Origin: a virus
Virus record (IMG/VR): IMGVR_UViG_3300038701_001932
Location: 1 to 26,672 of that record
Strand: one strand, 5' to 3'
Length of the DNA: 26,672 nucleotides
Below the pieces are notes generated by a model. It was not told where the DNA came from, searched no databases, and saw only the letters and a program-made list of their open reading frames with translations. Numbering within the stretch: position 1 is the stretch's first letter; every line of letters starts with the position of its first letter. The translations under genes were made by a program, and so were the position numbers. Below are positions 1-26,672 of this stretch, one piece after another.

Positions 1-216
1 GCCATTGTGCTAATCTGTGCTTTATGCCCTTTGTGTTGAGGGGCCACTGGTCTAAGCGGGTCGGGCGGACACCGGGCTTAGGCGACGCCAAACGGCTCAA
101 GTCCTACCCGTGACCGGAATCTGGGTTGTTCCCGGGCCATCCTGATCGGCCAGCACGAGAGACTGGCGCCGGAATCCTAGGTATTCGTAACCGGCACCCA
201 TCCAGAGGAGCAAGGC
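1..216. other. Leader region without a gene
   Basis: No supported reading frame lies upstream of the first gene. The stretch contains a 6-bp inverted repeat, CTAAGC at 52-57 and GCTTAG at 76-81. A GAGGAG ribosome binding site (about 206-210) precedes the ATG at 217. A tRNA-like look at 41-118 was examined and rejected. Any promoter for the first operon may lie here, but no convincing -35/-10 pair was found. Confidence 0.4.
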
Positions 217-516
217 ATGAACAACACCGCTACGATGGAAGTACACGGACACAAGCTCGTTCTTGACGAAGGGGGCCTACAAAGCGTCGCACGGGCTTTG
301 GGCTCGACCCTTGGCGACCCTACTGCTCTGGTGCGTATGGGCTTTGCACGGCTCTCTACGGGCCTTGTAGAGCCTGTTTACCGCTATGGGCTGCATATGA
401 ACCTCAAGACGCCTCTTGTGAGGGTCGAGCGGTTCAGAAGCGGGACGTGGAGGGACCTGTATGTCGGGTCTTTTGAGAAGTTCGTTGAGGAGTACGGACG
501 AGGAGTGGCGGCGTGA
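217..516 (+). CDS. Hypothetical phage protein, 99 aa
   Basis: I do not recognise this protein. It is 99 residues, soluble, with no membrane segment or cysteine motif. A repeated pattern of aromatic and basic residues in the second half (residues about 50-90) suggests a small folded domain. The start is fixed by GAGGAG seven bases before the ATG. Its stop overlaps the start of the DUF3310 gene (GTGA/TGATG), so the two are likely translationally coupled. It is the first of a short plus-strand cluster ending near 1036. Confidence 0.75.
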   Translation: MNNTATMEVHGHKLVLDEGGLQSVARALGSTLGDPTALVRMGFARLSTGLVEPVYRYGLHMNLKTPLVRVERFRSGTWRDLYVGSFEKFVEEYGRGVAA

Positions 517-794
517 TGCACGATGAAGATTTGGATGTGTGCGGGTCTTGGGTCATGGACCCTGATTCCAGGTCGTTCACCGGGCCGGTCGATCCGGTCA
601 ATCATCCTCCGCACTACACGTCGGGCAAGGTGGAGTGCATTGACGCCATCGAGTCCGCGCTATCCGAAGAAGAGTTCAGGGGGTTCTGCCGAGGGAACGC
701 CATGAAGTACGTCTTCAGGGCGGGCAAGAAGGGGGATTTCCAAGAGGACATTCAAAAGGCCGCCTGGTATCTCAACAGAGTCTCGGGGGAGTGA
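513..794 (+). CDS. DUF3310-family protein
   Basis: Residues about 30-90 match the DUF3310 family common in phages: VNHPPHYTSG, then CIDAIE, then NAMKYVFRAGKKG and DIQKAAWYLNR. The family is sometimes annotated as a nucleotide kinase after phage protein SaV, but its biochemical role is not established. The GTG at 513 lies seven bases after GAGGAG and overlaps the upstream stop; the ATG at 516 is an equally possible start. The N-terminal 28 residues are a variable extension. It probably acts in the cytoplasm early in infection, but that is inference from where the family usually sits. Confidence 0.85.
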   Translation: MMHDEDLDVCGSWVMDPDSRSFTGPVDPVNHPPHYTSGKVECIDAIESALSEEEFRGFCRGNAMKYVFRAGKKGDFQEDIQKAAWYLNRVSGE

Positions 795-1036
795 TGTACG
801 CAGAAAACGTGCAAAAAGTTATGCAAGAACAAGGGCAGGAGGCTGCGCTTGAGGAGGCGCTGCTGACGATTACCGATGCGCTGGACCACTGTTGTCTCGG
901 CGTTCGCTCAAGCGACCTGTCAGAGATTGGTGAAGATGTACACGCAATGCTTTTGAAAGTATTTGCGTACATTCAGAAGCAGACTGCCCACGACACCCAA
1001 AAGGCCATGAAATCTCTTTACCGCCGAAAAAGCTGA
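794..1036 (+). CDS. Hypothetical protein, 80 aa
   Basis: This is an unrecognised, acidic, mainly helical 80-residue protein (EEALLTITDALDH, then a KVFAYIQKQ helix). No membrane segment or metal motif is visible. The ATG at 794 shares its A with the upstream TGA; a GTG at 791 is an alternative. A GGGGGAG stretch immediately upstream is the ribosome binding site. It is the last gene before a long inverted repeat that resembles a terminator (1049-1096). Confidence 0.7.
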   Translation: MYAENVQKVMQEQGQEAALEEALLTITDALDHCCLGVRSSDLSEIGEDVHAMLLKVFAYIQKQTAHDTQKAMKSLYRRKS

Positions 1037-1048
1037 TAGAATCCCTCT

Positions 1049-1096
1049 AGCCCCCTTCGTTACTTCCCGCCCGTGGTGGCGTTGGGGGCTTTCTTC
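1049..1096 (+). terminator. Possible rho-independent terminator
   Basis: AGCCCCC at 1049-1055 pairs with GGGGGCT at 1084-1090 and is followed by TTCTTCT. A nested CGCC/GGCG stem lies in the loop. The loop is long, so the call is moderate. It would end the 217-1036 cluster and overlaps the 3' end of the minus-strand gene 1060-1197. Confidence 0.5.
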
Positions 1097-1197
1097 TCCC
1101 GCAGCATCCCCTCTACACAGTTCATGCCGGCCACAAACCCGTCCCGCCATGCGATCCACAGCGTAACCAGCCACAGCACCCCGAAGAAGACCTCCAT
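1060..1197 (-). CDS. Small single-span membrane protein, 45 aa
   Basis: A 45-residue protein on the strand opposite its neighbours. An N-terminal hydrophobic helix (residues about 3-16, FFGVLWLVTLWIAW) is followed by a polar, basic tail. The ATG at 1197 was chosen over upstream in-frame starts because AGGGAGG lies five bases before it. It is divergent from the zinc-protein gene at 1302. Small single-span proteins like this occur widely in phages, and a role in lysis or membrane modification is possible but unproven. A second small antisense membrane gene lies at 4934-5125. Confidence 0.6.
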   Translation of the reverse strand: MEVFFGVLWLVTLWIAWRDGFVAGMNCVEGMLREKKAPNATTGGK

Positions 1198-1231
1198 AGC
1201 AACCTCCCTGTCAGCACTCTCAAATGGTACG

Positions 1232-1277
1232 CCGTTCGTCAGATAGCGCATCATTGAGCCATACCTTGTAGTACGAT
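1232..1277 (+). promoter_or_regulatory. Repeated upstream element with -10-like box, copy 1
   Basis: CCGTTCGTCAGA at 1232-1243 lies exactly 40 bases before TACGAT (1272-1277). The same dodecamer and spacing recur at 1980-2025. TGAGC at 1255-1259 starts 17 bases before the -10-like box. No good -35 is present, so an activator-dependent or phage-specific promoter is inferred. It precedes the gene at 1302. Confidence 0.5.
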
Positions 1278-1301
1278 GGCCTCTCCTTGATGGAGAAATG
1301 A

Positions 1302-1679
1302 ATGTCCAATCTGATTGACCTGACCGGGCAGAAGTTCGGTCGGCTGACTGTTGTGAAACGCGGCCCGTCTACCGAAAAGGGCGAGGCTACGTGGCTCTGC
1401 AAGTGCGAGTGCGGTACGGAGAAGCATGTTCGGGGTCATTGCTTGAGGCGGGGCGACACGAAGTCCTGTGGGTGCCTTGCTAGGGCCAAAAGGCACCACC
1501 GGACGTGCCAGAAGTGCAAGCGATGGTCAGAAGTTTCGGAGTTTGAGACCCCAAGGGCTCGAATCTGCAAGGCGTGCAGGGGGCTTGGCGGAAGAAACCG
1601 AACTCGCAAAGACAAGGTGTCGAAGCCAAAGCCTCAAGAGGACGATCTGGCGCTCAAGATGGCGAGGATGAAATGGTGA
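1302..1679 (+). CDS. Zinc-binding protein, AP2/HNH-associated type, 125 aa
   Basis: The N-terminus (DLTGQKFGRLTVVKR, residues 6-20), then WLCKCECG (31-38) and SCGCL (55-59), is the zinc-binding module usually found at the front of phage AP2/HNH homing endonucleases. Here no AP2 or HNH domain follows. Instead there is a second pair of CxxC knuckles (C69/C72 and C89/C92) and a basic tail ending MKW. A nucleic-acid-binding role is likely. The ATG at 1302 has GGAG six bases upstream. It overlaps the following paralogue by seven bases (ATGGTGA). Confidence 0.75.
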   Translation: MSNLIDLTGQKFGRLTVVKRGPSTEKGEATWLCKCECGTEKHVRGHCLRRGDTKSCGCLARAKRHHRTCQKCKRWSEVSEFETPRARICKACRGLGGRNRTRKDKVSKPKPQEDDLALKMARMKW

Positions 1680-1978
1680 GCAGAGCAAAAGACATGACGG
1701 GGCTCAAGATCGGCAAACTGGCCGTCTTGAAGCGCGTCGAGAACGACAAGAACAGCAAGGCTCAGTGGCTGTGCCAGTGCGAATGCGGAAGGCAGGCTGT
1801 TCGGGCCGGTCGGACGCTTCGACTAGGGCGATCCAGGTCCTGCGGGTGCCTGAAAGGCGGCGGAAGCCAATCCCCAAGCCCCAAAACCCTGAAAACCCGC
1901 GAACAAGACCGGAAAAGGTACGCAGAACGCAAAAAAAAGGCCGATTTGGCCCGAAATCTGGCCTCGATGAAGTGGTAG
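1673..1978 (+). CDS. Second zinc-binding paralogue, 101 aa
   Basis: This is a tandem paralogue of the preceding gene: DMTGLKIGKLAVLKR (7-21), WLCQCECG (32-39) and SCGCL (56-60) line up with the first copy, and both proteins end with a lysine/alanine-rich tail finishing MKW. The second CxxC pair of the first copy is missing; a basic, Ser/Lys-rich linker replaces it. The internal ATG at 1673 overlaps the upstream stop and was preferred to the longer frame. No nuclease domain is present, so DNA or RNA binding is the most that can be inferred. Confidence 0.75.
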   Translation: MVSRAKDMTGLKIGKLAVLKRVENDKNSKAQWLCQCECGRQAVRAGRTLRLGRSRSCGCLKGGGSQSPSPKTLKTREQDRKRYAERKKKADLARNLASMKW

Positions 1979-1979
1979 A

Positions 1980-2025
1980 CCGTTCGTCAGAAAGTCAAAT
2001 GGTCAGCGTGACGAAGTGCTAGACT
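1980..2025 (+). promoter_or_regulatory. Repeated upstream element with -10-like box, copy 2
   Basis: CCGTTCGTCAGA at 1980-1991 begins just after the stop of the zinc-protein gene. TAGACT at 2020-2025 starts exactly 40 bases later, as in copy 1. TCAGC at 2003-2007 again starts 17 bases before the -10-like box. It precedes the gene at 2048, whose ribosome binding site is GAGGAG at 2035-2040. Confidence 0.5.
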
Positions 2026-2047
2026 AGCGTTTTAGAGGAGATTTGTG

Positions 2048-2293
2048 ATGCTTGCGACCGAAATAGAGCCAGTTGTTTACGTTTATCACCGAGACGGCGG
2101 GTGTCGTTACAAAATCAGCATTATTGACAATGCTGGAGTCGAAATTGAGTACGAGGAGGCCAATCACAGTGAGTTTGCGATCACTTGGGAGCGGATTGAA
2201 GGCGCGGGGTTTGGTATTGAGCGCGACGACCTTCAAAACATGATTACCGTGCTGTCTATGTTTGTCGAATGGTTGGGTGTTCAAGATGGCTGA
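2048..2293 (+). CDS. Hypothetical protein, 81 aa
   Basis: Unrecognised 81-residue acidic protein with alternating hydrophobic and charged residues typical of a small beta-rich fold (VVYVYHRDGG, YKISIIDNAG). The ATG at 2048 has GAGGAG seven bases upstream; a GTG one codon earlier is an alternative. It starts a five-gene block (2048-3240) in which each gene overlaps the next, so it is probably the first gene of a coupled operon under the element at 1980-2025. Confidence 0.7.
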   Translation: MLATEIEPVVYVYHRDGGCRYKISIIDNAGVEIEYEEANHSEFAITWERIEGAGFGIERDDLQNMITVLSMFVEWLGVQDG

Positions 2294-2567
2294 CTTGCAT
2301 CCGGCGGGAACGCGAGTGGTTGTTACGTTCACCAATGACGGGACGATGATTGGTCAGACGGGTATCTGCACTGGCGAGTCGTCAACGGGCAATGAGATAA
2401 CCATGCACCCAAGTCGAGGGGTGGGGCGGTCAATCTCCGGCCTGCAAATCGTGGATATGGATAGCGGCGATGGCCTTTGGTTCTTCCCAGCAAACTGGCT
2501 GAGCCCTATCGAAGACCCTGACAAGGAAGACGTGCCAGAAGACAAGAGGGTGGAGGAGCCGGCATGA
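2286..2567 (+). CDS. Hypothetical protein, possible SH3-like fold, 93 aa
   Basis: Unrecognised. The pattern HPAGTRVVVTFTNDG, then glycine-rich turns, then LWFFPANWLSPI (about residues 66-77) resembles the small SH3/KOW-like beta-barrel proteins frequent in phages; this is an inference from pattern only. The C-terminus is strongly acidic. The ATG at 2286 overlaps the upstream stop (ATGGCTGA), and the stop overlaps the next start by ATGA. Confidence 0.7.
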   Translation: MADLHPAGTRVVVTFTNDGTMIGQTGICTGESSTGNEITMHPSRGVGRSISGLQIVDMDSGDGLWFFPANWLSPIEDPDKEDVPEDKRVEEPA

Positions 2568-2935
2568 ACGACGGAACAAAGCGTGTTGAGAAGCTGAGCC
2601 CAGCCGATGTGATTGCCCAGCAAAGTGCAAAGATTGCTGCGCTGCGGGACCGCGTGGAGGAGTTGGAGGCTGGGCTAGAAGCGAGTCTACCAGAACACAA
2701 GGCAGAACTTTCGATCACTCATAACGAACACCGCTCTAGCTACGAATCCGCTGCGGAGTTTCTGGATGCCTGCGCTATTGACGCTGACGAACTCGCGCGA
2801 CCTGACGAGATTGAGCGCATGATCAAGGCGGACAGCATTTGGTGCTTGCAGTGGTATCCGCGCACGCCAATCGGGTTTAACAGAAGGTACGCCGCAACCC
2901 TTGGCGCCCTGCTGGAAAACAAAGAGGCTCCATGA
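2564..2935 (+). CDS. Hypothetical protein with N-terminal coiled coil, 123 aa
   Basis: Unrecognised. Residues about 14-45 form a heptad-like helix (AALRDRVEELEAGLE) likely to dimerise. The C-terminal half is a separate acidic-to-aromatic domain with WCLQWYPRTPIGF. It begins at the ATGA overlapping the preceding stop and ends in an ATGA with the next gene. The coiled-coil segment with its VEELEAGLE heptad also resembles that in the 14645-14971 protein, a common phage design. Confidence 0.7.
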   Translation: MNDGTKRVEKLSPADVIAQQSAKIAALRDRVEELEAGLEASLPEHKAELSITHNEHRSSYESAAEFLDACAIDADELARPDEIERMIKADSIWCLQWYPRTPIGFNRRYAATLGALLENKEAP

Positions 2936-3240
2936 ACATGCGTATCAAGCCGCTTAAGAGCAAATATTACGAGACGGTGATTACCGGAAACGTGGACGGC
3001 AAAGATTTCTGCATTCAAATCAATTCGACCGACTGGGAGCCTAGCGGCCGCGAGCTAGCACTGGCTGGCATCACTCGTGAAGAATGGGACTCAAACATCC
3101 TTGTCGACGACGGCTGGGGCGGGAAGGTTCCGGTTCAGCAATCAGAGTCCGTCATTGATCCGGGCGGGCATTACGAGCGCCAACTAACGCATGACATTGC
3201 TTGCAAGATCATTTCGGCCTTGTCTGGAGAAAGCTCTTAA
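2932..3240 (+). CDS. Hypothetical protein, 102 aa
   Basis: Unrecognised 102-residue protein. It has a beta-strand-rich N-terminus (KYYETVITGNVDGKDFCIQI) and an acidic middle with EEWDSNILVDDGWGG. No membrane segment is present. It is the last gene of the coupled 2048-3240 block, entered through ATGA. A perfect TATAAT box lies about ten bases after its stop, suggesting a new transcription unit begins next. Confidence 0.7.
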   Translation: MNMRIKPLKSKYYETVITGNVDGKDFCIQINSTDWEPSGRELALAGITREEWDSNILVDDGWGGKVPVQQSESVIDPGGHYERQLTHDIACKIISALSGESS

Positions 3241-3250
3241 AAGCCGTCCA

Positions 3251-3256
3251 TATAAT
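3251..3256 (+). promoter_or_regulatory. Consensus -10 box TATAAT
   Basis: A perfect TATAAT lies 31 bases before the ATG of the lipoprotein gene, in the only gap of that neighbourhood. No TTGACA-like box occurs at 16-18 bases upstream. It may be a promoter needing an activator; the call rests on the -10 box and position only. Confidence 0.35.
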
Positions 3257-3287
3257 TTGAAAAAGGAAACATAGCGAGGGGCATCGA

Positions 3288-3644
3288 ATGGATACGATGA
3301 AATCAGCAGTGCTTGCAGTGACGTTGGTGGTGTCAGGGTGTTCTTCCATGCCGGAAGACCCTTTGTACTACACCATGCAGGCGACTCGTGCGGTTGATAT
3401 GTGTACGACCCTCGGGGTTGCTGACAATCCTTCGTTGAAAGAAACCAACCCGATACTTGGCGAAAGCCCGTCTGACGGAGAAGTGGTGCTGTTTGGGCTG
3501 GCGGGGATGGCTGTTCAGCATTGGGCGTACAAGAAGTTCGAGGAATCGGGGAGTAATTCGCACAAATGGTTTGCCGGGGCGATGACGCTATTCAATGGGG
3601 CGATTATTGCCAACAACTACAAGGCTGGCGCCAAGTGCCCGTGA
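3288..3644 (+). CDS. Phage lipoprotein, 118 aa
   Basis: The N-terminus is a lipoprotein signal: MDTMKSAVLAVTLVVSGC, with the lipobox VSGC and the acylated cysteine at residue 18. The mature part has a short conserved-looking ETNPILG stretch and a hydrophobic segment around residues 68-80 (VVLFGLAGMAV), so it may also cross or lie on the membrane. It would be exported and anchored in the cell envelope. Possible roles are outer-membrane spanin, superinfection exclusion or surface modification; no lysis neighbours support a choice. GAGGGG six bases upstream supports the ATG at 3288; M4 is an alternative start. Confidence 0.75.
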   Translation: MDTMKSAVLAVTLVVSGCSSMPEDPLYYTMQATRAVDMCTTLGVADNPSLKETNPILGESPSDGEVVLFGLAGMAVQHWAYKKFEESGSNSHKWFAGAMTLFNGAIIANNYKAGAKCP

Positions 3645-3808
3645 TTCCACAAATCAGGATTCAGGGCATGTGCTATCAGCGGGGCTGGAGGTTTGTTCTA
3701 AGTCAGCCTCGAAAGTACGCACGACGTAACTACCGTGGAATTGATTTGGTCTATCCGTCCATCTGGACGAACAAGAGGAGGAAGCGTGGACAACACCGAG
3801 CGGAATGA
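3641..3808 (+). CDS. Small basic hypothetical protein, 55 aa
   Basis: A 55-residue frame begins with a GTG that overlaps the lipoprotein stop (GTGA) and runs into the start of the next gene. The product is strongly basic (RKYARR, NKRRKRGQ), with aromatic residues and no membrane segment. The GTGA overlap is the same arrangement used by other coupled genes here, but there is no clear own ribosome binding site and no family is recognised, so the call is tentative. A nucleic-acid-binding role is possible from charge alone. Confidence 0.4.
   Translation: MIPQIRIQGMCYQRGWRFVLSQPRKYARRNYRGIDLVYPSIWTNKRRKRGQHRAE
3756..3769 (+). promoter_or_regulatory. Small hairpin before a GTG-start gene
   Basis: CGTCC (3756-3760) and GGACG (3765-3769) form a 5-bp stem with a 4-base loop, six bases before the AGGAGG ribosome binding site of the gene at 3786. 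It could influence translation of that gene. Confidence 0.25.
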
Positions 3809-4289
3809 ATATCTGGCCGACGAGTACCGAAAGGGTCGGACACTGGAGGAGCTTGGGCGAGAAGTCGGCATCTCTCGTGAGCGGGTCAGGCAGATCGTCG
3901 CTCAATTCGGGGCCAGTCGTCATGCAGGCGGCGCCTCAAAGCGTTCAGAGGACCGCAAGAAGAAGATTGAGTCCGAGCGCGACCAGCGATACCTCAAGAA
4001 GTACGGACTGACCCGTCAGGAGTACGTGGAGGCCCGTGACGCGGGCTATCAGAAAGCATGGGCGGACCAGAAGCGCAACGCACAGCGCCGAAATATCGGG
4101 TGGCACTTAACCCTAAAAGGGTTCATCGAAGTGTGGGAGGGGAAGTTTCACCTTCGAGGCAAGCGGCGGGATGCACTGGTGATGACCCGAATCGACCTGG
4201 ACCAACCCTTCACCAAGGACAACGTGAAGATTGTCACGCTGGCAGAGTCCGCACGACAGAACATCAACCGAATGCACAACAATGACTAA
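3786..4289 (+). CDS. HTH protein with HNH-like C-terminal phage domain, 167 aa
   Basis: Residues 18-40 (RTLEELGREVGISRERVRQI) form a sigma-70 region-4-like helix-turn-helix. A basic linker follows, and then residues about 97-160 contain NIGWHLTL, W117, VMTRID and PFTKDNVKIVT. That pattern matches a phage domain often annotated as HNH-type or homing endonuclease-like, in which a polar NVKIVT strand follows a conserved arginine/aspartate block. The combination suggests a DNA-binding, possibly mobile, protein; catalysis cannot be shown. The GTG at 3786, four bases after AGGAGGA, was preferred over the longer frame. Confidence 0.7.
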   Translation: MDNTERNEYLADEYRKGRTLEELGREVGISRERVRQIVAQFGASRHAGGASKRSEDRKKKIESERDQRYLKKYGLTRQEYVEARDAGYQKAWADQKRNAQRRNIGWHLTLKGFIEVWEGKFHLRGKRRDALVMTRIDLDQPFTKDNVKIVTLAESARQNINRMHNND

Positions 4290-4330
4290 GTGACTAATGG
4301 ATTCTGGTGTAGTTGTTTTGGAGCAAGGCG

Positions 4331-4552
4331 ATGAGGCGTATTGGCGACGATGTGATGGTAAATGTCAAGATTTTCACGACGCGCAGGATGACGCTTACAG
4401 AGGCGTCAGAATTTATGGTCAAAATGAAACATACGGCCGGATGGTCGATCCCGGCCGAGCCAAAAGATGGGGAGACCTACGAGGTGTTGCGAACTAAGGA
4501 CCCCTCTGGCGATACGGTCACAAAGGCTCGAATCACCACAGAACGGCACTGA
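4331..4552 (+). CDS. Hypothetical protein, 73 aa
   Basis: Unrecognised 73-residue basic protein with a beta-like N-terminus (VMVNVKIFTTRRM) and a short helix (TLTEASEFMVKM). The ATG at 4331 has GGAG seven bases upstream; a TTG at 4313 and an ATG at 4355 are alternatives. It follows a duplicated TGACTAA sequence (4283-4289 and 4291-4297) at the end of the preceding gene and lies two bases before the zinc-ribbon gene. Confidence 0.6.
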   Translation: MRRIGDDVMVNVKIFTTRRMTLTEASEFMVKMKHTAGWSIPAEPKDGETYEVLRTKDPSGDTVTKARITTERH

Positions 4553-4554
4553 CC

Positions 4555-4854
4555 ATGACTGTTATTGATTTTGAGTCTGCCAAGGAATCGCGCCAGCCTC
4601 ACCTCGAAGGTGAAGCGTTGTGCGATGCGTGCGGGCATGAGTATCGTGTTGTCGCGCCGGTCGGCGTCAAGATGCCGATGGAGTGCTCCAAGTGTGGCGA
4701 GAAAGCAACACACCTAAAGTTCTTGGTTCAGCGGACGCCAGTGTGGGCTTGCAATAACTGCGGATGCGATCTTGTCAGAGTGGCGCCACAAGGCCCGTAT
4801 TGCGCTCGATGCGGGCAATGGTTCGACCCCGCAGAGATGTTCCCTAACTTCTAG
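4555..4854 (+). CDS. Double zinc-ribbon protein, 99 aa
   Basis: Two zinc-binding CxxC pairs per ribbon are clear: CDAC (23-26) with CSKC (44-47), then CNNCGCD (61-67) with CARC (78-81). A short leader (MTVIDFESAKESR) precedes them. Such small ribbon proteins typically bind nucleic acid or act as adaptors of transcription, but the target is unknown. The ATG at 4555 follows the upstream stop by two bases. It is the last plus-strand gene before the long non-coding region. Confidence 0.75.
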   Translation: MTVIDFESAKESRQPHLEGEALCDACGHEYRVVAPVGVKMPMECSKCGEKATHLKFLVQRTPVWACNNCGCDLVRVAPQGPYCARCGQWFDPAEMFPNF

Positions 4855-4862
4855 CCGCGTTG

Positions 4863-4868
4863 TACAAT
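4863..4868 (+). promoter_or_regulatory. -10-like TACAAT box, upstream of minus-strand gene region
   Basis: GTACAATGA at 4862-4870 is identical to sites at 20602 and 21225, and TTCCCT stands 17 bases before it. The downstream transcript would run antisense to the membrane gene at 4934-5125 and meet a hairpin at 4901-4931. No gene follows on this strand for nearly 700 bases. Confidence 0.3.
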
Positions 4869-4900
4869 GAGCGTGTCTGGGGAAAGGCGTGCGTAGCAAA

Positions 4901-4931
4901 ATGGAGGCCGGCGTCAAAACCGGCCATCCAT
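4901..4931 (-). terminator. Terminator of the small minus-strand membrane gene
   Basis: ATGGA+GGCCGG (4901-4911) pairs with CCGGCC+TCCAT (4920-4931, one bulged A). Read on the minus strand, the hairpin is followed by TTTT, as expected for a rho-independent terminator just after the stop of the gene at 4934-5125. The plus strand lacks a T run. Confidence 0.6.
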
Positions 4932-4933
4932 CC

Positions 4934-5125
4934 TCAAAGCTCGATCACGACCGCCCGGTCAACACACAACATCCCGCCCCGACCCTCCACCGCATAACCA
5001 CCCCTCTCCTCACACACCTCTGCAAACGCAAACCGCTCAACGGACTCCTCATACCGCTTGTAGCAAAGCGCGCCCAAAGAACCCATCACCAGACCAACAA
5101 CACCAAACGCAATCACATCACGCAT
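4934..5125 (-). CDS. Small single-span membrane protein, 63 aa
   Basis: Lone minus-strand gene encoding a 63-residue protein: a hydrophobic N-terminal helix (IAFGVVGLVMGSLGALC, residues 4-20), a charged linker (KRYEESVERF) and a cysteine-containing, glycine-rich tail (residues 34-63; CEERGG, GGMLC) that would lie on the far side of the membrane. GAGGAGGT five bases before the ATG at 5125 fixes the start over a longer frame. A T-tailed hairpin follows its stop. Function unknown; signal-anchor proteins of this size occur among phage lysis and exclusion proteins. Confidence 0.65.
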   Translation of the reverse strand: MRDVIAFGVVGLVMGSLGALCYKRYEESVERFAFAEVCEERGGYAVEGRGGMLCVDRAVVIEL

Positions 5126-5428
5126 CACACACCTCCTCAGCAAACAAACACCACAAGTGTAACCGTGACGCCCAACAACTTCTCATATTTTTTTCAGCTA
5201 CCCGACAAACGGCTTTGTGGGTGGAAAATTGATCCTTGAGGGCAGGGGTTAGTAACCACATCCCCCCGGGACTCCAACTCCTCACAGCCCCTCCCCTGCC
5301 CCTCGACGGCCCTGGAGCTGCCGCGCACGGGACTCCCGATCCGCTGTAGCCTCACAGTGAGCGCAGGAGAGGCGTTAAGGGTCAGGGGAATGCGCGAGTA
5401 CAGGGTCAGGCTAACGGCCCCCAGAGAG

Positions 5429-5458
5429 CCATACAGGAGCTTTCAGGGCACTGTATGG
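5429..5458. repeat. 8-bp inverted repeat with 14-base spacer
   Basis: CCATACAG at 5429-5436 and CTGTATGG at 5451-5458 are perfect reverse complements. The arms do not extend. No T run follows, so it is more like a protein-binding site or RNA hairpin than a terminator. Confidence 0.5.
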
Positions 5459-5495
5459 ATATCAGTACCGTTTGTCGGGTGAATGTGGATTCTTG

Positions 5496-5517
5496 TTGCA
5501 CGGGAGCACGAACGTAG
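5496..5517 (+). promoter_or_regulatory. TTGCAC-CACGAAC element, copy 1
   Basis: TTGCAC (5496-5501) and CACGAAC (5507-5513) followed by GTAG lie 69 bases before the ATG at 5565. The same two blocks with the same spacing occur at 7595-7612, 70 bases before the ATG at 7665. The matching positions suggest a shared promoter or leader motif. Confidence 0.45.
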
Positions 5518-5531
5518 TAAGGTGTACTCAT

Positions 5532-5546
5532 GCAGCGACGTGCTGC
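5532..5546 (+). promoter_or_regulatory. Small hairpin in the 5' leader
   Basis: GCAGC (5532-5536) and GCTGC (5542-5546) form a 5-bp stem with a GACGT loop, just upstream of the GAGGAGG ribosome binding site of the gene at 5565. Confidence 0.3.
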
Positions 5547-5564
5547 GATTGAGGAGGAAGCACC

Positions 5565-5768
5565 ATGTATCAAGTCACGTTCTACGGTTCGTTCTACCCG
5601 AGAGGGTCGGCAGTACCGCGCGAGGTTGTCGCGGACATTCGCACAGTCGAGACGCGCGAGGATGCGCGCCTACTCGCTAACGCGATGAACTGGACCATCG
5701 GGCACGCGCTCAGGATGGAAGGCGGCGCGCCCGTTGAGGACGTTTCGGCAGACTGGAAGGCTTCCTGA
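5565..5768 (+). CDS. Hypothetical protein, 67 aa
   Basis: Unrecognised 67-residue protein with a beta-strand N-terminus (MYQVTFYGSFYPRG) and one central helix (REDARLLANAMNW). It resembles in style the other short MYT/MYQ-starting genes at 6935, 9299 and 9554, with an aromatic first strand followed by a basic helix. GAGGAGG seven bases before the ATG fixes the start. It lies upstream of the clamp-like gene with a 71-base gap and may share its transcript. Confidence 0.7.
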   Translation: MYQVTFYGSFYPRGSAVPREVVADIRTVETREDARLLANAMNWTIGHALRMEGGAPVEDVSADWKAS

Positions 5769-5839
5769 CAGCCCCCAGGCTCGGGCGTCTCACGGGGCGC
5801 CCTTGCGTGCGGATTGCACGGAATGAGGAGATAGAGACG

Positions 5840-6424
5840 ATGAACATGACAGTTATCACGAACGTAGACGAAACCGTGACCATAGAGTGCAGTGCGGCAG
5901 CCTGGAACGCTCTTGCCCAGCTGGCAAAGGTCAGCGCCAGCGGCAGCCGTCCCCACCTTGCCCGTATCTGCATCCGCGCGCCCGATTGCATGGCATATGC
6001 AACGGACGGGCACCGAATGGTCGCGCTCGCGATTGACTCATTCGAACAGGACCGCGGTCATGACGACTTGTTCGCCGATCCCATCAAAGCGCCAAAGGCA
6101 AGCGGCACCGTGTCCGTGACGTGGGATGCGGAGAGAAGAGCAACACTCCGGCAGGGCGCAACGTCTGTTGACGTCACCGCGTTTTACCGCGCATCGCCCT
6201 TCCCTGATTGCGCGCGCATCCTCACCAACGCGGAGGAGGCGGAGCCAGGCATGGCGGCAGTGAACCCCAGCTACATGAAGGACGCGTCTACTTGGGTTGC
6301 GGCAGTCGCAAAAGCGGAGGGCGTAAAGACCCCAGCCATGAAAATGACGCTTTCCGAATCAGGACCCTGCACATTCGAGGCGGTGCCCGGGTTCAAAGTA
6401 ATTATCATGCCAGTGAGAACCTAG
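5840..6424 (+). CDS. Short beta sliding-clamp-like protein, 194 aa
   Basis: Three landmarks match the bacterial replication clamp (DnaN): ATDGHRMVAL at residues 54-63, SPFPDCARIL at 119-128 (compare FPDYRRVL in clamp domain 2), and a C-terminus VIIMPVRT at 187-194 like the VVMPMRL end of DnaN. NPSYMKD at 142-148 fits the NVSYVLD helix of domain 3. Cellular clamps have three domains in about 366 residues; here domain 1 and the first half of domain 3 appear to be missing. It probably tethers a DNA polymerase or other factor to DNA, but a clamp-binding decoy cannot be excluded. GAGGAG nine bases before the ATG at 5840 fixes the start over a longer frame. A strong terminator follows. Confidence 0.7.
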   Translation: MNMTVITNVDETVTIECSAAAWNALAQLAKVSASGSRPHLARICIRAPDCMAYATDGHRMVALAIDSFEQDRGHDDLFADPIKAPKASGTVSVTWDAERRATLRQGATSVDVTAFYRASPFPDCARILTNAEEAEPGMAAVNPSYMKDASTWVAAVAKAEGVKTPAMKMTLSESGPCTFEAVPGFKVIIMPVRT

Positions 6425-6450
6425 CACCTAACACCAGCAGCGCCACCTTC

Positions 6451-6476
6451 AGGGGCCCTAGCGGCCCCTTTCTTTT
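6451..6476 (+). terminator. Rho-independent terminator after the clamp-like gene
   Basis: AGGGGCC (6451-6457) pairs with GGCCCCT (6463-6469) around a CTAGC loop, followed by TTCTTTT. It lies 26 bases after the clamp-like stop and ends that transcript. Confidence 0.85.
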
Positions 6477-6659
6477 GCCCGAAATTCTCCCCTGTCCATC
6501 CCGTGTCCACCTTTGAGCGGTATTCCGTAGGGCGAGAAGCCCTCACCTTGCACCAGCTTTGTCCAGGGTTGGAGGGTAGGAACCTGTACAAGAATGGCAG
6601 TTGTCTAGGTTGTGACGAATGGATTTTGGGTGGTGTGGGGGGTGGGATGTTACTAATCC

Positions 6660-6741
6660 GCTCCTCTTCCGCTCCTCTTCCTCCCCTCCCTTCCCTTTCT
6701 CTCCTCTGCACCCCTTCTCTTCTCCTCTTCCCTCCTCTTCC
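6660..6741. repeat. Repeated decamer CTCCTCTTCC
   Basis: Four exact copies of CTCCTCTTCC: 6661-6670 and 6672-6681 (tandem, 11-base period) and 6722-6731 and 6732-6741 (tandem, 10-base period), inside a C/T-rich tract. The complementary strand reads GGAAGAGGAG. Confidence 0.7.
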
Positions 6742-6897
6742 CTTCCCCGCAGTCCTCCTAGAGCCATCACTCGAATCACCGCATACCCCTAGAGGCTCCG
6801 TAGTGGATTTGTGGGCGCTTTATGGGGTGGGCGGTATCTTGAATTAGGTTAGGGGTAGAGCTTGGCTTAGAGGGGCGTACAGGAGGATGAAAGGTTG

Positions 6898-6927
6898 GGG
6901 AGGGAGGATGGTTAGTCCGTCCCTCCC
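6898..6927. repeat. 8-bp inverted repeat downstream of a minus-strand gene
   Basis: GGGAGGGA (6898-6905) and TCCCTCCC (6920-6927), with inner GGA/TCC pairing, form a stable hairpin seven bases beyond the stop of the gene at 6935. A T run is lacking on either strand, so termination is possible but weakly supported. Confidence 0.45.
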
Positions 6928-6934
6928 GTGTTGG

Positions 6935-7192
6935 TTAGGTGCGTTCGAGAGTGATGGTGATTGGCATACCTTGCAGGGTGCAATCGTGAGGCTGTCCGGC
7001 CGCTAGGGCGTCGAGTAGGGCGCGCTCGGCGGCGTCGGTCTGTTGTGCGGCGACGCTAGACAAGGTGTAGCGGGTTGCGCGTTTATAGGCGAGCCCAGCC
7101 GCGTCCTGGATAGCGCCTCCGGCCTTGGATGCGCTGTCGGCGGCAGAAAGGAATTCCGTCTCGCCGTCGATGCTTACCTTGATCGTGTACAT
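6935..7192 (-). CDS. Hypothetical protein, 85 aa
   Basis: Unrecognised 85-residue protein on the minus strand: a beta-strand start (MYTIKVSIDGETEF), an alanine-rich helix (ASKAGGAIQDAAGLAYKR), another helix (TDAAERALLDALAAG) and a closing strand (MPITITLERT). This looks like a compact alpha/beta domain. AGGGGGAAGC lies just upstream of the ATG at 7192, which was preferred over a longer frame. A candidate promoter lies at 7260-7288. It is divergent from the tiny gene at 7400. Confidence 0.65.
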   Translation of the reverse strand: MYTIKVSIDGETEFLSAADSASKAGGAIQDAAGLAYKRATRYTLSSVAAQQTDAAERALLDALAAGQPHDCTLQGMPITITLERT

Positions 7193-7259
7193 GCTTCCCC
7201 CTCGAATGGTGGCCCGTCGTGTTGACCGGGCCGGATTGGGTGCCGATATGGCAGGACCG

Positions 7260-7288
7260 ACAATAGGCGCGTCCCATCGGCGTGTCCA
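7260..7288 (-). promoter_or_regulatory. Candidate promoter of the 6935-7192 gene
   Basis: Read on the minus strand, TGGACA (7283-7288) is separated by 17 bases from TATTGT (7260-7265). The two boxes match the sigma-70 consensus at 5/6 and 4/6 positions. The partial palindromic operator at 7299-7314 lies just upstream of the -35. Confidence 0.4.
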
Positions 7289-7298
7289 CACTTTTCTG

Positions 7299-7314
7299 GC
7301 GTACGTATGTAACG
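7299..7314. promoter_or_regulatory. Partial copy of the CGTTAC-N4-GTAACG operator
   Basis: GTAACG at 7309-7314 is an exact half-site. The left arm, GCGTAC, matches only TAC of CGTTAC. It lies in the divergent gap between genes at 6935-7192 and 7400, the kind of position where the two perfect copies also occur. Confidence 0.35.
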
Positions 7315-7399
7315 CGAAAAAGCCTTGCATGACGGCGTGACTAGGTGTCACTGTCCGGGGTGTCGGCGGCATGGGGTCGCCTGAGAGGAGGCGGCAGGA

Positions 7400-7567
7400 A
7401 TGACTCGGGCCGAATTGCTCGAACGGATAATCGCCCGCGCGGCTGAGGCGGAGGACTTGCTCGCCAGTGGTCGGCGTCTGACCGATCACGAGCGGCAGCG
7501 CGCCGAAGCGGCAATTGAGAGGGCGCTACGCGCTATTACGGATGATTCGGTAGGGACGCACGCCTAA
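7400..7567 (+). CDS. Small helical protein, 55 aa
   Basis: A 55-residue gene with a very good ribosome binding site (GAGAGGAGG, eight bases before the ATG). The product is almost wholly helical and highly charged: two amphipathic helices (AELLERIIARAAEAEDLL and ERQRAEAAIERALRAI) joined by a short turn. It has no recognised family. It could be a helical-hairpin regulator or an accessory partner. The perfect operator copy at 7569-7584 starts two bases after its stop. Confidence 0.65.
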   Translation: MTRAELLERIIARAAEAEDLLASGRRLTDHERQRAEAAIERALRAITDDSVGTHA

Positions 7568-7568
7568 C

Positions 7569-7584
7569 CGTTACAAGCGTAACG
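7569..7584. promoter_or_regulatory. Palindromic operator CGTTAC-AAGC-GTAACG
   Basis: A perfect 6-4-6 inverted repeat in the gap between the genes at 7400 and 7665, starting two bases after a stop codon. The same 6-4-6 arms recur exactly at 10744-10759. It is probably a dimeric regulator site controlling the 7665 cassette. Confidence 0.6.
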
Positions 7585-7594
7585 CATAAACCCA

Positions 7595-7615
7595 TTGCAC
7601 AGAATCACGAACTAG
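7595..7615 (+). promoter_or_regulatory. TTGCAC-CACGAAC element, copy 2
   Basis: TTGCAC (7595-7600) and CACGAAC (7606-7612) followed by TAG, 70 bases before the ATG at 7665. Spacing and distance match copy 1 at 5496-5517. It lies just downstream of the operator at 7569-7584. Confidence 0.45.
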
Positions 7616-7664
7616 ACGAGAGTCACCAGACCGGCGCATCCCGCGCCCTAGAGGAGCAAAAAGC

Positions 7665-8012
7665 ATGAACATTTACGATTTCGACCGGCCTATCGCGGAA
7701 CTCGACATCGACGTGCCCGCGTGGATCAAGCAGGACATCACCGGCGCCGACGTGGCCGCTATCTGTCAGGGCGGATGCGCGTCCGGTGCCTACATGCCGG
7801 CCGTTACGTATCACTCCGCACTGACCACGATGGGCGAGCACGGTGACGACGTGCTCCAGTTCATCGAGGACAGCATGGGCGAGCTGCCGACCCCGCCCGA
7901 GGGCGTCTCGTGGTCCGGGCTGGCGTGCCACTACCTGAGCACGGCCGTCGAGCTTTGGGCATCGTCCGTCGAGGATGAGGCCGAGCAGGAACTGGCAGAC
8001 CGCGCAGCCTGA
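7665..8012 (+). CDS. Hypothetical phage protein, 115 aa
   Basis: A 115-residue acidic protein. The central block ICQGGCASGAYMPAVTYHSA, followed by MGEHGDDVLQFIED and a W-rich segment (GVSWSGLACHYLSTAVELWAS), looks like a conserved phage family that I have no reliable function for. GAGGAG lies ten bases before the ATG. It starts a run of small accessory genes to 10246 and lies downstream of both the palindromic operator and the TTGCAC element. A UUCG-loop hairpin follows its stop. Confidence 0.75.
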   Translation: MNIYDFDRPIAELDIDVPAWIKQDITGADVAAICQGGCASGAYMPAVTYHSALTTMGEHGDDVLQFIEDSMGELPTPPEGVSWSGLACHYLSTAVELWASSVEDEAEQELADRAA

Positions 8013-8021
8013 ACCCATTAC

Positions 8022-8037
8022 GCGCCCTTCGGGGCGC
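8022..8037 (+). promoter_or_regulatory. UUCG-tetraloop hairpin between two genes
   Basis: GCGCCC (8022-8027) and GGGCGC (8032-8037) enclose a TTCG tetraloop, an exceptionally stable RNA hairpin. No T run follows and the ribosome binding site of the next gene begins seven bases later, so it is more likely an mRNA-stability or processing structure than a terminator. Confidence 0.55.
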
Positions 8038-8055
8038 TTACCCGAGGAGGGACGC

Positions 8056-8259
8056 ATGATCGCAATCGGCACGAAGTACAAGAACCGCAAGGGCCAGACG
8101 TGCACCGTCACGGACATTCACACGACGACGAACACGGCAGGCGAGGTAGTGCGTGTGCGCTATGTCGCGGCACACGAGTTCTGCGGGCAGAACATCACGG
8201 AGCGTGACATCCCGGAGACCACGATTCTGCGTGCCCTGGATCAAAACCCGATCAATTGA
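8056..8259 (+). CDS. Hypothetical protein, small beta-rich, 67 aa
   Basis: A 67-residue protein with the pattern IGTKYKNRKGQTCTVTDIHTT and then VVRVRYVAAHEF. This is typical of a small SH3-like barrel that reads as a strand-turn-strand from the first residues. No recognised function. GAGGAGG is five bases before the ATG at 8056, which was preferred to an upstream in-frame start. The upstream UUCG hairpin and a downstream GC-rich hairpin flank it. Confidence 0.7.
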   Translation: MIAIGTKYKNRKGQTCTVTDIHTTTNTAGEVVRVRYVAAHEFCGQNITERDIPETTILRALDQNPIN

Positions 8260-8274
8260 CAAGGCGTTGATTCT

Positions 8275-8304
8275 GCGCGCGTTCTCGCATTAAGAGCGCG
8301 CGCG
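8275..8304 (+). promoter_or_regulatory. GC-rich intergenic hairpin
   Basis: Alternating GC arms (CGCGCG at 8276-8281 and at 8297-8302) can pair around a 15-base loop. It follows TTGACA at the previous stop and precedes the GGGAGGAAG ribosome binding site. No T run, so an mRNA structure rather than a terminator. Confidence 0.35.
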
Positions 8305-8320
8305 GATCAAGGGAGGAAGT

Positions 8321-8644
8321 ATGGACGTGACTATCATTGACGACGGACAGCACTGCTGGGCCGTGGAGACGGAAGAACTCATGCACGCGCTCGAAACGCT
8401 CGGGTGGCATCGGTACGGGCGAACGCTGGTCGAGGAGCCAGAATATCAGGCGGATAATCCGCACACTGATTCCGCACGCGCATATAACGATCTGTGTGGC
8501 GAACTGTCGGAACTCATGGGCCCGACCACGGGGCACGGATATGACGACATCCGCGCCGCGTACCCCGACGCTGGCGAGATGAGTTATTCCCCGGCCGACG
8601 GACCGGGCATGTGGCGTATGACAGGGGAGGGACAGCAATGCTGA
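8321..8644 (+). CDS. Hypothetical protein, 107 aa
   Basis: Unrecognised 107-residue acidic protein. The first strand (MDVTIIDDGQHCW) is followed by a helix (TEELMHALETLGWH) and a longer polar C-terminal half ending with MWRMTGEGQQC. GGGAGG lies about six bases before the ATG. It overlaps the next gene by seven bases. Confidence 0.7.
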   Translation: MDVTIIDDGQHCWAVETEELMHALETLGWHRYGRTLVEEPEYQADNPHTDSARAYNDLCGELSELMGPTTGHGYDDIRAAYPDAGEMSYSPADGPGMWRMTGEGQQC

Positions 8645-8817
8645 AGCCTTACCTTGCAACTCCGACCGGCCGCGTCATGCGGCCCCGAGAATTCCGCGCC
8701 ACGCTCAAGGCACTGCGCGCCCGCCGCATCGTCTGCCGTGGCTCCGGTCTCCGCACTCCCGAGGCCCGCCGCGCTGCGCCTGACGTGCATGAGCGATTCG
8801 CGGAGGCCGGCCGGTGA
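8638..8817 (+). CDS. Small basic protein, 59 aa
   Basis: A 59-residue, strongly arginine-rich protein (REFRATLKALRARRIVCRG). GGGGAGG seven bases before the ATG at 8638 fixes the start within the upstream gene's end. Its stop overlaps the GTG start of the next gene (GTGA). The charge pattern fits nucleic-acid binding, but no motif is recognised. Confidence 0.65.
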   Translation: MLKPYLATPTGRVMRPREFRATLKALRARRIVCRGSGLRTPEARRAAPDVHERFAEAGR

Positions 8818-9254
8818 GCGCCCTCAACAAATTGCGTCGAGCACTCAGAGAGGCGCGTAACTCTGACATGCGCTGGCCTGGCTTGTACGACATTCAAAGC
8901 GATTTGGAAGACGTGATCCGTGTCATGGAATCCGCTAATGCAACCGGGGCCCCGATCCGCTGGCGTCCCGCAAGCGAACCCGTGGACACGGAGCGCGCCT
9001 CCGTGCATTACGGAATGGTCCTTGCCTACTCGCCCACCACGGGCGAGCTGGGGCCGTTGGAGCCTCACGCATTCCAAGGGGTGACGCTGGCTCCCGTGAC
9101 GCGCGGGGAGGTCGAATGGTGGGCATACATGGACGAGATACCCGTACCATTCCCGCCAGCGCCCGGAATGCTCCACGGAATCGGGTTCCGAGCGGAGCAC
9201 TACGCACCGGCCTTCTTGGCTCGAATCCGGCGCGCTCAATCGTCTGAACTGTGA
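8814..9254 (+). CDS. Hypothetical protein, 146 aa
   Basis: Unrecognised 146-residue protein with a basic helical N-terminus (LNKLRRALREARNS) and a C-terminal region rich in proline, tryptophan and glycine (EVEWWAYMDEIPVPFPPAPG). The GTG start overlaps the previous stop. Its length and structured look suggest a folded accessory protein rather than an artefact. Confidence 0.7.
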   Translation: MSALNKLRRALREARNSDMRWPGLYDIQSDLEDVIRVMESANATGAPIRWRPASEPVDTERASVHYGMVLAYSPTTGELGPLEPHAFQGVTLAPVTRGEVEWWAYMDEIPVPFPPAPGMLHGIGFRAEHYAPAFLARIRRAQSSEL

Positions 9255-9298
9255 AAGAGAATGGACAGCCATTCTACCAAAGCCGAGGAGAATCAACC

Positions 9299-9550
9299 AT
9301 GTATACGCTTTTTGACACATTCAATCAGAAGCCTCTGAGCAAGCATCGCACGATCCTCGCAGCCGTCCGGCGCGCGCGGCGACTGAATCGTGCGGTCCAG
9401 GCTCGACACGGCAGCGCCAGCTATATCCCCTGGACCGTGCTCGATCACGATGGCGGAGACATCAACCGATCCCCGATGCTCTGGGACAGCTTGCATCCCG
9501 AATGGGAATGCCTGTCGGACGCAATAGATCAGGTGGCGAGGGAGGCTTGA
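9299..9550 (+). CDS. Hypothetical protein, 83 aa
   Basis: An 83-residue basic protein with an opening strand (MYTLFDTFNQ) and an arginine-rich helix (TILAAVRRARRLNRAVQA), then a W-D-rich tail. GAGGAG is eight bases before the ATG at 9299, which was preferred to a longer frame. It closely resembles the 49-residue gene that follows in its first residues (MYTLTLFYT), suggesting local duplication or shared domain type. Confidence 0.7.
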   Translation: MYTLFDTFNQKPLSKHRTILAAVRRARRLNRAVQARHGSASYIPWTVLDHDGGDINRSPMLWDSLHPEWECLSDAIDQVAREA

Positions 9551-9553
9551 GCC

Positions 9554-9703
9554 ATGTACACGCTCACTCTGTTCTACACGTCCGGCCCAATGGCTGGCTT
9601 CCACGGCAAACTCCGCACCCCGTTCACGGTCCCCGTGGGCGCTCGCGGACACTGCCCGAACGGTGGCCGGTACGTCGTGACGGCACGTCGGCAGATTCAT
9701 TGA
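9554..9703 (+). CDS. Small protein, 49 aa
   Basis: A 49-residue frame beginning three bases after the preceding stop, with GGGAGG upstream. The product starts MYTLTLFYTSGPMAG and ends in a basic ARRQIH tail. The MYT start with an aromatic strand matches its neighbours at 9299 and 6935 in style. No function is recognised. The call rests on the ribosome binding site, position and protein-like composition. Confidence 0.55.
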   Translation: MYTLTLFYTSGPMAGFHGKLRTPFTVPVGARGHCPNGGRYVVTARRQIH

Positions 9704-9766
9704 TCCGATTGACCGTCACTTGACCGGATGGAATAGATCTGAATCAGGCTTGACGCCTTGGAATAG
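9700..9766 (+). repeat. Cluster of TTGA(C/T)C and GAATAG repeats
   Basis: TTGATCC (9700-9706), TTGACCG (9709-9715), TTGACCGG (9720-9727) and TTGACG (about 9750) occur within 60 bases. Two of them are followed at equal spacing by GAATAG. The cluster lies just before the ribosome binding site of the gene at 9783. It may hold a promoter or binding-site array. Confidence 0.4.
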
Positions 9767-9782
9767 TTGAGGAGTGAGAGGA

Positions 9783-9980
9783 ATGAGCTTCTATCTGAAA
9801 GAGGAGCGCGCGGAGCGAGTGTTCTACCCCGTGCGAGGGTGCGGGGCGATGGAATGCCCGCGTGCTAGGGAATGCCTGCGTGCGGCAGACGTGGCAGGCG
9901 AACCGATGAGCGAGACGGCCGAGACGTTGTGTCAACTGGGAATCATCCCCGCCTATGTCCCGAGGAGGGTGTATCAGTGA
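9783..9980 (+). CDS. Cysteine-containing hypothetical protein, 65 aa
   Basis: A 65-residue protein with four cysteines: CGAMEC (20-25), CLRAAD (31) and TLCQLG (49). The short spacing of the first three could bind a metal or iron-sulfur cluster, as in small WhiB-like or zinc-knuckle proteins, but this is inference. The ATG at 9783 is eight bases after GAGGAG. Its stop overlaps the GTG of the next gene (GTGA). Confidence 0.65.
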   Translation: MSFYLKEERAERVFYPVRGCGAMECPRARECLRAADVAGEPMSETAETLCQLGIIPAYVPRRVYQ

Positions 9981-10246
9981 GCCTATGGCCTTGCCCCGAA
10001 GTTTGGGCGGACACCTATGCAGAGATAGCCGACGACAGGCTAGCGATTCACTTGCAGGGTATCCGCTCAATCTATAACCGGCCGGCTGGCGAAACCGTCG
10101 AAAGTCTCCGCGCAGCAATTGACGCGCTTGCTGATGACGAATGCGAGGACTACTGGCAGCCCACCGAAGGAAACGCGCGGCGGGCGCTTGTCTCGCTAGT
10201 GAGGCTGGCCGAGATGCGCCCTGATGCAATCTGGCAGGGCGACTAG
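9977..10246 (+). CDS. Hypothetical protein, 89 aa
   Basis: An 89-residue acidic helical protein (EVWADTYAEIADDRLAIHLQGI, split here by function unknown; later VESLRAAIDALADDECEDYW). GTG at 9977 follows a GAGGAGGG ribosome binding site and overlaps the previous stop; a longer upstream frame is the shadow of that gene. It converges with the terminase small subunit gene: the two stops share CTAG at 10243-10246. Confidence 0.65.
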   Translation: MSLWPCPEVWADTYAEIADDRLAIHLQGIRSIYNRPAGETVESLRAAIDALADDECEDYWQPTEGNARRALVSLVRLAEMRPDAIWQGD

Positions 10247-10704
10247 TGAACGGACGGACGGTCCTCGGTGGTCCCTTGGCTTCCGAGGATTGCTCGCAAC
10301 TTTTCTTCAAGCTCCTGCCGAATTTCGGAGGCTTCTCGCGTGTCCCTGACTTCCAGAATGTCCGTGAACATGCCCGCAGTTTTGCCCAGAAGCTCGCAGG
10401 CTTTGATCTGCGTATTCATGGGGCGCCCGGTGTCCATGTTCTCGACAACCTCGCGGAGCTTCCCTGCCACGAGTTCAGCGTCGGTCATGAATCGACGCTT
10501 AGACTCAATCTCAAGGTCACGCATTCCATCCTCGACAATCCTGGACACACGAGGATCAGCGCGCAGGCGGGAGGCTTTCTCGTTGACCGACTTGTCGGTG
10601 TACCCGTCCGCATCGTATGCCTCGCGGTATGCCTCCTGCTGGCTCTTACCTTCGAGCAGCAGACGGGCGAAGTGTCGAGCCTTGGGGGAAAGTTCGCGAG
10701 CCAT
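10243..10704 (-). CDS. terS: Terminase small subunit
   Basis: The N-terminus is a typical small-terminase helix-turn-helix: LSPKARHFARLLLEGKSQQE (5-24), then EAYREAYDA and KASRLRADPRVSRIVEDG (residues about 43-60). The region LVAGKLREVVENMDTG and then KACELLGKTAGMFTD (101-115) is also characteristic of the family. A charged oligomerisation tail follows. It recognises phage DNA and delivers the ATPase/nuclease large subunit to it for packaging. Here it is alone on the minus strand, away from the virion genes; no large subunit is in the window. The ATG at 10704 with AGGTG upstream was preferred to a longer frame. Its promoter is at 10734-10763. Confidence 0.85.
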   Translation of the reverse strand: MARELSPKARHFARLLLEGKSQQEAYREAYDADGYTDKSVNEKASRLRADPRVSRIVEDGMRDLEIESKRRFMTDAELVAGKLREVVENMDTGRPMNTQIKACELLGKTAGMFTDILEVRDTREASEIRQELEEKLRAILGSQGTTEDRPSVH

Positions 10705-10733
10705 GAGGACACCTGTACAAATCAACAGGGTCA

Positions 10734-10763
10734 ATTCTAGGTGCGTTACATATGTAACGTCAA
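10734..10763 (-). promoter_or_regulatory. Strong sigma-70-type promoter of terS
   Basis: On the minus strand TTGACG (10758-10763) and TAGAAT (10734-10739) are each 5/6 matches to consensus, separated by 18 bases. The start point would lie about 20 bases before the ATG at 10704. The palindrome at 10744-10759 fills the spacer and overlaps the -35. Confidence 0.7.
10744..10759. promoter_or_regulatory. 16-bp palindromic operator CGTTACATATGTAACG
   Basis: A perfect 16-bp palindrome between the -35 and -10 of the terS promoter, the classic position for repression. It has the same 6-4-6 arms as the site at 7569-7584. It also lies in the gap before the divergent plus-strand gene at 10837, so it may control both directions. 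Confidence 0.75.
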
Positions 10764-10836
10764 ATGCGCTTGTGCAATTGTGCGCGAGCGGTGAAGATAG
10801 ACACATGCCGCATGGTGCGGCGAGGAGGAAGTTTTG

Positions 10837-11418
10837 ATGAAACCCGAAGAAATCAGAGACGACATCCCCGAGGACGTGCGGGAGGCACTGGCATCCATTA
10901 TAGCTGGATTGCCTTGTGCTCCGGGCAGCGTGCTTGCACAAATTCAAGACGCCATCCGCAAACGCCCCGCCACCGTCATCATCCCCCGCGCCGAGATTCC
11001 GGCGCCGCTGACGGAGGTGCCGGAGTCGGGCGAGGTGTGGGTGCTGATCGTCGACCCCTACATGCAGCAGCCGTCAAAAGTGAGCGGCGACACTGCGGCG
11101 CAAGCCGTCGAAAACCGCATCGCCTACGCCACCGAAGCCGACGCCCAGCGCGCCCTTGACGCCATGATGGCGCGGGAGCCGGTGGAGGCAGAAGCGAAGG
11201 CCGACGGCCTCTCCGGCCTCATCCCGTGGGCGGACCTGGACCCTGTGTGGAAATGGGCGGCGATGGATTCGGACGGGTTTTGGTACGTCTACGAAAAAGA
11301 GCCCAAGGCAGAGGGCGAATCTTGGGGGTCTAGTGGTGACTCCACCGTCCTCCCTATCCCCGACGGCGCCCCCGTCCCTTGGACCGAAACCAAGGTCCGC
11401 CGACCGGAGGGTGTGTGA
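10837..11418 (+). CDS. Hypothetical protein, 193 aa
   Basis: First gene of the coupled plus-strand operon to 15808. The N-terminal third is acidic-helical; the middle (EVWVLIVDPYMQQP, 60-73) is a folded segment; the C-terminal part is rich in tryptophan and aspartate (WADLDPVWKWAAMDSDGFWYV, split by GSS turns). This kind of W-rich tail is common in phage proteins of unknown function. GAGGAGG lies upstream; the ATG at 10837 was preferred to the TTG three bases earlier. It shares a divergent promoter region with terS. Confidence 0.7.
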   Translation: MKPEEIRDDIPEDVREALASIIAGLPCAPGSVLAQIQDAIRKRPATVIIPRAEIPAPLTEVPESGEVWVLIVDPYMQQPSKVSGDTAAQAVENRIAYATEADAQRALDAMMAREPVEAEAKADGLSGLIPWADLDPVWKWAAMDSDGFWYVYEKEPKAEGESWGSSGDSTVLPIPDGAPVPWTETKVRRPEGV

Positions 11419-11753
11419 TGCCTGAGTTCACGAACGTGGGCGGTCAGATTGGCCGCTCCATCCACGACTACCCCGAGCGTAGCCAGGGCGAGATTGAAGC
11501 CGAGCGCGTGGAGGCTGTCATGGCCCGCGTGTCGCGCACTGACCTGGAGGCGGCGCTGGTCATCATGCTCGGCGCAGCACGACAGGCGGAGGGACAGGCG
11601 CTGGCGCTGGACGATGCGCTAGGCGGTGTGATCAGGCGCAGGCTTCAGGACAATCTGGACAACATCAACGGTCAACTGATCGACGAAGGCATCGACCGCG
11701 TGGTCGATCTGCTCGGCGCAGAGGTGGTGCAGATACTGGAGGAGGAAGCATGA
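11418..11753 (+). CDS. Hypothetical helical protein, 111 aa
   Basis: Unrecognised 111-residue protein dominated by acidic helices (EIEAERVEAVMARV, QAEGQALALDDAL, DRVVDLLGAEVVQI). Its ATG shares one base with the upstream stop (TGATG), and its stop overlaps the following ATG (ATGA). It may be a coiled-coil accessory factor; no motif suggests more. Confidence 0.7.
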   Translation: MPEFTNVGGQIGRSIHDYPERSQGEIEAERVEAVMARVSRTDLEAALVIMLGAARQAEGQALALDDALGGVIRRRLQDNLDNINGQLIDEGIDRVVDLLGAEVVQILEEEA

Positions 11754-12019
11754 GCGACAAAATTTACGACAAGGCCACGGACGAGGCATTGAAGCGTCTG
11801 CGGTCCTGCATCCAAGAAGTGGAGGGCGGCGCTCAGGAGGACCGTGCGGCGCTTCAGGAGATGCACCAGCTTCTGACCGTCATCAGCGGGCTGCTCGACG
11901 TGGCGACATTCTGCCCGATTGAGGAGCGGTTGCGGATGATCCGCTCGGAGCTGCAACACGGGTTTGTGTTGCTGGAAGACGTTGGAATCGACGGGGACAG
12001 CGGGAGGGACGCGGCATGA
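11750..12019 (+). CDS. Hypothetical helical protein, 89 aa
   Basis: An 89-residue helical protein (KATDEALKRLRSCIQEVEG and then QEMHQLLTVISGLLDVATF). Overlaps both neighbours by ATGA. GGAGGAGG lies shortly before the start inside the previous gene. No recognised family. Confidence 0.7.
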   Translation: MSDKIYDKATDEALKRLRSCIQEVEGGAQEDRAALQEMHQLLTVISGLLDVATFCPIEERLRMIRSELQHGFVLLEDVGIDGDSGRDAA

Positions 12020-12225
12020 CCACCGACCCTCTTGCCATCTACGAGACCTTCCGCGAGGACCAGCGCGCCGAGGCCAACGCAGTACGCCAGCACGGCCTGC
12101 GGATGGAGCTGCACTACAGCAGCGACGCTCCGCGCTGGTTCGTCATGGCGGGCGACATGGTGCTCGGCCAGTACTCGCATCGGTCGCTGGTGGCGCTTCA
12201 CCTGATCACGGAGAGGTACGCATGA
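12016..12225 (+). CDS. Hypothetical protein, 69 aa
   Basis: A 69-residue protein with an acidic N-terminal helix (IYETFREDQRAEANAVRQ) and a beta-like second half (RMELHYSSDAPRWFVMAGDM). Entered through ATGA from the upstream gene and ending in ATGA with the 34-residue membrane peptide gene that follows. Confidence 0.65.
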   Translation: MTTDPLAIYETFREDQRAEANAVRQHGLRMELHYSSDAPRWFVMAGDMVLGQYSHRSLVALHLITERYA

Positions 12226-12326
12226 AAGCCCTGTCAAAAGTGCTGTTCTGCATCGTGGATATGTGTATTGTGGCCGGAGTGGCAGGCATGGCGGTAATCA
12301 TTGGCATGGCAATGGGGGCGGCATGA
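12222..12326 (+). CDS. Tiny membrane peptide, 34 aa
   Basis: A 34-codon gene held between two ATGA overlaps. The product is basic at the N-terminus (MKALSK) and then continuously hydrophobic (VLFCIVDMCIVAGVAGMAVI, then IGMAMGAA), a single membrane span. Translational coupling on both sides strongly supports it despite its length. It could insert in the inner membrane and modulate a host protein; nothing more can be said. Confidence 0.6.
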   Translation: MKALSKVLFCIVDMCIVAGVAGMAVIIGMAMGAA

Positions 12327-12505
12327 AGGTAAAGACTGCAACCATCGTCCGGCAGGTGTACGAAGTGTCTGTGCCTGCGGGCTCTACCGTGGGCGAACTG
12401 ATGACGGCCCTGTCGGCCCTTGCTGCTCCGAATGCAAAACTGCTGGAGCATGATTCTGTGGAGGGGGAGACCCTTCTGGTGTTTGAGCTAGAGGAGTATC
12501 TGTAA
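12323..12505 (+). CDS. Hypothetical protein, 60 aa
   Basis: A 60-residue protein with strand-helix-strand pattern (KVKTATIVRQVYEVSVPAG; ELMTALSALAAPNAKLL; ETLLVFELEEYL). It looks like a complete small alpha/beta domain. Starts at ATGA overlapping the tiny membrane peptide gene and ends in TAATG with the next gene. Confidence 0.65.
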   Translation: MKVKTATIVRQVYEVSVPAGSTVGELMTALSALAAPNAKLLEHDSVEGETLLVFELEEYL

Positions 12506-13203
12506 TGACCGAGAGATACATACCAGAGAGCGCGGTGCGGAAGGTAATCCGTCACGCGATGGACGGCGAGTGGAGCGAGAACGACGCCACGGCGCGCATC
12601 ATGGCCCTCGCCACCGCAGCCCCGCAGGACGAGGCGCCGGAGCCGGAAGTGCCGGCGTGGGCGTTCATGGAGGCGCTGACGCCGAGCGGCGCGACGAAGG
12701 CGGCGTACCACGGCGAGTTCGTGTTCACGATCGAGGAACTTGACGAAGACGGCGACGAGGCCACCCGCGACGTGACAGTGCCTTGGACGACGATCAAGAA
12801 GGTCATGGGGGCGATCAGAGAACGCGCCGTCGCCGGGTACATGGCGCCATCGGAGCCGGAGGGGCTCAGGGAGGCGGCGGCAGAGCTAGCCACGGCGGAA
12901 GCGAACTACCGCGAGAAGGCTCAACTCCTGGGCCCTTCGGACTTGGATACCGGGCGCGCATGGGACCGGATGCGGAAGGCCGGTGACCGTGTCCGCAGCG
13001 CCCTCGCCCTCGCCCGCCCCGCCGCTGCCGAGGGGGTGGAAAGCAAGTACAGCGAGCTTCTGATGGCTGTGGCGAGGAAGCACCCCGGCGAAACGCGCCA
13101 CGAGACCGCGCTGCGTTACATCCAGCAGGCCGAGAGCAAAGCCCAGGGCGGGCAAGGTTGTGACGCCCCCGCCCCCGACGATGGGGAGCAGGCCGATGGG
13201 TGA
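12505..13203 (+). CDS. Hypothetical protein, 232 aa
   Basis: The largest unknown gene of this operon. Residues 1-35 are a small helical domain (ESAVRKVIRHAMDGEWSEND); the middle (PEVPAWAFMEALTPSG, VFTIEELDEDGDEATRDVTV) is acidic; the rest is alanine/arginine-rich helix with a coiled-coil look and a proline-glycine tail. No motif is recognised. It begins in a TAATG overlap and overlaps the next gene by eight bases. Confidence 0.65.
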   Translation: MTERYIPESAVRKVIRHAMDGEWSENDATARIMALATAAPQDEAPEPEVPAWAFMEALTPSGATKAAYHGEFVFTIEELDEDGDEATRDVTVPWTTIKKVMGAIRERAVAGYMAPSEPEGLREAAAELATAEANYREKAQLLGPSDLDTGRAWDRMRKAGDRVRSALALARPAAAEGVESKYSELLMAVARKHPGETRHETALRYIQQAESKAQGGQGCDAPAPDDGEQADG

Positions 13204-13633
13204 TCTGACGGACTACGAGATCAACCTGAGGCTCGCGGAGATTGCTAACACGCGTGTGTCCCGATGCGTGATGGAGCCGGAGGGCCGGTCGATACTCATG
13301 CGGATGGAGGACGCCTACCCGGTCGTTCCGCTTGAGGAATGGTCCCCCCTCACCGACTGGTCGCAGCTTGGGCCGTTGATGGAGCGAGAGCGCGCTAGCG
13401 CCGAGACCATCTGGTCTCATTGTCGCCAATGGCGGTCGGAGGTGCGGATGGGCCCGGGCAAGGTGCCTGTGCGTGCAGACGACCGCGACCTCAAGCGCGC
13501 CATCTGCCTCGCCATCATCGCCGCCCACCAGCCCGATGCGGGCGAGGAGGGGCCGACGGCCGTCGACGTATTCGCGGAAGCGCGCAGCGCCATTGAGATG
13601 GCTTCCGAGGCCAAATCGAGTGAAGGGGTGTGA
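13196..13633 (+). CDS. Possible NinX-like (DUF2591-type) protein, 145 aa
   Basis: The layout resembles phage NinX/DUF2591 proteins: an opening DYEINLRLAEIAN, a middle with W-rich segments (EEWSPLTDWSQLGPLMERE) and a late helix DRDLKRAICLAIIAAHQ of the kind that ends those proteins. Similarity is by pattern only, and the function of the family is not known. The ATG at 13196 overlaps the upstream stop; it was preferred to an earlier in-frame ATG. It ends in GTGTGA with the following zinc-finger gene. Confidence 0.5.
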   Translation: MGDLTDYEINLRLAEIANTRVSRCVMEPEGRSILMRMEDAYPVVPLEEWSPLTDWSQLGPLMERERASAETIWSHCRQWRSEVRMGPGKVPVRADDRDLKRAICLAIIAAHQPDAGEEGPTAVDVFAEARSAIEMASEAKSSEGV

Positions 13634-13884
13634 GCACGGCTTATCAGAAAAAAGTCTGGCGCTGCTCTCAGTGCCTTCGGGACTTCGAGTGGGGCGAGGA
13701 ATCGCGGCGCTACAGCAGCGTGGCGATGGACGAGCACTGCCCCGACGACGCGCCGAACCTGTGCAGCGAGGTGTGCGTTGCACGCTTCCAGGCGCGCATG
13801 GACAGCGGCGAGGTCGAGGTGCCGCACGTCTCAGCCGTTGGCTACACCGGAGCGCGGATTACGGGGCAGCGCCGTGGCTACTGA
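13630..13884 (+). CDS. Zinc-finger protein, 84 aa
   Basis: Cysteines C12 and C15 (WRCSQCLRDF) and a second group HCPDD, LCSEVC around residues 36-49 can bind zinc. The rest is basic and glycine-rich. The GTG start overlaps the upstream stop. Such small proteins usually contact DNA, RNA or another protein. No own family recognised. Confidence 0.65.
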   Translation: MSTAYQKKVWRCSQCLRDFEWGEESRRYSSVAMDEHCPDDAPNLCSEVCVARFQARMDSGEVEVPHVSAVGYTGARITGQRRGY

Positions 13885-13920
13885 CCGCCGCCCCACAGAC
13901 GAGAGCGCAGGAGGAGAGAA

Positions 13921-14001
13921 ATGACGCCCGAGAAGAATCCGCCGCCCGAACTGTTCTGGCGCTGGTTTCACCAGCACTCCGAGGAGCCCCGCCATGACTG
14001 A
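13921..14001 (+). CDS. Mini-protein, 26 aa
   Basis: A 26-codon frame with a good ribosome binding site (GGAGGAGAG) and an ATG that begins it at 13921. It ends inside the first codons of the next gene (ATGACTGA, 8-base overlap), the pattern of translational coupling. The product (MTPEKNPPPELFWRWFHQHS, then a short acidic tail) is aromatic and basic. It may be real or a leader that controls the next gene. Confidence 0.4.
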   Translation: MTPEKNPPPELFWRWFHQHSEEPRHD

Positions 14002-14287
14002 CGCACGAGAGAGGCTGGAGGCGCTGGTTGAGGGCCTTCGCTGCGATCACGAGTGTGGAGACTTCGAACGGGCCTTGGAGGGCCGGCTGCAGCTCGCTGA
14101 GTCCATCCTCGACGCCATGCCCGAGGGGCCGGACAGCGGGTGGATCGACGCGGGGACGAGAGAGAGCGTCTCGGCGCCGCACGACACCCATGGCCCAGGC
14201 GTGTATCGCGCGAGTGTCGGATACGTCGAGACGCCAGCACTCGGCAACTACCGAATCTGGCTCAAGCCCGAGGAGGACGCCGAATGA
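13994..14287 (+). CDS. Hypothetical protein, 97 aa
   Basis: A 97-residue acidic protein. The first part is helical (ARERLEALVEGLR); cysteines C17 and C21 are followed by a W-containing second half (SGWIDAGTRESV) with a closing strand-rich YRIWLKPEED. It overlaps the upstream mini-gene by eight bases and the next gene by ATGA. Confidence 0.65.
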   Translation: MTDARERLEALVEGLRCDHECGDFERALEGRLQLAESILDAMPEGPDSGWIDAGTRESVSAPHDTHGPGVYRASVGYVETPALGNYRIWLKPEEDAE

Positions 14288-14652
14288 AAACCATCAGCAA
14301 GGAACGACGGGAGGAGCTGCGTGACTGGTGTCAAATGAACGCCATTGCCGCCCCGATGCACAGACTGCCGACGCGCGGTGAAGTGCTCGCCCTCCTCGAC
14401 AAGGCCGACGAGCTGGACGCGTTGAAGGCCATGAGCCCACGAGATCGAGACATCCACCTGGACGGCGGGCATCAGTACAGATCGCCCGACCTGGCGGCTG
14501 ACCTGCCCGGTGCAGAACGCAACGAGCCCCACGCCCCGACCGTGGCGGCGGCGCTGCGGGAGGTGGGGCTGTGCATGTCCCAGGAGGGCGTCCGCGCAGA
14601 TGCGCTGTTTGAGCGGGCTGCTGAGATCGTGGAGGGCCGCGAGGATGGGTGA
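14284..14652 (+). CDS. Hypothetical protein, 122 aa
   Basis: A 122-residue protein with a basic helical start (KERREELRDWCQMNA), a leucine-rich helix (EVLALLDKADELDALKAM) and a second helical half. The arrangement resembles phage proteins of unknown function found in replication-linked operons. ATGA with the previous gene; overlaps the next start by eight bases (ATGGGTGA). Confidence 0.65.
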   Translation: MKTISKERREELRDWCQMNAIAAPMHRLPTRGEVLALLDKADELDALKAMSPRDRDIHLDGGHQYRSPDLAADLPGAERNEPHAPTVAAALREVGLCMSQEGVRADALFERAAEIVEGREDG

Positions 14653-14971
14653 GCGGAGCTATGCGGAAGACAGTGCAGGCTCAATCGACGCGCTTCGGAT
14701 GTGCGTGGGTGAGTATGTGCCCGGCCGGGCTGGCTTGCGCTCAGACATGCAGCGAGCAATTGACGGGCTGGAACAAGCGCAGGTTGACGCCGACGACGAA
14801 ATCGCCGCGCTGCGGAGGCGGGTGGCGGAGCTGGAGGCTGGCCTGCGCAAAGCAGCCGACGACATGGAGGATTGGGCAGCATACGCAGCGCCAGAGTACA
14901 GGCAGATGCACGACCTAAACGGAGACCTGCGTAAGGCCCGCGCCCTGCTGGGCGAAGGGGGTGGGTCGTGA
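14645..14971 (+). CDS. Coiled-coil protein, 108 aa
   Basis: Residues about 35-75 form a heptad-repeat coiled coil (AIDGLEQAQVDADDEIAALR followed by VAELEAGLRKAADD). The ends are short and polar. It likely dimerises. It overlaps the upstream gene by eight bases and the GTG start of the homing endonuclease by GTGA. Confidence 0.65.
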   Translation: MGERSYAEDSAGSIDALRMCVGEYVPGRAGLRSDMQRAIDGLEQAQVDADDEIAALRRRVAELEAGLRKAADDMEDWAAYAAPEYRQMHDLNGDLRKARALLGEGGGS

Positions 14972-15579
14972 GCGAGACAACGGACTGGCGAGATGTAATC
15001 GGGTACGAAGGGCTTTACAAAGTTTCTGAGTGCGGGCGTGTTCGGTCTGTTTCTCGCCGTGTCGCAACTGTTTTCGGCGCGACTCGCGGGGTGCCGCCCA
15101 AAGAGCTTGCCCAACGGCAAGCAGAGAACGGCTACTTGCGCGTCGGACTTAGCCGGGAGGGGGTGCAAAGAGGGCATCCGGTTCACGTTCTTGTTGCTCG
15201 CGCTTTTGTTGAAGGTTGGGCGCCGGGGCTGCAAGTGAACCACTTAGACCGAAACCGGCAGAACAACCGCGCTTCAAACCTAGAGTGGGTTACGGCGGCA
15301 GAGAACATGGCGCACGCGGTTGCAGCGCACGTTGAAGAAAACGGGAGGCATTGGGCTGGGCGAGGCCCGAAAAACCCGAACGCCCGATTTGCAAGCGAAG
15401 AAGTAGCGGAGATGAGAGCAATGCGCGCAGACGGGAAAACTCTTAGGGAAATTGCAACAGTTTTTAGCTTGGACGTTTCAAGCGTTGGGAAAATTGTTCG
15501 CGGCAAGCTTTACAAAGAGTGTCCGGGGCCAATCTGCCAATCCGGGCGTTTGGATCGCGGACAAGGGCGCCCCTTGTGA
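14968..15579 (+). CDS. HNH homing endonuclease with NUMOD4 domain, 203 aa
   Basis: Residues 7-30 (WRDVIGYEGLYKVSECGRVRS, split here) are a NUMOD4 DNA-binding module. The HNH core follows: VHVLVARAF (72-80), NHLDRNRQNN (91-100) and NLEWVT (104-109), with catalytic histidine at H92. A helix-turn-helix (SEEVAEMRAM to VGKIVRGK, about 143-180) closes the protein. The enzyme cuts unmarked DNA to spread its own gene. It starts with a GTG in the coupling overlap of the host operon, and its codon use is more A/T-rich than its neighbours, signs of recent arrival. A 31-codon frame follows at its stop. Confidence 0.85.
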   Translation: MSETTDWRDVIGYEGLYKVSECGRVRSVSRRVATVFGATRGVPPKELAQRQAENGYLRVGLSREGVQRGHPVHVLVARAFVEGWAPGLQVNHLDRNRQNNRASNLEWVTAAENMAHAVAAHVEENGRHWAGRGPKNPNARFASEEVAEMRAMRADGKTLREIATVFSLDVSSVGKIVRGKLYKECPGPICQSGRLDRGQGRPL

Positions 15580-15671
15580 GATTTTGGGCGCAGGTTGGAA
15601 TCTGGATGTTGGGTGGCCGATGGCCGATGGAACAGATTGACTGGGTAACTGAATGGGAGAACGACCAATGA
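15576..15671 (+). CDS. Mini-protein, 31 aa
   Basis: A 31-codon frame whose GTG overlaps the homing endonuclease stop and whose TGA overlaps the next ATG, the same two-sided coupling used by other genes in this operon. The product (MRFWAQVGIW, then MEQIDWVTEWENDQ) is W-rich. Length and weak ribosome binding site keep confidence low. It may be the remnant of a gene interrupted by the homing endonuclease. Confidence 0.35.
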   Translation: MRFWAQVGIWMLGGRWPMEQIDWVTEWENDQ

Positions 15672-15808
15672 CCGACCCGTCCGCACATGACGACCGGCTT
15701 GAACTGATCCGACAAATTGCGCGAATGGTGAAGCTGGAACAGCAGGGCCTCGATGACGACGAACTAGACTTCGAGCGCGAGACCCCGCTATCCGACGAAC
15801 TGGACTAA
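15668..15808 (+). CDS. Acidic mini-protein, 46 aa
   Basis: A 46-residue, strongly acidic protein: a helix (DDRLELIRQIARMVKLEQ) and an Asp/Glu tail (DDDELDFERETPLSDELD). GGGAGA about seven bases before the ATG supports it. The composition resembles DNA-mimic or antirestriction peptides, but this is only a pattern. It converges with the helicase gene: both stops lie in the CTAA at 15805-15808. Confidence 0.6.
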   Translation: MTDPSAHDDRLELIRQIARMVKLEQQGLDDDELDFERETPLSDELD

Positions 15809-17289
15809 GCTGGAGGTCCCCACCTATCGCGCACGACCCGTCGGCAGAATGTTCCTGTCGGCGGGTCAAACCCTAGCTCCGCCTTCCCCAGCTTCCCCGT
15901 CCACATGAATCTAGCCTTCCAGACGTGAAACTCGTTGCCTTCTGGCGTTCGGTGAAAGGTTAACCCTGCGTCTGCAACATTGAAGAAGTGACTAGCGCCG
16001 GAGATGTCATATCCGCCCGGCACCCTGACCTTCCCATCGTCACCTCGGTACATCTTGGAAGGGTGGGCGACCAGCCATACGTGCAGGTCGTGAGCTTTGG
16101 CGAAAGTGCAAAGAGACCGCAGGAGCTTGCGAATACTCTCTGGGTCGCCCTCGGTGTCAATGTAGTTGAATGGGTCAATCACCAATCCCCTGACCCCCAT
16201 CCGAAGTATCGCCTGCTTGGTCCGCTCAATAATTGAGTGAATGGTCGAGCCACCGCCACTCATGCTCTCAAGAAAGCAGAAATGGTCATTAATGAACCCT
16301 AAAGCCTTTTCTCGCTCCAAATTTGACATGCGGGGCGTCGGGCCGTCGAAGAAGGGCTGGTTGGCGTAGATTGCAGAGAGCTTGGCAATGTGAAGCCTCG
16401 GCGGGTTCTCCATCGAGCAAACCGCGAACTTCCAGTCATGCTCTTTGGCAAGGTGCATCATTATCTGATCCACCCCAGCAGACTTCCCCGCTGAAGGGGT
16501 GCCTGTAACCACCGACAACTGACCCGGACAGACCCGATACAACTCCTCCGTTCCAGGTATCCCGCAGAACAACCCCTCCGGCATTCCTTCTTCGTACAAA
16601 GCGCGCACGTCAGCGGCGTAATCGTTGGCCGTGTACACACCTTCAAGGGGGAGGGGTTTCGCCTCTCCTGCGGCTTTCTGGAGGGCTTCTGGGCCATGTT
16701 TGCGCAACAGGCGGGATGGGGTCTTTGAGTCTTGTGGATAAGACAGCCGCCAGCATTTCGCTCGGCCGATCCTTCGAGCCACCTCCTCTGCCAATGCCTC
16801 CCCTTGCTCGCTGGCATGGGTGGCAATGATGACCTTCTGTGCCGCCTCAAGGGCTTCAATGCTGTTGCCGAGGGCAGAGAGCTTGATGTCCTCCGAGCTA
16901 TGGACCTTACCGCTTTCGATCCGATTGACGGATAACGGGAGAGAGACTGACGCAATGCCTGCCGAAGCAAAGGACAGGCAGTCTAGTTCGCTCTGCGTGA
17001 TGACAAGGGTCGAGCGGTCTTCTGGGAGTTGGTCGATGCCGAAAAGAGACTTCGGCCAACCCTCGATGTGTTCTTGGCCTCCACGTAGGGACCGCCACTT
17101 GAGGGCGTCAGGTTCGGAGAAAGGACCGTAACAGAACGATACAGCCTCAACCGGAAGGCCTGAGCCGGGAAGATTGGTCTTCTCCCCGGTGACGCAATAC
17201 TTGCCAAGAATCTCTTTCGGGATGCAATAGTGCTCTGAGAAAACTTCAAGAATAGGTCGGGGCGCAGCGGTGCTTGCCGTTGCTTCCAT
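15805..17289 (-). CDS. Twinkle/DnaB-type helicase with degenerate TOPRIM domain, 494 aa
   Basis: The C-terminal half is a RecA-type replicative helicase: Walker A GTPSAGKS (263-270), catalytic E294 in SMENPP, Walker B LVIDPFNYID (369-378, D372), WLVAHPSK (405-412), then ISGASHFFNVADAGLTF (429-445) and arginine-finger motif WKARF (457-461). The N-terminal region is a TOPRIM primase fold without a zinc finger. E101 (TQSELDCLSF) is kept, but the metal-binding DxD is replaced by THAS (157-160) in IIATHASEQGEALAEE, and the downstream KD is not evident. It is therefore probably a helicase with little or no primase activity. It is the last gene of the replication operon and acts at the fork with the SSB-like and clamp-like proteins. 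Confidence 0.85.
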   Translation of the reverse strand: MEATASTAAPRPILEVFSEHYCIPKEILGKYCVTGEKTNLPGSGLPVEAVSFCYGPFSEPDALKWRSLRGGQEHIEGWPKSLFGIDQLPEDRSTLVITQSELDCLSFASAGIASVSLPLSVNRIESGKVHSSEDIKLSALGNSIEALEAAQKVIIATHASEQGEALAEEVARRIGRAKCWRLSYPQDSKTPSRLLRKHGPEALQKAAGEAKPLPLEGVYTANDYAADVRALYEEGMPEGLFCGIPGTEELYRVCPGQLSVVTGTPSAGKSAGVDQIMMHLAKEHDWKFAVCSMENPPRLHIAKLSAIYANQPFFDGPTPRMSNLEREKALGFINDHFCFLESMSGGGSTIHSIIERTKQAILRMGVRGLVIDPFNYIDTEGDPESIRKLLRSLCTFAKAHDLHVWLVAHPSKMYRGDDGKVRVPGGYDISGASHFFNVADAGLTFHRTPEGNEFHVWKARFMWTGKLGKAELGFDPPTGTFCRRVVRDRWGPPA

Positions 17290-17304
17290 AGGGCGCTCTC
17301 TTGT

Positions 17305-17709
17305 TCAATCTTGCTCGGTAAAGTGTACGTCGTGCTCGGCGCCGAAGGCGTACAAGTATTCAATGGCGTTGGAGTAATCCTGACGCTTCCACGTCGCGCA
17401 GGACGAAGGCATGTACACAACCTCCCCCTCGATGCCCCGCACGATGTCTACCGGATTCCCCTCCGCATACTGGATGGCGCTCTTAATCAGTATCTTCCAC
17501 TCGTCAAAGGTCCGCTTCCGGCCGCTCCACTCAATGCCAGCCTTCACCACGTCGCGAAGCATGGCGTGAAACTTGTCCTCTTGGTCTCGGGTCTTCGGCG
17601 GCTTGAATGGTTGAACGGAGACCTCGATGGCCTCGATGGTCCTGAGCTTGTCCTTTACCTCTCGGGCGAGTTGATCTGCCTGATCAGCAGTTCGGATGAC
17701 GTGCCGCAT
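17305..17709 (-). CDS. ninB: NinB-like recombination protein
   Basis: Matches lambda NinB (Orf): RDQEDKFHAMLRDV (41-54) corresponds to the LDQNRKLWACLGDV region, and EWSGRKRTFDEWK (60-72) to EWHGRWLDAESWK. The end (IEYLYAFGAEHDVHF) also fits. NinB binds single-stranded DNA and works as a recombination mediator in place of RecFOR, interacting with SSB. Here it lies directly downstream of the SSB-like and annealase genes, as expected. The ATG at 17709 overlaps the Rmf-like gene end by 55 bases. Length 134 residues, usual for the family. Confidence 0.85.
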   Translation of the reverse strand: MRHVIRTADQADQLAREVKDKLRTIEAIEVSVQPFKPPKTRDQEDKFHAMLRDVVKAGIEWSGRKRTFDEWKILIKSAIQYAEGNPVDIVRGIEGEVVYMPSSCATWKRQDYSNAIEYLYAFGAEHDVHFTEQD

Positions 17710-17864
17710 TGTTCCATGTCCTTGTCATTCCACCCGGCCAACCACGACATGCGCCGGCCTATCTCTGCCGCCCCATATGGGCAAGCATGGCTCGGGAGGT
17801 CTTCCAATCTAGCCGACCTCCCTTGCTCATACTCCACATGATATTTAGGGGAGTGGGTGCCCAA
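17655..17864 (-). CDS. Rmf/CrpP-like protein, 69 aa
   Basis: Residues 11-50 resemble the ribosome modulation factor family: YEQGRSARL, then HACPYG, then RRMSWLAGWND (compare CPYQ...RSQWLGGW of Rmf). Rmf binds 30S ribosomes and makes 100S dimers; the related CrpP family has been linked to nucleotide or drug modification, and phage members are mostly uncharacterised. Which applies here cannot be told. The likely TTG start two bases after the SSB-like stop suggests coupling; a GTG ten codons in is an alternative. The C-terminus overlaps the NinB gene by 55 bases. Confidence 0.65.
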   Translation of the reverse strand: MGTHSPKYHVEYEQGRSARLEDLPSHACPYGAAEIGRRMSWLAGWNDKDMEQCGTSSELLIRQINSPER

Positions 17865-17866
17865 TG

Positions 17867-18163
17867 TCAGAAAGGAACTTCCGAGTCATCAAAATCATCA
17901 AACCGCTGCGCTGATTGCGCCGGCTGACGACGCTGCTGGCCCCCTTGATTGCCGCCTTCCGGCTTGTAGGGGTCAGAAACTTTGCCCGTGTACTTCGGAG
18001 CCTTGGGGTTCTGCGACTTGCCGTACCAAAGGGCGATGTCAAACGCCTCGCCCTGCTTGATGTCACGGTGGGCGTAGGCCGTCCCAGACATGATGGGTGC
18101 GTTGCCCTGAGCATCACGCTCCCAGATAGACACGGTGCCGGTGTTGTCGAATTGCTTGCTCAT
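17867..18163 (-). CDS. SSB-like single-stranded DNA-binding protein, 98 aa
   Basis: The C-terminus FDDFDDSEVPF (88-98) is the acidic tip by which SSB proteins recruit partners. The N-terminal part (NTGTVSIWERD, IMSGTAY, FDIALWYG, YTGKVSDPYKP) has the strand pattern of a very small OB fold. A Gln/Arg-rich flexible linker (70-87) joins the two. At 98 residues it is far shorter than bacterial SSB (about 178). It likely coats single strands for the annealase and helicase. AGGAGG precedes the ATG at 18163; the start overlaps the annealase stop by ATGA. Confidence 0.7.
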   Translation of the reverse strand: MSKQFDNTGTVSIWERDAQGNAPIMSGTAYAHRDIKQGEAFDIALWYGKSQNPKAPKYTGKVSDPYKPEGGNQGGQQRRQPAQSAQRFDDFDDSEVPF

Positions 18164-18888
18164 GCTTCCTCCTTGCTGTTTCGAATGTCAGTGACTTGGC
18201 GCTTGAACTCCTCGCACGCCTCGGGGTAATCAGACTGCATCTCCTCAATCTCCTCCTTGTGCTCTTTCAGGAAGTCATTGACCTCCCGTACTGATTCTCT
18301 GGCCTCCAGCATTCCCATCGCCGCATCGCAGAACAGAGCAGCGTCACTAGCATTGCGGAACTTCTTGCGGCGGGCCGGTTGCTCGGGTTCTGGTGCTGGA
18401 CCAGAAGCCTTTGCCGGATGCTTCTTGGCCTGGATTTCGTCAAAGCCTTCCGGCGTCGCCCACTTCGGAACATTCGGCGGGCGAACAATCTTCTTCGTCC
18501 GGGGGTCCATTTCGACCCACTCGTTCGGCAGAGCATAGAGATACCGGCCAATGCCATGCAGTACAGCAGCACGCTTCAGGGCGTCCGAGAACACGCCCTT
18601 GGCGCCCTCTACGTCCGTCTCTCCGGCGCCGTCGGTCTTGGTGATCCACTCATCCCCGTACTTCACAGAAAGCTCGCAGGCAAGCCGTCCGTTGCCTACA
18701 GGGACCATCTTGGATTGCCAGCCAGCCGGACCGACCACCTCATCCAGCCGGCGCATCACGTCACGGGAGTCGATGTAGGCAAGGGCAATGCAGCCTGTGC
18801 CGTCCTTCTTGGTCGGACCCGCACGCCAATGAAGCCGGTCAACCGGAAAGGGGCGCATCAGCGCGTTATGGATTTCTTCGTTGGTCAT
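18160..18888 (-). CDS. Rad52-type single-strand annealing protein, 242 aa
   Basis: The core matches the Rad52/Rad22 family of phage annealases (Sak-type): HWRAGPTKKDG (20-30), GCIALAYIDSRDVMRRLDEVVG (about 32-53), GWQSKMV, then DGAGETDVEGAKGVFSDALK (86-105) and RAAVLHGIGRYLY (106-118). Residues beyond about 140 are a variable, charged tail with a helical pair. These proteins anneal complementary single strands produced by an exonuclease. The gene follows the PD-(D/E)XK nuclease by ATGA, so the two are produced together, as in lambda Red. GGAGGCGGG precedes the ATG at 18888. Confidence 0.85.
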   Translation of the reverse strand: MTNEEIHNALMRPFPVDRLHWRAGPTKKDGTGCIALAYIDSRDVMRRLDEVVGPAGWQSKMVPVGNGRLACELSVKYGDEWITKTDGAGETDVEGAKGVFSDALKRAAVLHGIGRYLYALPNEWVEMDPRTKKIVRPPNVPKWATPEGFDEIQAKKHPAKASGPAPEPEQPARRKKFRNASDAALFCDAAMGMLEARESVREVNDFLKEHKEEIEEMQSDYPEACEEFKRQVTDIRNSKEEA

Positions 18889-19826
18889 CCCGCCTCCAAG
18901 CCGTGAAGGAACTGGTCACACCACGGCGCCACATTACAGAAGTTCTTTTCGCACCGAACCGCTTGGCCCGGACGCTCCTCGATGTACAGCTTCTTGTCGT
19001 CTCCAGCGTAAGCCTTGGCATCGTCCTCAGAGTCCAAGACGCGAAGCGCACGCTTGTTGCCGCGCTTCATCACCGCCCACTTCGCATCCTTCTGCCAACG
19101 CTCCTCATTGCTGCACAGAGGCAGGATACCATCCGAGGCAAAGACTTCGCGGGCCTCCCGATGAACGGCAACCCGCTCCTCGAAGTACCGCTCTTGCTCC
19201 TCTGGAGACCACACCGGAATCCGAATCAGAGCAATCGGCATCTGAGGGTAGGACGGGTCCATTTCGGCTTTCGACTTTTGCCAGTCACGCAGGAGCGCAA
19301 TGATCCGCAGACCATCCGTATGCGCGCCTATCGTGTCTTTGCCCGCATCGTCCTTGCGATACCCCTTCCTCCGAAGGTGGGCGTAGACGTTTAGTTGGTT
19401 CTCCCACTCCTGCTTGCCGAGGTAAACGATAGAACCGTCGTCACGCTGGACCTGAGACCCGAAGATAAGGGTAAAGGCCGAGGTGATCTTGTAGTCCCAA
19501 ATCTTCTGATGCTCGCCTACCTGCTGGATGTCCATTGCCCCGGAGACCGTAAGACCCTGGGTGTCCAGATACAGCCGCTCCTCCGCTTCGTACTCGCCTT
19601 CCGCGTACTCCTCGAAGATGTTGTGGACAGCCGTGCCGAATACCGACCAGAGTTGGTCAATCGCATCGACCTCGATGTCGTCGTCGTGTATCTGACGCAT
19701 GAGGGAGATGCGGGGCGAGTCGATGATTTGAGTCACCGACAGGTCCGCGCCGCCCTTGCTGTACTTGTCGTCAGTCAGCGCACGAAATACGGGGTCGGGC
19801 AAGTTGTGCTTGTTGGTGTACCTCAT
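18885..19826 (-). CDS. Cas4/RecB-like PD-(D/E)XK exonuclease, 313 aa
   Basis: Nuclease core residues are visible: H68 (FGTAVHNIFEEY), D99 (SGAMDI), D111 and K113 (IWDYKIT) and Q144 (ENQLNVYAHL). The C-terminus has C292, C297 and C303 (RCEKNFCNVAPWC), plus C238, which could hold an iron-sulfur cluster as in Cas4 and AddB. Such phage enzymes degrade one strand of duplex ends to feed an annealase; the next gene is exactly that. No CRISPR genes are nearby. The start at 19826 follows GGGGGAGGA. Confidence 0.85.
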   Translation of the reverse strand: MRYTNKHNLPDPVFRALTDDKYSKGGADLSVTQIIDSPRISLMRQIHDDDIEVDAIDQLWSVFGTAVHNIFEEYAEGEYEAEERLYLDTQGLTVSGAMDIQQVGEHQKIWDYKITSAFTLIFGSQVQRDDGSIVYLGKQEWENQLNVYAHLRRKGYRKDDAGKDTIGAHTDGLRIIALLRDWQKSKAEMDPSYPQMPIALIRIPVWSPEEQERYFEERVAVHREAREVFASDGILPLCSNEERWQKDAKWAVMKRGNKRALRVLDSEDDAKAYAGDDKKLYIEERPGQAVRCEKNFCNVAPWCDQFLHGLEAG

Positions 19827-20023
19827 TCCTCCCCCACACTTTTAGTTTCGGCTTCAAGCCTCCGCAGATTGCGAGGGCTATACCAGCGGTGAACGCCAGC
19901 CTCTGGCCCGTCAAGAATCTTGACCCATTGATCATATGTTCCCGCAATCACTCGGTCAGCATGAGTCAGCACGCACACCCACCCATCAGGCGTCAACGCG
20001 TACGCCCCTCTTGCTTCTCTCAT
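19823..20023 (-). CDS. Hypothetical protein, 66 aa
   Basis: A 66-residue protein with repeating hydrophobic strands (WVCVLTHADRVIAGTYDQWV) and a basic R-rich turn (RWYSPRNLRRLEAET). The look is of a small beta-barrel (SH3-like). Its stop and the nuclease start overlap by ATGA. GGAGGAGGA stands immediately before the ATG. Confidence 0.7.
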   Translation of the reverse strand: MREARGAYALTPDGWVCVLTHADRVIAGTYDQWVKILDGPEAGVHRWYSPRNLRRLEAETKSVGEE

Positions 20024-20044
20024 TCCTCCTCCTCGCCTTGTGGC

Positions 20045-20374
20045 TTATCGTACCCGCTGGCACTCGACTCCTTCGGGAATCATGCGAGCCGAGAACTGGG
20101 TATCGGGATTGGCTTTGTGGAACGCCTGAATCCGATTACGCAGCGCCGACGCCCAGCCCTTCTGGTCTTCCGGCGTCATGGCCTTCTGAAGATCGGGTTC
20201 GGCAGGGACGACGAACACATCGCCAATTTCCATCTCGGCAAAGGGGAGCTTGCCGAGCTTGCGCCGAGCCTTCTGCACCGGCTTCTTCACGATTTCATAC
20301 ACGTTTGGTTCTCCTGTGTTTTCCAGCCAACCTTCTTCTTCTCCACGGATGATGTAGTCACCCATCTTGCTCAT
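20045..20374 (-). CDS. Hypothetical phage protein, 109 aa
   Basis: Residues about 43-109 (KLPFAEMEIGDVFVVPAE, then a helix with RNRIQAFHKANPD and FSARMIPEGV) follow the pattern of a small phage domain of unknown function (resembling DUF7303-type proteins). The N-terminal 40 residues are a separate acidic-to-basic stretch (RGEEEGWLENTGEPNVY). GAGGAGGA precedes the ATG. It is the second gene of the operon and overlaps its upstream neighbour by ATGA. Confidence 0.65.
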   Translation of the reverse strand: MSKMGDYIIRGEEEGWLENTGEPNVYEIVKKPVQKARRKLGKLPFAEMEIGDVFVVPAEPDLQKAMTPEDQKGWASALRNRIQAFHKANPDTQFSARMIPEGVECQRVR

Positions 20375-20571
20375 ATTTCCTCCTCATCGGGGTCTTTCCC
20401 TCCATGAATTGCCCACGACCGAAGCTCGTAGCGGAACTCCGCAAGCGAGCGGTCTGCGCTGTCTTGCTCTGCCAAAGGAACGCCCAACATCGTGCTGTCA
20501 GAGCGTTTCAACATCTCTGCAAGGTCGAAGTAAATAGACGCCTTGATGGCGTTGATGTCGTCCTCAGTCAC
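20371..20571 (-). CDS. Hypothetical protein, 66 aa, first gene of the replication operon
   Basis: A 66-residue acidic helical protein (DDINAIKASIYFDLAEMLKR; later SLAEFRYELRSW) with an Asp/Glu-rich end. GTG at 20571 was chosen over longer starts because GAGGAGGA stands seven bases before it. A sigma-70 promoter lies just upstream (20599-20627), so this is the first gene of the transcript that carries recombination and replication functions. Confidence 0.6.
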   Translation of the reverse strand: MTEDDINAIKASIYFDLAEMLKRSDSTMLGVPLAEQDSADRSLAEFRYELRSWAIHGGKDPDEEEI

Positions 20572-20598
20572 GGCATTCCTCCTCTTGAGCCAGTAGAC

Positions 20599-20627
20599 AA
20601 TGTACAATGACCACAGCGTCACGTCAA
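20599..20627 (-). promoter_or_regulatory. Promoter of the minus-strand replication operon
   Basis: On the minus strand TTGACG (20622-20627) and TACATT (20599-20604) are separated by exactly 17 bases; the boxes match consensus at 5/6 and 4/6 positions. The start of transcription would be about 20 bases before the first gene. It overlaps the plus-strand TACAAT box (20603-20608) before ninG. Confidence 0.65.
20603..20608 (+). promoter_or_regulatory. -10-like TACAAT box before ninG
   Basis: GTACAATGA at 20602-20610 occurs identically at 4862-4870 and 21225-21233. It lies about 33 bases before the ninG start. TGAGC at 20586-20590 starts 17 bases upstream, as at 1255 and 2003. No -35 is apparent. 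Confidence 0.35.
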
Positions 20628-20640
20628 CACGGAGTCACGA

Positions 20641-21216
20641 GTGAAGCGTTCGCCTTTGCAGCAGAAGAAGCCGAGGAAGCGGAAGTGCGAGGGGTGCGGG
20701 GAGGCCTTCCAGCCCGACCGCATGGGGCAGAAAGCGTGCTCGCCCATGTGCGCCGTCAAGACCGTGAAGGACGCAAAGCAGAGGGAACGCAAGCGTGAGA
20801 CGAAGGCGGCAAAGGATCGGCTCAAGACGCGCTCTGAGTGGGCCAAGGAGGCGCAGACAGCCTTCAACGCATGGGTGAGGGAGCGGGACTACGGAGAGCC
20901 GTGTATCTCGTGTCAGAGGCATCACAAGGGGCAGTATCACGCCGGGCACTATCGGACAGTCGGCGCCTGCCCTGAGCTACGCTTTGAACCGCTCAACGTG
21001 TCGGCACAATGCTCTGCCTGTAACCTGCATCTTTCTGGAAACTTGATTGAGTACCGCATCAACCTCGTGAAGAAGATTGGTGCAGAGAAGGTGGAGTGGT
21101 TGGAAGGGCCGCATGAGCCTAAGCACTACACGGTTGAAGACCTGAAGGCAATCAAGAAGGAGTACAGCAGGAAGGCTAGGGAGTTGAAGAAGAAGCGCGA
21201 GGCTTCCCAAGGCTGA
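20641..21216 (+). CDS. ninG: NinG (Rap) recombination endonuclease
   Basis: A close match to lambda NinG/Rap over its whole length. The N-terminal zinc region has C16/C19 (CEGCGEAF) and C33/C37 (ACSPMC). A second group has C88/C91 (PCISC), AGHYRT (101-106), C124/C127 (CSACN) and SGNLIEYR (132-139). A C-terminal helix with EDLKAIKKEYSRKARELK closes it. Rap cuts branched DNA such as D-loops and Holliday junctions, so it would resolve what the annealase and NinB make. GTG start at 20641 with GGAG upstream. It is divergent from the replication operon. Confidence 0.9.
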   Translation: MKRSPLQQKKPRKRKCEGCGEAFQPDRMGQKACSPMCAVKTVKDAKQRERKRETKAAKDRLKTRSEWAKEAQTAFNAWVRERDYGEPCISCQRHHKGQYHAGHYRTVGACPELRFEPLNVSAQCSACNLHLSGNLIEYRINLVKKIGAEKVEWLEGPHEPKHYTVEDLKAIKKEYSRKARELKKKREASQG

Positions 21217-21225
21217 AACGTAGGG

Positions 21226-21316
21226 TACAATGACAGGGTGCCGTGGTTCCTCCTCCTCGCCACCGCCACGGCTCGAAGGGGTCGGGAGTCCTCCTCCTCC
21301 CGGCCCCTTCTTTTTT
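21226..21316 (+). ncRNA. Candidate small RNA with two UCCUCC loops
   Basis: A TACAAT box (21226-21231) is followed by two stem-loops. The first has a 7-bp stem, GCCGTGG (21240-21246) with CCACGGC (21266-21272), and a loop with TTCCTCCTCCTC. The second is the terminator at 21276-21316, with loop TCCTCCTC. The transcript would be about 78 bases. Both loops could pair with GGAGG ribosome binding sites. Alternatively, the hairpins are only the 3' end of the ninG mRNA. Confidence 0.4.
21276..21316 (+). terminator. Strong rho-independent terminator after ninG
   Basis: A 13-bp stem (21276-21288 with 21297-21309, one G-T pair) and an 8-base loop are followed by CTTTTTT. It ends the ninG transcript just before the convergent virion gene stop at 21315. 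Confidence 0.9.
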
Positions 21317-23999
21317 ACTCCTCTAGCGCCTTTTCCTCATCAAACGCCAGCCCCGATGCAAGCATGAACGCTTCAACCTGCCTGCTCAGTCGAGCGGCTT
21401 CGCGCTGCGTGGTGGGCTTTCTCAGGAGAGTAACCATGTAGTCGGGGTTTTGTGCTGCCTCAAGCATGATTTGGCTCATGGTCTGAACCGGAGCGTCTTT
21501 CAGCTTGTTGCGAGCCATTTGGGCCATTCTTCCCGCCATGACCAGCGAAGACCCCATCCCTTGCCCCGCAATAGCCTGACCGAACTTGGCGCCCGCAAGG
21601 CTGGCAATCAAGTCTTCAAGTGCAGAAGGGTTCTCAACCAACTGCTCTAGCTCTCGGGGGTTGCGCTCAGCCATCATGACACGCTCTGCGGCTTGAGCCA
21701 TTTTGTTTAGCCGAGCACGCTCCTCACGGGTCATTGCCCCCGCTGCGATTGCGTCATCGCCGTACTTGTTCAGCATCTCTCTCAAAGCCGCCCCGTCGAT
21801 CAGCCCGTCCTTCCGCTGCGTCTGCGACAGCAAAGACTCCATGAAGGCGCTCTTTGCACCAGCTTTGGCGGCATCGTCCGCAGAGCGGACAACTCGGAAA
21901 ATGTCTCTGACTCTCTTGGTCGCCACTTCGGGCGCAACGTCGGGACCGCCCATCGCTCGGGTGAAGACTGTCGCGGGGCTGTCGGTGCCAACTAAGGACG
22001 CAAAGGCTCCGCGCTCTGCCGCCTTCCTGCGCCCTTCAAGGCGGGAGATTGCTCTGTCGCTGAACCGCTTTACTTGTTCCGCAGATGCCGTCAGGTTGTC
22101 TAGTTCGGGGAAATCAGAAAGCAGGTCAGCATTCGCCCTGCGCCAGCGAGCCAAAGCCCCCGGGCTGATTTCCCCCTCGGGGGTCCGCGTCTTGTCAATC
22201 ATCTCCCGAATGAACTGACTCTGAGTGTCCACCAGCTCTTCAAGCCGCTGGTTGCCTGCCTGAGAAAACCCTTCGACCTGAATAGGCGTGACAGCTTCTC
22301 GTTGCTCTCTGGCACGCAGAGCGCCGCGAGTACCGCCTGCACCAATAGTGGATTGCAACGTCATTTCTTCCGGCACGGCGGCAGCACCCGTCCGCTCCAT
22401 TCTGAGCGTCCGGCCAACAGAGCCTTGCGTGAATCGTTCGTTCAGGACACGAGAAAAAGCGCGAGCCGTAGAGGCGGCATCCCCGCCTACCGAGCTAAGG
22501 TCTTCAAGCGCACTGTCCGCAAGCATTCCAATGCGTCGAGCCCTTTGGAAATCGCCCGCAGCACGAGCCTGCCGCTGTTGGTCAAGAAGCTCTGACCGGA
22601 AAGAAAGCACCTCACCCGTCGTGATGGGCTTTGCGTCAGGCTTGGTCATCGCCCGCTTGGCACGGCGCACAAACGCCCTAATTGGCGCAGGAACCGAACC
22701 CTTGAAGAACTCTGGAAGCGTCTCGTCTTTGATCTCACGCATGGCGCTAACCGTGCTTTCTGTTGACAGCGGTGCGTCCTTGTCTACTTGTTCCCAAAGC
22801 TGACGCTCCGACTTGCGGGCATCGGACAGCGCGCCTTCCAGCAGCTCGCGAGCACGAACGTCAGGGTCGGCAACCCCCTCTCGCGCCACAAGCGACCCGC
22901 CAGCAGATTGCGCTCTGCGCTCGGCTTGTGCGATTCGAGCAATAACCTGCTTGTCAAACTGCTCTAGGCGAAGCTCGGCAGCGGCACGCAGCGCGGACGG
23001 AGAGCCTTGTCGCCTGAGCGCGTCAATCGTCTCTTCCATCAACGCCTTTGATTGCGCGTACTGATCTTTTAGCTCGCGCGTAGCCGTCGGGTCACGGAGA
23101 AGGGCGCGCTCAATAGCCAACAGCACGGGGGAGCCGGATGCTTGCCCCGCCGTCTCGCGGAAGGCGTTATCGAACCCTGCCAGAGCCTCTTCTATCGCCG
23201 CCGGCGATTCGCCAAACTCCGAAAGGCGCTGCCGCAGCATCTCGGCCGCAGCGCGCTCTCTGCCTTCGGTGGTAAGCGACTGCGCCCCCTGCCGAAACAG
23301 TGTTGCCCCCGATCCCGCAAGGCGAGACGCCCATGCAATAGGGTGAATAGAACCAGCGACCATCTCTGCAATAAGCGGTTTGACTTCGCTTTCAGGCTCC
23401 AGCCCAGCAGCAATACCCCCGGCCGTAGCCGCAGCACCAAGAGAGGCCATCTCCGTTCGGGCAAACCCAGGTTCGGTCAGAGCGGCTTGTCGAATGCCCG
23501 AGACGAAGCTCTGGCCTGGCGCAACGCCACGCTCTGCGGCAGGAAGACCACGGCTTGCACGGGAGACAAGATTTCGAGTTGCGGCATCTTGCGCCGCCTT
23601 CGCTGTTGCGGCCCTCGTCCCGCCGATGAAAGGTGCGGCCACCATCGGGGCGCCCGCACCCACAACCTCTCCAAATTGCTGCGCCCCTGCAAGCTCAGGG
23701 TCTTCGCTGGGAGGCGGCAGAAGTGAGCCAAGCTGCTCACCGCCACCAATCGGGCGCTCAATATCTACTCCGGGGATGACGTTGAGGCCACTGGTAACGA
23801 TGTCAACCGGGAGTCCAGCAACATTCTTCAGGAAACTGCGCGTGCCTTCTCGACCGACGGTGCCGGCTTTTTCCTCAAGCGTGGGAAGCGGTGGAAGCCC
23901 GTAGCCACCAAGGGCTCGCGCAAGACGACGCGCATCCTCTTCGTTCCCAGCCGCATCAGCTTTTCGGAGAGCGGCCTCAAGCTCTGCGCGAGTAGCCAT
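21315..23999 (-). CDS. Large virion protein, likely internal/ejection protein, 894 aa
   Basis: The largest gene. Residues 1-30 (RAELEAALRKADAAGNEEDARRLARAL, broken here) are a charged helical start. Residues about 45-165 are a hydrophobic, Gly/Pro-rich section (LPVDIVTSGLNVIPGVDIERPI, APMVAAPFIGGT). The rest is mostly Ala/Arg/Glu helix with coiled-coil blocks. No lysozyme or transglycosylase motif was found. With its two neighbours it forms a set of three genes of increasing size read in one direction, as for the T7 internal virion proteins gp14, gp15 and gp16. It would sit in the head and be ejected into the cell. ATG at 23999 overlaps the stop of the upstream gene. Confidence 0.6.
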   Translation of the reverse strand: MATRAELEAALRKADAAGNEEDARRLARALGGYGLPPLPTLEEKAGTVGREGTRSFLKNVAGLPVDIVTSGLNVIPGVDIERPIGGGEQLGSLLPPPSEDPELAGAQQFGEVVGAGAPMVAAPFIGGTRAATAKAAQDAATRNLVSRASRGLPAAERGVAPGQSFVSGIRQAALTEPGFARTEMASLGAAATAGGIAAGLEPESEVKPLIAEMVAGSIHPIAWASRLAGSGATLFRQGAQSLTTEGRERAAAEMLRQRLSEFGESPAAIEEALAGFDNAFRETAGQASGSPVLLAIERALLRDPTATRELKDQYAQSKALMEETIDALRRQGSPSALRAAAELRLEQFDKQVIARIAQAERRAQSAGGSLVAREGVADPDVRARELLEGALSDARKSERQLWEQVDKDAPLSTESTVSAMREIKDETLPEFFKGSVPAPIRAFVRRAKRAMTKPDAKPITTGEVLSFRSELLDQQRQARAAGDFQRARRIGMLADSALEDLSSVGGDAASTARAFSRVLNERFTQGSVGRTLRMERTGAAAVPEEMTLQSTIGAGGTRGALRAREQREAVTPIQVEGFSQAGNQRLEELVDTQSQFIREMIDKTRTPEGEISPGALARWRRANADLLSDFPELDNLTASAEQVKRFSDRAISRLEGRRKAAERGAFASLVGTDSPATVFTRAMGGPDVAPEVATKRVRDIFRVVRSADDAAKAGAKSAFMESLLSQTQRKDGLIDGAALREMLNKYGDDAIAAGAMTREERARLNKMAQAAERVMMAERNPRELEQLVENPSALEDLIASLAGAKFGQAIAGQGMGSSLVMAGRMAQMARNKLKDAPVQTMSQIMLEAAQNPDYMVTLLRKPTTQREAARLSRQVEAFMLASGLAFDEEKALEE

Positions 24000-25621
24000 T
24001 ACTGATACTTCCTGATGAGCGCGTCAATGTCATCTTCCGGTGTAGACGTGGCCGTGCCCCGCACTAGGTCATACAGCCTTCGACGGTTCTCTTGCAGGCT
24101 CGTAATCGCTCGCTCTGCATCAGACTTCATCTTCGCTGTTGCGGTGTCAGACGCCAGAATCCCGCGAGCGTTGGCAATGCCTTCGTCCATCCGGCGAATG
24201 TTCTCTTGAGAAAGGGAGAGCGCCTTGGAGTCAGACGTGCTCCAGTCAGGCATATCTTCAAGGGCGTCGCGGTAGATCGTGACAAGAAGGCGGTTGCCTT
24301 CATCCGTTGCAATCTGACGAGCCATGTCGCGACGAATCAGGTCCAGCGCACTTGCGCTTGCTTCGACTCCGGGGAAGAAGGCTGCCGTTCCGAGAAGGCC
24401 GGAGAGCTTGTTGGCGCCTCGCGCAAAAAACTGCTCAACAGAGCCCGTTGCATTCGTGAGCCGTCGGTCTACTACGGCTACATCATCATCGGTCATGGCG
24501 AACGTGGCTTCGCGCTCCGCGTCTGCAATCTCTCTTGCCTCCGTAGCGACCTGCTCCGGCGTCTTCTCAGGCTCAACGGGCGCAGCCAGATACTCCCCCA
24601 GCACGTCAATAACCTCGGTTGTACCACGCACCGGGTCCGTGATTGGTTGGATAGCCCCAAGCGCCATTCGACGGAGGTCTTCCTCCGAAGCGCCGGGGTA
24701 TGCCTGCCTCAACGTTTCAATCTTCCGATCAAGCGCATAAGACTGCTCGTCCCTCATGCCGACAATGTTCTGCGCCCAAGACCTTTGGCTTTCCGTAGAC
24801 GCTGGGTCGGCAAGGATTCGTTCCGCCATTTGAAGGTTCTGAATAGCAGCCGTTGGCTTTTCTTCTTTCCCCATCCCAAGGCGAAGCTCTGCGCCACGAG
24901 TGAACGCACCCAACTCTCCTTTGCGAGCCGCTTCCTCGCGAGCAAGGGCAAGCTGCTCTGCCCTCTCAGACGCCCTCTGAGCCTCTGTACGAGCTTCTTT
25001 CATTCGGCCCTGTGCAGACTCGGCCCCGGCCGCAAAACCGCCTGCCATGTCACCACGGGCGATTCCGGTGCCAATGCCAACAAGCGCCTGATTCAGAGCA
25101 TCCCTGCGAGCCTGCTCTTGCATCTGCTCAGAGCGAGTCGCGGATTGTTGGCGCGCAGCTTCGGCGGCTTCTCGCTGAGCCTGAGCAGCCTGCATCTGTT
25201 GCGCGTAAATCATGTCGATGATGTTAGGGACGCCCTGACCTTCAAACCCCGTGCCGAAGGGGCTCATGCCGCCATCCTGCATCTTCGTCACACCGCCACT
25301 CGCCATCGCCATAGGCTGTGCGGGGGACGTGCGGGGACGCTGCGCCATCGGAGCCTGCATAGGCATCTGACCCTGCGGCGAAGGCTGCATCTGGGCTTGC
25401 ATGGACGGCTGGGGCATCAGGGAGGCAATCCCCTCCTGAACCACGTTCTCAGTCACCGTCCGCGTCGGCGGCTTCTGTGCGGCCTTACGCATGTCGTTCC
25501 GGCGCTGAAGCTCAGAAACAACAAGGAACTGAGGCATCCGGCCAGAGGGCTGTGAAGCCTCTTGAATGAGCACTTGGTCAGGAAGACCCTTGATTTGGTC
25601 CTCTACTTCGAGAATGTTCAT
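23999..25621 (-). CDS. Virion protein, likely internal/ejection type, 540 aa
   Basis: Residues 1-50 contain PDQVLIQEASQPSG and PQFLVVSELQRRNDMR, a head-protein opening seen in several podovirus-like phages. Residues 75-125 are Met/Pro/Gln-rich (SMQAQMQPSPQGQMPM) and lead to SGGVTKMQDGG. Beyond 130 it is Ala/Gln/Glu/Arg helix, probably coiled coil. No enzyme motif. It starts by ATGA overlap with the 350-residue gene and ends in a TAATG with the 894-residue gene, so all three are one transcript. Likely a structural protein released with the genome. Confidence 0.55.
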   Translation of the reverse strand: MNILEVEDQIKGLPDQVLIQEASQPSGRMPQFLVVSELQRRNDMRKAAQKPPTRTVTENVVQEGIASLMPQPSMQAQMQPSPQGQMPMQAPMAQRPRTSPAQPMAMASGGVTKMQDGGMSPFGTGFEGQGVPNIIDMIYAQQMQAAQAQREAAEAARQQSATRSEQMQEQARRDALNQALVGIGTGIARGDMAGGFAAGAESAQGRMKEARTEAQRASERAEQLALAREEAARKGELGAFTRGAELRLGMGKEEKPTAAIQNLQMAERILADPASTESQRSWAQNIVGMRDEQSYALDRKIETLRQAYPGASEEDLRRMALGAIQPITDPVRGTTEVIDVLGEYLAAPVEPEKTPEQVATEAREIADAEREATFAMTDDDVAVVDRRLTNATGSVEQFFARGANKLSGLLGTAAFFPGVEASASALDLIRRDMARQIATDEGNRLLVTIYRDALEDMPDWSTSDSKALSLSQENIRRMDEGIANARGILASDTATAKMKSDAERAITSLQENRRRLYDLVRGTATSTPEDDIDALIRKYQ

Positions 25622-26670
25622 GCCTGACCCCTCAGAGCGTTATAGAGCCCCACTCCAGCAATGCCGGAGCCAAGGAGCTGCTGTTCCGCAGTCGGTTGCT
25701 GACCGAACGTGGCCTGCGTCGAGCCCGGCGCAATCGGAAGACCCTGAAGCAGAGACGAGAACATGCCAAGTTGCTCGCGAGGGAATGCTTGCTGGCGCAA
25801 GAAGTCCTGATACCCGATGTCCAGACCACGCTGCTGAAGCTCTCGCTGGACCTGCCCCGCTGCCTGCTGAGACTGAAGGCGCTGAAGGTCCATCTGCTGT
25901 TGCTGAGCGCCAAGGCTGCCAAGGAGTTCAGCACCGGCAAGCTGTTGGCGCCCCGCATCAAGATTCAGACCGAACGCGCCCTGGCCGAACTGCTCTGCGG
26001 CCTGCTCAAAGCCCTCACGGGTCCGACCAATGTCCAAGCCAAGTTGAGCGGCTTGCAGTCGACGCTGACGATCCGCCTCAAAGGCTTGTTGCGCCTGACC
26101 AAAGGCTTGCTGGCTGCCGCGCGCTTGAATGTCCCCAAGCTGCTGGCCAAGATTCCGTTCGCGTTCCGCCTGCATGATGGCCTCTCGGTATCCGCCGAGG
26201 GAGCCTTGAGTTGCGGCGCGCTGACCAATCTGACTTCCCATGATGTTCGACTGTCGAGCCGCTTCGCGTTTCTCAATGTCCGTCACGAGCTGCTGATACG
26301 GGTCCATGTACTGCTGAATCGTGGACATGTCAGCCATCGTGCCGGGCTGGAAACCGGGGCCGAGGTCGGCAGCAGGGTCATACGCCGCCTGGTACGGATT
26401 TGCCGCAGCCTGAACGCCTTGCGTGGCGAACTGAGACGCCTGCCCAATCTGCTCAGGACGCTCCAAGCCACCAATGCCCTGCATCGCCTGCGTCTCGGCA
26501 GTGTTGAAGTCCGCAAGCCGCTGACCGGGAAACGCTTGATACGGGGTCGAAGCCTCATAGACCGCACGGCCCATCAGCTCTCTATAGAACGGCTCCGCAT
26601 ACGCAGGAAGCGACTGCTGAACAGTCGTCGTTTGATCCGGGATGTTCGGACTATCAGCCCCTTTCCCCAT
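25618..26670 (-). CDS. Virion structural protein, Gln/Ala-rich, 350 aa
   Basis: The sequence opens with PNIPDQTTTVQQSLPAYAEP, then YQAFPGQRLADFN, and then long Gln/Ala/Arg helices (QQLGDIQARGSQQAFGQAQQ, LGLDIGRTREGFEQAAEQFG). It ends in a hydrophobic helix GSGIAGVGLYNALRG. The same layout is found in head or tail-tube-associated proteins of marine podovirus-like phages; the exact role is not known. The ATG is two bases from the window edge, so the true start could lie further out. It is the first of three coupled virion genes. Confidence 0.6.
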   Translation of the reverse strand: MGKGADSPNIPDQTTTVQQSLPAYAEPFYRELMGRAVYEASTPYQAFPGQRLADFNTAETQAMQGIGGLERPEQIGQASQFATQGVQAAANPYQAAYDPAADLGPGFQPGTMADMSTIQQYMDPYQQLVTDIEKREAARQSNIMGSQIGQRAATQGSLGGYREAIMQAERERNLGQQLGDIQARGSQQAFGQAQQAFEADRQRRLQAAQLGLDIGRTREGFEQAAEQFGQGAFGLNLDAGRQQLAGAELLGSLGAQQQQMDLQRLQSQQAAGQVQRELQQRGLDIGYQDFLRQQAFPREQLGMFSSLLQGLPIAPGSTQATFGQQPTAEQQLLGSGIAGVGLYNALRGQA

Positions 26671-26672
26671 CG

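Follow-up and report, generated by a model that had tools for sequence, protein, structure and literature searches.

A short DnaN-like protein of a widespread phage family keeps the clamp-binding-motif pocket and may act without a ring

A small gene in a viral DNA of 26,672 bases encodes a protein that consists of half-domains 2a, 2b and 3b of bacterial DnaN, the beta clamp, and lacks domain 1 and half-domain 3a. This architecture is confirmed by profiles, alignments and a predicted structure, and it is shared by a large family of phage proteins, many of which carry the name of an unrelated enzyme. The explanation that we favour, with moderate confidence, is that the product is a ringless DnaN-type fragment whose kept function is the pocket for clamp-binding motifs, which would dock host proteins as a competitor or a recruiter. 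The DNA analysed (hereafter the window) is the entire IMG/VR virus record IMGVR_UViG_3300038701_001932, which is possibly a fragment. The elements of the gene are the following:

5825..5830, plus strand: GAGGAG, a Shine-Dalgarno-like sequence 9 nt 5' of the start codon (from the sequence)
5840..6424, plus strand: coding sequence of the short DnaN-like protein, half-domains 2a-2b-3b, 194 aa (open reading frame, PHROG matches, profile, AlphaFold2 model, Foldseek)
5876..6046, plus strand: half-domain 2a, residues 13-69; its ATDGHR (54-59) belongs to pocket subsite I (aligned with E. coli DnaN, and secondary structure of the model; boundaries approximate)
6065..6223, plus strand: half-domain 2b, residues 76-128, lacking the alpha helix, with C-terminal FPDCARIL, pocket residues P122, R126 and I127 (alignment, model)
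6254..6421, plus strand: half-domain 3b, residues 139-194; NPSYMKD and the C-terminal IIMPVRT belong to pocket subsites I and II (half-domain profiles, alignment)
6451..6469, plus strand: terminator-like hairpin 3' of the gene (pattern scan)

The reading frame starts with the ATG at 5840 and is the last in a plus-strand run of small genes. The hairpin is a weak call, as the pattern scan found one such structure in comparison with 1.7 expected in shuffles. Just 3' of the gene, a strong pyrimidine-rich (C/T) stretch covers positions 6655-6750. The rest of the record encodes a primase/helicase-like ATPase and a recombination module (17305-21216) with NinB, a Rad52/Erf-like annealing protein, an exonuclease and NinG. 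The primase/helicase-like protein (15805-17289, 494 aa) shows toprim-like and DnaB-like parts, no zinc-binding domain was recognised in it, and its closest phage relatives, at 36% identity, come from cyanobacterial phages. An HNH endonuclease of the homing type with a NUMOD4 motif is found at 14968-15579, and two adjacent, partly overlapping ORFs (1302-1679 and 1574-1978) encode similar proteins (WLCKCECG...CGCL and WLCQCECG...CGCL), apparently a tandem duplication.

The landmarks from which a shortened clamp had originally been proposed are all present in the translation (ATDGHR at 54-59, FPDCARIL at 121-128, NPSYMKD at 142-148 and MPVRT at 190-194). Single-sequence searches with Pfam and with phmmer against the PDB returned no match for the window protein because its sequence is very divergent, and profiles were therefore required. 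In the PHROGs search it matched phrog_3007 (E=2.5e-8, residues 32-193), phrog_947, a processivity factor (E=1.6e-6), and also phrog_6615. A profile built from 44 relatives, with the window protein left out, gave it 38.5 bits (E=9e-9, Z=200,000), while the best of 2,000 shuffles in the same test reached 7.0 bits, so its homology to the short-clamp family is beyond chance. In addition, a profile of 15 members, the window protein included, matched E. coli beta with E=1e-24 over the stretches 136-296 and 313-366. The AlphaFold2 model of the window protein (pLDDT 83, pTM 0.78, 35-row alignment) is closest to solved beta clamps in a Foldseek search against the PDB, and the relative L053 was modelled with pLDDT 96 and pTM 0.90. 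The viral models retrieved by Foldseek are mostly short proteins, either unnamed or labelled 'DNA polymerase III, beta chain, central'. An origin from DnaN is thus supported by profiles as well as by the predicted fold. One candidate relative was discarded: L002, the first match in viral contigs, lies in a frame antisense to phage genes and shares the seed peptide PFPDCARI by chance.

Among the matches listed by the profile and Foldseek searches, bacterial beta clamps were found, not PCNA or gp45. The trimers of T4 gp45 and PCNA resemble the window protein in their half-repeat fold and in a similar chain length, but each of their chains holds four half-repeats (two full domains) instead of three. 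The chain of the window protein amounts to 1.5 domains, in comparison with the three domains (about 366 aa) of ring-forming DnaN.

The order of these parts is best seen at the level of the family. The tail of the window protein scores best against 3b among six half-domain profiles, yet with 2.8 bits, which is weak for the window protein alone; in the family, 41 of 43 tails score best against 3b of cellular DnaN rather than against 3a or any other half-domain, and the order 2a-2b-3b is therefore assigned to the family. Most of the short proteins have some 65-70 residues left after the [F/Y]P[D/N] motif. No clamp domain 1 was found anywhere in the window record. These data support what had been proposed from the first reading, namely a chain that lacks domain 1 as well as the first half of domain 3 and has three half-repeats left. 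A further change affects 2b, whose strands in the window model span residues 76-79, 90-95, 101-105 and 108-112. The helix between the first two is absent from the models of both the window protein and L053, although a minority of members (L005, L006, L016 and L018, for example) apparently retain it by sequence. In the beta clamp, this helix is among those that face DNA inside the ring.

What the original prediction described as a single oddity belongs in fact to a widespread phage family. With the member from Vibrio phage pYD38-A as query, 301 phage records were matched at E<=0.01, some of which may encode full-length clamps, and in 273 of them the match spanned at least 80% of the 178-aa query. 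Fourteen of the 16 named records examined (Roufvirus pIS4-A, a duplicate of pYD38-A, was left out of this count) encode short proteins of 170-258 aa, while AmM-1 holds a full-length clamp of 379 aa. The entry for the Campylobacter phage A11a (MG065691, marked UNVERIFIED; L019, 1596-2696) was rejected, since it contains an intact E. coli dnaN and is probably a contamination from a host library. All 79 IMG/VR relatives that were kept are short ORFs of 170-198 aa, most of which are preceded at a short distance by an in-frame stop. E. coli phages of laboratory collections, such as Bas77, Bas79, Bas80 and Bas81, also encode relatives. Cellular DnaN, which was mainly what a scan of genome contigs returned, was used as comparison set.

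The short proteins are not new to the databases, and some of them are rightly named clamp-like; the annotations of the matching phage records include RusA, DNA polymerase III beta subunit, DNA clamp protein and hypothetical protein. The label 'RusA-like Holliday junction resolvase' is attached to this DnaN-like family in PHROGs (phrog_3007; for example L003, 3229-3765) and in many RefSeq phage records. That the product is indeed such a resolvase has nothing but this database label in its favour. Since none of 15 members scanned against Pfam matched RusA, whereas nine matched the central domain of DnaN, and profile and predicted fold both lead to beta clamps, a resolvase is contradicted by sequence and predicted fold, and we give it practically no credence.

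It could also be thought that the window protein is a decaying remnant of a full-length dnaN, given that its branch is very long in a tree of short and cellular forms and that no close relative of it was found in the searches. However, the same short architecture recurs in 79 of 79 IMG/VR relatives, the family has a dN/dS of 0.09 (median of 149 pairs of related members, which are thus under purifying selection), and the reading frame, the ribosome-binding site and the pocket are intact in the window, all of which makes decay a far-fetched proposal. In this tree, a single branch (99/100) separates the short forms from the cellular ones, the latter being gammaproteobacterial only; as the tree has no root and the branch of the window protein is so long, a single origin of the short forms is no more than a possibility.

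The proteins of phrog_3007 (from Roufvirus, Guernseyvirinae, Dhillonvirus and lambdoid phages) are the closest counterparts of the window protein, with which they share length, the order 2a-2b-3b and the pocket residues, and the 2b helix is missing from most of them too. The window protein differs from them in being very divergent (about 20% identity) and acidic, and in lacking the first lysine of the 3b helix.

What has been kept and what has been lost in this architecture can be read from the residues of the pocket and of the dimer interface of E. coli beta listed in a 2024 review (PMC11139829). The 18 published residues of the E. coli pocket for clamp-binding motifs all fall within the retained segments (P=1.2e-6), while the seven dimer-interface residues (I78, R103, F106, I272, L273, E298 and E304) all fall within the lost ones. 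The identity of the window protein to E. coli is 13/18 in the pocket versus 18/138 elsewhere (P=3e-7), and several of its non-identical pocket positions are conservative changes. Across 46 diverse members, the mean identity to E. coli is 0.73 in the pocket and 0.21 elsewhere. Relative to cellular DnaN, the short forms conserve their pocket in proportion and not beyond it (difference test, P=0.69). Since cellular DnaN, too, is most conserved in its pocket, these figures indicate that it has been maintained and do not imply an unusual constraint. Many members, the window protein among them, carry changes at the subsite positions 177, 344 and 364. Compared with bacterial DnaN, the window protein thus has the same half-repeat fold in domain 2 and in the second half of domain 3, together with the pocket, but no domain 1, no 3a, none of the listed dimer-interface residues and one DNA-facing helix fewer.

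A ringless motif-binding protein would most simply explain why the whole pocket has been kept while the ring interfaces and one of the DNA-facing helices have been lost. The original prediction had instead put the emphasis on rings, either a tetramer or a PCNA-like trimer. Three half-repeats in each of four protomers do add up to twelve, and such a closed ring would be a phage-specific sliding clamp. In the beta clamp, 3b lies beside 2a, and the retained parts are thus contiguous in clamp space and leave two free edges, for which self-pairing is conceivable in principle. Four copies would then build a two-faced ring of twelve half-repeats with clamp-binding pockets on both faces, a symmetry that, to our knowledge, has no precedent among sliding clamps of any cell or virus. 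Nevertheless, the free edges would need contacts that are not known in clamps, the listed dimer-interface residues are all lost, the DNA-facing 2b helix is gone in the window protein and in L053, and no clamp loader is encoded in the records with a short clamp. The emphasis on rings is therefore unsupported, and we regard both the closed tetramer and its two-faced form as very improbable. The same prediction had mentioned a non-ring decoy of the host clamp as an alternative; it is this idea that the data favour, since the docking pocket is kept, although they fall short of proof.

The main rival to a ringless pocket protein is a DNA tether comparable to UL42 of herpesviruses, that is, a ringless processivity factor that would bind DNA through basic residues and use the pocket to hold a polymerase, either Pol III of the host or PolA of the phage, which would make both ring and loader dispensable. 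Viral clamps that have no loader, UL42 among them, lack a ring shape, are rich in positive charge and bind DNA by a basic helix (PMC9690074). UL42 (a monomer) and UL44 (a C-shaped dimer) resemble the family in combining a clamp-type fold with no closed ring, here a prediction, and with no loader; unlike the window protein, they are of PCNA/viral-type descent and serve their own polymerase. The charge of the family points in the same direction, as its median net charge is +1 and its pI 7.7, versus -6 and 5.1 for the same parts of cellular DnaN, and the charge of the 3b helix shifts from -1.9 in cellular forms to +1.5 in the family. In this helix, a basic residue (K/R) has been gained at position 329 in 39 of 46 members and at 332 in 40 of 46, which hints at DNA contact in most members. 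However, while the charge of the family is shifted in the basic direction, the window protein itself, with a net charge of -3 and a pI of 5.6, is acidic and holds only the second of these two lysines; any binding of it to DNA is hypothetical. Moreover, the channel residues that are invariant (R197, K198) or nearly so (R205, K235) in cellular DnaN are mostly lost in the short-clamp family.

The genomic context of the relatives bears on this question as well. The short-clamp gene adjoins that of PolA in BcepC6B and PhiXhv-1, and in L181 it lies about 2.3 kb before it, which speaks for a polymerase tether. Nevertheless, a PolA-like polymerase was found in only nine of 36 records with a short clamp, and PolB, PolIII-alpha, clamp domain 1 and clamp-loader ATPase in none of the 36, some of which are fragments (AmM-1, with its full-length clamp, was added to the searches for the last two). 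The polymerases and helicases beside the short clamp are essentially devoid of clamp-binding motifs, with the exception of one weak match in the L181 polymerase; in total, three matches were obtained in 38 proteins (window proteins and neighbouring phage polymerases), which is near chance. On balance, we consider a UL42-like tether possible but unlikely. The lack of clamp-binding motifs in the adjacent phage polymerases and helicases points to host partners. No phage DNA polymerase was recognised in 27 of the 36 records, and many of these phages thus seem to depend on Pol III and the clamp of their host.

In Dhillonvirus AV129 (where it is annotated as such), Salmonella phage SE1 and Roufvirus, it is placed like a moron, antisense to adjacent head genes and outside the replication operon. 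This would suit an accessory clamp surface for phage repair, mutation control or regulation, selective for partners such as Hda, MutS/MutL or Pol IV and not for the replisome, and the altered subsite residues 177, 344 and 364 could shift its motif preference. Such a selective role conflicts with the location of the gene in lambdoid phages, between cII and O (with DnaB next in L030), and we judge it rather improbable.

The ringless pocket protein that we propose would be a monomer or a small open oligomer, whose pocket would dock the QLxLF-type motifs of proteins that bind the host beta clamp. Candidate partners are the delta subunit of the clamp loader, Pol III alpha, Pol IV, Hda, MutS/MutL and ligase. 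Docking away from the ring would lead to competition with the host clamp or to redirection of these partners during infection. Homology, architecture, pocket conservation, the losses described above and purifying selection in the family are observed, whereas the binding of the same motifs by the pocket, the absence of a ring and an effect by competition or recruitment are inferred. A precedent for the potency of such a protein is the preference of delta for monomeric beta, which it bound about 50 times tighter than the dimer, while monomeric beta did not support processive synthesis (PMC11139829). Several considerations count against this explanation: a wholesale inhibition of the host clamp would harm those phages that need host Pol III, the position of the gene in the replication operon of several phages fits a positive role in replication equally well, the pocket is conserved in proportion to cellular DnaN and not beyond it, and the basic residues gained at 329 and 332 hint at DNA contact.

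The same run of genes in the window includes another protein, encoded at 3735-4289, which shows a sigma-70 region 4-like helix-turn-helix (Pfam, E=3e-7) and weakly matches a PHROG named 'decoy of host sigma70' (E=8e-4). It is possible that this is a second mimic of a host information-processing protein.

In a literature search with partial coverage, no description of a ringless phage DnaN reduced to its pocket was found. In any case, the label RusA is due for correction in both RefSeq and PHROGs. If the proposed explanation is true, a large and mislabelled phage family would represent a natural pocket-only beta clamp, in which the pocket, the same site that is bound by clamp-targeting antibiotics, has been freed from the ring. 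It would then offer phages a route to capture, or to outcompete, the clamp-binding hub in the replication and repair of the host, and would also provide a tool to disturb this hub.

Follow-up and report, generated by a model that had tools for sequence, protein, structure and literature searches.

Two perfect palindromes in a phage genome fragment

What is the function of a perfect palindrome in the promoter of a small terminase subunit gene (terS), and which protein would read it? The locus lies in a linear virus record, probably incomplete, that spans 26,672 bases and is referred to here as the window. A scan of the entire window returned the two perfect copies of CGTTAC-N4-GTAACG given in the initial annotation, at positions 7569-7584 and 10744-10759, and no other full copy. 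The partial copy listed at 7299-7314 held up on one side: its right arm, GTAACG, is intact, but the left arm carries all three mismatches. All three sites are intergenic, in agreement with the promoter and the gaps between accessory genes to which they had been assigned, and the scattering of many copies through coding sequence that had been named beforehand as a sign against a regulatory role was not seen, since both full copies in the window are intergenic. On the plus strand, GTAACG occurs four times in the window, at the three sites and at 23794, within a coding region.

We then compared these counts with chance. When up to three mismatches were allowed, 4 sites were observed against 5.6 expected in the window, and the motif is accordingly not over-represented. 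Shuffling was evaluated for palindrome types defined by an arm of 6 and a gap of 0-8. Some type of this kind was repeated in 34 of 200 shuffles of the whole window (17%), which is not rare, whereas repetition was rare in shuffles of the 2.8 kb of intergenic DNA (14 of 2000). Judged by sequence and placement, the palindrome pair is real and non-random, and one of its members sits as a repressor operator would on terS.

Positions of the palindromic sites, the terS promoter and the genes around them in the window
Feature	Position	Strand	Remark
terS, small terminase subunit	10243..10704	-	PHROG 51, E=1e-12
terS promoter, -35-like hexamer TTGACG	10758..10763	-	last two bases shared with the palindrome
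terS promoter, -10-like hexamer TAGAAT	10734..10739	-	18-nt spacer
Perfect palindrome CGTTAC-ATAT-GTAACG, candidate terS operator	10744..10759	no strand	motif scan
Second perfect palindrome CGTTAC-AAGC-GTAACG	7569..7584	no strand	motif scan; between two plus-strand genes
Intact right arm (GTAACG) of the partial copy, 7299-7314	7309..7314	+	left arm with 3 mismatches
TTG of GTAACG-N10-TTG, site 7299	7325..7327	+	
TTG of GTAACG-N10-TTG, site 7569	7595..7597	+	
TTG of GTAACG-N10-TTG, site 10744	10770..10772	+	plus-strand reading
ORF of 55 aa following the 7299 half site	7400..7567	+	no family match
Accessory gene (115 aa) following the 7569 site	7665..8012	+	relatives in 21 viral contigs
Accessory gene (193 aa), divergent from terS	10837..11418	+	two viral relatives

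The terS promoter, read on the minus strand, places its two hexamers on either side of a spacer at 10757-10740, and this TTGACG-N18-TAGAAT arrangement is the top sigma-70-like match in the first 16 kb of the window. The palindrome had been described as filling the spacer, which is nearly exact, as it takes 14 of the 18 spacer bases, but it also overlaps the CG of the -35 hexamer. The terS ATG is located 40 nt past the 14-bp palindrome core. From this layout, a protein on the terS palindrome is expected to collide with RNA polymerase. The operator-like placement proposed in the initial annotation was supported both by this repressor-type position and by the presence of the same design in other phages.

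A spacer-palindrome promoter class in other phages

No close relative of this phage emerged: nucleotide searches yielded no match among 50,697 phage records, and no TerS relatives were found in viral contigs; primase relatives reached only 45%, and the palindrome was absent from them. Promoters of the same design were seen in uncultivated contigs and in Xanthomonas Foxunavirus phages. They combine TTGAC or TTGY with RTTAC-N4-GTAAY and a -10 box, followed by an ATG 39-57 nt past the 14-bp core. Class members among the contigs are L049, L083, L117, L121, L122, L126, L127, L136, L137, L138 and L141. A scan of viral contigs with TTGACGTTAC-N4-GTAACG returned 15 loci, 8 of them with the core GCGC; 7 of these 8 lie in a gene leader (L083, L049, L117, L121, L122, L126 and L127), and most of the other 7 of the 15 fall within long ORFs. 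TTGACGTTACGCGCGTAACG precedes genes in L083, L117/L121/L122, L126 and L127. L049, which was retrieved without the promoter criterion, contains GTTACGCGCGTAAC four times, in every case shortly before a small gene and adjoining TTGAC or TTGC, and mostly with a -10-like box. The palindrome followed by N10-TTG was also tried as a marker, and was dropped since the 78 viral loci that it retrieved, L049 among them, were largely unrelated.

In a side-by-side alignment with the class, the terS promoter reads TTGAC-GTTACATATGTAAC-GCACC-TAGAAT, with the ATG at 40 nt and thus within the range of the class. An intergenic RTTAC-N4-GTAAY is present at 10744 and 7569 and absent at 7299, which is a half site. 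The TTGAC or TTGY directly 5′ of the palindrome, together with a -10-like box, is found at terS and at neither 7569 nor 7299, where no TTGAC stands beside the palindrome. The window cores are ATAT and AAGC, compared with the usual GCGC of the class, and ATAT is closest to the ATGT of L138. The terS promoter fits the class in every DNA feature and would work like it, as a candidate member.

A small protein family accompanies the promoter class

Near the class promoters, we found a protein family of about 65-72 amino acids whose alignments (A2 and A3) show the signature SEARKI-x-AGGRR-x-PGG-x-LPPDAAAALD, co-occurrence being judged where the flanking sequence was long enough. PHROG and NCBIfam gave no match for the family, and no match in Pfam was significant. 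It was absent from all other loci retrieved before the comparison. Using tblastn, the protein was identified in Xanthomonas phages FoX1-3, FoX5, M29, Murka and Kintu, and the M29 member (QWY14273.1) is annotated as a DNA-binding protein. Both the family and the promoter class were previously undescribed.

Since the window's own pattern had served to retrieve the first class contigs, the agreement of their arms is built in. In the reverse test, a scan with the protein only returned six new contigs (L129, L136, L137, L138, L139 and L140). In three of them, L136, L137 and L138, RTTACRYGYGTAAY palindromes are placed as in a promoter of the class. The whole genome of phage M29 contains three RTTACRYGYGTAAY-type palindromes and no instance of the control pattern. 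Because they were fetched by the protein only, L136-L138 and M29 constitute the independent support for the association. Four lineages that have the protein lack the palindrome (L129, L139, L140 and Kintu).

An AlphaFold2 model of the protein (pLDDT 86) contains a helix, an extended stretch, a 12-residue helix and a long helix, and the predicted fold resembles ribbon-helix-helix. Since Foldseek gave no support for this fold, and Pfam gave none either, we infer it rather than assign it. In the L129 and L139 members, the residues of the predicted strand are altered (ARPTPRG and GRQVGV), and both contigs are without the palindrome; the predicted strand and the operator may vary together.

The statement in the initial annotation that the regulator is not obvious in the window was borne out, as neither a homologue of the small protein family nor a TetR_N domain (PF00440) was detected there; the record being a linear fragment, such absence is weak evidence. 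An HTH_3 repressor was likewise not found in L049 and L083. The window does encode, at 3786-4289, an ORF with a sigma-70 region 4-like helix-turn-helix (PF04545), whose PHROG match, to a sigma-70 decoy, is weak. Domains of the sigma region 4 type recognise -35 elements rather than dyads, and this ORF was therefore set aside as the regulator.

Proposed mechanism at terS

Switches with an operator placed in the promoter spacer are of a known kind. On balance, and with modest confidence, we favour promoter occlusion, in which a small phage repressor would block RNA polymerase at terS until relieved. The palindrome at 10744-10759 would be the operator of a dimeric repressor, and the bound dimer would cover the -35/-10 spacer and the -35 end of the promoter, so that RNA polymerase is kept off and terS remains silent; dilution, titration or shut-off of the repressor would release it. 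This protein would most likely be phage-encoded, outside the fragment, and plausibly of the small ribbon-helix-helix-like type found alongside such promoters in Foxunavirus and uncultivated phages. It may also bind upstream of plus-strand accessory genes, at the perfect 7569 site and, less probably, at the 7299 half site, where repressor action is less clear than at terS. Counting against this reading are the lack of a family homologue in the window, the deviating window cores, the missing TTGAC at 7569 and 7299, the lineages that have the protein without the palindrome and the lack of Foldseek support for the fold. In addition, no palindrome was found upstream of the relatives of the 115-aa gene in 21 viral contigs or upstream of the two viral relatives of the 193-aa gene. 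A common regulator tying packaging to the timing of accessory genes, as suggested in the initial annotation, is possible. A broader proposal, which we put forward only tentatively and regard as doubtful, is that the undescribed repressor family and the spacer-palindrome promoter form a portable module across unrelated phages, and that this module or a diverged version of it would hold terS back here, with packaging in step with the accessory genes. A dedicated terS switch would bear on how phages time the start of packaging.

Competing explanations

A feature on which the initial annotation had not remarked is the plus-strand GTAACG-N10-TTG, which is identically spaced at all three sites. Over the 25 bases past the three GTAACG arms, agreement is above that of 99.4% of random intergenic triples, and each site is followed at 93-101 bp by a plus-strand start codon (7400, 7665 and 10837). 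The palindrome may also serve the rightward genes, an option that had not been considered. Taken further, the sites could be mainly for rightward control, with an activator or dual regulator binding the palindrome at 7569 and 10744, or the right arm at 7299, and acting on weak plus-strand promoters; the overlap with the terS promoter would then be secondary, or the site would switch the divergent genes. The identical spacing, the downstream similarity and the positions of the ORF starts argue for this reading, as do TAG boxes at 7342, 7613 and 10798, weak candidates for -10 elements that have no good -35. However, the pattern comprises three sites only, the distances to the TAG boxes differ, with the box at 10798 about 10 bp further away than the other two, and a strong sigma-70-like promoter was not found at these positions. 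We hold control of mainly the rightward genes to be possible, though improbable.

The palindrome might instead act in RNA, as a hairpin of the leader transcript, or be a chance repeat without function. RNA hairpins of -5.6 to -7.4 kcal/mol form, leader hairpins are abundant in the window and the whole-window shuffles repeat palindrome types readily, but the terS palindrome lies upstream of the expected transcript start, no T run follows the palindrome, its intergenic recurrence is rare by chance and the promoter class recurs in other phages; we consider this reading very unlikely. An intrinsic terminator was rejected because there is no T run. A host regulator of the TetR, CopY/BlaI or another family could also bind the palindrome, in which case the phage would exploit host control. 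When a genome collection was scanned with the TTGACGTTAC-N4-GTAACG pattern and a -10 box, three Paenibacillus genomes (L090, L091 and L092) showed a match between a TetR-like-looking gene and a divergent NAD-epimerase-like gene, a likely operator of the adjoining TetR-like-looking regulator. The terS site contains TACATATGTA, which fits TACANNTGTA, the core of the CopR-CopY/BlaI operator (PMC7253601). This core is absent at 7569, where TACAAGCGTA violates the CopY rule; moreover, the Paenibacillus sites were retrieved with the window's own pattern. Control by a host protein is judged unlikely.

As a separate observation on leader hairpins, a perfect stem of at least 5 is present in 8 of the 15 leadered plus-strand genes, compared with 2.1 expected and a maximum of 6 in 500 shuffles. 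These hairpins are unrelated in sequence, lie 10-48 nt before the start codon and belong to the starts at 3786, 5565, 5840, 7665, 8056, 9299, 10837 and 13994.

Comparison with known systems

No match to the exact palindromes as an operator was found in the literature. Cluster O mycobacteriophages carry a 17-bp dyad repeat, TGTTCGG-N3-CCGAACA, in more than 30 copies (PMC4351075). Like the palindrome described here, it is short, perfect and dispersed in a phage genome, with many copies intergenic; it differs in its sequence, in its copy number (more than 30 compared with two) and in not being described as fixed in promoter spacers. Arc and Mnt of phage P22 are small ribbon-helix-helix repressors whose operators overlap the core promoter. 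Repression of terS by promoter occlusion would resemble these systems only if the regulator of this phage belongs to the candidate family; the operator sequence differs, and no sequence similarity to a Pfam model was detected for that family.

A further close parallel is provided by the Foxunavirus promoters, as in FoX3 and M29. In these phages, a TTG adjoins RTTAC-N4-GTAAY, a -10-like box lies shortly beyond, the ATG follows at about 40 nt, and the few copies per genome are located in gene leaders, all as at terS. The differences are that the Foxunavirus core is GCGC, GYGT or ATGT, whereas the window has ATAT and AAGC; that the leaders often share CACACCAAC, unlike those of the window; that the genes observed after the class promoter do not include terS; and that a small protein of the QWY14273.1 family is encoded nearby, with none seen in the window. 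The promoter class and its candidate regulator, although a by-product of the analysis of terS, may matter more than the terS switch itself, because they occur in cultivated Xanthomonas phages and can therefore be tested.
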